Shown: one piece after another, positions 1 to 54,709 of the stretch
Numbering within the stretch: position 1 is the first letter of the stretch
How the letters are laid out: each line of letters opens with the position of its first letter
Assembly (NCBI GenBank): GCA_025935195.1
Contig: JAICVS010000011.1
Location: 1-54,709, forward strand
DNA: 54,709 nucleotides
Direction: 5' to 3'
Source: Ktedonobacterales bacterium
GTDB taxonomy: Bacteria > Chloroflexota > Ktedonobacteria > Ktedonobacterales > JADMIN01
Made by a program: the position numbers and the translations under genes
The notes under the pieces: model-generated
The model's input: only the letters and a program-made list of their open reading frames with translations
What the model was told of the DNA's origin: nothing
Databases searched by the model: none

Positions 1-1
1 C

Positions 2-43
2 GACGACAAGTTCAGCGCGATCTACGGCCTGCCGCGGCCGTGA
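2..43 (+). CDS. C-terminal tail of a truncated upstream gene (product unknown)
   Basis: An open frame enters from the left edge and ends at TGA 41-43. It gives the last 13 residues, ending SAIYGLPRP. Codon use is typical of the neighbouring genes, so this is probably the end of a plus-strand gene cut by the window edge. Too little is present to name a family. It could also be a chance open frame. Confidence 0.45.
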   Translation, partial: DDKFSAIYGLPRP

Positions 44-201
44 GCTGCCGCCGTCCGCATCGAGGGAGCGCCCCGTCCGCGCCGATCATTGGCCGACGAG
101 GGCGCGGTATAGGCTCCAGGCTCCAGCGCACGTGCGCTGTATACTGCCCATGATGGTAGCGCCGCTCGCGACCTCGCCAACATATGCAGAGGTGTGACGC
201 T

Positions 202-522
202 ATGCAGGTCATGGAAAAGTACGTGCGTCTCCGCGATGGCAACTGGTATGTCGGGGACAGCCGCGTGAGCGTCTACAGCGTCATCGCGGCATGGCGGCGC
301 CATCGCGCGCCCGAGCGCATCCAGCAGAGCTACCCAAGCCTGCCGTTGGTCGCGATCTACGCGACGATCGCCTACTACCTGGAGCATCAGGCCGAGTTGG
401 ATGCGTTCTTCGACGAGATCAGAGCGCAGACAGCGCGGCGACGTGCCGAGGCAGAGGCCGCCGATCCCGCCTTCTATAAGGATATGCGGGAGCGCTTCGC
501 GCGCTTCACAACACGCGCGTGA
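202..522 (+). CDS. DUF433 domain protein (VapB45-like antitoxin fold)
   Basis: 106 residues. The central part (WYVGDSRVSVYSVI, then RIQQSYPSLPLVAIYATIAYYLEHQAELD) matches the DUF433 pattern: a short strand, a helix-turn-helix, a YPSL motif and a final helix. DUF433 proteins are small DNA-binding proteins, many of them antitoxins paired with a PIN-like toxin. No toxin gene is adjacent here, so it is an orphan in this window. I chose ATG 202 because AGAGG lies 9 nt upstream; ATG 184 and 211 are in the same frame. TATACT at 140-145 could be the -10. The 3' end overlaps the convergent acetyltransferase gene by 17 bp. Family call good, role inferred. Confidence 0.75.
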   Translation: MQVMEKYVRLRDGNWYVGDSRVSVYSVIAAWRRHRAPERIQQSYPSLPLVAIYATIAYYLEHQAELDAFFDEIRAQTARRRAEAEAADPAFYKDMRERFARFTTRA

Positions 523-1495
523 AGATCCACAGCGGCCCATCGCTCGCCAGCGTATAGCCCGCGCCGTCCATCGCGTCACGCAGGATCAGCAGGTGCGGCA
601 GCCAGAGCGCCACCGACGCCAGCTCGCGCTCCGCCGCCACCTCGCGCAGCACCAGCGCCAGCCGGCTGATCCCCTCTGACGACCCATCAATGTAGCGCAC
701 TTCGAGCGTGCCCGCTGAGGCGCCCTCGCCTTCCAGCGCCACCGCCAGCGCCTGGATCGTTTCCCACTCCTCCAGCAGCCAGATGTGCCCCGCCCGCAGA
801 TACTTCCGCAGTGCCGGCTCGACCAGCTTGCGCGCCCCATCGCTCAGGAACTCGAACCCGTCATTGAACGGCGCCAGATTCGAGTGCTCCAGCCACTCCT
901 GGATGCGCCCCAAGTCCTCCTCACCCGCCAGCGTCAGCCGCCGCCCTCCCGGCTCATTCGCCTGGTCCGCCAGCTCATCCGCCTGATCCTCCACCTGCTC
1001 CGCCTCCACCTCGATCCCTGAATCCGTCTCCTCCTCCACCAGCGCCGGCCCCTCATAGCGCTCGACCTCCGCGATATGCGCGAAGCCGAAGCGCCTGAGC
1101 AGCTTCAGGCAAATGGCGTCGTCCGGCGCGACAAACTGGCGCACAATCGCGACGCCGCGCGCATCCGCCGCTGCCAGCGCCCGCGAGAGCAGCGTTCGGC
1201 CGACACCACGACCGCGATAGGCCGGGTCCACGCGCAGGCCCTCCAGCCATCCCGTGTCCGCCGACATCACCCGCACGTCCACTACCCCCACCGGGCGCCC
1301 GTCCAGAACGGCGACCAGCAGCGCGCCGTCCTCATCCGCCAGCCATGCGTCCCAGCGCTTCGCCGTCACAGCGCCAACTTCGCGCTCTTCGCCGCCAAAC
1401 GCCAGCACCGCCGCACGGTCGGCCGCCACGGCCGGGCGCACCTCAATCTCCGCGATTTCCATCCCGCCCCCATCCCCCCGGATCGGCTCTGTCAT
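506..1495 (-). CDS. GNAT family N-acetyltransferase, two-domain
   Basis: 329 residues, probably cytosolic. The N-terminal half (about 15-150) is a GNAT domain: acetyl-CoA pyrophosphate loop RGRGVGRTLL in motif A (about 95-105), then LLRRFGFAHI as motif B. An acidic linker (EEETDSGIEVEAEQVED) leads to a second alpha/beta domain (about 185-329) that may be a degenerate GNAT partner. The substrate cannot be read from sequence. The ATG is preceded by GAGGAGATGAGAG, a good ribosome site. It is convergent with the DUF433 gene. An inverted repeat and a TACAAT box lie 70-100 bp upstream of the start and may control it. Confidence 0.8.
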   Translation of the reverse strand: MTEPIRGDGGGMEIAEIEVRPAVAADRAAVLAFGGEEREVGAVTAKRWDAWLADEDGALLVAVLDGRPVGVVDVRVMSADTGWLEGLRVDPAYRGRGVGRTLLSRALAAADARGVAIVRQFVAPDDAICLKLLRRFGFAHIAEVERYEGPALVEEETDSGIEVEAEQVEDQADELADQANEPGGRRLTLAGEEDLGRIQEWLEHSNLAPFNDGFEFLSDGARKLVEPALRKYLRAGHIWLLEEWETIQALAVALEGEGASAGTLEVRYIDGSSEGISRLALVLREVAAERELASVALWLPHLLILRDAMDGAGYTLASDGPLWIFTRVL

Positions 1496-1563
1496 CTCTC
1501 ATCTCCTCGCCCCACGTCCAATCTGCCGCACGGAACCCCGGAATAGGCGACGGACGGTCTAAC

Positions 1564-1591
1564 GAAGTGAACGTATTAACTTCATATTGTA
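1564..1591 (-). promoter_or_regulatory. Candidate promoter -10 with operator-like inverted repeat
   Basis: On the minus strand a TACAAT box (1591-1586) is followed directly by the inverted repeat GAAGTTAA-TACG-TTCACTTC (1583-1564; one mismatch in 8 bp). An inverted repeat covering the expected transcription start is typical of a repressor operator. The patch is AT-rich in a GC-rich setting and lies about 70 bp before the acetyltransferase start. No convincing -35 was found. Confidence 0.35.
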
Positions 1592-1745
1592 TCGTGGCTC
1601 ACCACACCCGCTGCCACCCCACCGCCCCCTCCGACAGCTCCGCGATCACCTCGGCAATCATGCCCGCCATAACGCTCGCCTCCTCTGCCACGCCACACAT
1701 GTCTCGGCAGTAGCGCGGGCGACCTCCCTGCGGTACAATGCGCGC

Positions 1746-1958
1746 ATGAGCAAGACGACACCGAACCGGCTCGACCGGCTCTTCGCGCGACCGGGGCCGC
1801 ACACCCGCTCCCCCGGCCCGCGCGACGCCTGGGATCCCGCCTGGCAGCCGCGTGGTCGCTGGTGGATGCGCGCCCAGCACGCATGGGCCGGCGCGCGGCT
1901 AGTCGCACCGGATAGGCTGCTGCTACACCGGCTGGCGCGACCAGCACGGGCGGCGTAG
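1746..1958 (+). CDS. Small basic hypothetical protein, possibly leaderless
   Basis: 70 residues, rich in Arg, Pro and Trp (for example RGRWWMRAQHAWAG). I do not recognise a family. The start ATG lies 6 bp after a TACAAT box (1734-1739), so transcription would begin at or next to the start codon and the mRNA would be leaderless. No ribosome binding site is present, consistent with that. The stop is 14 bp before the next gene, so the two may be co-transcribed. It could be a chance ORF; the support is its position, codon pattern and promoter. Confidence 0.45.
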   Translation: MSKTTPNRLDRLFARPGPHTRSPGPRDAWDPAWQPRGRWWMRAQHAWAGARLVAPDRLLLHRLARPARAA

Positions 1959-1972
1959 AGGTCTGCGGGACG

Positions 1973-2791
1973 ATGGCACACAAAGACCGCGTTGTCATGG
2001 ACGACGCCCAGGCGCTCACGACATTGCGCGTCCACTACGGCATGCTCTTCGGCTGCTCGTCAACCGATCTCTGCCGCCCCGGCTGGTCCGTGCTCACCGC
2101 CCGCGCCGAGTGCGACCCCGTCGCGCTGCTCTTTGGGCGGCGCTCGCTGCTCTCGATTCTCTCCCCCATCGCCCCGGCGGACCTCACCGGCCGTCGCGCC
2201 GGCCTCGTCGCCGTCGCGCCGGAGCTGCGCGCGCCTGTCGCCGCGCTGCTGCGCGAGCTGCCGCCGGAGCGCCTCTTCGCCGACGGCGGCAACGGCCTGC
2301 GCGCCCTCCATACGCTGGTCACGAGCGCATCCCCGCGTGCCGGCCTGGGTGTCGCCAGCCCGGACGACTGCCACACACACATCCGCTTCGTCAGCCGCGC
2401 CAGCTTCGCGCCCTACATCGGTCAATGGCAGGAGTGGATCGAGCCGCTGGACGAAGGCAACGAGCTGGAGCCGGTGGCGCTCGGCCTGCTCGCCCGCTAT
2501 AGTGGCGGCGTCTACGTCGTGCGCGACGAGGGCGGCATCATCTCCCACGCTGGCATCCGCCCGCACTCGCCGCACGTCGCCGAGATCGGCGTCCGCACCG
2601 ACGCCGAGGCGTTGCGCGGCCACGGCCTGGCCCGCGCCGTCGTCTCGCGGGCGACCAAAGCCGTCTTCGCCGCCGAGCGGCTGCCGATCTACCGCCACGG
2701 CGCGGCGGACATCCCCGCCGCCCGCGTCGCCGAAGCCCTTGGCTATCGCGTCTACGCCGACGCCGTCGAATACGGTGTCCCCACGCTCTAG
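1973..2791 (+). CDS. GNAT family acetyltransferase
   Basis: 272 residues. The N-terminal 130 residues are an unassigned alpha/beta region. The C-terminal half (about 160-272) is GNAT-like: a GGVYVVRDEGGIISHAGIR strand pair, then VGVRTDAEALRGHGLARAVVSRA, in which RGHGLA is the acetyl-CoA loop, then ARVAEALGYRVY as motif B. This resembles FR47/GNAT_acetyltran-type proteins. Substrate unknown. It starts 14 bp after the small gene. A GC hairpin repeat lies 44 bp after the stop and may end transcription. ATG 1997 is an alternative in-frame start. Confidence 0.75.
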   Translation: MAHKDRVVMDDAQALTTLRVHYGMLFGCSSTDLCRPGWSVLTARAECDPVALLFGRRSLLSILSPIAPADLTGRRAGLVAVAPELRAPVAALLRELPPERLFADGGNGLRALHTLVTSASPRAGLGVASPDDCHTHIRFVSRASFAPYIGQWQEWIEPLDEGNELEPVALGLLARYSGGVYVVRDEGGIISHAGIRPHSPHVAEIGVRTDAEALRGHGLARAVVSRATKAVFAAERLPIYRHGAADIPAARVAEALGYRVYADAVEYGVPTL

Positions 2792-2834
2792 CCGGGATAC
2801 TTCGCGGAAATGTTCATCGCCCCCTGGTACGGTT

Positions 2835-2874
2835 CCCCCTCTCCTCGCAAGGAGCGGGGGTTGGGGGTGAGGAC
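2835..2874. repeat. Intergenic hairpin repeat, TTGGGGGTGAGG family (copy C1)
   Basis: CCCCCTCTCCT-cgc-AAGGAGCGGGGG can fold into a near-perfect stem and is followed by TTGGGGGTGAGGA. Closely related copies are at 8227, 22636 and 31291, with partial ones at 13108 and 16484. The stem sequence varies but the fold is kept. It lies 44 bp after an acetyltransferase stop, as REP-like or terminator-like elements do. Confidence 0.75.
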
Positions 2875-3007
2875 GCCCATTGCGCTCACCGGCGCATCGC
2901 GATAAGATGAAGCCGCCCAGCATCATCTGCCCGCCACCGCTGGCGGCGAGCGGGAGAGCGCGGGCAGCGGTGCGCGTGCGGCATGTGCGGAGAGAGGAAG
3001 GCGCGGC

Positions 3008-3838
3008 ATGTCAGACGAATCGCGCGACAGCCAGAGCGGGCGCGCGACGGACGCCACGGACGCCCCCACTGGCCCCGGCGCCCAGGCGCGGCGCAAGCCC
3101 ACTGCCGGTATCGAGACGAGCGAGCCGCGGCATGCCAGCGCGGACGCCGCGAGCGCGAGCGACCACACTGCCACCATCGAGAAGGTTCCCTTCTTCTCCG
3201 GGCTAGATGCCGAGAGCCTGGCCGAGCTGGGCGCCGCCGCGCGCCGCCGCACCTTCCGCGCCGGCGAGATCGTCTTCCACCGCGACGACCCCGGCCAGGT
3301 GCTCTACGTCATCCGCGCGGGCAAGGTCAAAATCTACATCACCAGCCAGGACGGCCAGGAAGTCTCGCTCGCCGTCTTCGGTCCCGGTGACTACTTCGGC
3401 GAGCTGGCCCTGCTGGACGGCCAGCCCCGCTCCGCCAGCGCCGTCGCTATTGAGGCGGTGGAAACGTTCGCCCTCCAGCGCACCGACTTCATCAACGCCG
3501 TCATGCGCCACCCGCGCATCGCCATCCAGGTGATGAACGTCCTCTCACACCGCCTGCGCCAGACCGATGCCATGATCGAAGACTTGCTGTTTCTGGATGT
3601 GCATGGCCGCGTCGCCAAAAAGCTGCTGGATCTGGCCGAGTCGCACGGCACGCGCACGCCGGAGGGCATCCGCATCGAGATGCGCCTCACCCAGGGTGAG
3701 CTGGCCGCGATGGTCGGCGCCTCGCGCGAGAGCGTCAACAAAGTGATGGGCTACTTCACCGACAAGCACTTCATCACCACCGACCGCTACCGCATCACCG
3801 TCACCCGCCTCGCCGAGCTGCGCCGCCGCGCGTATTGA
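3008..3838 (+). CDS. Crp/Fnr family transcriptional regulator
   Basis: 276 residues. Residues 1-55 are a disordered Ser/Ala/Asp-rich extension. A cyclic-nucleotide-binding fold follows (about 57-170: FFSGLDAESLAELG, RAGEIVFHRDDPGQVLYVI, FGELALLDGQPRSASAVA). After a long dimer helix comes a Crp-type helix-turn-helix (about 215-265: LTQGELAAMVGASRESVNKVMGYF). The FGELALLDGQPRSA segment matches the phosphate-binding cassette including its Arg-Ser pair, so cAMP or a similar ligand is plausible. No iron-sulphur Cys cluster is present, which argues against an FNR oxygen sensor. The ATG follows GAGAGAGGAAGG. It is monocistronic and convergent with the next gene. Target genes unknown. Confidence 0.9.
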   Translation: MSDESRDSQSGRATDATDAPTGPGAQARRKPTAGIETSEPRHASADAASASDHTATIEKVPFFSGLDAESLAELGAAARRRTFRAGEIVFHRDDPGQVLYVIRAGKVKIYITSQDGQEVSLAVFGPGDYFGELALLDGQPRSASAVAIEAVETFALQRTDFINAVMRHPRIAIQVMNVLSHRLRQTDAMIEDLLFLDVHGRVAKKLLDLAESHGTRTPEGIRIEMRLTQGELAAMVGASRESVNKVMGYFTDKHFITTDRYRITVTRLAELRRRAY

Positions 3839-3907
3839 GGCGCACCCGTGCGCGGGATGGCGGCCTGATGTGATCTGGCTCTCTCTCCATCGCCGTCTGT
3901 GATGAGA

Positions 3908-5074
3908 TCAGCCGAGCGTGCCAAGCGTGAGCACTGTTTTCGCCTCCAAGAATTCCCCCACGCGCGTCGCCTCCGCATCCAACAGGTCGCGCTGCCCGGC
4001 GGTGAGCGTGCCGAACGGCTCCACGCGAATCTCGATCCGCTTGCCGCGCGCGCGACGCTCCCACATGCCAGCGACCACGCCATCAATCAACAGCAGCGGG
4101 CGGGCGGCCGCGCCCTCGTAGCGCCCATTCTTGTACGCGAACAGGCGTGCCCGCGCGACCTCCGGCACGATGCGCTCGCGCCCGAAGCGGCTGCCGAGGA
4201 TGTAGCAGTCGTATTGCGGCAGCAGCCGCGGAACCCCGCCCACGGGCAGCCCCGGCGTCTCCGATGTCTCCGCGTCGCCCGTCGGCAGCCAGGCCCGCTT
4301 GCCCTCGACCACCACCTCCTCGATCTCGCCGTTCTCGCCGCCAAGTCGCGCGAAGAGGGCGCGTGCCGCCTCCGTTGGCAACCGCCGCCGGCCGAACCAC
4401 TCTGAGAAATCGCCGTGTGTGGCCGGGCCATACGCGGCGAGGTAGCGGCGGCAGATCGCCGCCAGCGCTGCGTCGGGCTCCACCTCCTCCCCGCGCCCGA
4501 TCCACTGATCCAGCCGCGCGAAGGTCACGCTGCTCCCCCGGCTCGGACCGAAGCAGAGCAGCCCCGCCTCGAACCCCATCCCGATCAGGTCGGCCCAGAC
4601 GGATGCCATCCGCTCGTGCGCCCACGATCCGGCGCGTTGGGCCACCGCATCCGCCAGTTCCGCACGGGTCAGGCAGCGGCTGTCCAGGGCATCCGCCATC
4701 GCCGCCAGCACGGCGTCGGCCCGCGCCGGCTCCAGCCCATACGCCGCTTGCCAGCGCCCCTCGCGCCAATCCGGCAGCGCCCGCCGCGCGGCCGTCCACA
4801 ACGGCATCTCGTCGGCGGGATGCAGGTGCAGCGTCCCGCGCAGGCTGTAGGTCTTCACCAGCCCGCGCCGCTCCCACAATTCCGCCCGCACGTCCCGTTG
4901 GGTTACGTCCGCCACCCGCGCCCCAATTGCCAGCCCCGCCGCGGCGCCCACCTGCGCCTGCACGCCCCCCACCGCGCTGATGACGGCGGCCAGCCGAGCG
5001 CACGGCACCGGCTCGCCGAGATGCTGTCGCGCGAGCCGGCGGGCGAACACCGCATCCCACGTCAAGGACCGCAT
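3908..5074 (-). CDS. Winged-helix DNA-binding domain protein (YcaQ/AlkX-like)
   Basis: 388 residues. It starts RSLTWDAVFARRLARQHL and continues with VGGVQAQVGAAAGLAIGAR, a conserved opening of the PF06224 winged-helix family that includes E. coli YcaQ (a glycosylase for interstrand crosslinks) and alkylation-repair AlkX proteins. LVKTYSLRGTLHLHPADEM also fits the family; the His-rich strand lies where the glycosylase QxQ/H motifs are found. The C-terminal part (DCYILGSRFGRERIVP through WERRARGKRIEIRVEPFG) matches family ends. I chose ATG 5074; the longer frame to 5197 lacks conservation and runs into a repeat element. Function as a DNA repair glycosylase is inferred. Confidence 0.8.
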   Translation of the reverse strand: MRSLTWDAVFARRLARQHLGEPVPCARLAAVISAVGGVQAQVGAAAGLAIGARVADVTQRDVRAELWERRGLVKTYSLRGTLHLHPADEMPLWTAARRALPDWREGRWQAAYGLEPARADAVLAAMADALDSRCLTRAELADAVAQRAGSWAHERMASVWADLIGMGFEAGLLCFGPSRGSSVTFARLDQWIGRGEEVEPDAALAAICRRYLAAYGPATHGDFSEWFGRRRLPTEAARALFARLGGENGEIEEVVVEGKRAWLPTGDAETSETPGLPVGGVPRLLPQYDCYILGSRFGRERIVPEVARARLFAYKNGRYEGAAARPLLLIDGVVAGMWERRARGKRIEIRVEPFGTLTAGQRDLLDAEATRVGEFLEAKTVLTLGTLG

Positions 5075-5090
5075 GCGTAACACCCTCCCC

Positions 5091-5407
5091 TTGAGGCCCA
5101 TCCCTATATATGGTAACATTGTTCTATCAGCGCAGTTGCGGACATCGCAATGAGGCGGCACGGCATCCAGCGGCGCCATCACGCGCAGCCGGGGCATTCA
5201 TGCCCGTTCTCCGGCCACTCATCAGGCACGGCCGCGCCTACGAGCGAAAAACGGCACCATGACGTTGCCACCTTTGCCGCGATCTTGCCACAATCTTGCC
5301 GCTTTTGCCGCATCGTGGCAACGGCAACTCCGGCAAAGCGGCTTGAATTCAGCGTTCGCGGCGAGACACAATCGTAGCGAATTGAAAAAGTGGCAAAAAC
5401 GGCAAGA
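5091..5407 (+). repeat. Dispersed structured element, family A, copy A1
   Basis: First of four copies (others 16130, 33185, 45959). It begins with a promoter, TTGAGG (5091-5096), a 17-bp spacer, then TAACAT (5114-5119), followed by TGTTCTATC. A small hairpin CGCAGTTGCG follows. The 3' part has TCTTGCCGCTTTTGCC (5294-5309) able to pair with GGCAAAAACGGCAAGA (5392-5407), enclosing the core CGGCAAAGCGGCTTGAATTC (5331-5350). This copy lacks the terminal GGCAATGTTGAC hairpin seen in A2 and A4. It lies directly upstream of a methyltransferase gene (start 5436) and could supply its promoter and leader. Confidence 0.75.
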
Positions 5408-5435
5408 TCATCGGCAGGGGAAGGAGGAGACGCAC

Positions 5436-6335
5436 ATGATAGCGAACGGAAGCGCCCCCGGTAGAGCAGGCTACGTCGGCGCGCACGACCCAGCCGAAGC
5501 CGCCCGGCTCGACGCCCAGCGGGCCGGCACCCTGGACGAGCTGCGCGGCGCGCTCGCGCTCCACCCCATCCCCACCGCCGCTCCACGTGTGCTGGAGCTT
5601 GGCTGCGGCTCCGGCGTCTTCACCCGCGCCCTGCTCGCCGCGCTGCCCGCCGCCACCCTCACCGCCAGCGACCGCGATCCCCGCCTGCTGGACGCCACCC
5701 GCGCCGCGCTGGCGGACGACATCCGCGCCGGCCGCCTCATCCTCACCCAGGCCGACGCCGCCGCGCTCCCCTTCCCCCCCCAATCCTTCGATCTCGTCGC
5801 CTGCCGCTGCCTGCTCATGCACCAGTCCGACCCGCTCGTCGTCGCCGCCGAGATGTACCGCGTCCTCGCCATCGCTGGCGTCGCGCTCGCCATCGAACCG
5901 GATTGGGGCGCGCGCGCCCTCTATCCCGACGCCGAGGCCCTCGCCGCGCTGCTCGACCTCGCCCGCCGCGCCCGCCCCTTCGGCTTCCCCGATCTGCTGC
6001 TCGGCCGCCAAATCTTCGCCCTCATGCGCGCCGCCGGCTTCGTTCGCGTCCGCGTCCGCCCCACCGCCTTCGCCGAGACCGCCGACATGCTGCCCAATAC
6101 TGAGACCGAGACCGACTCGGATGCTGACCTCGGCGGCATCACCGGGCCAGGGCGCCTGCTCGATCAGGCCCGCCCACTGCTGCGCCGCGCCGGCCTCGCC
6201 ACGGACGACCAGATTGACGCCCTCATCGCCCGCCTCGCCGCCGCGCGCCGTCACCCCGAATACTTCTCCGCCGGGGTAGACTTCGCCGCCGCCGCCGTCA
6301 AGCCCGCGCCGCTACTGCCCGGCGGCACGATATAA
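5436..6335 (+). CDS. Class I SAM-dependent methyltransferase
   Basis: 299 residues, cytosolic. Motif I is VLELGCGSGVFTRALL (about 50-65), motif II holds the acidic ASDRDPRLLD, then ADAAALPFPPQSFDLVACRCLLMH (motif III/IV). This is a Rossmann-fold Methyltransf_11/25 pattern. The acceptor substrate is unknown. I chose ATG 5436 because GGGGAAGGAGGAG lies just upstream; the frame stays open back to 5259 but that part is the family A element. Transcription may come from that element's promoter at 5091. A downstream acetyltransferase (6384) follows after 48 bp with its own TATAAT box. Confidence 0.85.
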   Translation: MIANGSAPGRAGYVGAHDPAEAARLDAQRAGTLDELRGALALHPIPTAAPRVLELGCGSGVFTRALLAALPAATLTASDRDPRLLDATRAALADDIRAGRLILTQADAAALPFPPQSFDLVACRCLLMHQSDPLVVAAEMYRVLAIAGVALAIEPDWGARALYPDAEALAALLDLARRARPFGFPDLLLGRQIFALMRAAGFVRVRVRPTAFAETADMLPNTETETDSDADLGGITGPGRLLDQARPLLRRAGLATDDQIDALIARLAAARRHPEYFSAGVDFAAAAVKPAPLLPGGTI

Positions 6336-6338
6336 CGG

Positions 6339-6344
6339 TATAAT
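6339..6344 (+). promoter_or_regulatory. Perfect -10 box (TATAAT) before the acetyltransferase gene
   Basis: A consensus TATAAT stands at 6339-6344 in a GC-rich region, 39 bp before ATG 6384. The -35 position with a 17-bp spacer is TGCCCG (6316-6321), a weak match. This suggests a separate promoter even though the gap from the methyltransferase stop is short. Confidence 0.45.
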
Positions 6345-6383
6345 TGTGGCGGGCGGCGAGCGCCAAACGTGAGAGGCAGCGGA

Positions 6384-6875
6384 ATGACAGCATTCGACCA
6401 GGCATCCAATTCGGCGTCTGAGCAGGCGTCCATCACCGTGCGCGCCGCCACCGACGCCGACCGCACCACCGCCAAGGAGTTCATCTCGCCCGCCACCCCG
6501 CGCGGCCGCGCCAGCCTCGTGCTGCTGCGCGCCGGCCAGGGCTTGCTCTGGGTTGCCCTCCGCGCTGAGGCAAACGAGGAGAAGCTCGTCGGCCTGCTCC
6601 TCGCCACCGTCCAGATCGACCCCGACTCCGAGGAGCCAGTCGGCTACATCCAGGAGCTACTGGTCCATCCCGCCTACCGCCGTCTCGGCGTCGCCATGCA
6701 CCTGCTCGACGCCGCCGAGCGCTTCTTCCTCGACGAACAGCGCTTCTCCCAGGTCTTCCTCGCCACCTCACCCGACAACGAGGCCGCCATCCAGCTCTAC
6801 CGCAGCCGCGGCTACACCGTCTATCAGGTCCGCCTCTCCAAGCGCCGGCAGGACACCTCTGCCTCCAGCCAATGA
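6384..6875 (+). CDS. GNAT family N-acetyltransferase
   Basis: 163 residues, a single GNAT domain filling most of the protein. Motif A is QELLVHPAYRRLGVAMHLLDAAERFF (about 88-113), in which RRLGVA is the acetyl-CoA loop. Motif B is LATSPDNEAAIQLYRSRGYTVY (about 125-146), the usual N-x-x-A-x-x-x-Y pattern with a conserved Tyr for catalysis or CoA contact. It resembles RimI-like enzymes in layout but the substrate is not assignable. GTG 6369 is an alternative start; ATG 6384 has AGGCAGCGGA upstream. It lies between two methyltransferase genes on the same strand. Confidence 0.85.
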   Translation: MTAFDQASNSASEQASITVRAATDADRTTAKEFISPATPRGRASLVLLRAGQGLLWVALRAEANEEKLVGLLLATVQIDPDSEEPVGYIQELLVHPAYRRLGVAMHLLDAAERFFLDEQRFSQVFLATSPDNEAAIQLYRSRGYTVYQVRLSKRRQDTSASSQ

Positions 6876-6914
6876 CCGGCGCATAGGTATAGCTACAGCC
6901 AGGAGCATCGCCCT

Positions 6915-7769
6915 ATGTCGCAATCGTCGCAGTCCGTCTCGTTCGACCGTGTCGCCAACCAGTACGACGCCACGCGCGGCTACCCACCCGACGTCCCCGA
7001 GCGCATCGCCGCCGGCTTCATCGCGGCCGGTGGTCTCGCGCGCGGCGCCGATACGCTGGAGCTTGGCATCGGCACCGGCCGCATCGCCCTGCCGCTGCTG
7101 GCCCAGGGTGTCAACGTCACCGGCGTGGACATCTCGCCGCGCATGGTCGAGCATCTGACGGCCAACTACGATGCGCAGCGCAGAGAGCGGCCAGAAGCCG
7201 GTTGGGGCGAGCTTGCCGTCGCGATGGCCGACATGACCGCCCTGCCCTTCCCCGCCAACCGCTTCGACGCCGTGGTCGGCGTCCACATCCTGCATCTCGT
7301 GCCGGAGTGGCGCCGCGCGCTCGACGAGACGTTCCGCGTGCTCAGGCCCGGCGCTTCGTTGCTGCTGGGCCAGGACAGGCGCGAAAACCCTGAGCTGGAT
7401 GCCATCAGCGACTACTGGCAGGATGTCGTGCGCGAGCTGGGCTATACGCCCCGGCGTGTCGGCGCCAAGGGCTACGGCGAGATCGTCGCCGAGCTGCGCG
7501 CCCGTGGGCTGCCGATCCACGAACAGGTCGCCGTCACCTGGTCGGAGGCTGAGACGCCGCGCGCCGCCCTCGAAAACATCACGCTGCGCCTCTGGTCGCT
7601 CACCTGGCACGTCCCCGACGATCTCTTTGCCGAGTCCGCGCGCCGCCTGGAACTCTGGGTGAACGAGCACTACGGCGACACGCTCGATCTCCCGCGCCCC
7701 GGCGCCTACTCCTTCACCATCGCCACCGCCACCAAGCCTGAAGCGGGCGACACCAACGCCTCAAACTAA
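6915..7769 (+). CDS. Class I SAM-dependent methyltransferase
   Basis: 284 residues. Starts SFDRVANQYDATRGYP, the usual opening of UbiE/Methyltransf_11-type enzymes. Motif I is TLELGIGTGRIALPLLAQG (about 54-72), followed by VTGVDISPRMVEHL, then MADMTALPFPANRFDAVVGVHILHLVPEWRRALDETFRVLRPG (motifs II-IV). A second lobe follows with GYTPRRVGAKGYGEIVAELRARGL. Substrate unknown; these enzymes act on small molecules. AGGAG lies 14 nt before the ATG. It may be co-transcribed with the acetyltransferase 39 bp upstream and the carbonic-anhydrase-like gene 47 bp downstream. Confidence 0.87.
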   Translation: MSQSSQSVSFDRVANQYDATRGYPPDVPERIAAGFIAAGGLARGADTLELGIGTGRIALPLLAQGVNVTGVDISPRMVEHLTANYDAQRRERPEAGWGELAVAMADMTALPFPANRFDAVVGVHILHLVPEWRRALDETFRVLRPGASLLLGQDRRENPELDAISDYWQDVVRELGYTPRRVGAKGYGEIVAELRARGLPIHEQVAVTWSEAETPRAALENITLRLWSLTWHVPDDLFAESARRLELWVNEHYGDTLDLPRPGAYSFTIATATKPEAGDTNASN

Positions 7770-7791
7770 CTCCGCGTCCTCCGCGGTTCAA
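7770..7791. repeat. CTCCGCG / GGTTCAA repeat (copy D1)
   Basis: CTCCGCGTCCTCCGCGGTTC (7770-7789), completed by AA, starts directly after the methyltransferase TAA. A longer array of the same unit ends in the same CCGCGGTTCAAT at 34106-34172. Related GGAGGAACAC units lie at 13988. Repeats of this kind occur between genes in many environmental bacteria; function unknown. Confidence 0.6.
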
Positions 7792-7816
7792 TTCGTAACC
7801 TGAGAAGGGTGGATGT

Positions 7817-8203
7817 ATGGCAACGGGAACCTTCGGCACCGCGATCAACTGCATGGACGGCCGGGCGCAGACGCCCGTCGCCGACTGGATCAAGATACAG
7901 CACAACGTCCAGTACGTGGACGCGATCACCGAGGCCGGCGCGGACGGCATTCTGGCGCGCGGCCCGTCCGCGACCGTCGAGTCTATCCGCCAGCGGGTGC
8001 TGATCTCGGTCAACAACCACGGCTCGCGCATCATCGCCGTCGCCGGCCATCACGACTGCGCCGGCAACCCGGTCTCGAAAGAGGAGCACTTCGCCCACAT
8101 CAAATCGGCCATGCACGTCATCGCCGGCTGGGGCCTGCCCGTCCGCATCGCCGGCCTCTGGGTCAACGATCTCGGCTACATCGAGGTTGTCGCCACGATG
8201 TAG
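7817..8203 (+). CDS. Beta-carbonic-anhydrase-like protein (Pro_CA_2 type)
   Basis: 128 residues, much shorter than a classical beta-carbonic anhydrase (about 200). It has NCMDGR (Cys and Asp-Arg dyad, about 11-16) and GHHDCAGNP (His-x-x-Cys, about 76-84). These match the two zinc-binding motifs CxDxR and HxxC of beta-class enzymes. GHHDC in place of GHSxC is typical of the compact putative subfamily, whose activity is less certain. It would reversibly hydrate CO2 in the cytosol if active. ATG 7817 follows AGAAGGGTGG. A perfect GC hairpin (8227-8250) follows the stop. Confidence 0.75.
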   Translation: MATGTFGTAINCMDGRAQTPVADWIKIQHNVQYVDAITEAGADGILARGPSATVESIRQRVLISVNNHGSRIIAVAGHHDCAGNPVSKEEHFAHIKSAMHVIAGWGLPVRIAGLWVNDLGYIEVVATM

Positions 8204-8226
8204 CGGCCAGCGTTGGCCGCGTAGCG

Positions 8227-8262
8227 CCCCTCTCCCCGCGGGGAGAGGGGTTGGGGGTGAGG
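8227..8262. repeat. Intergenic hairpin repeat, TTGGGGGTGAGG family (copy C2)
   Basis: CCCCTCTCCCCGCGGGGAGA plus GGGG forms a perfect 24-bp palindrome (8227-8250), followed by TTGGGGGTGAGG. It lies 23 bp after the carbonic-anhydrase-like gene. It has the shape of a factor-independent terminator without a T-run, or of a REP-like element. Confidence 0.75.
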
Positions 8263-8383
8263 AACATCCGATAGCCTGTATGGCCGAATGCTGGCGCAGC
8301 ACAGTGAGATCGGAGAGAATAGGCGCCTGAGCAGGTGATGGCGAACCTCATCCGCGCGGGGGATTGGGCTAGCAGATCGGGCG

Positions 8384-9055
8384 GTGGTGAAGATGGGGAT
8401 CGGGCGGACAGGCCGGGATGGGCGGCCGTGGCGGATTGGGGTCGCGGCGTTGTTGGCGCTGCTGGCCCTGCTGCTCGCCGCCTGCGGCGGCACTGGCGCA
8501 TCCAGCGGTGGTGGCTCGTCCGCCTCCGGCGACTACACCGCACTGGAGCAGCGGCCGTTCCATGCGCCCGCGCTGATTGCGGGCGGCGGCTGCCCCGTCA
8601 GCACACAGCGCCAGGTGACAACCGACACCGGCGGCGCGCTTCCGGCCGTCGGCGACGGCCCGGCCTACGTCACCGGCCAGGCGCTCGTCGTGATCGGCAT
8701 CGTCCTCAGCGGCGGTAGCGGCGGTGGCAGTGGGGGCGGCGGCGGCAGCCACGGCGGCAAGACACCCCCGCCGCACACGACGAGCGCCGTCCGCCAGGTC
8801 TGGCTGATCGCTCCCTACAACGGGCCGATCCTGGTGCGCGCCCGGCGTATTGATGGCGACGGCACGGTGCGCTTCGGCGTCGGCCAGAACGGCGTGGGCG
8901 GGGTGAGCGAGCTGCGCCTCGCCGGCGGCGGCATCCACTGGATCACCTCCTCCACCGACTTCGTAGCCGACAGCGCCGGCTGCTACGCCTTCCAGGTGGA
9001 CGGCAACGGCTTCAGCTACCCCGTCGTCTTCCTCTTCGTCTATACCCGCGATTGA
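8384..9055 (+). CDS. Secreted lipoprotein of unknown function
   Basis: 223 residues. Basic N-terminus, a hydrophobic stretch (about 18-31), then the lipobox LLAAC with Cys34, so it is predicted to be exported, lipidated and anchored on the outer face of the membrane. A glycine/serine linker (GGSGGGSGGGGGSHGG, about 107-122) splits the mature protein in two. The C-terminal part (VRQVWLIAPYNGPILVRARR) is beta-rich with no family I recognise. The frame opens at GTG 8384; ATG 8393 is also possible and neither has a strong ribosome site. It is convergent with the glycosyltransferase gene, 15 bp away. Confidence 0.7.
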   Translation: MVKMGIGRTGRDGRPWRIGVAALLALLALLLAACGGTGASSGGGSSASGDYTALEQRPFHAPALIAGGGCPVSTQRQVTTDTGGALPAVGDGPAYVTGQALVVIGIVLSGGSGGGSGGGGGSHGGKTPPPHTTSAVRQVWLIAPYNGPILVRARRIDGDGTVRFGVGQNGVGGVSELRLAGGGIHWITSSTDFVADSAGCYAFQVDGNGFSYPVVFLFVYTRD

Positions 9056-9070
9056 CCCCATACCCGCGTC

Positions 9071-10777
9071 TCAGTCGAAGGTGATGCCCTGCTTGCGCGC
9101 CAGGTAGCCGAGCTTGCCGGTGAGGTTGTCAATCACTTCCTCCCAGGTGAACTCGCTGGCGGTCTGCTTACCCGCGTGGCGCACCTTGTCACGCTCCTCG
9201 GGGTACCGCTCCATGTGCAGCAGATAGCCGACGATCTCCTCCGGGTCGTCGGTCTCCAGCGCCACAGCGTTCTCGAACGAGACGGCGTAGTCCTCGCCGG
9301 TCGAGCCGGTGAAAGCGATGCCCTCGGCCGCCATCACCTCCAGCCCGACCAGGCCGAACGGCTCGTGGCCGCTGTTGGCCAGCGTCGCGTCGGCGGCGGC
9401 GTAGCACAGGCGCACGAAGTCCATGGGTACGAAGAAGCGCAGGTTGTAGATGTCGGCCTCGCCGGCCTCGCGCATCAGCCGCATGCAATCCTCAACGGAG
9501 GGCCGCAGCGCGTCAACGTCCTGGATACGCAGCCCCAGGTAGTGCGCGCGCATCAACACCTCGGCGCCGTGCGGCTCCATGCCGCCGCGAATGACCATCG
9601 CCACCGGGTGGCCGCTATACTTGAGGCGCGCGACCGCCTCGATCGCCATCAGCCAGCGCTTGTCGGGGTCGAAGCGGCCGATCTTGAAGAGGAAGAGGCG
9701 GTTGGGGTCGCCGCGGCGCATGATCTCGCGCAGCTCTTCAGCCCGCGCCTGGTCAATCGGCGCCAAGTAGCGGCTGGGGATGCCGTTGGGGATGGCGAGC
9801 GGGTTGACGTTGTACTGCCAGAGCCGGTGCTTCATGTAGCGACTGACGGTAGTGATCGTCGCGCAGTAGTTGAGCCGGCCCCAGTTGATGCGGTGCAGCG
9901 ACATCAGGCTGTTGCAGTTCCACATCAAGATGCAGCGCGGGCGCACGCCATGCCAGTGCAGCAGATCGGAGACGCGGCAGATCGCCTCGGCGGTGTGCCA
10001 GTCCTCGCCGATGATGACCACCAGCTTGCCCTGAGCGATGGCCGGGGCGACGATGTCGTAGTAGACGTGGCGCGGCACGGACTCGTTGTAGTCGTAGAGC
10101 TTGCGCTCCTCGCCGTCGTAGACGCCGTTGAGGTGGTAGCGGCTGATCCACTGGCTCCAGCGTTCCAGGCGCAGCTTGCCATCCACGCGCTCCTCCACGC
10201 TGGGCGCGGTGGGGTCGCCGACGAAGATCAGGTGCGTCTCGTAGCCCAGCCCGGCCAGCGACTCGGTGAACTCGGTGACGCGCGTGCCCAGGCCGCCGGC
10301 GGTGGAGTAGACGTCCGGCCCCTCGAAGCAGAGCGAGACGAAGATCGTGTTCTCCGGCGAGATGCCGCGCCGCCGTGGAATGGCCGCTTCTGGCGTGACG
10401 GCCACAGGCGCCTCCGCCGCCTCAACGTGTACACCGGGCACCTCGACCAGATCAGGCGCGACCACCGGGGCATCTATCGCCGTCGCCGGCACAGCCGGCA
10501 CAGCGGACGCGGCGGCGGTGCGGCCAGCGTTCCCCCGGCGGCGGGGGATGCGCGCCGGGGCGGATGGCGACGTGGCGGGCGCGGCGTTGGCCGCGAGGTC
10601 CGGCAGGGCAGCACCCAGCGCGGCGGCCGCGGGCGATCCGTCGCTCGTGGCCCGCTGGCGCGGGCGGGCGGCACGCGAACGGCGCGCGGGCAGCGCGACG
10701 GCTCCGTTCTCACCGGCGCGGGCGCCATCCGGCGCTGGTGCGGGTGTAGTCAGTCCTTGCTCATCGCTGTTCGGCAC
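9071..10777 (-). CDS. Glycosyltransferase, glycogen-synthase-like (GT-B fold)
   Basis: 568 residues. About 1-140 is a low-complexity Ala/Pro/Arg region. The catalytic part opens with FVSLCFEGPDVYSTAGGLGTRVTEFTESLAGLGYETHLIF, where GGLG is the glycine-rich loop of GT4/GT5 glycogen and starch synthases (usually K-x-G-G-L-x-D; the Lys is missing here). IIGEDWHTAEAI matches the conserved DWH segment. IPNGIPSRYLAP, FKIGRFDPDKRW and SGHEPFGLVGLEVMA (E-x7-E equivalent) form the C-terminal nucleotide-sugar site. Donor and product are uncertain. GTG start with AGAGGG upstream. It lies downstream of the S9 peptidase gene on the same strand, 327 bp away. Confidence 0.8.
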   Translation of the reverse strand: MPNSDEQGLTTPAPAPDGARAGENGAVALPARRSRAARPRQRATSDGSPAAAALGAALPDLAANAAPATSPSAPARIPRRRGNAGRTAAASAVPAVPATAIDAPVVAPDLVEVPGVHVEAAEAPVAVTPEAAIPRRRGISPENTIFVSLCFEGPDVYSTAGGLGTRVTEFTESLAGLGYETHLIFVGDPTAPSVEERVDGKLRLERWSQWISRYHLNGVYDGEERKLYDYNESVPRHVYYDIVAPAIAQGKLVVIIGEDWHTAEAICRVSDLLHWHGVRPRCILMWNCNSLMSLHRINWGRLNYCATITTVSRYMKHRLWQYNVNPLAIPNGIPSRYLAPIDQARAEELREIMRRGDPNRLFLFKIGRFDPDKRWLMAIEAVARLKYSGHPVAMVIRGGMEPHGAEVLMRAHYLGLRIQDVDALRPSVEDCMRLMREAGEADIYNLRFFVPMDFVRLCYAAADATLANSGHEPFGLVGLEVMAAEGIAFTGSTGEDYAVSFENAVALETDDPEEIVGYLLHMERYPEERDKVRHAGKQTASEFTWEEVIDNLTGKLGYLARKQGITFD

Positions 10778-10883
10778 ACTTCTACCCTCTGGAATGTTCT
10801 GACGGCTCGCCGACCGCTAGCAGGCGGCGCGCGGTGGCGAGTGATAGTTCTTGTGGGTGTGGTGGCGCATCTGTGCGCGCAGG

Positions 10884-10911
10884 CTGGCCCGGTCTGACTG
10901 GCCCGGTCTGA
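10884..10911. repeat. 14-bp perfect tandem duplication
   Basis: CTGGCCCGGTCTGA occurs twice without a gap (10884-10897 and 10898-10911). It lies in the 327-bp spacer upstream of the minus-strand glycosyltransferase gene. The rest of this spacer holds the hairpin at 11063 and nothing else that I can recognise. Confidence 0.7.
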
Positions 10912-11062
10912 GCCGATGGAGGCATCATCGCCTCCGCTATGGTTGGCCGTGAAGGCCTGAAGACCACCGCGCCACCGTCAGCACATCTCAGGCCATCGGC
11001 CCGCGCGGACCTCCCTTGTCAGACGGCCCGCGCGGTGGCCGCGTCACGGACCTCACCCCCGG

Positions 11063-11091
11063 CCCCTTCCCTGTCACGATCAGGGAAGGGG
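11063..11091 (-). terminator. Hairpin after the S9 peptidase gene
   Basis: CCCCTTCCCTG, loop TCACGAT, CAGGGAAGGGG gives a perfect 11-bp stem starting 14 bp after the S9 peptidase stop on the minus strand. The flank CCTCACCCCCGG relates it to the TTGGGGGTGAGG repeats. It lacks a clear T-run, so a terminator role is inferred from position. Confidence 0.5.
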
Positions 11092-11104
11092 AGCGGGAGC
11101 TGCG

Positions 11105-13051
11105 TTACAGATATTTCTCGAACCAGCCGACGAGGCGGGCGTAGAGGTCGCGCAGGTGGTCGCGCTCGCGGAAGCCGTGGCCTTCACGCGGGTAGACGGC
11201 GAGCTGGGTGTGTACGCCGCGCTCTTTGAGCGCGCGGTAGAAGGCATAGGCCTGGTTGACGGGGACGGATGGGTCTTCCTCGCCATGGACGATCAGCGTG
11301 GGGGTGGTGACACGCGCGGCGAAGGTGATCGCCGAACGCTCGCGGTAGACTTCGGGCCGCTCCAGCGGGTCGGCGGTGAGCACGCGCATGTCCCAATCCG
11401 GGATGTTGGCCTGGGCGTGGAAGCTATGGAAGTCCGAGACGCCGGCGCCCATCACGGCTGCCTTGAAGCGGGTCGTCTGCGTGACGGCCCAGGCGGTCAT
11501 GAAGCCGCCATAGCTCCAGCCGAAGATGCCGGTGCGGTTCGGGTCCACCCAGCCCTGCTGGATCACGTAGTCCACGCCGCGCAGGCAGTCCTGGAAGTCT
11601 TTGCCGCCGGGATCGCCGATCACCGCGTCGGCGAAGGCGACACCGCGGCCGATGCTGCCGCGCGGGTTGGGGCGCAGCACGGCGAAGCCGGCGGCGGCGA
11701 GGAACTGGGCGAAAGGGTCGAGCCAGGTCTCGCGGTACGCGGAGGTGGGACCGCCGTGGACGATCAGCACGAGCGGCGGCGGCGTGCCGGCGGCGTTGCG
11801 GATGGCGTCGAGCGGCGGGGTGAAGAGCGCGTCAATGCGCCAGCCGTCCACGCTCTCGTAGCTGATCGGCCGGCTGGGCGCGATGGCGAGGGTGGTGGCG
11901 GGGATGGCGTTGAGGCGGGTGAGCTGCCGCCACTCGATACGCTCCGCGCCGTTGTCGCCTGATGATAGCTCACCCAGCCAGACATCCGCGGGATGCTCGG
12001 CGTCGCCGCGCGTGGTGGCGAAGCGCCGGCCGTCGCCGCTGGCCGAGAGGCGCGGCCAGCCCCAATCGCCGAGGACGAAGCCGGTTGCGAGGGGAGTGAG
12101 CGAGCCGTCGCGCTCGCTCAGGATGCCGACAGCGTTGGTGAGGCCGGTCCAAGCCGTGTAGAGCAGACGACCGCCTTCGGGCAGCTCGGCGAGCCAGCTT
12201 GGGCTGCACTCGACGCCGGGGGTGAGGTTCCGCGGCTCGCCGCCGGCGATGGGAACGGTGTAGACATCGCCGCCGACGAGGCCGCGGTCGCTCCACTCCT
12301 CAGAGATGTAATAGAGGCGGGTGCCGTCGCGCGACCAGATGGGAGCGTCGGCCTGGCGGGTGAGATTGGTGATTTGGCGGATGACACCGCCGGTGGTGGG
12401 AACGACTCCAAGCTGGCCGCGATACCAGTCACTCTCGCTAGGCGCTTCGGTGAAGAAGACGGCAAGCTGCGCGCTGTCGGGCGACCAGGCGTAGCGCCAG
12501 ACGGTGACGTCGGGCGGGGTGACAGGCTCCGGGGCGTCGCTTGCGGGGCGGACGGCCCAGAGGCGCTGGTGGCGTAGCTGCTCGTCGAGCTTGGGGCCGT
12601 CTTTGTGTGGCTCGCCTTCGAGCGAGAGGAAGGCGACGCGGGAGCCGTCGGGGGACCACGCCGGCTCGGATGCGCCGTTAGGCATGCGGCAGACGCGCTG
12701 CATCTCGCCGCCATCGGCGGGGATGCGGTAGAGCTGGTTCTGATCTTTGTCGTCGTCGCGCTGTGAAATGAAGGCGATCTGCTTGCCGTCGGGCGACCAG
12801 CGAGGCGAGGCGTCACCCTTGGTGCCGGCGGTGAGCGGGCGGGCGTCGCGGCCCTCGGCGTCCACCAGCCAGAGGCGGCCGCGCTGCTTGGGCTGGTCCG
12901 GCACCCACTCGTTGACGATGAAGGCGACGCGCGTGCCGTCTGGAGAAATCTGCGCATCCATAGGGGTGCGCAGGGCGAGCAGCGCGTCAAAGCTGATGGC
13001 GCCGCGACGGCGGCCGGTGGCGGGCGTTGGGGCGGAAGTGGTGTCGGTCAC
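11105..13051 (-). CDS. S9 family peptidase (prolyl oligopeptidase / acylaminoacyl-peptidase type)
   Basis: 648 residues, the normal length. The N-terminal part is a seven-bladed beta-propeller with TolB-like repeats (SPRWSPDGKQIAF, PAWSPDGSRVAF, YAWSPDSAQLAV). The C-terminal alpha/beta hydrolase has the nucleophile elbow GWSYGGF (Ser513), Asp593 in HGEEDPSVP and His625 in EGHGF. LIVHGGPTS forms the oxyanion region. It cleaves short peptides or N-acylated peptides. No signal peptide is seen, so it is probably cytosolic. GTG start with AGGAG 7 nt upstream. The pantothenate kinase gene lies 56 bp upstream on the same strand. Confidence 0.92.
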   Translation of the reverse strand: MTDTTSAPTPATGRRRGAISFDALLALRTPMDAQISPDGTRVAFIVNEWVPDQPKQRGRLWLVDAEGRDARPLTAGTKGDASPRWSPDGKQIAFISQRDDDKDQNQLYRIPADGGEMQRVCRMPNGASEPAWSPDGSRVAFLSLEGEPHKDGPKLDEQLRHQRLWAVRPASDAPEPVTPPDVTVWRYAWSPDSAQLAVFFTEAPSESDWYRGQLGVVPTTGGVIRQITNLTRQADAPIWSRDGTRLYYISEEWSDRGLVGGDVYTVPIAGGEPRNLTPGVECSPSWLAELPEGGRLLYTAWTGLTNAVGILSERDGSLTPLATGFVLGDWGWPRLSASGDGRRFATTRGDAEHPADVWLGELSSGDNGAERIEWRQLTRLNAIPATTLAIAPSRPISYESVDGWRIDALFTPPLDAIRNAAGTPPPLVLIVHGGPTSAYRETWLDPFAQFLAAAGFAVLRPNPRGSIGRGVAFADAVIGDPGGKDFQDCLRGVDYVIQQGWVDPNRTGIFGWSYGGFMTAWAVTQTTRFKAAVMGAGVSDFHSFHAQANIPDWDMRVLTADPLERPEVYRERSAITFAARVTTPTLIVHGEEDPSVPVNQAYAFYRALKERGVHTQLAVYPREGHGFRERDHLRDLYARLVGWFEKYL

Positions 13052-13107
13052 GGGTGGCTCCTGTTCGATTTAGCCTGGATTCTTCATCGGTCTGAGGCGG
13101 AGAGTCC

Positions 13108-13938
13108 TCACCCCCCAACCCCCTCTCCGTGCGCGGCGAGGCGGTCATAGACGAGGCGCAGGCCGCGCAGGATGAGGTTGGGGTCCACGGTATCAATCGA
13201 GGGCGTGACAGCGGCGATCAGCTCGGCGAGGCCGCCATGGGCGATGACTTTGGCGCGGGCGCCGCCGGGAATCTCGCGGCGCAGACGCGCGACCATGCCC
13301 TCCACCAGGCCGACGTGGCCGAAGACGATGCCGCTTTGCATGCTGTGGACCGTGTTCTTGCCCAGCGCGGCGGGCGGCGGCGCCAGCTCGACCTGAAACA
13401 GGCGTGAGGCGGCGCTGGCGAGGGCTTCGGCCGAGATGCCTAGGCCGGGGGCGATGGCGCCGCCGAGGAAGTCACCTTCCGGGGAGACGCAATCGAAGCT
13501 GGTGGCGGTGCCGAACTGGATGACGATGGCGGGGCCGCCGTAGAGGCGGTGGGCGGCGAGCGTGCTCATCAGGCGGTCGGCGCCGGTCTCCCACGGGTTG
13601 TCTACCAGCAGGCGGAAGCCGAGGTCCATGTCGTGGCGAACGACGAGCGGCTCACGGTTGAGATAGCGCACGGCGAGGTCGCTGAAGACGGGGGTGAGGG
13701 CGGGGACGACGCTGGCGAAGATCACGGCGTCAATCGCTTCGAGGCGTAGGCCGACGTGCTGGCAGAGGCCGGCGAGCACCATCGCGTACTCGTCGGCGGT
13801 GCGCTCGCGGTTGGTGGCGATGCGCCAGCGCGCGCGCAGCTCGTCGCCGTGCAGCGGGTAGAGGCCGAACTTGATGCCGGTGTTGCTGATGTCTACGGCG
13901 AGCAAGAGACGCTCGCCGCTCGCGCTGGACTTCGCCAT
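13108..13938 (-). CDS. coaX: Type III pantothenate kinase
   Basis: 276 residues. Phosphorylates pantothenate, the first step of coenzyme A synthesis. It is an ASKHA-fold enzyme: LLLAVDISNTGIKFGLY (PHOSPHATE1; usually D-x-G-N-T, here D-I-S-N-T), TGADRLMSTLAAHRLYG, and VIQFGTATSFDCVSPEGDFLGGAIAPGL (PHOSPHATE2 and substrate loop). I chose ATG 13938 after GGGAGGCAGGC; the longer frame covers a repeat-rich spacer. The last residues GEGVGG and the stop codon are read from a TTGGGGGTGAGG-type repeat, so the C-terminus may have been reset by repeat insertion. Followed by the S9 gene. Confidence 0.92.
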   Translation of the reverse strand: MAKSSASGERLLLAVDISNTGIKFGLYPLHGDELRARWRIATNRERTADEYAMVLAGLCQHVGLRLEAIDAVIFASVVPALTPVFSDLAVRYLNREPLVVRHDMDLGFRLLVDNPWETGADRLMSTLAAHRLYGGPAIVIQFGTATSFDCVSPEGDFLGGAIAPGLGISAEALASAASRLFQVELAPPPAALGKNTVHSMQSGIVFGHVGLVEGMVARLRREIPGGARAKVIAHGGLAELIAAVTPSIDTVDPNLILRGLRLVYDRLAAHGEGVGG

Positions 13939-13987
13939 GCCTGCCTCCCTGGCCGGTGGATGGGTAAGGACGGAGAACGACCACAGC

Positions 13988-14132
13988 GAACACGGAGGAA
14001 CACGGAGGAACACGGAGGAGGAGAAGGAGAGGAAGAGAGCAGAGGAAGAGAGGAAAAGATGGCACATCATTCGCCACTCCTCTGTGAACCTCTGTTTCCT
14101 CCGTCTCCTCTGTGGTAGTTCTCGTATCTCGT
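13988..14132. repeat. Direct repeats of the CACGGAGGAA type (copy D3)
   Basis: The 10-bp unit GAACACGGAG is repeated three times in tandem (13988-14017), followed by a purine-rich stretch. A pyrimidine-rich region with CTCTGTGAACCTCTGTTTCC and GTCTCCTCTGTGGT (14083-14122) is roughly its inverse. The whole 213-bp spacer between pantothenate kinase and aldehyde dehydrogenase is made of this. No gene is seen in it. Confidence 0.6.
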
Positions 14133-14151
14133 ATGGTGAACGTACCCTCCT

Positions 14152-15651
14152 TTAGGCGTCGATCTGGGCGCGCTGGAGGCGGCCGCTGTAGTCCACGTAG
14201 ATGGCTTTCCACTCGGTGAAAAATTCGAGGGCGCCCAGACCCGCCTCGCGGTGGCCGTTGCCGGTGCCGCGCGTGCCGCCGAAGGGAAGCTGGATCTCGG
14301 CGCCGATGGTGCCGGCGTTGACGTAGACGATGCCGCTGGCAAGCTCGCGCATGGCGATGTTGGCGGCGTTCACGTCGCGGGTGAAGATGCTGCTGGAGAG
14401 GCCATACTTGGTGTTGTTGTTGACGGCGATGGCTTCGTCCAGCGAGTCCACCTCGATCAGCGAGAGCACCGGGCCGAAGATCTCCTCTTGGGCGACGCGC
14501 ATCTGGGCTGTCACGCCGCCGAGCAGCGTCGGCTTGAAGAAGCTGCCCCGCGCCAGCTCGCCATCCGCCGCCGGCTCGCCGCCACAGAGGATCGCCGCGC
14601 CGTCCGCGCGGGCGACATCCATGTAGTCGTGGACGCGGCGGAGCTGGCCGGCGTTGATCAGCGGGCCGATGTCGGTGGTCTCGGCAAGGCCGTGGCCCAG
14701 TCGCAGCCCGGCGATGCGCTCCAGCAGGCGCGCTTCCAGCTGGGGGCGGATGCCCCGCTGCACGATCAGGCGGCTGCACGCGGTGCAGCGCTGGCCGGCT
14801 GTGCCGAAGGCGGACCAGAGGATGCCGTCGAGGGCGAGGGCGAGGTCGGCGTCGTCGAGGACGATGATGGCGTTCTTGCCGCCCAGCTCCAGCGTGACAC
14901 GCTTGAGCGCGCGCGCCGCTTCGACGTTCACCTCGCGGCCAACCTCGTTCGAGCCAGTGAACGAGATCGCGGCCACGTCCGGGTGGCGCACCAGCGGCAT
15001 GCCGACATCCGCGCCGCCGCCGCAGATGACGTTCAGCACGCCCGGCGGCAGGCCAGCGTCCGCGAAGACCTCGGCCAGCTTGAGGGCGGAGAGCGGCGTA
15101 TCGCTGGCGGGCTTGAGGATAACGGTGTTGCCGGCGATGAGCGCGGCCATCGTCTTCCAACTGGGGATGGCGACCGGGAAGTTCCAGGGCGTGATGCAGG
15201 CGACGACGCCGAGCGGCTCGCGCAGGCCATAGGCGGCCTTGTTGGGCAGCTCGGACGGCACAATGGCGCCGAAGAGGCGGCGTCCCTCGCCGGCCATGTA
15301 GTAGGCCATGTCAATGCCTTCCTGCACGTCGCCGCGCGCCTCGATCAGCACCTTGCCCATCTCGCGCGTGAGCGTGCGGGCGATCTCCTCCTTGCGCTCC
15401 TTGAGCAGCTCGCCGACACGGTAGAGAATCTCGCCGCGCCGGGGGGCGGGTGTGCGGCGCCAACCGTCGAAAGCCGCCGTGGCGGCGGCCACCGCGCGAT
15501 CCACGTCGGATGCATCCGAACGGGGGAAGCGGCCGATCAGCGCGCCGGTGGCGGGATCGCGGTTCTCGATGGTCCGGCCCGTGGCGGCGGCCACCCACTC
15601 GCCAGCGATGTAGTTGTGGTAGGTCGTGACGGCGGTCGCGACATCGGACAT
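14152..15651 (-). CDS. NAD(P)-dependent aldehyde dehydrogenase
   Basis: 499 residues, full length for the family. Oxidises an aldehyde to a carboxylate. Visible residues: Asn157 in TPWNFPV, Lys180 in ILKPAS (cofactor), Glu255 in LELGGKN (general base) and Cys289 in GQRCTACSR (nucleophile). The end IQLPFGGTRGTGNGHREAG and FTEWKAIYVDYSGRLQRAQI resembles semialdehyde dehydrogenases such as alpha-ketoglutarate or aminoadipate semialdehyde types; the exact substrate is not assignable. I chose ATG 15651 after GAAAGGACG; the longer frame extends into noncoding DNA. It stands alone, upstream of coaX. Confidence 0.9.
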   Translation of the reverse strand: MSDVATAVTTYHNYIAGEWVAAATGRTIENRDPATGALIGRFPRSDASDVDRAVAAATAAFDGWRRTPAPRRGEILYRVGELLKERKEEIARTLTREMGKVLIEARGDVQEGIDMAYYMAGEGRRLFGAIVPSELPNKAAYGLREPLGVVACITPWNFPVAIPSWKTMAALIAGNTVILKPASDTPLSALKLAEVFADAGLPPGVLNVICGGGADVGMPLVRHPDVAAISFTGSNEVGREVNVEAARALKRVTLELGGKNAIIVLDDADLALALDGILWSAFGTAGQRCTACSRLIVQRGIRPQLEARLLERIAGLRLGHGLAETTDIGPLINAGQLRRVHDYMDVARADGAAILCGGEPAADGELARGSFFKPTLLGGVTAQMRVAQEEIFGPVLSLIEVDSLDEAIAVNNNTKYGLSSSIFTRDVNAANIAMRELASGIVYVNAGTIGAEIQLPFGGTRGTGNGHREAGLGALEFFTEWKAIYVDYSGRLQRAQIDA

Positions 15652-15892
15652 GAAGATCGTCCTTTCTTGGGATGGGGAGAGGGCAGGGAGGCAGGAAGAC
15701 AGGAAGGCAATGGGCGAGTAGCTCGGCCGCGTGGGCGGCACTCCAGTGTAGCATGTCGCGCATGCGCTCGCGCGCCCGTTCTCGCGTGCGACGCCGATGT
15801 GACCGTGGCGGCACTGTTGACCCCGCCCGTCAGCATTGCCAGTCCACGCGGCGCCCGCTGGCACTCTATCAGCCCCACACCGGTAGACGTCG

Positions 15893-16080
15893 CGGCCGCG
15901 GGCCTTCAGGCGCGATTGATGTTTTTCGACCAATTGCTCCGGACACCTCGCCGCTTCTCCAGTCCGCGACGGCGGCCTGTCCGCGTTCATTCGTCAAACC
16001 GCATCAATCGCCGGCTGGCCCGCGGCTGCGGCGCGGGCGATCTGGCCGCATCTCTTCGTCAAACTCCATCAGGCACGGCT
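15893..16080. repeat. Family B repeat with expanded loop (copy B5)
   Basis: The segment GCGGCCGCGGGCCTTCAGGC (15894-15913) is a variant of the family B core. The arm GCGATTGATG (15912-15921) is the exact reverse complement of CATCAATCGC (16002-16011), separated by 80 bp. In other copies the two arms are almost adjacent, so this copy seems to carry an insertion in the loop. After it comes CCGGCTGGCC, as in B3. The whole 920-bp spacer 15652-16571 holds this copy, family A copy A2, and no recognisable gene. Confidence 0.55.
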
Positions 16081-16129
16081 CCTCATCCCAACGCGCGTGC
16101 GCGATCCCGGCAATCCGCCGCCACCATCC

Positions 16130-16468
16130 TTGACAACCGCTCTCATTTATGGTAAATATGTTCTAGCAACGCCAGGCCACTCTGACCTGGTCGCACCTTG
16201 AACAACCGCATACGCACGCAATCAGCGGTCATCTCGCGCATCCAGACGTCTCCATCGTGCCGTGAAACCGCCAGATGCGCGCCAGATTCATCAAAATCGT
16301 GCCGCCGGCCGTACCGTTTCTTGCCGCTTTTGCCGCCCATAACACCATATGTCAAGTGGGCGCGGACGGCAAATCGGCTTGAATTCGGCATTTGAGCGGA
16401 GCGTGATCCCGATCACGATGCGAAAAGCGGCAAAAACGGCAATGTTGACCTAACCAGTCAACATTGCC
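16130..16468 (+). repeat. Dispersed structured element, family A, copy A2
   Basis: 339 bp, the same length as A4. Promoter: TTGACA (16130-16135), 17-bp spacer, TAAATA (16153-16158), then TGTTCTAGC. A hairpin CCAGG/CCTGG follows, then the conserved block CACCTTGAACAACCGCATAC. Arm TTGCCGCTTTTGCCGC (16321-16336) can pair with GCGGCAAAAACGGCAA (16427-16442) around the core GGCAAATCGGCTTGAATTC (16368-16386). It ends with a perfect 12-bp hairpin GGCAATGTTGAC/GTCAACATTGCC (16438-16468, 7-nt loop). A short ORF, MRKAAKTAMLT, starts at 16418 and stops inside the hairpin loop. Confidence 0.8.
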
Positions 16469-16571
16469 ATCCCGGATGACAGTTGGGGGTGAGGCCGTCC
16501 ACGCGGTATCATAGGCATCAAACCATATCGCCGTTTGCGCACACACACAGACAGCAGCGGAGGGAGAACAG

Positions 16572-19500
16572 GTGCAACAGGAGCTTGGTCAGCCGCCAGT
16601 CGTCCCACAAGATACGACCGTCAGCGGCGCATCGAAGCCCGGCTGGAAGGGCGATCCCGCGTTCAACGCGCTCGAATGGCGCCTGGTCGGGCCGTTTCGC
16701 GGCGGGCGCGTGGTCGCCGTTGCCGGCGACCCCGTCAACAAGCAGGTCTTTTACTTCGGCTCCACGGGCGGCGGCGTCTGGAAGACCGACGATGGCGGCA
16801 CCTACTGGCGCAACGTCTCCGACGGCTCCTTCAAGCGCGCCTCGGTCGGGGCGCTGGCCGTCGCCCCATCCGACCCGAACGTGATCTACGCTGGCATGGG
16901 CGAGGCCACCATCCGCGGCAACGTCTCGCACGGCGACGGCGTCTACAAGTCCACCGACGCCGGCAAGACCTGGGTACACGTCGGGCTGGAGGATACGCGC
17001 AACATCGCCAAGGTGCGCGTGCATCCCAAGAACCCCGACGTGGTCTACGTCGCGGCGCTCGGCCACGCCCACGGCCCCAACGAGCAGCGCGGCGTCTTCC
17101 GCTCGACCGACGGCGGCAAGACCTGGCAGCGCGTGCTCTTCCGCAACGACCAGACCGGCGCCAGCGACCTGGCGTTGGACCCGACCAACCCGCGCATCCT
17201 CTACGCCGCGTTGTGGCAGGCGCGGCGCGGCCCGCACGCGCTCGTCAGCGGCGGTGAGGGCACCAGCCTCTACAAATCCAGCGACGGCGGCGACACCTGG
17301 ACCGACATCACCCGCGCCAAGGGGCTGCCCGAAGGCACGCTCGGCAAGATCGGCGTCGCCGTCTCGCCGGCCCGCTCCGGGCGTGTCTGGGCCATTGTGG
17401 ATGGGCTGGACAAAGAGGGCAACGACGCCGGCGCGGTCTACCGCAGCGACGACGGCGGCGCGACCTGGCAGAAGCTCTCAGCGGAGGGGGACATACGCGG
17501 GCGGCCCTGGTACTACATGCACATCATCGCCGATCCCAAGGACGCCGAGACGGTCTGGGTGCTCAACGTGCGCCTGTTCCGCTCCAGCGATGGCGGGCGC
17601 ACCTTCGATCTGCTTCCGGTGCCGCACGGCGACAACCACGACCTGTGGATCGATCCCGACGACCCGCGCCGCATGATCGAAGGCAACGACGGCGGCGCGA
17701 CCGTCACCTTCAACGGCGCCGATACCTGGTCCACCATCTATAACCAGCCGACCGCCGAGTTCTACCACGTCACCACCGATACGCGCACCCCCTACCGCAT
17801 TCTTGGCGCGCAGCAGGACAACAGCACCATCTCCGGGCCGAGCCGCTCGCCGCTGGGAGCCATCCCCAACAGTGAGTTCTACGAGATCGGCGGCGGCGAG
17901 GCCGGCTACATCCAGGCGCGTCCGGACAATCCCGACATCATCTTCGCCGGCAACTACCTGGGCTACATCACGCGCTACGATCACCGCACCAGCCAGTATC
18001 GCGACATCACCGTCTGGCCGGAGAACACACTGGGGGCGCCGGCCAAAGAGGCGAGATACCGCTTCCAGTGGACCTACCCCATCGTCATCTCGCCGCACGA
18101 CCCGAACGTGCTCTACGTCACCGGCAATCACGTCTTCCGCTCGACGGATGAGGGCGCGAGCTGGGAGGCGATCAGCCCGGACCTGACACGCCACGATCCG
18201 GCGACGTTGGAGGATTCAGGCGGGCCGGTCACCAAAGACAACGTGGGCACCGAGTATTACGCGACGATCTTCGCCTTCGATGAATCGAAAGTCCAGCGCG
18301 GCGTCTTCTGGGCCGGCTCGGACGATGGCCTGGTGCATGTCTCGCGCGACGGCGGCCAGACCTGGGAGAACGTCACCCCGCCGGACCTGCCCGAATGGGC
18401 GCTGATCTCGATCATCGAGCCATCCCCCCACGACGCCGCGACGGCCTACGTGGCGGCCAACCGCTACAAGCACGACGACTTCCGGCCGTACCTCTACAAG
18501 ACGAACGACTACGGCAAGACCTGGACGGCGATCACCGCGGGCATCCCGGCGGACGAGTTCATGCGCGCCATCCGCGAAGACCCAGAGCGGCGCGGGCTGC
18601 TCCTCGCCGGCACCGAGGCTGGAATCTACGTCTCCTTCGACGACGGCGCACGCTGGGAGTCGCTGCGGCTGAACCTGCCGGTCGTGCCGATCCACGATCT
18701 GGTCATCAAAGACTCAGACGTGATCGTCGCCACGCACGGGCGCTCGTTCTGGGTGCTGGACGACATCACCTCACTGCGCCAACTGACGGGCGAGGTGCGC
18801 GAGCAGCCGGCGCACCTGTTCGCGCCGCGGCCAACGGTCAAGTTCGCCACGGCGGGCGGCTTCAGCGATCCGGCGCGGCCCGGCAAGAACTATCGCTACA
18901 GCGGCGCGTTCATCGTCGCCTACACCCAGCGCGAGAAGCCGACCGGCGCGACCGAAGACATCTTCCTGGACGCCGGCAAGAACCCGCCCGATGGCGTGAT
19001 GATCGCCTACTACCTGCGCGAAAAGCCGGAGGGCGAGGTCACGCTGACCTTCCGCGACGAGGGCGGCAACGTGATCAAGCGCTTCTCCAGCGAGGAGAAG
19101 AAGGACGAGAAGAAGCCAGCCGCCACGGCGGGCGCAAAGCCTGACGAGCCGAAGAAGAAGGAGAAGAAAGAGCCGCGCCTGCCCAAAGAAGCGGGATCGA
19201 ACCGCTTCATCTGGAACATGCGCTACCCCGATCCGGTCGAGGTCGAGGGCTACGTCTCATCCGAGGACAACATGACCGGCCCGGCCGCCGCGCCGGGGCG
19301 CTACACGGCGGAGCTGCGCGTGGGCGACCAGAGCCTCACGCGCGAGTTCGACATCCGCAAAGACCCGCGCATCGCCGCGACGGATGACGAGCTGCGCGAG
19401 CAGTTCGCCTTCCTCATCCAGATCCGCGACCGCTTCTCCGAGACGGAGGAGGCGATCAACACCATCCGCGAGCTGCGGCGCCAACTCACCGACTGGGAGC

Positions 19501-19883
19501 GCCGCGCGGATGGCTATCCGCAGCAGCAGGCGGTGGCAGACGCGGCCAAGCCCATCACCGAGCAGCTCACCGCCATCGAAGAGGAGCTGATCCAGGTCAA
19601 GGCGAAGAACCGCTCGGACACGCTGGATCATCCGATCAAGCTGAACGCCAAGCTGGCCTATCTGATCGGCGTGGTCGCCAGCACCGACGCCGCGCCCACA
19701 CGCCAGGCGCGCGACGTGTTCGCGGACCTCTCCGCGCGCGTGGAGACACAGCTTACCCGCCTGCGCGAGCTGCGCGACGGGCCGATCGCCGCCTTCAACG
19801 CGCGGCTGCGCGAGCTGGACGTGGCGGCGGTGCGGCCGCTGGCGAAGCGAGAAGAAAAGCGGGAGGAGGCGGCTCAACCGTAG
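16572..19883 (+). CDS. Large BNR/sortilin-type beta-propeller repeat protein
   Basis: 1103 residues. About 15 BNR/Asp-box motifs of the type S-x-D-x-G-x-T-W (for example KSTDAGKTW, RSTDGGKTW, KSSDGGDTW, KTNDYGKTW) from about 60 to 740 predict two beta-propellers, as in sortilin/VPS10-type glycosyl-hydrolase-like proteins. A Lys/Glu-rich linker (EEKKDEKKPAATAGAKPDEPKKKEKKEP) leads to an Ig-like strand region and a helical end. Such proteins are often secreted, but I see no signal peptide here, so location is uncertain. GTG start with GCGGAGGGAG upstream. A catalytic role is not evident. Family A copy A2 lies just upstream. Confidence 0.85.
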   Translation: MQQELGQPPVVPQDTTVSGASKPGWKGDPAFNALEWRLVGPFRGGRVVAVAGDPVNKQVFYFGSTGGGVWKTDDGGTYWRNVSDGSFKRASVGALAVAPSDPNVIYAGMGEATIRGNVSHGDGVYKSTDAGKTWVHVGLEDTRNIAKVRVHPKNPDVVYVAALGHAHGPNEQRGVFRSTDGGKTWQRVLFRNDQTGASDLALDPTNPRILYAALWQARRGPHALVSGGEGTSLYKSSDGGDTWTDITRAKGLPEGTLGKIGVAVSPARSGRVWAIVDGLDKEGNDAGAVYRSDDGGATWQKLSAEGDIRGRPWYYMHIIADPKDAETVWVLNVRLFRSSDGGRTFDLLPVPHGDNHDLWIDPDDPRRMIEGNDGGATVTFNGADTWSTIYNQPTAEFYHVTTDTRTPYRILGAQQDNSTISGPSRSPLGAIPNSEFYEIGGGEAGYIQARPDNPDIIFAGNYLGYITRYDHRTSQYRDITVWPENTLGAPAKEARYRFQWTYPIVISPHDPNVLYVTGNHVFRSTDEGASWEAISPDLTRHDPATLEDSGGPVTKDNVGTEYYATIFAFDESKVQRGVFWAGSDDGLVHVSRDGGQTWENVTPPDLPEWALISIIEPSPHDAATAYVAANRYKHDDFRPYLYKTNDYGKTWTAITAGIPADEFMRAIREDPERRGLLLAGTEAGIYVSFDDGARWESLRLNLPVVPIHDLVIKDSDVIVATHGRSFWVLDDITSLRQLTGEVREQPAHLFAPRPTVKFATAGGFSDPARPGKNYRYSGAFIVAYTQREKPTGATEDIFLDAGKNPPDGVMIAYYLREKPEGEVTLTFRDEGGNVIKRFSSEEKKDEKKPAATAGAKPDEPKKKEKKEPRLPKEAGSNRFIWNMRYPDPVEVEGYVSSEDNMTGPAAAPGRYTAELRVGDQSLTREFDIRKDPRIAATDDELREQFAFLIQIRDRFSETEEAINTIRELRRQLTDWERRADGYPQQQAVADAAKPITEQLTAIEEELIQVKAKNRSDTLDHPIKLNAKLAYLIGVVASTDAAPTRQARDVFADLSARVETQLTRLRELRDGPIAAFNARLRELDVAAVRPLAKREEKREEAAQP

Positions 19884-20136
19884 CCGGAAACTGGCATACA
19901 ACTTGCTCCGCCCCCGCGTGACATCCGGCCGTATTCAACACGGGACACGCGGGGAGACGGGGGAGCGGCAATGGCAAGACGGGCTTCACGCGGACGGATA
20001 GACTGGCCGCGTGAAGTCCGTCGCCGCCTGACCGGAAGCGGGCGAACGCTCCGCCGGGCCGCCAGCCCCGCGTCCTCAGCGTTTGGGACGCTCGCATGGG
20101 GTGGAAGCCGGGTGGCGCGTGCGGAGAAAGGGCGAC

Positions 20137-20520
20137 ATGAGCCATCACATCGTGATCGTGGATGATGATCGAGACATCGTAGACATCCTGGCTGAAGCCT
20201 TCGACGGCGAGGGCTTCGAAACGATCACGTTTCAGGACGGAGCCGCCGCGCTGGAACACATACTGGCCGATCCGCCGGCGCTGGTGCTGACCGATCTGGT
20301 GATGCCGGGCCTATCGGGCGGCCTGCTGGTCGAACGGCTGCGCGCCGTCTATGGGCCGGAGCTGCCGATCGTGGTGATGAGCGCGTCGCTTCACCTCTCC
20401 GGCTTCACGTCCCTGGACGTGCAGGCGTTCCTGAGCAAGCCGTTCGACCTGAACGAGCTGCTGGAGGTGATCAGCGGCTACGTCCGCGCGCCGAGTACAA
20501 TACGGATGCGCTGCCGGTAA
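20137..20520 (+). CDS. Single-domain response regulator (receiver only)
   Basis: 127 residues, one CheY-like receiver. IVIVDDDRDIVDILAEAF holds the acidic pair, VLTDLVMPGLSGGLL holds the phospho-accepting Asp, VMSAS the conserved Ser/Thr switch residue and LSKPFD the Lys. No output domain is present, so it acts through protein contacts or phosphotransfer. ATG 20137 is preceded by GGAGAAAGGGCGAC; the frame is open upstream from 20083 without conservation. No histidine kinase is adjacent. The NtrC-type activator lies about 570 bp downstream on the same strand. Confidence 0.9.
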   Translation: MSHHIVIVDDDRDIVDILAEAFDGEGFETITFQDGAAALEHILADPPALVLTDLVMPGLSGGLLVERLRAVYGPELPIVVMSASLHLSGFTSLDVQAFLSKPFDLNELLEVISGYVRAPSTIRMRCR

Positions 20521-20568
20521 GTGCGCGCGCGCGACGGGCGCGCGACACGACAGGCACAACGATAGGGC

Positions 20569-20829
20569 ATGACGATGCAGACCTGGGAATACAAGATCGC
20601 CTACGTGGACTATCGCGGCCGCATCTCAGTGGAGGGCCAGGAGTCGCATATCGGCGCGGAGCGCAAGACCGCGTTCGTGCGCCATTTCCTGGATTCGCTC
20701 GGCGCGGACGGCTGGGAGCTGGTCAGCATTCAGCCCGTCAGCCCGCAGGCAGCCTACTACGTCCTGAAGCGGCAGGCCCGCGCGGCCACTGGCGCCACCG
20801 GTGACGAGCCGCCCGCCCAGAACATCTAA
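20569..20829 (+). CDS. DUF4177-like small protein
   Basis: 86 residues. WEYKIAYVDYRGR at the start, then FLDSLGADGWELVSIQPV and AAYYVLKRQ, match the short alpha/beta DUF4177 pattern (W-E-Y-K, then L-x-x-x-G-x-x-G-W-E-L-V). The function of this family is unknown. It lies between the receiver gene and the NtrC-type gene on the same strand. A 12-bp stem hairpin (20935-20970) follows about 100 bp after the stop. Confidence 0.75.
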   Translation: MTMQTWEYKIAYVDYRGRISVEGQESHIGAERKTAFVRHFLDSLGADGWELVSIQPVSPQAAYYVLKRQARAATGATGDEPPAQNI

Positions 20830-20934
20830 GGGAGTCTGGCGCGCAAGGCCGTGCGTGGGCCGAACACGGCGCGCACACGCGGCGCAGAGCGGTGTGCCGC
20901 GCACAACGTTTGCGCGTAGATCGTATAGCATGCT

Positions 20935-20970
20935 CGCGTGATCGGCGCCCGCGGGGGAGCCGATCACGCG
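20935..20970 (+). terminator. Perfect 12-bp stem hairpin between DUF4177 gene and activator gene
   Basis: CGCGTGATCGGC (20935-20946), 12-nt loop, GCCGATCACGCG (20959-20970). It has no T-run. It could be a terminator for the upstream genes or an operator, as the extended -10 TGGTATACT (20986-20994) of the activator gene lies 16 bp further on. Confidence 0.5.
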
Positions 20971-21092
20971 CATGGTGTCCGCTGGTGGTATACTAAAAGT
21001 CTGCGCCGCGCGACACATGGCCGCCGATACGACCGGCGGCGCATGCCGCGCGACACCCGAGGCCGGAGCGGGCACAGGAGAGGATACACCCC

Positions 21093-22592
<1,500 letters not shown>

Positions 22593-22635
22593 CCCGGATC
22601 ATTCTGCATAGAACCACCGCCCAGTGCGCCTGTCT

Positions 22636-22661
22636 CCCCCTCGCCCCGCGGGGCGAGGGGG
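22636..22661. repeat. Intergenic hairpin repeat, GGTGAGGAAC family (copy C3)
   Basis: CCCCCTCGCCCC-GC-GGGGCGAGGGGG is a perfect inverted repeat, followed by CCGGAGGGTGAGGAACCTC. It lies between the convergent activator gene and a small minus-strand gene, where a bidirectional terminator would be useful. Confidence 0.7.
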
Positions 22662-22686
22662 CCGGAGGGTGAGGAACCTCGCCGCG

Positions 22687-22923
22687 CTATCTGGCTTCCT
22701 GTTCGAGGAAGAGGCGGCCGAGCGTCGTGCCGCTGATCACATACTCGTCGCCGGAGAACTCCATGTCAATCAGCCCTTCCTCGGCCATGTCGCGGTAGTC
22801 GTCGGTGACGAGGAAATGGGGCTTGAGCATGCGCGTGAGATCGCTCTCGGGCAGCGCCCCCCACTGCTGGAGCTTCAGCAGCACGGCAACCTTGACCTCA
22901 GTATCATCATCTATCGCGCGCAT
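22687..22923 (-). CDS. Small helical protein of unknown function
   Basis: 78 residues from ATG 22923, with GAGGGAGCGGGCG upstream. The sequence (AVLLKLQQWGALPESDLTRMLKPHF, then YRDMAEEGLIDMEFSGDEYVISGTTLGRLFLEQ) has the feel of a small winged helix: helices, then a beta wing with GDEYVISGTTLG. No family is recognised. The frame remains open up to 23145 but that part is a family B repeat and should not be counted. It is minus strand, downstream of the NYN gene but separated by 275 bp of repeat. Confidence 0.65.
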   Translation of the reverse strand: MRAIDDDTEVKVAVLLKLQQWGALPESDLTRMLKPHFLVTDDYRDMAEEGLIDMEFSGDEYVISGTTLGRLFLEQEAR

Positions 22924-22972
22924 CGCCCGCTCCCTCTGATGCCAGGTTGGGCTGGATACGTGAGATAATTCA

Positions 22973-23160
22973 GGGACTTCAGTCCCCGTCCGCGTGCGCC
23001 GGCACTGATGCACTTTTACAAATGAGTACGGACACCGCGCCGCTTCCGCGACGGCGGGCTTCGCGGCCACCGGCCCCCAGGCGCAGGTGTACCCGCCGGC
23101 CGGCCCGCACGGGAGGCCTGTCCGCCTTACAGTGTAAAACTCCATCAGTGCCGCGAGCGC
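22973..23160. repeat. Family B repeat (copy B1)
   Basis: Starts with the hairpin GGGACT-TC-AGTCCC (22973-22986), then CGCCGGCACTGATGC. The core GGCCACCGGCCCCCAGGCGC is at 23065-23084, followed by the near-palindrome GCAGGTGTACCCGC (23083-23096; one A/C mismatch) and GCCGGCCGGCCC. It ends with CTCCATCAGTGCCGCG. Related copies are at 15893, 27751, 29941, 31130 and 44683. It fills most of the 275-bp gap before the NYN gene end. Confidence 0.7.
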
Positions 23161-23198
23161 GCCTATCCCAACGCTCCGCGCCCAACCCAGTATGCTCC

Positions 23199-25235
23199 CT
23201 ACATGCGAATCTCCGGCACGACGCTCAGATTGATGAAGAGGTCACAGCTCTGACGCAGGATCATCGCCGCTGAGTCGTCGAAGGCCGCGACCTCCACACG
23301 CACACCGTGGTCCGAGCAGTATTCCAGCAGCGGCAGGAAGTCGCTGTCGCCGCTGACCAGCACCACCGTATCCAGCGCCTTGGCGTCCACCATGCGCACG
23401 ATGTCCATGCACAGGTCGAGATCCATATCGGCCTTCTTGGCGCCGCTGGCGAACGTCTTGTAGTTCTTCGTGGTGATGCGGTAGCCGACGCCCTTGACGG
23501 CCGAGAGAAATGCCTGTTCAGCGCCAGGCTCCGGGTTGGTCGGCGCGTAGGCGTGGGCGCGAATCACGCGGCGGTTGCCGCGGAGAAAGCCCAACAGCTT
23601 GCCGAAGTCCAGCGTAATGCGCATGCCGCGCGCCGAATACAGCAGGTTTGCCACATCCACAAAGACGCCGACGCGCTCGGTGGAAGGGACGGGCGGGAAC
23701 GTCACGGTCATGCTGGGCGGTTGCGGCTGGTGGCGCAGCTCGGCCAGCATGCGGTCGGTCTGCTGCTGGATGGCATGCGTCACCATCGCGCCGAGCTGGT
23801 TCGAGGACATCGGCGGCGTGTCCAGGCCGCGGTCGCTGCGCTGCGTGCGCGCGAAGCTCTCGCGCACCGGGCCGGCCACTCCCCGTGGCTGCGGCCCGAA
23901 GCCGCGCGCGAAGCTGGGCTCCGGCGAGCCAAAGGGCGATTCGGGCTGGCGAATCTGCTGCGGGCCAGCGGCGATCTCCCAAGGCTGCGCGGTCGCCGCA
24001 GCGGGCGGCGGCGCCGGGCGTTCGCGCACCGGGCGGTTGTACGGCGAGTACGGCTGCTCGAATGGCCCGAAGTCGCCGTAGGCGTCGTAGCCGTTCGGGC
24101 TGGGAAGCTCCTCGACGACGGCCGGCTCGTGTTCCTCCTCCTCCGGCGTGCTCACGGCATGCGCGCCGCCGCCACGCCGCCGCCGCCGCCGCCGCCGCGG
24201 CGCGCCCTGCGCCTCGCCTTCCTGCTCGGCGTGCGCCTCCTCACCTTCGCCCTCGGCTCCTTCACCCTCCGCCACCTGAGCTGGTTCGAGGTGGAGCGCC
24301 TGCCGCTCCGCCGCCTGCTGCTCCGCCGCCTGCTGCTCCGCCTCGCGCAGCCCCAGCGCCTCCACGATGTCGCTCACCGCCTGGCGCGTGGCCCGCTCGC
24401 GCAGATCGAACGGCGCGACGTCAGGCCGCGCGGCGGCATTCTGGTCAATCGCCTCAGGCATGACCTCAGCGACCGTCGCCTGCCACGCTTCGGGCTGCTC
24501 CTCGTCCGGCGTCGGCTCCGGCTCGGCCGGCGGCGCGAGCGGGCTTTGCTCCGGAGTGAGCGGCTGCGCGGGCGTGATCGTGCCGGCCGCGCCAGTGATG
24601 CGCTCTGGCCGCACGAGCGTGGGCGCGCTTGCCGGTGAGCGTCGCTCGAAGCGGTAGCGCCGCTTCGCGGACACCAATGGCTCCGCTGCGCTTGACGCCA
24701 GATCGGCCGGCTCGGTCACAACTGGAACAACACGCGGCGCCTCAAGAGCGGGCGGCTCCACAACCTGCCGCGCTGGTGCGGCCAGCGCGCTCTCTGGCCC
24801 TTCAGTCGGCGCGGGAAGCTCGGAAGCGGATGCCGGCGGCACGACAAGCTGAACGTCGGCCTTACGCCCGCCACGACGCCCACGCGCGGCGCGCGCGCTC
24901 TTCTGCTGCGGCTTGGCCGTGGCGGGCGCCAGCGGCTCCGTGGGCTGCGCGGGCGCCGCACGCTCGGCTGCCGGCGTCTCGGCAACCGGGGCCGCGTGAG
25001 ATGGCTGGGATGGCTGGGATGGCTGGGATGGCTGAGGCGCTTCGTGGGTCTCGGTGTGGGTCTCCTTCGCGGCCACCGCTGTGGTCGCAGTCTGGTCCGC
25101 CTGTGACGCGGCCGCCTTATTGCGCGCGGTCGTGCGGCGGAAGCGGCGCTTGGCTGGGGTCGCCGTCGCGCTCTGGGCCTGATCGGCGGCGGATGCCTCA
25201 TGGGCGCCTGAAGTGGTAGAGGTAGGCTGACTCAT
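23199..25235 (-). CDS. NYN domain protein (LabA/DUF88-like) with long disordered N-terminus
   Basis: 678 residues. Residues 1-510 are low complexity, rich in Ala, Pro, Glu and Gln, including a QPSQPSQPS run from DNA triplet repeats and a polyarginine patch (RRRRRRRRGGG). The C-terminal 159 residues form a PIN-like NYN nuclease fold: VGVFVDVANLLYSARG (Asp527), KKADMDLDLCMDI (Asp603, Asp605) and LVSGDSDFLPLLEYC (Asp630, Asp632). These acidic residues would bind metal for RNA cleavage. Target RNA unknown. ATG with GCAGGAGAGAC upstream. It is the last gene of the inositol-lipid gene run but may have its own promoter in the 336-bp gap. Confidence 0.88.
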   Translation of the reverse strand: MSQPTSTTSGAHEASAADQAQSATATPAKRRFRRTTARNKAAASQADQTATTAVAAKETHTETHEAPQPSQPSQPSQPSHAAPVAETPAAERAAPAQPTEPLAPATAKPQQKSARAARGRRGGRKADVQLVVPPASASELPAPTEGPESALAAPARQVVEPPALEAPRVVPVVTEPADLASSAAEPLVSAKRRYRFERRSPASAPTLVRPERITGAAGTITPAQPLTPEQSPLAPPAEPEPTPDEEQPEAWQATVAEVMPEAIDQNAAARPDVAPFDLRERATRQAVSDIVEALGLREAEQQAAEQQAAERQALHLEPAQVAEGEGAEGEGEEAHAEQEGEAQGAPRRRRRRRRGGGAHAVSTPEEEEHEPAVVEELPSPNGYDAYGDFGPFEQPYSPYNRPVRERPAPPPAAATAQPWEIAAGPQQIRQPESPFGSPEPSFARGFGPQPRGVAGPVRESFARTQRSDRGLDTPPMSSNQLGAMVTHAIQQQTDRMLAELRHQPQPPSMTVTFPPVPSTERVGVFVDVANLLYSARGMRITLDFGKLLGFLRGNRRVIRAHAYAPTNPEPGAEQAFLSAVKGVGYRITTKNYKTFASGAKKADMDLDLCMDIVRMVDAKALDTVVLVSGDSDFLPLLEYCSDHGVRVEVAAFDDSAAMILRQSCDLFINLSVVPEIRM

Positions 25236-25571
25236 GTCTCTCCTGCTTTTCGCGATCGCGGGGGCGAGAAATCAGCACGCGGGGAGGTGGATGCGCGACA
25301 GAGGGGGCGAGGCGGGTGACATGTCAGATGGTATGCGGAACACAGCCGGTTCTCTTCTGCCGGGGCGGCATCTGCTCGACGCGATAGCACACAGCGCCGC
25401 CGTCACCGTCTCTCCGGTTCGTGTGTTCGCCCCTACACCTGACGCGCCACCATCACCCTTCGCCACGTCCTCCCCTCGCTCCGCCTCCCAGCGTGAGCGC
25501 CGCCCAAGATCGATCTCTGCTATGGTTCTTCCGCGCGCACCCATCTGTGGCGCGGTTCAGGGCGGAACGGC
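25236..25571. other. 336-bp spacer between NYN gene and phosphatidyltransferase gene
   Basis: I see no gene, hairpin or repeat family member here. It probably holds the promoter of the NYN gene, but no convincing -35/-10 pair was found on the minus strand. Confidence 0.4.
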
Positions 25572-26393
25572 CTACCTTTGCGCGGGCCGCTCCGTCGGTA
25601 TCGTGCGGGGGGATGGCCGCGACCCGCGCGTGTTGCCGGTGCCGTTGGCCGCGCCCGCTGAAGCGCCCGGCGGCGTGACGGTCTCGCCCTGTCCCTCGCG
25701 TCCCGTGCGCCTCGTGTTCGCGGCGGCGACCGCGTCTGCGCGCGCGACGCCACCGGCGCCGGCGGAAGGGCTTGCCTCCGCGGCGGGAGCATGCGCGAGT
25801 CTGCGCCAGACGGACACGATACGCTGGACGGCGGTGAACGTGCTTGTCACAGCCAGAATGCCGAGCGTCCAGACGAGCAGCGCCTCGCCGCCGATGATCA
25901 GACCGGCGACCAGCACCACCACCCGCTCAGGCCGGGCCATCAGCCCGCCTTTTTCACTTAATCCCAGACCTTCGGCGCGCGCGCGCGCGTAGCTCACCAT
26001 CAGCGAGCTCAGCGCCGTGACGTAGGCCAGGGCAACAATCCACGTGCGTTCCGGCACAGCGGGCAGCCGCAGCGCGAACAGGATCACGCCGAGCAGCACC
26101 AGCCCCTCGGAATAGCGATCGAGTGTGGAGTCGAAGAACGCGCCGAACGTCGTCTTCTGGTTCCGTACCCGCGCCAGCGCGCCATCCACCATGTCGAACA
26201 GCCCCGCGATGAGGAGCATCGCGCCGCCGAGGCGCAGGTGTCCGCTGGCAAGCACCGCCGCCGTCACGCCGTTGAGCACGAGACCCAGGAGCGTCGCCAT
26301 GTTCGGCGTCATGCCGATCGCCGCGAGCGGCCGCACGATCATCTCAGCCAGCCGACGCGCGTACTGCTGGATACGTGGCCCGAACATGCCCAC
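25572..26393 (-). CDS. CDP-alcohol phosphatidyltransferase, probable phosphatidylinositol-phosphate synthase
   Basis: 273 residues. The complete family signature is visible: Asp67, Asp70-Gly71, Ala74-Arg75, Gly84, Asp88 and Asp92 (DMVDGALAR, then GAFFDSTLDR), binding two metals and CDP-diacylglycerol. About six membrane helices fill 20-200. An unusual 70-residue Gly/Ala/Arg tail follows. With an inositol-3-phosphate synthase and a PimA-like gene nearby, inositol 1-phosphate is the likely acceptor, as in mycobacterial PgsA1; the sequence alone does not exclude glycerol-phosphate. A TACAAT box (26421-26416) and GGAGTGGGC precede the ATG, giving a very short leader. Confidence 0.85.
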   Translation of the reverse strand: MGMFGPRIQQYARRLAEMIVRPLAAIGMTPNMATLLGLVLNGVTAAVLASGHLRLGGAMLLIAGLFDMVDGALARVRNQKTTFGAFFDSTLDRYSEGLVLLGVILFALRLPAVPERTWIVALAYVTALSSLMVSYARARAEGLGLSEKGGLMARPERVVVLVAGLIIGGEALLVWTLGILAVTSTFTAVQRIVSVWRRLAHAPAAEASPSAGAGGVARADAVAAANTRRTGREGQGETVTPPGASAGAANGTGNTRGSRPSPRTIPTERPAQR

Positions 26394-26501
26394 TCCTCGA
26401 TCCGCGCTATCGCTTATTGTACATTATCGAACCGCATACGCCCAAAGGCGCGCGTATGCCCCGTTTGGCGGCGCGCACAGCGCACCGCGTCTCACGCGAC
26501 A

Positions 26502-27704
26502 CTACTCTGAAGAAATCGCCAGGCGTTGTGAGACCTGCGGCAGCGCGAATGGATGCCGCAGGCTCGCGCGCTGCGCCAGGATCTCGCCGTAATACTCCTC
26601 GACGCGCGCCCCCACGCGCCGCCAGCTGAACTCGTCCGCGCGACGGCGGCCCGCCGCCGCGAAGCGGGATCGCTCCTCCTCGCTACCCAGTAGGTGCATG
26701 ATCGCCCAGGCCAGCTCCTCGTGCTTCTTTGGTGGCACCAACAGCCCATCCACATGATTGCGAATGACCGTGCGGAAGCCGGGGATGTCCGACGCGATCA
26801 CCGGACGCCCGCTCGCCAGCGCCTCCAGCAGCACGATTCCCTGGCTCTCACCGCCCGTGTTCGGCGCGCAATAGACGTGCGCCGCGGCATAGAGCGCGGG
26901 CAACTTCTCCGCCGCCACCCGCCCAGGGAAGACGACATCCGGCCAGCCGGCATGCGCGACGAACTTCTCAAAGCCCGCGCGCAGTGGGCCATCGCTCGCC
27001 AGGATGAAGCGCGTGTTCGGGTAATACTCGCGGATGAGCGGGATCGCGCGCAGCAGGTACTTGGCGCCCTTGCGCTGCTCGAAGCGGCCGAGGTACAGGA
27101 TGTTGAGCTTGCCATCCATATACTCCGCCAGCGGCGCCACGCCCGGATGAAAACGCTCCACGTCCACCCCGTTCGGGATGATGCGATACTCACCGCCGAA
27201 GAAGCGCGAAACGAACTCCAGCGCGGGCGCCGAGACGGCGACGCGCCCATCCAGCCGTTTCACATAGCGGCGCAGCAGCGGCCAGGTCGACGCATAGGCC
27301 CACTCGCTCTTACTGGTGAAGCTGCGGCCGGCGTAGGCATGGAATGTGCCGATACGGGCGGCGTTCGTCACGCCGGAGAGGTGTAGCACCGTGAGTGGCA
27401 GCACGGAAGCCAACGGCTCATGCAGATGCAGCACATCGAACTGCTCGCGGCGCAGCAGCGTGCGCACACGCCCGGTGAGGAACGGATCGACCGCCACGCG
27501 CGCCACGGAGCCGTTGACGCGCACCGGCGCCGCCCAGCCCAGACGATAGACACCGTACTCGACACGGTCACGCGGACCAGTCGCGGGCGTGAGGATGCGG
27601 ACAGTGTGATCGCGCGAGCGCAGCTCCGCCGCCAGGTGCGCAATGTGCTCCTGCACCCCGCCTGGATAGCTCCAGTCGTATGGCGAAACCAATCCGATCT
27701 TCAC
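26502..27704 (-). CDS. GT4 glycosyltransferase, PimA-like (phosphatidylinositol mannosyltransferase)
   Basis: 400 residues, GT-B fold, membrane-associated. The N-terminus KIGLVSPYDWSYPGGVQEHI and the segment PVRVNGSVARVAVDP, then DVLHLHEPLASVLPL, closely follow the PimA pattern. The C-terminal site has LNILYLGRFEQRKGAKYLL and ESQGIVLLEALASGRPVIASD (E-x7-E). PimA moves mannose from GDP-mannose to phosphatidylinositol. I chose GTG 27704, with AAGAGG 9 nt upstream; an ATG 24 bp earlier is in frame. Next to the phosphatidyltransferase gene, in the order seen around mycobacterial pgsA-pimA. Specificity is inferred from context. Confidence 0.82.
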   Translation of the reverse strand: MKIGLVSPYDWSYPGGVQEHIAHLAAELRSRDHTVRILTPATGPRDRVEYGVYRLGWAAPVRVNGSVARVAVDPFLTGRVRTLLRREQFDVLHLHEPLASVLPLTVLHLSGVTNAARIGTFHAYAGRSFTSKSEWAYASTWPLLRRYVKRLDGRVAVSAPALEFVSRFFGGEYRIIPNGVDVERFHPGVAPLAEYMDGKLNILYLGRFEQRKGAKYLLRAIPLIREYYPNTRFILASDGPLRAGFEKFVAHAGWPDVVFPGRVAAEKLPALYAAAHVYCAPNTGGESQGIVLLEALASGRPVIASDIPGFRTVIRNHVDGLLVPPKKHEELAWAIMHLLGSEEERSRFAAAGRRRADEFSWRRVGARVEEYYGEILAQRASLRHPFALPQVSQRLAISSE

Positions 27705-27750
27705 AGTATCCGCCTCTTGATACGGCATCCGGCTCGGTCGTTAGCCCTCA

Positions 27751-27792
27751 GGGACTTCAGTCCCCGTGTCCGTGCGCCGGCACTTCAGTGCC
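27751..27792. repeat. Family B repeat, double hairpin (copy B2)
   Basis: Two perfect short hairpins in a row: GGGACT-TC-AGTCCC (27751-27764) and GGCACT-TC-AGTGCC (27779-27792). Both share the CACTTCAGTG/GACTTCAGTC design with different first pairs. They lie between the PHP gene and the PimA-like gene. Confidence 0.7.
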
Positions 27793-27810
27793 GCGCTCCC
27801 ACGCCCCCAT

Positions 27811-27853
27811 ACCCATCCCATCCCATCCCGTCCCATCCCGTCCCATCCCGTCC
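27811..27853. repeat. Pentamer tandem repeat (TCCCA/TCCCG)
   Basis: About eight units of TCCCA or TCCCG in a row, alternating. It ends 19 bp before the PHP gene stop. A simple repeat prone to slippage. Confidence 0.85.
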
Positions 27854-27871
27854 TACGCCCTATTCGCGCCC

Positions 27872-28837
27872 CTACGCGGAGCGAACGCGGCGCAACGCCG
27901 CCAAGCGCGCGGGGAAGGCAGGGCGCGGATCGAGCTCGAGATCGTAAGTGGCCGCGCCACCGTGCTTCATCCGGTGCGAAACCCACGTCACGTACTCACG
28001 CGCATGCCAGAAAGTGCCGATGGGCGCGGTCTCACGGCGCGCAATCGCGCCGCGCAGATCGGCCGCCGTACGCCCAGCAAAGATGGTTCGCGCGCAGCCG
28101 ACGGCCCTCGGTGTATGCGCATCGCTGCCGCCGGTCTCGGCCCAATGATACACGCCGCGCGCAAGCGACATGGCGATACGCGACGAGCCAATGCCGGCGA
28201 AGCTGCCGTTCAGCGTCTCGATGCCATCGGGATGCAGCTCCGGCTGGCGCAGCAGCCGGTTCATCACCGACCGCTGGACACTGTGACGAAAGACACGGTT
28301 GAACGGATGCGCGACGATGGCAAGCCCCCCCTGCTCATGCACCAGCTCGATGCTGCGCTCGATGCTCTGATCCGGTGCGATAGGGTGTCGCAGGAAAAGT
28401 GCCAGAAGGTGTCCCTCGCGCGTGCTGATCTCCTCGCCGACAATCACCTCGAAGCGGTACTCGCGCTGGGCCGCCAGATCGCGCGCGCGCAACGCGCCCT
28501 CGATCGTGTCGTGGTCGGTGATGGCGATCACGTCGAGCGTCGTATGGTGTTCGGCAAACGCCAGCACCTCTTCAACCGAGCCGGTGCCGTCGCTGTAGTT
28601 GGTGTGCATATGCAGATCGGCCAGCCCGCGGCGGCCATGCTCACCGCCGTCATGGCGGCGCGCGTTCGGCGTCCCCGCGGCAGCGGCGGGGAGGGCGGCG
28701 TCCCCGCGCACTTCAGTTGGATCAGAATGATTGGAATGATACGTGGTCAGGGTTAGCCTCGCTCTCAGGTTGTGCGAGCCTGGCCGCGTCTCGGCCAGAC
28801 GCCCGCATTGTATGTTCTTCGCGAAAAGCGCGTCCAA
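27872..28837 (-). CDS. PHP domain phosphoesterase
   Basis: 321 residues at most. LADLHMHTNYSDGTG (motif I His residues), VIAITDHDTIEGALRA (motif II), VGEEISTREGHLLALFL, LAIVAHPFNR (motif III) and ETGGSDAHTPRAVGCARTIF (motif IV) give the full set of metal-binding His/Asp residues of the PHP family, as in 3',5'-nucleotide phosphatases and histidinol-phosphatases. The substrate may be a phosphosugar or nucleotide; a role with inositol phosphates is only suggested by context. The start is uncertain: the frame opens at TTG 28837 without a ribosome site, and GTG 28711 is another choice. 17 bp after the acyltransferase gene. Confidence 0.85.
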   Translation of the reverse strand: MDALFAKNIQCGRLAETRPGSHNLRARLTLTTYHSNHSDPTEVRGDAALPAAAAGTPNARRHDGGEHGRRGLADLHMHTNYSDGTGSVEEVLAFAEHHTTLDVIAITDHDTIEGALRARDLAAQREYRFEVIVGEEISTREGHLLALFLRHPIAPDQSIERSIELVHEQGGLAIVAHPFNRVFRHSVQRSVMNRLLRQPELHPDGIETLNGSFAGIGSSRIAMSLARGVYHWAETGGSDAHTPRAVGCARTIFAGRTAADLRGAIARRETAPIGTFWHAREYVTWVSHRMKHGGAATYDLELDPRPAFPARLAALRRVRSA

Positions 28838-28854
28838 CGCCCCCGCGATGGGTA

Positions 28855-29859
28855 CTACGCTCTTCCACCTTCCTCCTGCCCGCGACCAGCGGGCGGCTCA
28901 CGTGCGGGCCAGATCGGCAGCGTAGCCGAAACCCACTGATCCGGATGCGCCGCAACGCGCTGTTCCAACACCTCCAGAAAGCGCCGCAGCGCCCGCGCCG
29001 TCACATCCTGCGTGCGCGCCCGCGCCACCGCCGCCGGCGCCCGCACACCACCGCCGGCCTCATCCGCGCGCACCGCCTCACTGCCGCCCTCCCGCTCACG
29101 CTCACGCCCCCCCTCGTCCGTGAGCGTGAGCGGGACGAAGAGGCCGCGCCAGCGGCCTGGCCCTTCGCGCCACGAGTACGCCGATAAGACGGGAGCGCCG
29201 CTGCGCAGGGCGAGCGCGATCGGCGCGGAAGCGAACCGCGCCGGCACGCCGAAGAACGGCACATCCACGCTCGCGCCGAGCATGTAGCGGTCAGCCAGGA
29301 ACATCGCGACCTCGCCGCGCCTCAGCGCCTCCAGCAGCTCGCGCAACGCCTCGCGGCTGTCGGCTGGCACAACATGCAGGCCATGATGCTCGCGCATCAC
29401 GCGAAACAGCCGAAACAGGCGCTCCGGGCGCATGTGCTCGACCGGGATGATCAGTCGCTGGCCCATCGCGCCCAGGCGCGAGGCGGCGAGCTCGAAGTTG
29501 CCGAAATGAGCGCCGAGCACGATCAGACCCCTGCCCTGGGCGATTGCCGTGTCGAATGCCTCCTGATTCTCGATGGTCCAGCCCGCCAACAGCTCGTCGT
29601 CGCCGAGGCGCGGCCCGCGCAGGAAGTCCAGGTAGTTGAGCGCGGACGTGCGGAAGACCCCGCGCACCGTGCGGCGGATACGCGGTGGGTCGCCGGCCAG
29701 CGCGGGAACATGCCCCAGGTTCCATTCGGCGCGGCGGCGAGCCGCCCCGCTGAACGCCCAGGTGAGCATGCCGGCGGCCAGCGCCAGCGGCCGCGCGACG
29801 CGCAGCGGGATCCACGGGACGATCCACGCCGCTATACGCACCAGCCAATACCTGATCAT
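28855..29859 (-). CDS. HtrB/PatA-type lysophospholipid acyltransferase
   Basis: 334 residues. An N-terminal membrane anchor (about 1-38) is followed by GLIVLGAHFGNFELAA with the catalytic His118-x4-Glu123, then PVEHMRPERLFRLF, EVAMFLADRYMLGASVDVPFFG, and ALALRSGAPVLSAYS. This is the HtrB/LpxL fold, to which mycobacterial PatA (acylates the PIM mannose) also belongs. Lipid A genes are not seen here, so acylation of an inositol glycolipid is the more likely role. A Glu/Gly-rich insert (about 255-285) interrupts the C-terminal part. GGGGAGAG precedes the ATG. Confidence 0.85.
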   Translation of the reverse strand: MIRYWLVRIAAWIVPWIPLRVARPLALAAGMLTWAFSGAARRRAEWNLGHVPALAGDPPRIRRTVRGVFRTSALNYLDFLRGPRLGDDELLAGWTIENQEAFDTAIAQGRGLIVLGAHFGNFELAASRLGAMGQRLIIPVEHMRPERLFRLFRVMREHHGLHVVPADSREALRELLEALRRGEVAMFLADRYMLGASVDVPFFGVPARFASAPIALALRSGAPVLSAYSWREGPGRWRGLFVPLTLTDEGGREREREGGSEAVRADEAGGGVRAPAAVARARTQDVTARALRRFLEVLEQRVAAHPDQWVSATLPIWPAREPPAGRGQEEGGRA

Positions 29860-29940
29860 GCCGCTCTCCCCGGTTCACCGCGAGACCGCTACTCGAACGC
29901 CTATGGTTTTCACCCCCTCCACGCGGGACGTCTCCCCAGG

Positions 29941-30003
29941 CCGCGACGGCGGGCGTCGCGGCCACCGGCCCCCAGGCGCGATTGCAATCGCCGGCTGGCC
30001 CGG
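29941..30003. repeat. Family B repeat (copy B3)
   Basis: Core GGCCACCGGCCCCCAGGCGC at 29960-29979, then the perfect 14-bp palindrome GCGATTGCAATCGC (29978-29991) and CGGCTGGCCC. It lies in the 241-bp gap between the two acyltransferase genes. Compare B4, with GCGGTTTCAACCGC at the same place. Confidence 0.75.
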
Positions 30004-30100
30004 CTGGCGGCGCACGAACCCGCCCAAATCGCCGGCCCGTGTCCCCGCGCGCGAACCGTCACAAACTACTGATCTGCTAGGCTCGCCTCCTACTCGTCTC

Positions 30101-31054
30101 CTACTCGCCTCCGCTGATCTCACCCACCGTCACCTGCTCGGCAGAGGCATCCGTCGTCTCCGCCGCGACCTCATCGCCCTCAGGCCAGAAGCGGCGGAAC
30201 ATCGCCCACTGTTCCGGCCGCCGGCGAATCTCGGTCTCGAGCGCGTCGAACATGCGCTGCGTCAGCGCGATGGTGTCGGCGCGCTTGTCGCCGCTGGACT
30301 CTGGGATGATCAGTGGGCCGGCGCTGACGTAATAGGCGCTGGAATACTCATCGTCGTACCAGCAGAAGCCCGGCAGCAGCGCCGCGCCGGATTTCAGCGC
30401 GAGCTGGGCGATACCCCCAGGAACGTAGCACTGCCGGCCAAAGAAGCTGATCGGCACACCCTCATCCGCCCCGACGGGGCGATCCACGGCCACACCGATC
30501 ACGCCGTTGCCCTGCAACACCCGCAGGATCTGGCGTGGCGTCTTCTCAATGCGCAGCACGTCCATGCCCAGGCCGCGCCGCTGCTCCTGCACCAGCCGGT
30601 CCATACGCGGATCATCGAAGGTCTCGACCAGCAGATAGATCGGCGTGTGCATCGCCGCGAAAACGCCCGCCACATCCCACGCGCCGAAGTGCGCCGAGAC
30701 GAGCAGAATGCCCCGGCCGCGCGCCAGCCCCTCATCAATCAAAGCGAAAGCGCCCGGCTCCGGCGAGACATCGCGCAGGCGCGCGCGCATCTCGCTCGGC
30801 GTCGCGTTCGGCAGATAGAAGAAGTCCGAGACGTAGCGCCCATAGTTGCGCCACGAGACACGCGCCAGCCGTCGCGCGCGCGCGTCGCGCTCCGGCACGC
30901 CGAGAATCCGCGCCATGTTGGCGATGGTGACGCGGCGCTTGGCCGCCCAGAGGTAGTACACCAGCACAGTCGCCGGCCCCGCCACCGCCAGCCGCGCCGG
31001 CCGCGGCACGCGGCCCGCCAGCCAGCTCGCGAAGCGGGTCAGGTAGTAGACCAT
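30101..31054 (-). CDS. HtrB/PatA-type lysophospholipid acyltransferase, second copy
   Basis: 317 residues. Short N-terminal hydrophobic anchor, then GRGILLVSAHFGAWDVAGVF with the catalytic His122-x4-Asp127, DRPVGADEGVPISFFGRQCYVPGGIAQLALKSGAALLPGF and a typical end RPEQWAMFRRFWP. It uses the canonical Asp, while its neighbour has Glu. The two are distant from each other, so they likely act on different positions of one lipid. I chose ATG 31054 after GGAAGGACAGG; the frame is open upstream in repeat DNA only. Part of the inositol-lipid run. Confidence 0.86.
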   Translation of the reverse strand: MVYYLTRFASWLAGRVPRPARLAVAGPATVLVYYLWAAKRRVTIANMARILGVPERDARARRLARVSWRNYGRYVSDFFYLPNATPSEMRARLRDVSPEPGAFALIDEGLARGRGILLVSAHFGAWDVAGVFAAMHTPIYLLVETFDDPRMDRLVQEQRRGLGMDVLRIEKTPRQILRVLQGNGVIGVAVDRPVGADEGVPISFFGRQCYVPGGIAQLALKSGAALLPGFCWYDDEYSSAYYVSAGPLIIPESSGDKRADTIALTQRMFDALETEIRRRPEQWAMFRRFWPEGDEVAAETTDASAEQVTVGEISGGE

Positions 31055-31129
31055 GCCGCCTGTCCTTCCCCTGGGCTGCCCCTCGCGCGACGCCTCATAC
31101 GACATCCAGATCGGTCGTTGCCATCCGTA

Positions 31130-31275
31130 GGGCTTCAGTCCCGCTGGCGCGTCCGCCGGCACTGATGCGGTTTGACACAGAGCCGCGGACATCGCGCCGC
31201 TTCCGCAGCCAGCGACGGCGGGCGTCGCGGCCACCGGCCCCCAGGCGCGGTTTCAACCGCCGGCCAGCCCACGCC
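31130..31275. repeat. Family B repeat (copy B4)
   Basis: Begins with the imperfect hairpin GGGCTTCAGTCCC, then GCCGGCACTGATGC and GGTTTGACAC. Core GGCCACCGGCCCCCAGGCGC at 31229-31248, then GCGGTT-TC-AACCGC (31247-31260) and CGGCCAGCCC. ATGCGGTTTGAC (31165-31176) is the reverse complement of GTCAAACCGCAT in copy B5, so the copies are mosaics of shared pieces. Confidence 0.72.
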
Positions 31276-31290
31276 TGATGCCATCTGGCT

Positions 31291-31330
31291 CCCCCTCTCC
31301 TCGCGAGGAGACGGGGGTGGGGGGTGAGGA
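31291..31330. repeat. Intergenic hairpin repeat, GGTGAGGAAC family (copy C4)
   Basis: CCCCCTCTCCTCGCGAGGAG plus ACGGGGG is an imperfect palindrome followed by TGGGGGGTGAGGAACCTCA. It ends directly at the stop of the inositol-3-phosphate synthase gene and could end its transcription. Confidence 0.7.
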
Positions 31331-31333
31331 ACC

Positions 31334-32506
31334 TCACTCCCCAGCCGGCGCGTCCACCATGGAGACCGGCTCGACAACATGACCGTTAGACTTCACCGCC
31401 TGGTCAGTCTTCGCGCCCTGGCCGTCGTTGCCGAACTCGCGGATGAACTCCTCGGTCATCAGCCGCGCCTGCTCATCAGTATACTGGATCGCCGGCGACT
31501 TCATGAAGTAGGCCGACGGACCCAGCAGCGCGCCGCCCAGGCCGGCATCTTTGGCGAGCTTGGCGCAGCGCAGCGCGTCAATCACCACCCCAGCGGAGTT
31601 GGGCGAATCCCACACCTCCAGCTTCAGCTCGGCGTTCAGCGGCACATCACCGAAGGTGCGGCCCTCCAGGCGGATGTACGCCCACTTGCGGTCACTCAGC
31701 CAGGGGACGTAATCGCTGGGGCCGATGTGAACGTTATCGGCGCCGATGTCGTAGTCGAGCTGGCTGGTGACGGCGTTGGTCTTCGAGATCTTCTTGGACT
31801 CGAGGCGGTCGCGTTCGAGCATGTTGTAGAAGTCGGTGTTGCCACCGACGTTGAGCTGCATCGTGCGCTCCAGGCGCACGCCGCGCTCGCGGAAGAGCCG
31901 CGCCAGCGTACGGTGGACGATAGTAGCACCCACCTGGCTCTTGATGTCGTCGCCGACGACGGGCAGCCCGGCCTCCTCGAAGCGGGTGCGCCAGTAGTCC
32001 TCACGGCCGATGAAGACTGGGATGCAATTGACGAAGGCGCAGCCCGCCTGGAGCACCTGCTCGACATACCACTTGGTCGCCGTCTCGCTGCCCACCGGCA
32101 GGTAGTTGATCACCACATCGGTGCCGGTGTCCTTGAGCACATGCACGATGTCGGCGGTCTCGCCGGGAGCCTTGGTGATCACCTGCGAGAGGTACTTGCC
32201 CAGCCCGTCGTGTGTCATGCCGCGCACGACGGGAACGCCCTTCTTCGGCACATCGGCGAACTTGTAGGTGTTGTTCGGCCCCGAGAAGATCGCCTCGCTC
32301 AGGTCTTTGCCCACCTTGGCCGCGTCAATGTCAATCGCGGCGGAGAACTCGATGTCGTTGATGTGGTAGCCGCCCAGGTTGACGTGCATCAAGCCTGGGA
32401 TGAAATCGCTCTCGGAGGCGTGCTTGTAGTATTCCACGCCCTGCACCAGCGACGACGCGCAGTTGCCCACGCCGACAATCGCCACGCGAACCTTGTTCTG
32501 ACCCAC
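31334..32506 (-). CDS. ino1: Inositol-3-phosphate synthase
   Basis: 390 residues. Converts glucose 6-phosphate to inositol 3-phosphate with tightly bound [20 protein letters not shown] is the NAD site; [40 protein letters not shown] and ESKKISKT (catalytic Lys residues) are hallmark segments of the actinobacterial/archaeal type. It supplies inositol phosphate for the phosphatidyltransferase at 25572. I chose GTG 32506, with GAGGAGGG 10 nt upstream; the frame also allows TTG 32572. It lies 117 bp after an ArsR gene on the same strand, similar to the regulator-ino1 pairs in actinobacteria. Confidence 0.95.
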
Positions 32507-32623
32507 CTGTGGTGTGCCCTCCTCACTCTGCCGTCGTGCCGCATGCGGCCCGGCGTCCGTCGCGTCCGCCAACTCGCGGGCCGCTCTCAGCTTTCTCGAT
32601 CTATCTCACCAGCTCAACGCCGC

Positions 32624-33034
32624 TCAACTGTGTGCCAGCCCACCAATGCCGCCGGCCGAATCGACCGGAGTCGGCCGCGATGTGGCTGGCTGGCCGCTCG
32701 GCTCATTCGCGACCGTCCGCAACAGCGCCAGACAGTGTTCATACCGCGCGCGGTCGAGCGAGCAATGGACGACGCGCCCGCTGCGGCGCGTGCGCACCAG
32801 GCCATACTTGCGCAGCACGCGCAGGTGCCACGAGATCAGCGGCTGGCTGATGTGATGCCCGTTGATCAGGATCAGCTCACCCAGGTCGGTGACACGCATC
32901 TCCGTGACGCCGGCCAGCACATGCACCATCTGCAGCCGCGCCACATCGCCGAGCGCCTTGAGCATGTCCCTGAGATCCCACAGCTCCAGCTCACTGGGGC
33001 CGCTGGGGCCGCTGGGACCAGTGGTAGTATCCAT
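32624..33034 (-). CDS. ArsR-family transcriptional regulator
   Basis: 136 residues. Winged helix at about 20-105: LRDMLKALGDVARLQMVHVLAGVTEMRVTDLGELILINGHHISQPLISWHLRVLRKYGLVRTRRSGRVVHCSLD. The HISQPLISWHLRVLR segment is the recognition helix of ArsR proteins. No Cys metal site (ELCVCDL-type) is present, so it is not an arsenic or zinc sensor of the usual kind. It probably represses or activates the ino1 lipid genes downstream. Direct repeats upstream (33095-33121) are a likely operator. ATG 33034 with GGAGCGAGGACGC upstream. Confidence 0.85.
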   Translation of the reverse strand: MDTTTGPSGPSGPSELELWDLRDMLKALGDVARLQMVHVLAGVTEMRVTDLGELILINGHHISQPLISWHLRVLRKYGLVRTRRSGRVVHCSLDRARYEHCLALLRTVANEPSGQPATSRPTPVDSAGGIGGLAHS

Positions 33035-33094
33035 GCGTCCTCGCTCCGCGGCGCGGCCACGGCGTCGTGTACCTGCCACACATCAACGCCGATT

Positions 33095-33121
33095 ATATCA
33101 ACATCGGCTATATAAACATCG
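33095..33121 (-). promoter_or_regulatory. 15-bp direct repeats, candidate ArsR operator
   Basis: ATATCAACATCG (33095-33106) and ATATAAACATCG (33110-33121) are direct repeats with a 15-bp period, followed by TTTTATATATA. A partial third unit CATCAACGCCG is at 33081. They lie 61-87 bp before the ArsR start. This AT-rich patch is unusual here and fits a regulator binding site overlapping a promoter. Confidence 0.55.
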
Positions 33122-33184
33122 TTTTATATATACCCGCAAATGTGGCCGCTGTCAAGCGCACCGCACAGCCATCCGGCCACACCC

Positions 33185-33556
33185 TTGACTATCACCCTCG
33201 TCCGTGGTATTTTAGTTCTATCATCACAACGCCACCCAGCGGCGCGCACGCCTGCGTACCGCTGGAAAATCGGCAAACGCGGCCAGTTCATTGTGTGTCC
33301 AGCCCCGGCACAACGGCGTAAATACGGCCGCATGTCGCCCAAACCGTGCCGTTTTTGCCCCTCACCGTGCCACTTCGTTGCCGTTTCTTGCCACTTCGTT
33401 GCCGTTTCTTGCCGCTTTTGCTACCCAGAACGCGCACTGTCACGTGCGCGAGGGCCGCAAATCGGCTTGAATTCCCCATTTGGGAGGAGACCGACCATGA
33501 CACGCGGCCAAAAAGCGGCAAAACCGGCAATGGTGACCATCCCACTCAACATTGCC
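33185..33556 (+). repeat. Dispersed structured element, family A, copy A3
   Basis: Promoter TTGACT (33185-33190), 17-bp spacer, TATTTT (33208-33213), then AGTTCTATC. A CAGCGG/CCGCTG hairpin follows. A perfect 21-bp tandem duplication (33371-33391, 33392-33412; units begin CACTTCGTTGCC) extends the left arm. Arm TTGCCGCTTTTGC (33409-33421) faces AAAAAGCGGCAAAACCGGCAA across the core GCAAATCGGCTTGAATTC (33457-33474). The end GGCAATGGTGA/TCAACATTGCC has one mismatch. Inside, GGGAGGAG precedes ATG 33497, opening MTRGQKAAKPAMVTIPLN, matching the A4 peptide. Confidence 0.8.
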
Positions 33557-33624
33557 GCCCAGGACGAGACGCGGCATCATGCGGCGCGCGCCGCTCGCGA
33601 CGCCTCCATCCGAGACACATATCC

Positions 33625-33999
33625 TCAGGCGGAGGGAGCGCGTGGCAACGGCGTCTCACCAATGTCCACCGTCGCGCAGGTGTCGCAGGCGCGCACCGTC
33701 ACCCGCCCCTTGCGCACACGCACGCTTCCCGCCGTGCGCAAGCCGCCATCCTTGCAATACGGGCACGGCGCCACCCGCACCAGATCGAGATCGCGTACCG
33801 GCCGGAACGAGGGTCGCAGCATCACCGCGAGCAGATCGTCGCTGCGCAGTTGCATCAGCGAGCGCACCGCGCGCCAGCCTGGCTCCATGTCCGCGAACGG
33901 CCCGTCGTCGCAACCCACGTCTCCCCGCGCGGACGCGGCGGCCCGCGCTGGATCGCCCGCCTCCCAGTCCTCGCCGGATTCTCTCCGAGATTCCAACAT
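33625..33999 (-). CDS. Small zinc-ribbon protein of unknown function
   Basis: 124 residues from ATG 33999, with GGAGGAGAA upstream. The C-terminal half has CPYCKDGG and, 24 residues later, CDTC, a four-Cys zinc-ribbon knuckle pair (APCPYCKDGGLRTAGS, then VRACDTCATVDIG). The N-terminal half is acidic and helical. No family is recognised; zinc ribbons often bind DNA, RNA or proteins. The frame continues 80 codons upstream through a repeat (RRTRRMRRT) and that part should be ignored. Divergent from the mannose-1-phosphate guanylyltransferase gene. Confidence 0.7.
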   Translation of the reverse strand: MLESRRESGEDWEAGDPARAAASARGDVGCDDGPFADMEPGWRAVRSLMQLRSDDLLAVMLRPSFRPVRDLDLVRVAPCPYCKDGGLRTAGSVRVRKGRVTVRACDTCATVDIGETPLPRAPSA

Positions 34000-34105
34000 G
34001 CGCGTTCTCCTCCATCGGCGGCTCATGCCGTGTCTCCCCGCATGGCGTTGCTCCAAGTTCCGTGCCGCCGATACCCACCGTGCGCGTACCCACCTCCCTC
34101 TCTTC

Positions 34106-34172
34106 TTCCGCGTCCTCCGCGTCCTCCGCATCCTCCGCGTCCTCCGCATCCTCCGCGTCCTCCGCGGTTCAA
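34106..34172. repeat. TCCTCCGCG tandem array ending CCGCGGTTCAAT (copy D2)
   Basis: About six 9-bp units, alternating TCCTCCGCG and TCCTCCGCA, end with TCCTCCGCGGTTCAAT. The same unit and end are at 7770-7791. It lies between the divergent zinc-ribbon and guanylyltransferase genes, just before the promoter at 34185. Confidence 0.8.
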
Positions 34173-34184
34173 TCTCTCCCCGCC

Positions 34185-34213
34185 TTGCCGCGCGCCGCCG
34201 CGTCCAGTACAAT
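34185..34213 (+). promoter_or_regulatory. Sigma-70-type promoter of the guanylyltransferase gene
   Basis: TTGCCG (34185-34190), exact 17-bp spacer, TACAAT (34208-34213). It lies 53 bp before ATG 34266. Both boxes match well for a GC-rich genome. Confidence 0.65.
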
Positions 34214-34265
34214 GCCAGCGGCGGCAACAGCGGCATCAATGGAGAGCGGGGGAGCTGCGAGTAGC

Positions 34266-35390
34266 ATGTACGCTTCGATCCTGGCGGGAGGCAGCGGCAC
34301 GCGCCTCTGGCCGCTCAGCACGACGACCACGCCCAAGCAATTCCTGCGGCTGCCTGGCCCCGACACCATGCTCCAGGCGACCATCGCCCGCATCGCGCCG
34401 CTGATCTCCCTCGATCAGCTCTACATCGTGACCGCCGGCGCATACCGCGACGCCGTCACCGCGCAGCTGCCCGATCTGCCCACCGGCAACATCGTCGCCG
34501 AGCCGGCCGGCCGTGGCACCGCCGCCTCCATCGGCCTCGCCGCCACACTGATTGCCCTGCGCGATCCCACCGCCGTGATGGGCTCCTTCGCCGCCGATCA
34601 TGCCATCGCGGACACCGCCAGGTTCCGCCAGGCTCTCGCCTTCGCCGAAACCGTCGCGCGCCAGGGCTATCTGGTGACGCTGGGCATCCAGCCGACCCAC
34701 GCCGAGACCGGCTATGGCTACATCCGCTTCGGCGCCGCCCTCGCCCACAGCGACGGGCTGGCCGCGCATGAAGTGGACGCATTCGTCGAGAAGCCGCGGC
34801 GCACACTCGCCGAGGAATATCTGCGCGCCGGCAATTATGTCTGGAACGCGGGCATCTTCCTCTGGCGCGTGGACCGCATCCGCGACGAGATCCGCCGCTA
34901 CCTGCCGGTCATTGCGGATGTCCTCGACGAGATCGGCGCCGCCGCCGCGCGTACGGCCGGACGTGTCACGCCGGCGGTCGAGCGCGTGATCGCCGCCGTC
35001 TGGCCGCGGCTGCACGAGAATGTCACCATTGATACAGGCGTCATGGAACGGGCGCGGCGCATCGCCGTCGTGCCGATCTCCGTTGGCTGGAACGACATCG
35101 GCAGTTGGGCGCAGGTCGCCACGCTGTACACGCCCGACGAGTTCGGCAACACCATCGTCGGGCTCGCGCCGGAGCGCCACTTCGAAGTACGCACGAGCGA
35201 TTCCCTGATCTACAGCACCACCGGCCGCGACGTGACCATCGCCGGCGTTGAAGGCCTGATCATCGTGGACACCGGCGATACCCTGCTCATCTGTTCTAAG
35301 GAGCAGGCGCAGCTCGTCAAAGAGATCGCCGAGCATGCGCGCGGCCGCCCACAACGCATCTCAGGCGTAGACTCAGCCGAGCCTTCATAG
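34266..35390 (+). CDS. manC: Mannose-1-phosphate guanylyltransferase
   Basis: 374 residues. Makes GDP-mannose from mannose 1-phosphate and GTP. The signature is complete: YASILAGGSGTRLWPLSTTTTPKQFLRL (GTP loop; usual ...SRxxxPKQF), NIVAEPAGRGTAASIGLAA, GSFAADHAI (metal site), THAETGYGYIRFG, DAFVEKP, YVWNAGIFLWRVD and VGWNDIGSW. It lacks the C-terminal cupin isomerase domain of two-domain enzymes. ATG 34266 with GGGGGAG about 11 nt upstream and a clear promoter. GDP-mannose would feed the PimA-like enzyme encoded 7 kb away and polysaccharide synthesis. Confidence 0.93.
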   Translation: MYASILAGGSGTRLWPLSTTTTPKQFLRLPGPDTMLQATIARIAPLISLDQLYIVTAGAYRDAVTAQLPDLPTGNIVAEPAGRGTAASIGLAATLIALRDPTAVMGSFAADHAIADTARFRQALAFAETVARQGYLVTLGIQPTHAETGYGYIRFGAALAHSDGLAAHEVDAFVEKPRRTLAEEYLRAGNYVWNAGIFLWRVDRIRDEIRRYLPVIADVLDEIGAAAARTAGRVTPAVERVIAAVWPRLHENVTIDTGVMERARRIAVVPISVGWNDIGSWAQVATLYTPDEFGNTIVGLAPERHFEVRTSDSLIYSTTGRDVTIAGVEGLIIVDTGDTLLICSKEQAQLVKEIAEHARGRPQRISGVDSAEPS

Positions 35391-35539
35391 GCTCAACATA
35401 TCATCCAGTACCATCTATCGCGGGCCGCTCTGCCGTGCTATACTGGACTGGATCAAACTGAACCGGCACAATGTAGGCAGTGTAGCGGAGCAGGCGCGGG
35501 GCGCGCCGGGGCAGCCACCCGAAGGGTGCGTGAAAGACG

Positions 35540-36388
35540 ATGGCAAAGCCGAGAGTAACAGCAACCGATCGGCTGTCCAATGTGATCGACGTCGTCGAGC
35601 TAGGCCAGCGCACCGGATTGTTGACCGTCGAACGCGGCTCGGGGTCCGTGCTGGAAGAGGGCGAGATCTACTTCGTCTCGGGCCGCGCCGTCTACGCCTC
35701 CCTTGCCGGATTGCGCGGGCGCGAGGCGCTCGCCGGGCTGAGCCGTTGGGGATCGTGCCGCTTCGCCTTCGATAAAGATGCCCCGCGCCCGTCGTCCAAC
35801 CTCGCGCCGGCCCCTGGCGCCATGCGCGGCCCCGGCACCAACTCCCCATCCGCTTCATACGGCCCCGGCGCTTCACGCCCCAGCGGCCCCGGCCGCCTAC
35901 CCGAAGGCAGCGGCACGTGGAATGTGCATCCCGACGGCATCAACGGTGCCAACGGCCAGAACGGCTATGCCGCTCCCTACACGCCCTACACGCCCTATAC
36001 ACCCTACAGCGGCGCTCCATCGCCAGGCACGCCCGCACAGAGCTATCCGCCAGCCGCACCAAGCTACGGCTACGGGAACTCGGCCGGCATGCGCGATCCC
36101 GCCACTGGCCGGCTGCCGATGCCTCCCCAGCCGGCGCCCGGCACCCACCCGCTCAACACCGCGCAGGGCTTCCTCGCGCGCCGACCACGTCGCGCCCCCG
36201 ATGTGAGCGACCTGATAACAATCGTCACTTCGCACAACCTCTCGCGCGGCCATCGCACACTGTTGCTGCTTGCCGACGGCGAGCACAACGTGCTGGATCT
36301 GGCGCGACTCTCCTCCAAATCCGTGGATGAGGTCACGACCCTGCTGAACGACCTGGAGATGCGCGGGCTGATCTACTACTATACGTAG
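35540..36388 (+). CDS. DUF4388 domain protein with Pro/Tyr-rich linker
   Basis: 282 residues. The N-terminal domain (about 10-80: LSNVIDVVELGQRTGLLTVERGSGSVLEEGEIYFVSGRAVYASLAGLRGREALAGLSRW) is a DUF4388/PATAN-type module found in signalling proteins. A long linker (about 85-205) contains PYTPYTPYTPY, encoded by tandem 9-bp units. The C-terminal part (DVSDLITIVTSHNLSRGHRTLLLLADGEHNVLDLARLSSKSVDEVTTLLNDLEMRGLI) resembles a small winged helix as in other DUF4388 proteins. Role in signalling is inferred. An extended -10 TGCTATACT (35436-35444) lies about 95 bp upstream. Confidence 0.8.
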   Translation: MAKPRVTATDRLSNVIDVVELGQRTGLLTVERGSGSVLEEGEIYFVSGRAVYASLAGLRGREALAGLSRWGSCRFAFDKDAPRPSSNLAPAPGAMRGPGTNSPSASYGPGASRPSGPGRLPEGSGTWNVHPDGINGANGQNGYAAPYTPYTPYTPYSGAPSPGTPAQSYPPAAPSYGYGNSAGMRDPATGRLPMPPQPAPGTHPLNTAQGFLARRPRRAPDVSDLITIVTSHNLSRGHRTLLLLADGEHNVLDLARLSSKSVDEVTTLLNDLEMRGLIYYYT

Positions 36389-36397
36389 CCCGCGCGC

Positions 36398-36447
36398 CCG
36401 GCATATGCCGGCATGTATGGGCTTCCTCATGCGCTCCGGAGCGCATG
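36398..36447. terminator. Two perfect palindromes after the DUF4388 gene
   Basis: CCGGCATATGCCGG (36398-36411) and CATGCGCTCCGGAGCGCATG (36428-36447; 20 bp, perfect) lie 10 and 40 bp after the stop. They can form hairpins but have no T-run; alternatively they are protein-binding sites. Confidence 0.5.
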
Positions 36448-36594
36448 GTGAACAGCGCACCCGAAAGTACCACACACAGGAAGCGGTGGTGGCGACACGT
36501 GACACGATGGGATGGCGAGAGCACTTGACATAGGAGCGCCGCGGCAGCGCATGCGACATAGCTCCCATGCACCACGTTTTTGCTTACCTTCACG

Positions 36595-36651
36595 CCGGCC
36601 GTTCCGCTACAATGGAGTGGCCCCCGGCCGTTCCGCTACAATGGAGTGGCC
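36595..36651 (+). promoter_or_regulatory. Duplicated 28-bp unit with TACAAT box
   Basis: A unit starting CCGGCCGTTCCGCTACAATG and ending GAGTGGCC occurs at 36595-36622 and 36624-36651. Each has TACAAT (36608-36613, 36637-36642), so a promoter may have been duplicated with a 29-bp period. TTACCT (36584-36589) is 18 bp before the first TACAAT. The Cache-protein gene starts 77 bp after the second copy. Confidence 0.55.
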
Positions 36652-36727
36652 CAAGCAATAGTTCGACTGATCCACCGCGCAAAGGTCGTCGTCCGCCGCC
36701 GTGGCACGCGAAATGAGGTGCTTCCGC

Positions 36728-38716
36728 ATGGCTAACCGCAAGACCCGGAGACGCGAGCAACGCCGCCGGCTCCCGCTCTCCGCCCGGCTCTCGCTGCTGG
36801 TGCTGGCCGCCGCGCTGTTGCCGCTCGCGGCCGTGGTCGGCGTCAACGACTACTTCGCCCGCGACAAGCTGGTCCATCAGGGCACGACCGCCCTCACCAA
36901 CGACGCGGCGGCGCAGGTCTCGCTGGTGGACACCTACCTGCGCGAGCGCGAGCTCGACGGCGCGGCGCTCGCCTCGCTGCCCACCGCCCCGGCGTACCTC
37001 GGCTGCGTCACCGCGCAGCTCTTGCAGGCCACCCAGCCCCAGCAGGCGTTCCTCCTCAGCCAACAGCTCAAGTGCGGCGATCCCGTCCAGGGCGCCGACT
37101 TCTATCAAGGGTCCAACTGCCGCGCCCTGCGGGTCGGCATCACCCGCGATGTCAATTACACCGACTGGTCGTTGCATATCGCCCACGGCGAGGCGCTGCT
37201 TTCCTCAAATGGGCAAAAGGAGACCTGTGTCGTCGATCCGAAAGCGCCCGGCCTAACGGTACCAAAAGAAGACCTGACGCAGGTGCAGCAGGGGCATCCC
37301 TGGATCTCGGCGGTCTACTTCGATCCGCAGACCAAGCACGCCTATGTCAACGTCTATAACCCTATTACCGCCGAGGCGATCGGCGGCGGCAACACGGTGC
37401 TCGGCTTCCTGGCGGCTCGGCTCAACACTAACTACATTGACGGCATCGTCAAGGGCGAGCAGGACGCCAACGGCAGTGGCAGCTTCGCCTTCGTCACCGA
37501 CGAGAACGGTGTGCGTGTCATAGATGCCAACGCATCCGATCGCTTCACCGCCATCGCCCCACTCACCGCCGCCGCGCAGCAGCTCATCACCAGCGAGCAG
37601 CGCTACGGCGGCGGCACCGCCGTCACGCAACAACTGCTGCCGGCGGCGGCAAGCTCGCTCAAATCCAAGGCCGTCCAGGATTCCTTCCAGGGTCTCGCCA
37701 CCCCCGACGGCGCGGTCCAATATCAGTTCGTGCGCATCCACCTGAAGAACGTCCCCTGGACGTACTTCGTGCTCAGCCCGCTGCCGACCGTAACGGCGGT
37801 GGCCGACGACCAGGTGAAGCTCTCGCTCTTCAGTGCCGGCATCATCGCCATTCTCGCCGTGCTGATCGGCCTGATCGTCGGGCGCGGCACCGCCGGCCCC
37901 GTCCAATCCGCCACCGGCAACCTCGAAGGCGCGGCGGTGGCCCTGCAGAAGCTCGCCGCGCGCCAGCAAAGCTCCGCCAGCGAGCAGCAGTGGGTGGTGG
38001 ACGCCTGCAAAACTGGCCTCGACAGCGTGCGCTACCTCTCCGACGCGATGAACCAGGCCGCGCGGCGTGTCTTCGACGCCAGTAACTGGTTCCACGATTA
38101 CTGGGATCGCCTCACCGAAGAGCAGGCCCGCCGCACCGTGCAGCACCTGAACGAGCTCGCGCGCTACATCGAAGAGGCGGCGCGACGGCAACAGGCCAGC
38201 AGCGAGCGGCTCGGCAAAGCGATCACCGTGACGATCCAGGTCTCCGACCAGCTCGTCGCCGGCGCCAATGCCGCAACCGAGAGCGCCAATCAGCTTGAAT
38301 ATGTCGTCGGCAACCTCCAGCGCGTCGTCGGTGGCAAGATCGGCCGCAACGCCGTGGACGAGATGGAGGAGCAGGCGGATGAGGCGGACCAGATGGCGCT
38401 GGTCGCCTCCCCCTATGCGGATCAGCAGCCGGGGCGCTTGCAGATGCCGATGCCGCAAAGCCCGCGCCAGCTCGCCGCACCAGGCGCACCCGCTAATGGC
38501 TGGAACAGCGCCCCACCGCGTGCGCCACGCGCCCCTTGGGCCGCGCCAGGCCAGAGCCAGGTGTTCGACGGCAGCTACATGGGCACTCCGAGCGGTGGCT
38601 ACAGCCCTAGCTATGGTCCCGCGTACGGTCAGCCGGCATACGGCCAACAGGATCAGTGGGCCGGCGCCGGTCCGAGTGGACCTGCCGGGCGTGCGAACGG
38701 CTGGGGCGAACGCTAG
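36728..38716 (+). CDS. Membrane receptor-like protein with extracytoplasmic Cache domain
   Basis: 662 residues. Basic N-terminus, transmembrane helix about 18-39, extracytoplasmic region 40-370, second helix about 375-395 (LFSAGIIAILAVLIGLIVG). The outer part has dCache features (YLREREL, HPWISAVYFDPQTKHAYVNVYNPI, FVTDENGVRVIDANASDRF). The cytoplasmic part (400-560) is a coiled helical bundle without HAMP, kinase or the conserved chemoreceptor hairpin, followed by a Pro/Gly/Tyr-rich tail. It may sense a ligand and signal through partners. ATG 36728 with GAGGTG upstream. Confidence 0.8.
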   Translation: MANRKTRRREQRRRLPLSARLSLLVLAAALLPLAAVVGVNDYFARDKLVHQGTTALTNDAAAQVSLVDTYLRERELDGAALASLPTAPAYLGCVTAQLLQATQPQQAFLLSQQLKCGDPVQGADFYQGSNCRALRVGITRDVNYTDWSLHIAHGEALLSSNGQKETCVVDPKAPGLTVPKEDLTQVQQGHPWISAVYFDPQTKHAYVNVYNPITAEAIGGGNTVLGFLAARLNTNYIDGIVKGEQDANGSGSFAFVTDENGVRVIDANASDRFTAIAPLTAAAQQLITSEQRYGGGTAVTQQLLPAAASSLKSKAVQDSFQGLATPDGAVQYQFVRIHLKNVPWTYFVLSPLPTVTAVADDQVKLSLFSAGIIAILAVLIGLIVGRGTAGPVQSATGNLEGAAVALQKLAARQQSSASEQQWVVDACKTGLDSVRYLSDAMNQAARRVFDASNWFHDYWDRLTEEQARRTVQHLNELARYIEEAARRQQASSERLGKAITVTIQVSDQLVAGANAATESANQLEYVVGNLQRVVGGKIGRNAVDEMEEQADEADQMALVASPYADQQPGRLQMPMPQSPRQLAAPGAPANGWNSAPPRAPRAPWAAPGQSQVFDGSYMGTPSGGYSPSYGPAYGQPAYGQQDQWAGAGPSGPAGRANGWGER

Positions 38717-38753
38717 GACACATCAGCCACATCCCAGACCATCATCAGTCAAT

Positions 38754-38789
38754 GGATAGTCGCCTTCCTGGGAGAGAAGGCGACTATCC
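38754..38789 (+). terminator. Strong terminator hairpin after the Cache-protein gene
   Basis: GGATAGTCGCCTTC, 8-nt loop, GAAGGCGACTATCC: a perfect 14-bp stem 37 bp after the stop, followed by TGTTTATT. This is the best factor-independent terminator in the window. Confidence 0.8.
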
Positions 38790-38926
38790 TGTTTATTCGC
38801 CTGACCGCGCCAACCATAATCGCCCCCCGTACACTCGTCTCGCTTACAGTTCATCAAACACGCGATGGAGCGCCGCCATCCACCGCATGCTATTCTCGGT
38901 ATGGCTACTGTATTCTCGCTCAAACA

Positions 38927-38955
38927 TTGACATTGACGACGCTTGCGTGTACTAT
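38927..38955 (+). promoter_or_regulatory. Near-consensus promoter of the zinc-ribbon gene
   Basis: TTGACA (38927-38932), 17-bp spacer, TACTAT (38950-38955). It gives a leader of about 180 nt before ATG 39145. Confidence 0.6.
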
Positions 38956-38972
38956 ACAGCACACAGTCGGTC

Positions 38973-39003
38973 AAATTGCGTACGTGCCGGCCAAAATTGC
39001 GTA
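38973..39003 (+). promoter_or_regulatory. AAATTGCGTA direct repeats just after the promoter
   Basis: AAATTGCGTA occurs at 38973-38982 and 38994-39003, spaced 21 bp (two helical turns), 18 bp after the -10 box. This fits a repressor binding as a tandem dimer, or an RNA motif in the leader. Confidence 0.45.
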
Positions 39004-39144
39004 GTGACCCGCTTCCACATGACAGCGCGGGCTCCAGGCGCTACGACAGCAACGAGACGAGAGACGAGTGAAGAACGGGGCGACGAGGCGGAGCGGCGCG
39101 GTTGGTGTCAGCCGCGGGCTTGGCGGAAGGGGTGGGGTGGCAAC

Positions 39145-39657
39145 ATGCAATGTCCACGGTGTGGGGCGTTCCTCAGCAATGCTCTCCAACGCAGGTGTGA
39201 TGCCTGCTTCTACGTGTTCAGCCACGACGAACGGCGCCAACTCTCAGCGCAGATTACGATGGAGCACCTGGAGGAACACCAGACGGCGCGGTTAAGCCTC
39301 AAGCAAGATTACGAAGTGCGCTACGAGCGCCTGATCAACGCGCCGCTCACCGGGCCGTCGCGCTTGCGACGGCCCGATCAACCGCTCCCGGCGTCGAATG
39401 TGAATGTGACCACCTCCTGGGCTGTCCTCGCGCGCGCCAAGTCACGCACGGACGCGCTCATTATCGCGGATGCCCTGCACCGCCAGCGTGGCTGGCGTGT
39501 GGAGGTGTGGGATCTGGATCCGCTCCATCCGCGGCTCGGCGCGCAGCAATGCACTGACCGCATCCCCGAAGGCAATCTGATTCCCTGTGATTGCCGGCAG
39601 TGCGCGGAACATCGCGACCATGGCGATATTCTGCCACGGCTGCGCGAGATTCGTTAG
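39145..39657 (+). CDS. Zinc-ribbon protein of unknown function
   Basis: 170 residues. Opens with MQCPRCGAFLSNALQRRCDACFYVF, a CxxC...CxxC zinc ribbon (Cys3, 6, 18, 21), then a helical region. A second part (NVTTSWAVLARAKSRTDALIIADALHRQRGWRVEVWDLD) is an alpha/beta segment. It ends with IPCDCRQCAEHRDHGD, which could bind a second metal. No family recognised. ATG 39145 follows a purine-rich AAGGGGTGGGGTGG. It has its own promoter with a repeat-bearing leader, so it is probably regulated. Confidence 0.7.
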   Translation: MQCPRCGAFLSNALQRRCDACFYVFSHDERRQLSAQITMEHLEEHQTARLSLKQDYEVRYERLINAPLTGPSRLRRPDQPLPASNVNVTTSWAVLARAKSRTDALIIADALHRQRGWRVEVWDLDPLHPRLGAQQCTDRIPEGNLIPCDCRQCAEHRDHGDILPRLREIR

Positions 39658-39730
39658 TCCCACGGGACGAAGGTGTCTGGCGCGCGAGGCTCCTCATCGT
39701 GAGGGGAAGATGCGCCGTAACGGCATGCGG

Positions 39731-41761
39731 CTACGGCGACGCTTCTGTGTCGCCGCGGGGCGGCCGTTTCGCCCGCCCCGCCCGCTCGCGTCGCGGCACA
39801 CCAGCCTCCTCAGTGGCGGCACGCGCGCGGATCGGCCGTGGAGTGGGCACTGCCTGCCCTGGCGGTCGTGGCGTCTCGCGCCCGCGCCTGGCGTCACGCT
39901 TGGGATGCGGCCGCGAGACGTTGCCGGCCAGCCGCTGCAGTGGCGCCATCACCGCCCCGGCCACGACCTTGCGCGCGCCGCGACCCTGCGCCACGGTTGG
40001 CACCTTCGAGCTCGTCGTATCCCCCAGCCGCCGTTGCGCGGGAAGCAGCAATGTGAACGTGCTACCTCTGCCCGGCTGGCTGGCCGTGGCGATCTCGCCG
40101 CCATGCGTCTCGACGATCCACTTCGCAATCGCCAGCCCAAGGCCGCTCCCCGCCTGATCGCGGTCGCGCGCCTTGTCGCTGCGATAGAACCGTTCGAAGA
40201 TGTGCGGCTGATCCTCTGGATCGATCCCAATTCCCGTGTCGGTGACGCTGATCGCCGCGCGCCCGCCCTGCTGGCGCACCGCGATGCGCACCGTGCCGCC
40301 GGACGGTGTGTATTTGATCGCGTTGTCCAGCAGGATCAAAAGTACCTGGCGCAGTTGTCCGGGGTCCGCCAGTACCGTCACCGGCTCCAGATTATCAATA
40401 GTGAAGTGGATCTGTGTCTTGTGGCGCGCTTGCAATTGCGCGCGCGCGTGGCGGAAGAGGTCGAGCGCCAGCTGATCCAGCTCCACCAGCTCACGCCGCC
40501 CGCGCATCTGGTCGTCCAGCCGCGCGCCCTCGGTGCCGCTGAGCGCCGCCGCGTCGGCCCGCGCCAGCAACAGCAGATCGTTGACCAGCGTCGCCATGCG
40601 ATCCGCCTCGGTGTAGGCATCATCCACCAGAGCCGACCGCTCCTCCAGCGGCAGGTTGGGCGCGCGCGCCAGGAACTCCAGGCTGCCCTTGATCGTTGTG
40701 AGCGGAGCGCGCAGCTCGTGCGAGGCGTCAGCGACGAAGCGACGCTGCGCCTGCGCCACCCGCTCGATAGCCGCCAGCATGTCGTCGAAGGTCGAGGCCA
40801 GCTCGCCCACTTCGTCGCGTGGGCCGGTGTAGCCGACGCGCCGCCCCAGCCCCGCCGCGTGCGCGTTGACCGCGATCGCCCGCGCCGTGCGCGTCACCGC
40901 TGTCACCGGCCGCAGCCCGCTGCTGGCGATCAGCCAGCCACCCAGCGAGGTACAGAGAACGGCGATGATCACGCCGACGATCAGGAGCTGGCGCAGCGTG
41001 GCGAGGCTGCCGCTCACATCGTCAATCGTCTTGGCGACGACCACCGCGCCGACGATGGTCGCATCGTCTCCCGCCTGGCAGATGGCGTTGGCCTGTCGCG
41101 CCACGGAGCCCGCCGGCAATGTCACCGGATAGACGTAGATGCGCAACAGCGAGGCGTGCTGCGACCGCGTGTAGGCGCCGCAGGTGCCGTCCAGCAGCGC
41201 GCCGTTCACCATCGGCGCATCCAGTGGCAGCCCGGTGCTGGCGATGTTCGGCGCGTAGTATGCGGGCCGCCCATCGGCGTTGAGCACCTCGAAGGTGAAA
41301 TCGAGCCGGCCTAGCAGGTCACGCACCGGCTCATTGAGCAGCAATTGCCGCTGCACCTTCGCCGTTTGCTGCGGGTCAGCGGTCGGCACGGGGGTTGGGA
41401 TCACCGTTGGAGCCGGAGCGGCACGCGGCGTGCCGGTCGGCACGGGGGTAGCTGGGCGTGTGGTGGGTGTCACCGTCGCGCTGGCAGTGGGCGTCGCGCC
41501 ATCCGCGGTACTGGCCTGATGCTGCTCGCTCGCCGCCAGCAGCTCCCCCTGCAAGGTGTGCGCGATGAGCTGGGCGCGGCCTTGCAATGCCTGATCGACG
41601 CTGCTTTCCAGTTGGAGCTGTGCCACCGCGAAGACGGCCACACTGAAGAGCGTCAGCGTCAGGGTCATCAGTGCGCCGTACCACAGCGCCAGCCGCAGCC
41701 GCACGGAGATGGTGGTGAGCGCCCAGCGCCGCAGCGCGCGGAGTACGGAGCGAATCCCCAC
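39731..41761 (-). CDS. OmpR-partner sensor histidine kinase
   Basis: 676 residues. TM1 about 26-47; an extracytoplasmic region with a Thr/Pro-rich stretch (TPTTRPATPVPTGTPRAAPAP) 48-255; TM2 257-278; HAMP (SSGLRPVTAVTRTARAI ... GELASTFDDML); HisKA with phospho-acceptor His348 in ASHELRAPLTTIKG; HATPase with LDNAIKYTP (about 480), DTGIGI (508) and GSGLGLA (539-545). An Arg-rich 90-residue tail follows. It phosphorylates the response regulator encoded upstream. I chose GTG 41761, with GGGGGGAGG 6 nt upstream; ATG 41794 is in frame. 59 bp after the regulator gene, so one operon. Confidence 0.92.
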   Translation of the reverse strand: MGIRSVLRALRRWALTTISVRLRLALWYGALMTLTLTLFSVAVFAVAQLQLESSVDQALQGRAQLIAHTLQGELLAASEQHQASTADGATPTASATVTPTTRPATPVPTGTPRAAPAPTVIPTPVPTADPQQTAKVQRQLLLNEPVRDLLGRLDFTFEVLNADGRPAYYAPNIASTGLPLDAPMVNGALLDGTCGAYTRSQHASLLRIYVYPVTLPAGSVARQANAICQAGDDATIVGAVVVAKTIDDVSGSLATLRQLLIVGVIIAVLCTSLGGWLIASSGLRPVTAVTRTARAIAVNAHAAGLGRRVGYTGPRDEVGELASTFDDMLAAIERVAQAQRRFVADASHELRAPLTTIKGSLEFLARAPNLPLEERSALVDDAYTEADRMATLVNDLLLLARADAAALSGTEGARLDDQMRGRRELVELDQLALDLFRHARAQLQARHKTQIHFTIDNLEPVTVLADPGQLRQVLLILLDNAIKYTPSGGTVRIAVRQQGGRAAISVTDTGIGIDPEDQPHIFERFYRSDKARDRDQAGSGLGLAIAKWIVETHGGEIATASQPGRGSTFTLLLPAQRRLGDTTSSKVPTVAQGRGARKVVAGAVMAPLQRLAGNVSRPHPKRDARRGRETPRPPGQAVPTPRPIRARAATEEAGVPRRERAGRAKRPPRGDTEASP

Positions 41762-41820
41762 GGAACGCCTCCCCCCTGTCTCAGTGGGCCACATCCGGCG
41801 CTGATACACGCCGCGCGCCC

Positions 41821-42507
41821 TCAGCTCTCCGCCGGCTCGCGCAGCACGTAGCCCGCGCCGCGCACCGTATGCAGCAGGCGCGGCTCTCCGCCCGCCTCCA
41901 TTTTCGTGCGCAGGTAGCCGACGTACACTTCGAGCACGTTCGACTCGCCCTCGAAGTCGTAGCCCCATACGCGGTCCATGATGATATCCCGTGTCAAGAC
42001 CTGGCGCGGCCGCCGCATGAAGAGCTGCAGCAGCTCGTACTCGGTGGTGGAGAGGTTGAACTCGCGCGGGCCGCGCCGCGCCACGCGGCTGCCGGTATCC
42101 AGCTCCAGGTCGTCGAAGCGCAGCACCTCGGTTTGCTCCGGGTTGCGGCGGCGCAGCAGCGCGCGCACGCGCGCCAGCAGCTCTTCCAATTCCATCGGCT
42201 TGACGAGGTAATCGTCCGCGCCTTGGTCTAATCCTGCCACACGGTCGGGGATCGAGTCTTTGGCTGTGAGCATCAAGATCGGCACCTGATTGCCCGACGC
42301 GCGCAGCCGGCGGCAGACTTCCAGCCCATCGATTCCCGGCAGCATCAGGTCCAGCACCACCAGATCGGGCGGATGCTCCAGCGCCTTGCGTAGCGCGTCA
42401 TCGCCGCGCAGCGCTACCTCCACGCCATAGCCCTCGTAGGCTAGCGCCCGTCGCAGCACATCGGTGATATGTCGATCATCATCTACCAGCAAAACATGCG
42501 CCTTCAT
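41821..42507 (-). CDS. OmpR/PhoB-family response regulator
   Basis: 228 residues. Receiver: [34 protein letters not shown] (phospho-acceptor Asp about 52), MLTAKD and LVKPMEL (Lys about 103). The winged-helix output domain (about 130-225) has [60 protein letters not shown]. It is the partner of the kinase 59 bp downstream. Targets are unknown; the divergent GT20 gene 245 bp away is a natural candidate. Confidence 0.94.
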
Positions 42508-42752
42508 GCGACCTCGATCTATCTTGGCTCCGCGCGATTGATGCGCGTCCGCCGCGCCGCGCGCCGTTCAGGCGCGGCACGGGTCTTGCGCCAATTTCGC
42601 CGCGGAACCTTCAGAGCGGCGTTTTACGCTCTTACGTTCACCTCAGGATTCTATCACCTGCGTCTTACGCCGGTGTGACATGCTGCCTCTGTCGCCTTTG
42701 GTGACCTCATTCGGCACCTCTTCGCGCGCCGGATGCTAGAGAGGACTTCGCC

Positions 42753-44549
42753 GTGGGCTTAGACCAAGGATCATCTACACAGACGCACAGCAGTGCGCCG
42801 ATTTCCACCGCCATTTCCGCTCCGATCAACGATACGATCAACGGCTTTGGACAGCCGCGGGAGCCGGGACGCCTGATTTTCGTGACCAATCGCGGCCCGA
42901 TCGAGCATCACTTCGGGCCGGACGGCACACCCGATGCCGAGCGCGGCGCCGGCGGTGTTGTCAGCGGGCTGCTCTGCGCGGCGAGCGGGCGCGCGGTCTC
43001 GTGGATCTCGCTGGCAATGACGGACGCCGACCGCGCTATCGCCACACAGCTCGAAGGCGGCGCGCTCGAATCGCCCGCCGGGCTGGAGACGCTTACCTCG
43101 CGGCTCGTGCCGGTGCCGGAGCTGGTCTATCGCCGGCACTACGACGGCATCAGCAACCGCGTGCTGTGGTTCGCGCAGCATGGCCTGCGCCACGCGCACC
43201 CGGCCTCGCTCGCCGTCATGCGCCGCGACTGGGAGACCGGCTACGTGCCCGTCAATCAGGCGGTGGCCGACGCGGTGGTGGCCGAGTTGAGCGTGCGCGG
43301 CGCGGCGACACCCGTGCTCATCCACGATTACCATTTGTATCTCGCGCCAGCGATGGTGCGCGCGGCCGTTCCGCAGGCGCGGCTGCTGCACTTCATCCAC
43401 ATTCCCTGGCCCGCGCCCGACGCCTGGGTGGGCATGCCGCTCGATCTGCTGCGCGCCGTCTACGAAGGGCTGGCCGCCAACGACGTGATCGGCTTCCAGA
43501 CGCCGCGCGACGCGCGCAATTTCCTGCTCGGCGTGCGGCGATTCCTGCCCGGCGCCGTCATCACCCATGACCCGGACGAGATCTACTGGAATGGCCGGCG
43601 CACGCTCGTGCGCGACTATCCCATCGCGCTCACGCCGGAGACGGTCGTCGAGTCGGCCAATGAGCCGGAGGCCGTGGAGCGGGCGCGCGAGCTGTTGGCC
43701 GGGCTGGGCCTGGAGCGAGGCCGCAAGCTGCTGCTGCGTGTGGATCGCGTCGAGCCGACGAAGAACATCGTGCGCGGCTTCCGGGCGTACGAGCGCCTGC
43801 TCGCCGACCATCCTGAGCTGCGCGAGCGCGTCGTCTTCCTGGCGTTACTCGTGCCCTCGCGCGAGGGCATGCCTGAATATCGTCAGTACGCCGAGCGGGT
43901 GCGTGAGGCGATCGAGCGTGTCAACGCGCGCTTCAGCGTGGCGGGGTGGCAGCCCATCGTCGCCGTCTTCGGCAACGACCACAAGCGCGCGCTCGCCTGC
44001 CTGCGCGAGTACGATGCGCTGCTGGTCAATCCGCTGGCCGACGGGATGAACCTCGTGGTCAAGGAAGGTGGGCTGGTCAACCGCCGCGACGGCGCGATCA
44101 TCCTCTCGACGCGCGCCGGCGCCCATGCCCAGCTTCAGGGCGGTGTGTTGAGCGTCGCGCCGGAGGATGTGCGGGCCACGGCTGAGGCGCTGTATGCCGC
44201 GCTCAGCCTTGCGCCCGCCGCGCGGGCGGCGCTGGCCGCGCGCGTGCGCACCGTGCTGGCGCGGGAAGATGCCGCCAAATGGCTGCGGCGCCAGGTCTCC
44301 GACCTGATGCGCATCTCCGCCGCCAATAGCGCCGCGGCAGCCATCACCGGTCCCGGCGCTGCTGTTGCTGTTGAGCCAGATGCGCTGCCTGAGCTTGAGC
44401 GGCGCGTGCCCGGCCGTGGCGTGGATGCGCCCGCCGCGCGACCTGGAGTTCATCTGGCACCTCCTCCCATCCGCCGTCCCATACCGACGGTGCCGCTTCC
44501 CGCGCTCCCTATGACCAGGGATGACGCCGACGAGCTGGATATGTTCTAA
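42753..44549 (+). CDS. GT20-family trehalose-6-phosphate-synthase-like glycosyltransferase (variant)
   Basis: 598 residues. Core matches GT20: FVTNRGPIEHHF, IHDYHLYLAPAMVR, LLHFIHIPWPAPDAWVGMP, DVIGFQTPRDARNFL and NPLADGMNLVVKEGG. Several active-site segments differ from E. coli OtsA: RVEPTKNI replaces RLDYSKGL, PWPAPD replaces PFPxPE, KEGG replaces KEY, and STRAGAHAQL replaces SxFAGAAxxL. It may use another acceptor or donor than glucose 6-phosphate/UDP-glucose. No OtsB phosphatase is fused or adjacent. A Pro/Ala-rich tail (540-598) is added. GTG 42753 with AGAGGA upstream. Divergent from the two-component operon. Confidence 0.8.
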   Translation: MGLDQGSSTQTHSSAPISTAISAPINDTINGFGQPREPGRLIFVTNRGPIEHHFGPDGTPDAERGAGGVVSGLLCAASGRAVSWISLAMTDADRAIATQLEGGALESPAGLETLTSRLVPVPELVYRRHYDGISNRVLWFAQHGLRHAHPASLAVMRRDWETGYVPVNQAVADAVVAELSVRGAATPVLIHDYHLYLAPAMVRAAVPQARLLHFIHIPWPAPDAWVGMPLDLLRAVYEGLAANDVIGFQTPRDARNFLLGVRRFLPGAVITHDPDEIYWNGRRTLVRDYPIALTPETVVESANEPEAVERARELLAGLGLERGRKLLLRVDRVEPTKNIVRGFRAYERLLADHPELRERVVFLALLVPSREGMPEYRQYAERVREAIERVNARFSVAGWQPIVAVFGNDHKRALACLREYDALLVNPLADGMNLVVKEGGLVNRRDGAIILSTRAGAHAQLQGGVLSVAPEDVRATAEALYAALSLAPAARAALAARVRTVLAREDAAKWLRRQVSDLMRISAANSAAAAITGPGAAVAVEPDALPELERRVPGRGVDAPAARPGVHLAPPPIRRPIPTVPLPALPMTRDDADELDMF

Positions 44550-44685
44550 CGCCTGTTGATGAGCGTCCGCCGTATATGCGCCGGAGCCCGTTCCGCCCTC
44601 GTTCGTCGCGGGCGGGCGGGCGCCGGCTATTTTGTGGCCGCATGAGCACCAGAGCTGTCGAGGCCAGAGCCGCCGAGGCCAGCCA

Positions 44686-44717
44686 GCGGTTGCAACCGCG
44701 CCTGGGGGCCGTTGGCC
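44686..44717 (-). repeat. Family B repeat (copy B6, inverted)
   Basis: On the minus strand the core GGCCAACGGCCCCCAGGCGC (44717-44698) runs into the perfect palindrome GCGGTTGCAACCGC (44699-44686), then TGGCTGGC. It lies in the 343-bp gap 44550-44892, in which I see no gene. Confidence 0.7.
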
Positions 44718-44892
44718 GCGAAACCGACCTGCGTCGGTTGGGGAGAGAGAGAGGCGGATACGCTGCCCCCATATCCCAGCCGGTTGACACCTCCATTTCT
44801 CACTGCGTACACTGCGCCCACCGGCGATCCGGCTGGTCCGGCAGGACAGCAGACCCCAGGAATGGCCCGCGTCACGGCGGGCGAGGCGCATC

Positions 44893-45807
44893 ATGCCGCA
44901 GTACGAGGCGCTGACACTACGCGCGCTCGAGCAGGCGGACATCCCCGCCGTGCGCCGCATCCTCGACACCTCGGAGTACACTCACTACCGCTTCACCAGC
45001 GATGAGCTGCCGGGCCTGATGGGCCGCCTTCCCAACGCTGGCGCGCTCTCCGCGCCCTCCGGCCGGCTCACCCGCGTCACGCGCGGCTCGCTGCGCGCCT
45101 TTCTGCTCGTCAACTGGCTCGTTCCGCCGAGCGCGTGGATCGGCGGCTTCGGCGTCACCTGGAGCGACGGCCAGCACTTCCCCGACTTCCTCGCCGCGCT
45201 GCTGCCGCCGCTCGCGCGGCAGGCGCACAACGCCGGCGCCGAGACGCTCTATTACTCCGGCAGCGATCTGGAGAGCGACTGGCTGCGCGAGACCTTCGAG
45301 CGCCAGGGCTTCACGCTGGCGACGCTGCTGCGCTCCTACGACAAAGAGGACTTCGCCGTCCCCTCGCCCGGCAACCAGCGCGTGCGCCCGCGTCCCTTCA
45401 CGCCGGCGGACACGCCCGCTGTGGTCGCGCTGGAGAACTTGACGTTCGACCAGCTCTGGCGCCACGACGCCGCCAGTTTCATCGAGGTTGCCGCGACGTA
45501 CCCGTACTTCGTCGTGGCCGAGGATGAACGGGGCATCTGCGGCTATCAGTTCAACACGGTGGACGCGGCCACTGGCTATCTCGTGCGTATCGCGGTGCAT
45601 CCGCGCGTGGCGGGCATGGGCGTGGGCACGCGGCTGATGGCGGAGGCGGTGCGCTACTTCGAGCGGCGACGTGTCTGGAAGATCGTGCTGAACACGGAGG
45701 AGACGAACACGCGCGCCCATGCCCTGTACGAGCGCTTCGGCTTCCACCGCGTTCCACCGCGTGGCTACGTGCTGGCCCACGACACTGCCTCGCTGGCGAT
45801 GCGGTGA
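44893..45807 (+). CDS. GNAT family N-acetyltransferase, double domain
   Basis: 304 residues. The N-terminal half (1-155) keeps a GNAT-like fold in outline (LTLRALEQADIPAVRRIL) without a clear acetyl-CoA loop. The C-terminal half (160-304) is a full GNAT: RVRPFTPADTPAVVALENLTF, CGYQFNTVDAATGYLVRIAVHPRVAGMGVGTRLMAEAVRYFERR (loop RVAGMGVG) and LNTEETNTRAHALYERFGF. The layout resembles mycothiol-synthase-type tandem GNATs, but that substrate is not implied. ATG 44893. Alone on its transcript. Confidence 0.82.
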   Translation: MPQYEALTLRALEQADIPAVRRILDTSEYTHYRFTSDELPGLMGRLPNAGALSAPSGRLTRVTRGSLRAFLLVNWLVPPSAWIGGFGVTWSDGQHFPDFLAALLPPLARQAHNAGAETLYYSGSDLESDWLRETFERQGFTLATLLRSYDKEDFAVPSPGNQRVRPRPFTPADTPAVVALENLTFDQLWRHDAASFIEVAATYPYFVVAEDERGICGYQFNTVDAATGYLVRIAVHPRVAGMGVGTRLMAEAVRYFERRRVWKIVLNTEETNTRAHALYERFGFHRVPPRGYVLAHDTASLAMR

Positions 45808-45934
45808 TGGGGGGTCGCGGTTTGCGCGGCCATTGGGCATTGTTGCTCCTCGTTGGCTTCCCGGCATGAATGCCAGGGGGAATCGCTGGCTTTGCACGAG
45901 TGGGAATAGCCCAGCAACCCAGATCAAAGCGGTG

Positions 45935-46024
45935 TCAGGCGGGGGCGCCTCCCTGGGCGGCAATGTTGACTTCGATGGTCAACATTGCCGTTTTTGCCGC
46001 TTTTTGATTTTGTGCCGGACGCAT
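45935..46024 (-). CDS. Small ORF inside family A copy A4 (29 residues)
   Basis: ATG 46024 opens a 29-residue frame containing QKAAKTAMLTIEVNIAAQ and a stop at 45935, with GGAGGGGGAG directly upstream. A3 has the matching QKAAKPAMVTIPLNIAAQ after an ideal ribosome site, and A2 a truncated MRKAAKTAMLT. This could be a real small protein or leader peptide, but the same DNA also forms the terminal hairpin of the element, so base conservation may come from structure. Confidence 0.35.
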   Translation of the reverse strand: MRPAQNQKAAKTAMLTIEVNIAAQGGAPA

Positions 46025-46297
46025 CTCCCCCTCCACTGCCCAATTCAAGCGGCTTTGCCGTGCGCACGAACGTGACGTTTCGTGTTCTGGGTGGCAAAAA
46101 CGGCAAGAAACGGCAAGGCGGATGGCAAAAACGGCAAGGTTCAGGCGGGTTTTGGCCGGCTCCATGCCACCAACGTAACGGCTACCCACGGTGAGGATGG
46201 TCGTATTCGGCGCTGTATGCGGTTGTTCAGGTGCTAGCGGCGCCGGGTGGCGCCGCGAATATTGTACAAAATTACCACGAAAGTAATGGGATGTCAA
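45959..46297 (-). repeat. Dispersed structured element, family A, copy A4
   Basis: 339 bp on the minus strand. Promoter TTGACA (46297-46292), 17-bp spacer, TAATTT (46274-46269). A GCGGCGCC/GGCGCCGC hairpin follows, at the place where A2 has CCAGG/CCTGG, then CACCTGAACAACCGCATAC. Repeated CTTGCCGTTTTTGCCA arms, the core CGGCAAAGCCGCTTGAATT, then GCGGCAAAAACGGCAA and the perfect hairpin GGCAATGTTGAC/GTCAACATTGCC (7-nt loop). It occupies half of the 707-bp gap 45808-46514; the rest shows nothing recognisable. Confidence 0.8.
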
Positions 46298-46514
46298 GAG
46301 AGGGCCTGACCGCCAACCCCGCAACTCTGGGGAGGAAGGCCGCCGATGCCGCTGTGGCCTTCGCACGTGCCGACAGGATGATTCGCCTGCCCGATGTCTG
46401 CTTGATCGTCGCCGTCCGACGTTCAGCTAAACGTGTCTACAACTGGCGGGCGACGTGAAGATGCGCGGAGGTGTGGGGACGCGGCCGAGATGCGACAGAG
46501 TGGGTGAGCCATCA

Positions 46515-47654
46515 CTATGCGTGTTGGGTGGGATCGACCTGACTGATACGGCCATAGGGCAGGCGCGGAGCGAAAGCTTCGTTGGATGGGGGCGTGACCT
46601 GCTCGACCTCCGGCGCGATCTCTTCCAGAAGCGTGGCGATGCCTATCAGCCAGTCCACTAATGGCTCGATCTGGCCGCTCTTCGCTGACAGACGAAAGGG
46701 GTTGAAGTGACGGTAGAGGAGGCCACCGGGGGTGAGCGCCACGCTATCACGTCGCGAGCGCAGGTAGCGTTTGCCGCTGACGATCCACTGGGCAAACGGC
46801 CGCATCCAGGAGTCGGAGACGGGCCGGCCATATTGCGGCATGACGTAGAAATTGAGGGAGCCCGCGACTTTGCCTGTCACGGCGTGGGAAGCGAATTCAG
46901 GAGGAACCGGCTTGCGCGAGATGCTGAAACCGGGCAGCGGACGCGGCGAGGTCACGGTCACGTGATACCAGTAGCCTGCGGGACCGTTTGGTCCGTAGTT
47001 GGTGTAGGTGGCGCCACTGACCACACGCACGCTACGGCCACTTCCATAGTATCCCGTCGCCGTCAGCGCCAGTGCGGGCCATCGCGGCATCTCCACCTCC
47101 CAGCCCAGGCGGCGCGCCGTGGCATTCAACGCATGCAGGTGGCCGAGACGCCCAAAGTAGCTGAACGTGAAGAAGGCGAGGGGCGCATCCACGGGCGGGT
47201 TGTCGGCAAGCGCGGTGACGATGGAGAGCAGGCCGGCTGGAAGCGTGACGAGAAAGGAGGAGACAGCCGGGATATTGAGTGCGGCATGCCCATTGTGTTG
47301 AAATGTCGCGAGCCCGATGAGTGTCAGCACAACCGTTGCCGTCTGGAAGAGAAACACCAGGCCATAGCGCCCGGCTACTGGAATGCTGCCGGCGAGCGCG
47401 GTCATGAGGGCGACCAGCGGGATGCTCAGGAGCCAGAGCGGCCCGCCGTGGCGCGTGAACGCCACTAATCCAACGATGCCAGGATAGGCTTCGGAGGTCC
47501 AGAGGAACGCGCTCGCTACGGCTACCCAGACGGCGGAGCCGATGATGATGAGGTAGATGGGAATGCGCCACCACACCTTATGGGTCAGCCGAGTCGAGGT
47601 GCTCTCTATCTGCCCCATGATGATCTGGGTGAGGAGCAACACAAGCGCATGCAT
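46515..47654 (-). CDS. Polytopic membrane protein of unknown function
   Basis: 379 residues. Four hydrophobic helices at about 30-52 (IPIYLIIIGSAVWVAVASAF), 58-90, 95-118 (YGLVFLFQTATVVLTLIGLATF) and 130-150. The soluble C-terminal two thirds (about 150-379) is mixed alpha/beta (RVVSGATYTNYGPNGPAGYWYHVTVTSPRPLPGFSISR). No family recognised. I chose ATG 47654, with CGGGAGAAAG upstream. G+C is lower than in the core genes. It is 104 bp after a TPR protein gene on the same strand; they probably work together. Confidence 0.7.
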   Translation of the reverse strand: MHALVLLLTQIIMGQIESTSTRLTHKVWWRIPIYLIIIGSAVWVAVASAFLWTSEAYPGIVGLVAFTRHGGPLWLLSIPLVALMTALAGSIPVAGRYGLVFLFQTATVVLTLIGLATFQHNGHAALNIPAVSSFLVTLPAGLLSIVTALADNPPVDAPLAFFTFSYFGRLGHLHALNATARRLGWEVEMPRWPALALTATGYYGSGRSVRVVSGATYTNYGPNGPAGYWYHVTVTSPRPLPGFSISRKPVPPEFASHAVTGKVAGSLNFYVMPQYGRPVSDSWMRPFAQWIVSGKRYLRSRRDSVALTPGGLLYRHFNPFRLSAKSGQIEPLVDWLIGIATLLEEIAPEVEQVTPPSNEAFAPRLPYGRISQVDPTQHA

Positions 47655-47758
47655 GCGGCTTTCTCCCGTTCTCGTCGCTCCGCGCGGTGCCGGAAGGCGC
47701 TGGTGCGCCACACATCCGCACATCTGGGCACGTGGGTGACAATCGCGTGGACACGCGC

Positions 47759-48757
47759 CTAGGCGCGTGTCTCCCCTGCCTCGACCACCGACATGCCGAG
47801 GGCCTGTCGCGCTTTATTGTTGACGTTACGGGCATTGCTGAACTCAAAGAAGGCCAGCGCACGGTTGCTCGCTTCGAGGGCATCCTGGTACCGCTGGGCA
47901 GCGAGCAACTGGAGCGAATAGTTGTGCCATGTCCACGCGCTGCCCTCCGGCTGCTCACGGAAGAGCTGCTGATAGGTGGCGATGGCTTCGTCTCGACGCT
48001 TCGTCAACCCATAGAGCTGGGCCAGCCGGTCATAGCCGGAACGCTTGACGAGTGGTGACGGGGCGAGCTCGATCATGCGACGCACGGCTGCTTCATACTG
48101 CTGCGTGGTGCCGTACATGAAGTAATACTTGGATTCGACATCGGGGAAGCGCGGATGATTGGGGTTCAGCCCCTGTATCTTCCGCATGGCATCGTTGGCG
48201 ATGACGCGATACCTGCTGTCGTCCACGCTGGTTGCGACGCGTAGACGCATGATCCAGGCGTCTACCGACACGGGATAGGCTTTGATGGCGGCGGAGGTAT
48301 AGGCGAGCGCGGCGCGCACGCCCTGCGGGACGTGCATGCCTCCCTGGAGGTACGCGAGACGCAGCACAACCGCGGCGGCGCCGCTGAGCGCGAGATCCCG
48401 CGGCAAGTCAACCAGCATGTCCACTATCGGGGGGAGCTTGCGGTAATCGCCCTCAGCTTCCGTAAGCGCATCGAGGGCGGCTTGATAGGTCTGCTCCGCT
48501 TGCCGGCGGTCGGCGCTCGCCTCGCTCCCCCAACGGACCTGGTCGAGGTCGGCGACTTGCATCTCCACGAACGCCTTGTGTTCCGCCAGCTCGGCGGGTG
48601 AAATGCCGCGCAACGCTACCTGCGGCAAGGGATTGACATCGCCGGCGAGCAGCCGCCGGGTCTGGCCTCTGCCAATCCAGAGGAGGATCAAGGTGGCGAT
48701 TCCAAGAACCGCGATCAAAGCGCCCGCACCGACCAACTGCAGCGTATTGGAATCCAT
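47759..48757 (-). CDS. Membrane-anchored TPR protein
   Basis: 332 residues. One N-terminal helix (about 7-28: LVGAGALIAVLGIATLILLWIG) anchors it. The rest is helical with TPR-like repeats (RLAQLYGLTKRRDEAIATYQQLFREQPEGS, HNYSLQLLAAQRYQDALEASNRALAFF). TPRs bind other proteins; the membrane protein encoded downstream is a likely partner. I chose ATG 48757 after AGGGGGCATCGT; the longer frame to 48844 is less likely. Confidence 0.75.
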   Translation of the reverse strand: MDSNTLQLVGAGALIAVLGIATLILLWIGRGQTRRLLAGDVNPLPQVALRGISPAELAEHKAFVEMQVADLDQVRWGSEASADRRQAEQTYQAALDALTEAEGDYRKLPPIVDMLVDLPRDLALSGAAAVVLRLAYLQGGMHVPQGVRAALAYTSAAIKAYPVSVDAWIMRLRVATSVDDSRYRVIANDAMRKIQGLNPNHPRFPDVESKYYFMYGTTQQYEAAVRRMIELAPSPLVKRSGYDRLAQLYGLTKRRDEAIATYQQLFREQPEGSAWTWHNYSLQLLAAQRYQDALEASNRALAFFEFSNARNVNNKARQALGMSVVEAGETRA

Positions 48758-49339
48758 ACGATGCCCCCTGCCAATCTCTCTCTCGTCCACGGTCGCATGC
48801 TGAGTCTCGGAGCGCATTGTATCGGAGACTCGGCAGCCGGTCAATGCCGTGTCCAGGGTGGTTGCTGTCGTTCAGAAGGGTCGCGGCGCGTCCTCCAGCG
48901 CACTGGGATGTGTCCGCCCGCTATCGGCGCACAGGGGAGGCCCAGCATATGACGGATGGCCGCGAGCTCACATTTTCCCCATACAGGTCAATGCGTGAAA
49001 TGGTCTCTCTGTTTACGCTGCTGCTAGGATACGCTCGGCACCGCCGCTGTGGTTTGGATTCCCCGGCGACGTCTTTCCTTGCGCACGAGACGGCGCCGCG
49101 AGATGTGGCGGGAGAGACCGAATCGCTCATGTGTCTTGAAATCCCATCACATGACCTATAGGACGACGCCTGTCCTGTGCAGTTACAAACGACTATGACC
49201 CATATGCACGTCAAATACGTACTACCCTCTTGTACTGCAGTGGGAAAACCCATATGATTCTGTCACGCCGCGAGCGTTGTTCCAGTCGTATCATCAATTG
49301 TTCGTACCGGAGCAATTGTAATCAAGAGAGAGGAACTGT
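48758..49339. other. 582-bp low-G+C spacer before the STAND NTPase gene
   Basis: No gene supported. G+C falls steadily toward the NTPase gene. A 9-bp inverted repeat with one G-T pair, CAATTGTTC-GTACCG-GAGCAATTG (49295-49318), lies 22 bp before the start codon and could be an operator or leader hairpin. CCCATATG occurs twice (49199-49206 and 49249-49256). The region probably carries the promoter, but no convincing -35/-10 pair stands out. Confidence 0.45.
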
Positions 49340-52300
49340 ATGGAGTCGTTGCCAAGCCAGGTAATGGATGTTAGCGGAGTATGCCGCAGCTTTCCCCAGT
49401 TGCCCACTCCATGCGTTGAGAGAACAAATGTACTCGAAACAATCGAAGACATTTTCAAAAGCGGTGCGCAGTTTGTGGCCATAGAGGGCGAAGAAGGTGT
49501 CGGAAAGACGACACTGCTAGCAGAGTTCGCTCTTCGTCACAATTTGAGAACAATTGCCATCTTCGCGCGATCTACGAGCCGCCTAGCTTACGATCCATGG
49601 TACCTACAATTCGACCTGAATAATCAGCTTGAATGGTTAGTACATGGGAGAGAACTTGATCCGCAAGACGAAGTTGATGAGAGTAAGCGCCGTATCCAGA
49701 TAACCTACTTGCAGGGCAAGGCCCGGCGAGAGTCACAGTCATATTATGTGGTCGTCGATGGGCTTGATGAAATACCAGATGGTGAAGACCAACTTCGCGA
49801 GGTCATTCTGGACCTATTGCCACTGGGTATTCCCGGCTACAAGTTCCTCGTCGCTGGGATGCTGGAGAAGCTCCCGCAGGCTGTTCAGCGCACTATGACA
49901 TGTCGTTCCTACCATGTCACAAGATTTAGCCTGGAAGAGACGCTGAAATACTTCGATAGCGCAGGAATCAGCGTTACAACAGAGCAGGCCGAGGAACTGC
50001 GCCACATCTGCCAGGGGCTTCCCGGCCGTTTGGCGAGCGTTATACGTACTCTCGCCACCGGAACAAACATCCAAATATTATTGGATGAGATGCCAACCGA
50101 GATCTCGAAGTTATTGGAGTTCGAGTGGCATGCAGCTATGCACAACTCAAGCGAGCTGCTTATGAGTGTCCTAGCGGTTCTTGCTCATGACCTTTCTCAG
50201 CAGACAGTAACCAGCTTGGCCGAGTTGCATGGCTGCCCGACAGACGACATTATCGTCGCACTGAGTGGAGCGCGATTTGTCAACCTCAGACCGGATGGCG
50301 AGGTGACGTTCGTATCCCGGTCTTTTAAGGAATTTGCTGCGCGAAAGCTGAGCACATGGAAAGGCCGTGTCAATGCTCTCGTTATTGCGCGGCTATCGAG
50401 GATTCCCGAAAGCGATGCTGCCCTAACCCAATTGCCAGCATATCTCGCGCAGGATCGACAGTTCGACAGGCTATTTCAATACCTCTCGCCACAGCACTTT
50501 GTACAACTTGTGGAGCGTAACCAATCTCTTAGGCCTGCAATCAAGACCGCAGAACTCGGGCTTAAGAGTGCTCGTCAGTTGCATCGAGATTCAGAGATCG
50601 TACGGCTATCACTCAATAAGACGCTGTTTCAACAACTTGAAGTATCTAGCGTTGCGCGGGCCGAGATCGAGACCAGGATGGCTCTTCATGACAACAACGG
50701 GGCAATGGCACTCGCGCAAGCCGCGATCTTGAAAGAGGATCGGCTGCACTTACTGGCAATTGTAGCAAAGGGCTATTACTTGCTCAATGAGGAGCCACCT
50801 CAAGAACTACTTGATCAGCTTAGTCAGCTTGCGGATGAGATTGACATCGCAAGTCTTGGAGATCGGGCACTCCACATTGCGCAGGACTTGATATACTCTC
50901 ATCCAGATCAAGCAATTCGAATAGTGGAGGGTGCTGTTCCCCCAGTATCCGGCGAGCGAGGGCTAGATACTGCGCTTGCGGCACTATCCCTCAGATCAGT
51001 AGTAGCCACTGAAGTACTTGGAACGTCGTCCGAGCATGTTGACACAGTCAAGCGGGTCACGGCCAGAATCCGCAATCCGAGGACAAGGGGTTTTGCCGAG
51101 GCTGTAACAGTACTGCTCAATGATGACTCTGCAACTGAGGCAATAGCTCGCGTAAGCGGTCTCAGCTCAACACGAGACCAAATCTTCATTTTGCGTAGAT
51201 GGGCATCGATCAATCGAGAGCGGTCCGACGCCTGGGAGGTAATCGACTTTGCGCTTAAGCGTATCATCGCATCCTCAGACTTTTCCCCGAATGCAGGAGT
51301 GTACAGAGATCTGGCAGAGCCCATTCCATACGTCGCAAGTGAGAGCATTGTGAGACGGCTTGTCGGGCAGTTCGATAGCCAGCGCGATATAATTGAGCAA
51401 CAAGGTCCTACGCAAGATTACATCCGATTACAGCTGAAATTGGGGAAAGCCGAATCGCGCTATGACGCCGGGGCATCGTACAGCCGATTCTTTGAAGTGT
51501 ATGCAAAAGTCGAGAATGTAGAGGATTTGGCAGTCCAAACAGAATGCACCGCATGGCTCGTTGACTTTGCGCTCGACAGTTACAATCGTGAGGTGGGCGA
51601 GAAGCTGCTCAGCGCGAGAGATTGTGAGTTGGTGCAAGACGAATTCTCGCAAAGGCTGTCACGCTTGTTCGACGTTACCGCTGATCACTATAGGGTCACG
51701 CGAGGCATAATTCGCGCTCTGGCACCGGGAGCACGCGACATGGCTTTGAAGGTTGCAGAGTTGCTAAACACAGAAATGCGACGCAACCAAGCCGTACTTG
51801 ATCTGATCGCACTTGTGTCGAGCAACGCGCATTCGGCAGAGGACAGTCGCTTCTTACAGGGTGCATTGAAAGCGCTAACAGACCAAGATACGTCCGACAA
51901 GGCACTATCCATCATCCTCGAACGAGTTGCAGATGCTTCCGAAAGCGCGGATTTTGCTTTGCCGGACTTTGTGCCCTTCCTTGAGCAATGCAAAAACATA
52001 GCCGATTCCGAGGAGAGGTGTCGAGCGTTGCGCTTTGCGTACATCGCTCTTAGAAATAGCATACGCGACGAGAATACAGCTGCGAGGTATCAAAGCTGGG
52101 CCGATGCCCTGCTAAAAAAAATGCAGGTCGCTTGGCAGCAAATTGATGTCGGATGGGATCGAGTTGAGACTGGCTTTCAACAGGCAAGAGCTTTAGCCAA
52201 TATCAACGAGCAGGCGGCTAAGAAGTACCTCGCCTTGGTCGAGGCATGCCGGGAAGAGATGCCTATTGGATCCTGGAATGCCGCCCATGTGTTCGGTATA

Positions 52301-54355
52301 TGTCTGTTGCTAGCGATTCGAGCGTTTGCAGGTCTAGTGCCCGGACGAATCGAATCGCAGACAGAGCTGCTACGCCTGGCGGCGCTGATTGACGCTGTTC
52401 CTTCTAGCGGTCAACGAGCTACTTCATGGGCTCTCGTTGCCATGTTGTGCTATAGCAGGAAACGCGATGATCTGGCCAATCGTATCGTAGCTGAACGTAT
52501 CAAACCGATCTTGGAGGACGTGCAAGGAGGAGCGACTTACCGTCACAGTGTGCTTCGCGCGGCAGCACCTGCGCTCTGGAGGCATCATGCGCAAACCGCG
52601 AAGGAACGCATCGAGCAAATACCAGTGGCAGAGCGGGATGATATTTTCGCCGAGATCGCCTACTTTGTGTTGCATAAGGTTCCACCCGGTGATCAAGGAT
52701 ACGCACGTTTTCGGGAAGACTATGACGTATCTTACGAGGAACTGATCGATCTCTGCGATCTGGCAAATGAAATGCGTCATGATCATACTGTCTACTGGAT
52801 TATCTCCGAGATTTGTTCTGCCATCTTAGCTGGCAAGAGGACTGGGCGACACAACAAAGAGCAGCAACGCACCGTTATTGATCGATTGTGGACTCTAATC
52901 GGTAAGCTACCCGACCTAAACAACATCCGGCATGAGGGCTACAAACTGATCTCGGAGGCACAACTACTTCATGTCGATGCCGCCCGACATAGCGACCGAA
53001 ATGTATGGGTAGATTTGGTTCATCAGGCTCATCTCATACCGAATGCATCAGATCGCGCCTATGTCTTGTCGAATATCGCGCTCACGATGCCGTCTGAGGG
53101 CACAATTCGCCAAGACACGTTAACAGAGGCTGCGAGCATTGTGGCTGCCCTGCCGACCCGTTTAGAACGAGTTGATCGGTATATCACGCTTGCAGAACAG
53201 ATAGTCGGTTCAGATTTCGCCGAGCGATATATTTCACTCGCCAAGCAATATCTTACCTTAGCAATGACGGAGGCTGCGGGCGTAAAGGGCAGGAACTATC
53301 GTGACCAGCAGCGCCGAATCATCGATGTAGCCTATCAATTTGACGAGGGTCTTGCACAGACTTTGGCATCACAGACTAACGATGATCCAGCGAGGCTCAA
53401 AGAGCGGCTCCAACTCAATCAGCTAAGCAAGCATGTTGCTGAACCGCAGCGCGCAAGTCTCGCTGCAGATGGGTCTAACCTGTCCCGGCGGCAGCAAGAG
53501 TTGATATCAGAGGCTGCACAGATAAGCTTGGACAGAATAAATGCTAAGCCGCGGGATTGGATCCGGCTTGAACACATACGTAACGTCATTGACTTTGCGG
53601 CGCGTATGCCGCTCATGAGGTCCTATTCGTTGATGGCATGGGCCATTGAGCATGCGGCATACAGGTTTGCCACAGACACTGAAGCTCGTGCTCGGCTGGC
53701 TCCCTTGTTCGACAGTGCAGTGATCGCAGCGAATCTTGCTCTTGAACTCGGCACTCATGCGGCTAATCGTGCTAGGCGAGCCCAGAACTACTCTCTCGGC
53801 TCCCCTACTACGGCAACGGGCCTGATTCGTGCTGGCGACCGCGATGGCGCCATCCGCTTCATACGCGCCTGGTTTGAAGAGAATGTGCATGAATATGCAA
53901 AGATCGCAGATCCTTATTTTGGTCTCGAAGAACTAAATTGGGTTCGTATTCTTGCTGAATTTGTCCCTGGTTGCCGTGTGCAGATATTAACCAGCAGGAA
54001 GGCACAACAGGACAATGGGGTGCAGACTCCTTGGGAAGATAGCTACAATCTCCATTGGAAGCTTAGGATATCCGAGCAAGAACCGCCTGACACAGAGATT
54101 GTCGTAGCAGGGCGTAAGCCTCGTGGTGATTCACCGATACATGACCGCTTCATCATTACCAAGGGCAGCGGCTTGGCGATCGGCACATCGTTACACGATC
54201 TCGGAATTACAAAAGATGCCAAGATAACAATCTTGTCTGCGGAGGAAGCAGCAGATGTCGAGCGCGACATTGATCAATGCCTGAATTTGCAGTTGCGCAT
54301 GCATCGAGGCGAGAAGATCCAGTACAGCCGGTTTAACTTGCTTGTGGATGAGTGA
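49340..54355 (+). CDS. Giant STAND-type NTPase with helical repeats and C-terminal PLD/MIT_C-like domain
   Basis: 1671 residues. NTPase at the N-terminus: Walker A GEEGVGKTT (50-58), Walker B YYVVVDGLDE (135-144), and YKFLVAGM at the sensor strand, as in NACHT/STAND ATPases. Residues about 290-1500 look all-helical, like TPR-type repeats. The C-terminus (about 1515-1650) has KIADPYFGLEEL, CRVQILTS and HDRFIITKGSGLAIGTSLHDLG (HDR 1601-1603), the layout of PLD-like domains including MIT_C of MITD1; the catalytic Lys of HxK is absent. GAGAGAGGA precedes the ATG. G+C is about 55% in 300 hand-counted bases, well below neighbours, so it is probably transferred. A defence role is inferred; no partner gene is seen. 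Confidence 0.8.
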   Translation: MESLPSQVMDVSGVCRSFPQLPTPCVERTNVLETIEDIFKSGAQFVAIEGEEGVGKTTLLAEFALRHNLRTIAIFARSTSRLAYDPWYLQFDLNNQLEWLVHGRELDPQDEVDESKRRIQITYLQGKARRESQSYYVVVDGLDEIPDGEDQLREVILDLLPLGIPGYKFLVAGMLEKLPQAVQRTMTCRSYHVTRFSLEETLKYFDSAGISVTTEQAEELRHICQGLPGRLASVIRTLATGTNIQILLDEMPTEISKLLEFEWHAAMHNSSELLMSVLAVLAHDLSQQTVTSLAELHGCPTDDIIVALSGARFVNLRPDGEVTFVSRSFKEFAARKLSTWKGRVNALVIARLSRIPESDAALTQLPAYLAQDRQFDRLFQYLSPQHFVQLVERNQSLRPAIKTAELGLKSARQLHRDSEIVRLSLNKTLFQQLEVSSVARAEIETRMALHDNNGAMALAQAAILKEDRLHLLAIVAKGYYLLNEEPPQELLDQLSQLADEIDIASLGDRALHIAQDLIYSHPDQAIRIVEGAVPPVSGERGLDTALAALSLRSVVATEVLGTSSEHVDTVKRVTARIRNPRTRGFAEAVTVLLNDDSATEAIARVSGLSSTRDQIFILRRWASINRERSDAWEVIDFALKRIIASSDFSPNAGVYRDLAEPIPYVASESIVRRLVGQFDSQRDIIEQQGPTQDYIRLQLKLGKAESRYDAGASYSRFFEVYAKVENVEDLAVQTECTAWLVDFALDSYNREVGEKLLSARDCELVQDEFSQRLSRLFDVTADHYRVTRGIIRALAPGARDMALKVAELLNTEMRRNQAVLDLIALVSSNAHSAEDSRFLQGALKALTDQDTSDKALSIILERVADASESADFALPDFVPFLEQCKNIADSEERCRALRFAYIALRNSIRDENTAARYQSWADALLKKMQVAWQQIDVGWDRVETGFQQARALANINEQAAKKYLALVEACREEMPIGSWNAAHVFGICLLLAIRAFAGLVPGRIESQTELLRLAALIDAVPSSGQRATSWALVAMLCYSRKRDDLANRIVAERIKPILEDVQGGATYRHSVLRAAAPALWRHHAQTAKERIEQIPVAERDDIFAEIAYFVLHKVPPGDQGYARFREDYDVSYEELIDLCDLANEMRHDHTVYWIISEICSAILAGKRTGRHNKEQQRTVIDRLWTLIGKLPDLNNIRHEGYKLISEAQLLHVDAARHSDRNVWVDLVHQAHLIPNASDRAYVLSNIALTMPSEGTIRQDTLTEAASIVAALPTRLERVDRYITLAEQIVGSDFAERYISLAKQYLTLAMTEAAGVKGRNYRDQQRRIIDVAYQFDEGLAQTLASQTNDDPARLKERLQLNQLSKHVAEPQRASLAADGSNLSRRQQELISEAAQISLDRINAKPRDWIRLEHIRNVIDFAARMPLMRSYSLMAWAIEHAAYRFATDTEARARLAPLFDSAVIAANLALELGTHAANRARRAQNYSLGSPTTATGLIRAGDRDGAIRFIRAWFEENVHEYAKIADPYFGLEELNWVRILAEFVPGCRVQILTSRKAQQDNGVQTPWEDSYNLHWKLRISEQEPPDTEIVVAGRKPRGDSPIHDRFIITKGSGLAIGTSLHDLGITKDAKITILSAEEAADVERDIDQCLNLQLRMHRGEKIQYSRFNLLVDE

Positions 54356-54709
54356 GGAACGGCACGAGGTGACAGATCGTCCGATCGCCGCCCGCCCGCG
54401 ATCGCGTTCCCATCGCGCGAGTCGTGAGCGGGAACGACCCACGAGCCATCGCGCGCGGCATACGCCATACCCGAAACGACGCGATGCCCCTAAAGCCGGA
54501 TGTCATGGGGCTGCGGGGCATCTGGTGGGAGTGGGGGTGACCGACGGGGCTTGAACCCGCGACCTCCAGATCCACAATCTGGCGGGCGGCGAAATGCGGG
54601 AATATTCGGGCTTCGCTCGGCGTCTGCCCAGGACTTTTCAGCAGTTTGACACTTCCGCACATCTGGTGCTTTCGATGTAAGATAGGGATAGGAAACGTGG
54701 GGCGTCACG
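54356..54709. other. 354-bp end region with tRNA fragment
   Basis: G+C rises again right after the NTPase stop. Apart from the tRNA-His 3' portion (54536-54582) I see no gene. The final 120 bp has no recognisable feature; if an integrated element begins here it continues beyond the window. Confidence 0.4.
54536..54582 (-). tRNA. 3' fragment of tRNA-His (GTG anticodon), truncated at the 5' side
   Basis: On the minus strand: anticodon arm CCAGA-TTGTGGA-TCTGG (anticodon GTG at 54575-54573), variable AGGTC, T arm GCGGG-TTCAAGC-CCCGT, acceptor 3' strand CGGTCAC and C73, the discriminator specific for tRNA-His. No CCA is encoded. The D arm and 5' acceptor strand are missing: the DNA to the right has no match to GGTAGAGC-type D-arm sequence. 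A fragment like this is the usual scar where an integrating element used tRNA-His as its attachment site. Confidence 0.8.

Follow-up and report, generated by a model that had tools for sequence, protein, structure and literature searches.

A Mobile Family of Giant STAND NTPases with a C-Terminal PLD-like Domain: Candidate Single-Gene Immune Proteins of Inverted Domain Order

Results and Discussion

Features of the Locus and Domain Architecture

The DNA analyzed here (54,709 nucleotides from a Ktedonobacterales bacterium, referred to throughout as the window) is one contig of a 277-contig assembly, and carries near its right end a reading frame that is unbroken from ATG to stop and encodes a protein of 1671 amino acids. 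The features of the locus are as follows:

49340..54355, + strand: gene for the 1671-residue STAND NTPase/alpha-solenoid/PLD-like protein (stop codon included; single open frame with full-length homologues)
49412..49954, + strand: STAND/AAA NTPase core, residues 25–205 (sub-threshold Pfam matches, predicted strands, Foldseek matches to Avs3 and 6mfv)
49955..50350, + strand: predicted helical and winged-helix domains, residues 206–337 (AF2 secondary structure)
50351..53770, + strand: long alpha-solenoid, proposed sensor, residues 338–1477 (all-helical in AF2 to residue 1200)
53771..54352, + strand: C-terminal PLD-fold domain, proposed output, residues 1478–1671, ordered from ~1490 (AF2, Foldseek, NF040700)
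54140–54148, + strand: HDR motif, residues 1601–1603
54182–54190, + strand: GTS motif, residues 1615–1617
54540..54588, − strand: partial tRNA-His gene (3′ part with anticodon stem/arm, T arm, and 3′ end), an attachment-site scar

The Walker A motif (GEEGVGKT) occupies residues 50–57, with its lysine at position 56, and the Walker B motif (VVVDGL) residues 137–142. The NTPase is the sole region of the window protein detected by Pfam, with scores slightly under the curated cut-offs for both AAA_16 (2.7e-7, 31.7 bits against a cut-off of 32.6) and NACHT (9.3e-6, 26.0 bits against 26.7). In the AF2 model of residues 1–1200 (pLDDT 83.5, pTM 0.65), the predicted core is five-stranded (residues 45–49, 71–75, 135–140, 167–172, and 188–192), and is followed at residues ~206–336 by helices and a beta hairpin (314–324), which we read from the predicted secondary structure as a winged-helix region; beyond ~336 the model is purely helical as far as residue 1200, where it ends. 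The best PDB match of this segment in Foldseek is Avs3 in complex with phage terminase (3.5e-11), followed by the STAND protein 6mfv (5.4e-9). We note that the global TM-scores of these matches are low (0.17–0.21), as is usual with flexible solenoids, and they therefore back the class of the protein rather than a detailed superposition. A P-loop AAA core with Walker A and B motifs, followed by modelled helical and winged-helix domains, is the arrangement expected of a STAND protein. A preliminary description of the sequence had placed an NTPase at the extreme N-terminus, with Walker A at residue 50, and motifs, Pfam, AF2, and Foldseek agree on a STAND-type core there; the ~1200 helical residues that it put after the NTPase do comprise a long solenoid, but this stretch opens with the predicted helical and winged-helix domains.

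There is no N-terminal effector ahead of the NTPase, as all full-length members of the family described below begin shortly before it (from about residue 25 in the window protein). A PDB sequence search gave no useful match, PADLOC offered neither a specific model for the window protein nor a match to an Avs model, and a whole-protein model was absent from both PADLOC and NCBIfam. The protein resembles Avs3 (AVAST) in its giant size, in the long helical solenoid that comes after a STAND NTPase, and in being mobile and found in defence neighbourhoods, but differs from it in lacking the N-terminal effector and in carrying an extra C-terminal PLD-like domain. An Avs-type solenoid is thus predicted C-terminal to the NTPase, for which we infer a sensing role, and here another domain follows it. 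Bacterial NLR-related (bNACHT) proteins are likewise similar in their NACHT-like NTPase, single-gene organization, and proposed oligomerization switch, whereas the family has its NTPase at the extreme N-terminus and ends in a conserved C-terminal PLD-like domain.

The C-Terminal PLD-like Domain

The C-terminal domain contains DPY at residues 1524–1526, ILTS ending at S1552, HDR, and GTSLHDLG at 1615–1622, and was modelled by AF2 with a pLDDT of 90.9. Its Foldseek matches in the PDB include phospholipase D, NucT (6ehi), and SauUSI (7clg) at E-values of ~1e-5, with further structural matches to PLD3/4, phosphatidylserine synthase, BJ-TSA-9 (FAM83A), TrmBL2, TrmB, and MITD1. The predicted structure accordingly has a PLD fold, in line with the preliminary description, which had recognized a PLD-like domain with these four motifs at the very end of the protein and an HDR form without the lysine of HxK. 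This lysine is Arg in all members of the family. The catalytic PLD motif H-x-K-x4-D-x6-G-S is thus not present in full: the His is retained, the Asp at +7 survives in a single member, and the Gly and Ser of GTS are present in 14 of 14 C-terminal domains, each of which has one H-D-R-x11-G-[TG]-S motif. Since no member has an intact HKD motif, the domain may be a pseudo-enzyme. The replacement of Lys by Arg and the loss of the Asp point to an altered or absent enzymatic activity, and the invariant His-Asp-Arg and Gly-Ser to a working pocket. It is also the most conserved region of the protein, with a mean pairwise identity of 34%, compared to 19–29% in other 100-residue blocks and 21–26% in the solenoid. 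NucT, SauUSI, and other PLD-family nucleases share with it the fold and the single motif per domain, but have H-x-K-x4-D where the family has H-D-R and a variable Asp position.

In sequence, the closest named relative of the domain is the uncharacterized VPA1262_N (NCBIfam NF040700), which is matched by 13 of the 14 C-terminal domains with a best E-value of 2.5e-18; that of the window aligns with positions 320–474 of the model at 24–30 bits, under the family cut-off of 80 bits. The type member of the VPA1262 family (NF040700/NF040699) lies in the genomic island VPaI-6 of Vibrio parahaemolyticus (PMC1464126). Only the PLD-like part is common to the two families, and we saw no sharing of the STAND or solenoid regions. 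Another genome of the phylum contains a compact 238-residue frame (L049) with an HDR...GTSLNGFG PLD-like domain akin to the C-terminal domain (4.7e-10).

The suggestion that the domain is MIT_C-like did not survive comparison with MIT_C itself: Pfam PF16565 was unmatched at E-values up to 10, hhalign gave a probability of 1.3% against a profile of two bacterial MIT_C domains, and hmmsearch scores were at the level of shuffled sequence. MITD1 (2ymb) is the 36th structural match (5.2e-4, 21% identity), and MIT_C shares the PLD fold and the DPY/TS/HDR pattern, yet it has no significant sequence relationship to the domain and carries GRGLD where the family has GTS. Elsewhere, a true MIT_C, itself PLD-like, does follow an AAA+ defence protein, in a fusion to the C-terminal end of BrxL (BrxL_N, BrxL_ATPase; L051, 1588175–1591597).

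A Family Spread over Several Phyla

A tblastn search identified four full-length plasmid relatives, in Aromatoleum, Exiguobacterium, Carnobacterium, and Cytobacillus, and the alignment of these plasmid relatives retrieved 13 more genome loci, in a Deltaproteobacteria MAG, Thermomicrobiaceae, Pantoea, Malikia, Paenibacillus, Flavobacterium, Anaerolineaceae, Enterococcus, Oxalobacteraceae, Gracilibacillus, a Proteobacteria MAG, Peptococcaceae, and an unplaced bin. The window protein alone, used as the query, found no relatives in the genome contigs. The family thus comprises 17 loci beyond the window, in Pseudomonadota, Bacillota, Bacteroidota, and Chloroflexota, with 22–38% identity to the window protein from end to end, and the frame of ~1620–1660 residues is unbroken at 14 of them. 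One copy is cut by a contig end (L011), and in Enterococcus crotali (L014, 3833–8778) and the Proteobacteria MAG (L017, 5609–10586) the gene lies in two frames, through either decay or assembly error. The P-loop glycine, D140, D1524, H1601-D1602-R1603, G1615, and S1617 are invariant in 15 full-length members; such invariant residues, in full-length homologues of the same length from several phyla, exclude chance. In a sample of 400 genomes of the window's own phylum, a full-length member was found in the window's own genome only, the other 44 flagged genomes having short partial matches that lie nearly all inside the NTPase. The phage and viral collections yielded no relatives of the protein, and viral contigs none of its C-terminal domain. 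Our literature search found no description of the family, which is so far uncharacterized, and the retrieved passages of a paper on Tn7 cargo name Gabija without any STAND protein.

The Walker A lysine is replaced by alanine (GxxGxGAT), with the remaining motif conserved, in the members from Aromatoleum (P0002), Pantoea (L008), Oxalobacteraceae (L015), and the Proteobacteria MAG (L017), and the three of these in the gene tree form one fully supported proteobacterial clade. From these sequences, NTP hydrolysis is probably not universal in the family, and the substitution suggests that it may be dispensable in this clade.

Horizontal Transfer and the tRNA-His Scar

The GC content is 51.9% in the gene and 67.8% across the remainder of the window, and at 15 of the 16 other loci measured the gene is likewise richer in AT than the flanking DNA. 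The gene tree is at odds with taxonomy: its nearest partner for the window is the Deltaproteobacteria MAG, and the two Chloroflexota copies are split, one near the window and that of Anaerolineaceae with Bacillota. Gene tree and GC contrast together indicate horizontal transfer, which had been suggested from the low G+C of the gene and the neighbouring tRNA scar in the window and which the mobile-element settings described below also bear out. In a relative (L040), the left neighbours of the gene (46515–47723 and 47759–48844, both on the − strand) have counterparts that lie side by side in conserved order, and similarity to that relative ends at 48573, within the first part of the 47759–48844 gene, so that the foreign DNA probably starts near 48.8 kb.

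The tRNA-His fragment lies to the right of the gene. Six relatives (L053, L054, and L056–L059) have an intact tRNA-His with a 3′ part nearly identical to the fragment in the window, where the 5′ half is replaced and no intact tRNA-His is called. The sequence in place of the 5′ half (54589–54709) runs to the contig end. Such tRNA fragments are remnants of tRNA-targeted integration. By its orientation, the element that made the scar extends rightward past the contig end at 54709, and the gene would therefore lie in a tandem second insertion or an older one. The scar noted in the preliminary description is thus real, but is not by itself proof that the gene arrived with the scar-making element. 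We looked on the left of the gene for a second copy of the fragment, as expected of a complete island, and found none; DNA and pattern searches gave no intact tRNA-His elsewhere in the assembly either, so that the assembly probably lacks the other side of the element.

Neighbourhoods of the Homologues

The vehicles that carry the family include two Tn7-like transposons, one tRNA-Met-flanked element of ~15 kb, and four plasmids. In Gracilibacillus (L016), Gabija lies directly upstream of the gene (GajA 1.6e-233, GajB 3.6e-101) and TniQ, TnsD, TnsC-like, TnsB-like, and TnsA genes downstream, which marks the gene as Tn7-like cargo, and in the Proteobacteria MAG (L017) TniQ, TniB, and TnsB-like genes lie directly downstream. 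The Flavobacterium element (L012, 5790–20877) lies between direct repeats of ~54 bp, within which are 25 bp of the tRNA-Met 3′ end; besides the family gene it carries a tyrosine integrase, DUF3871, AAA_24, and a helicase, and it is followed by two intact tRNA-Met genes. Further neighbours are HsdM, HsdS, and HsdR (type I R-M) directly upstream at L013; PDC-S69, then MrcB_N-AAA_5 and DUF2357-PDDEXK_7 genes (McrBC-like) in Paenibacillus (L010); a Fic protein matching PDC-S04 (1e-94) at L004; a tyrosine integrase with NsnA/PD-T4-2-like DUF262 and HEPN at L003; a KwaB-like gene and CHAT at L005; an integrase upstream at L008; a serine recombinase downstream at L014; and several recombinases on the Aromatoleum plasmid (L002). 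This plasmid also encodes, ~3.4 kb upstream of the family gene, an uncharacterized protein of 1485 residues that is weakly Avs4-like (2.2e-6; L002, 4065–8522). The scanned neighbourhoods of L006, L009, L015, and L018 held no clear defence system, and L007 and L011 adjoin intact tRNA genes, with no tRNA 3′-end repeats detected. Recognized defence genes thus lie within ~10 kb at 6 of the 17 loci (a raw count), and most of the others are on mobile elements. These surroundings are of mobile elements and known defence genes, rather than of housekeeping genes only, and no partner gene is constant across the loci.

Proposed Mechanism and Alternatives

We infer a defence function from this genomic context, against which it counts that non-defence genes are also common cargo of mobile elements. 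The best explanation, to which we assign a probability of about 0.58, is that of a mobile single-gene STAND immune protein of inverted polarity, with the solenoid as the sensor and the C-terminal PLD-like domain as the output. We prefer this domain as the output, since conservation is highest in it and the protein holds no other effector. The solenoid would bind a component of the invader, upon which NTP-dependent oligomerization through the NTPase/winged-helix module would bring the C-terminal domains together. PLD enzymes use two motifs, either in tandem or as a homodimer, as in NucT and SauUSI. With one H-D-R motif per domain, clustering could thus form a composite pocket, which would cleave or grip a phosphodiester substrate (a nucleic acid or a phospholipid), and infection would be halted, probably along with the cell.

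The roles could also be reversed, in that the PLD-like domain of a defence STAND protein senses a nucleic acid, a lipid, or a small ligand, with an output that consists of assembly driven by the NTPase or the recruitment of another protein. This would agree with the order described for STAND/bNACHT proteins, which is effector–NTPase–sensor with the sensor C-terminal (PMC12169576), as well as with the loss of the catalytic Lys and Asp and with the ligand binding of PLD-like folds in TrmB and TrmBL2. We consider it unlikely, however, as no part of the protein is more conserved than the PLD-like domain, whereas a sensor would evolve fast, the analogy with Avs3 makes the solenoid the obvious sensor, and there is neither another candidate effector in the protein nor a constant partner gene at the loci. 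The degenerate HKD motif, the structural match to MITD1, and the DPY...LITS...HDR pattern common to bacterial MIT_C domains would also suit a non-catalytic membrane anchor as in MITD1, through which activation puts the NTPase oligomer at the membrane. Given that there is no MIT_C sequence relationship, that the MITD1 match is weaker than those to NucT or PLD, and that an anchor does not readily explain the invariant H-D-R and G-S pocket, this role appears distinctly improbable.

STAND proteins include regulators, and all well-resolved contexts of the family are mobile elements; it is therefore conceivable that the protein serves not defence but the element itself, as a regulator or maintenance protein (a MalT-like STAND regulator, or a party to inter-element conflict). 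Nevertheless, the vehicles are unrelated (Tn7-like transposons, tyrosine and serine recombinase elements, and plasmids) and the protein is thus not element-specific, no DNA-binding output domain was found in it, and known defence genes recur as neighbours, all of which makes this reading very unlikely in our estimation.

Within the preferred reading of an immune protein with a C-terminal output, we offer more tentatively, and with rather less than even confidence, the fuller proposal of a widespread, undescribed single-gene STAND family of inverted order, in which clustering pairs H-D-R domains into a composite active site and the Lys-less proteobacterial clade may switch without ATP hydrolysis. 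If the inverted polarity is true, a STAND switch can operate an output domain located at the C-terminus, against the effector–NTPase–sensor order described to date, and a function would be suggested for the HDR-type PLD-like domain common to the unexplained VPA1262 family. Present in at least four phyla, on Tn7-like transposons, integrative elements, and plasmids, the family provides a ready single-gene set for phage-challenge assays.
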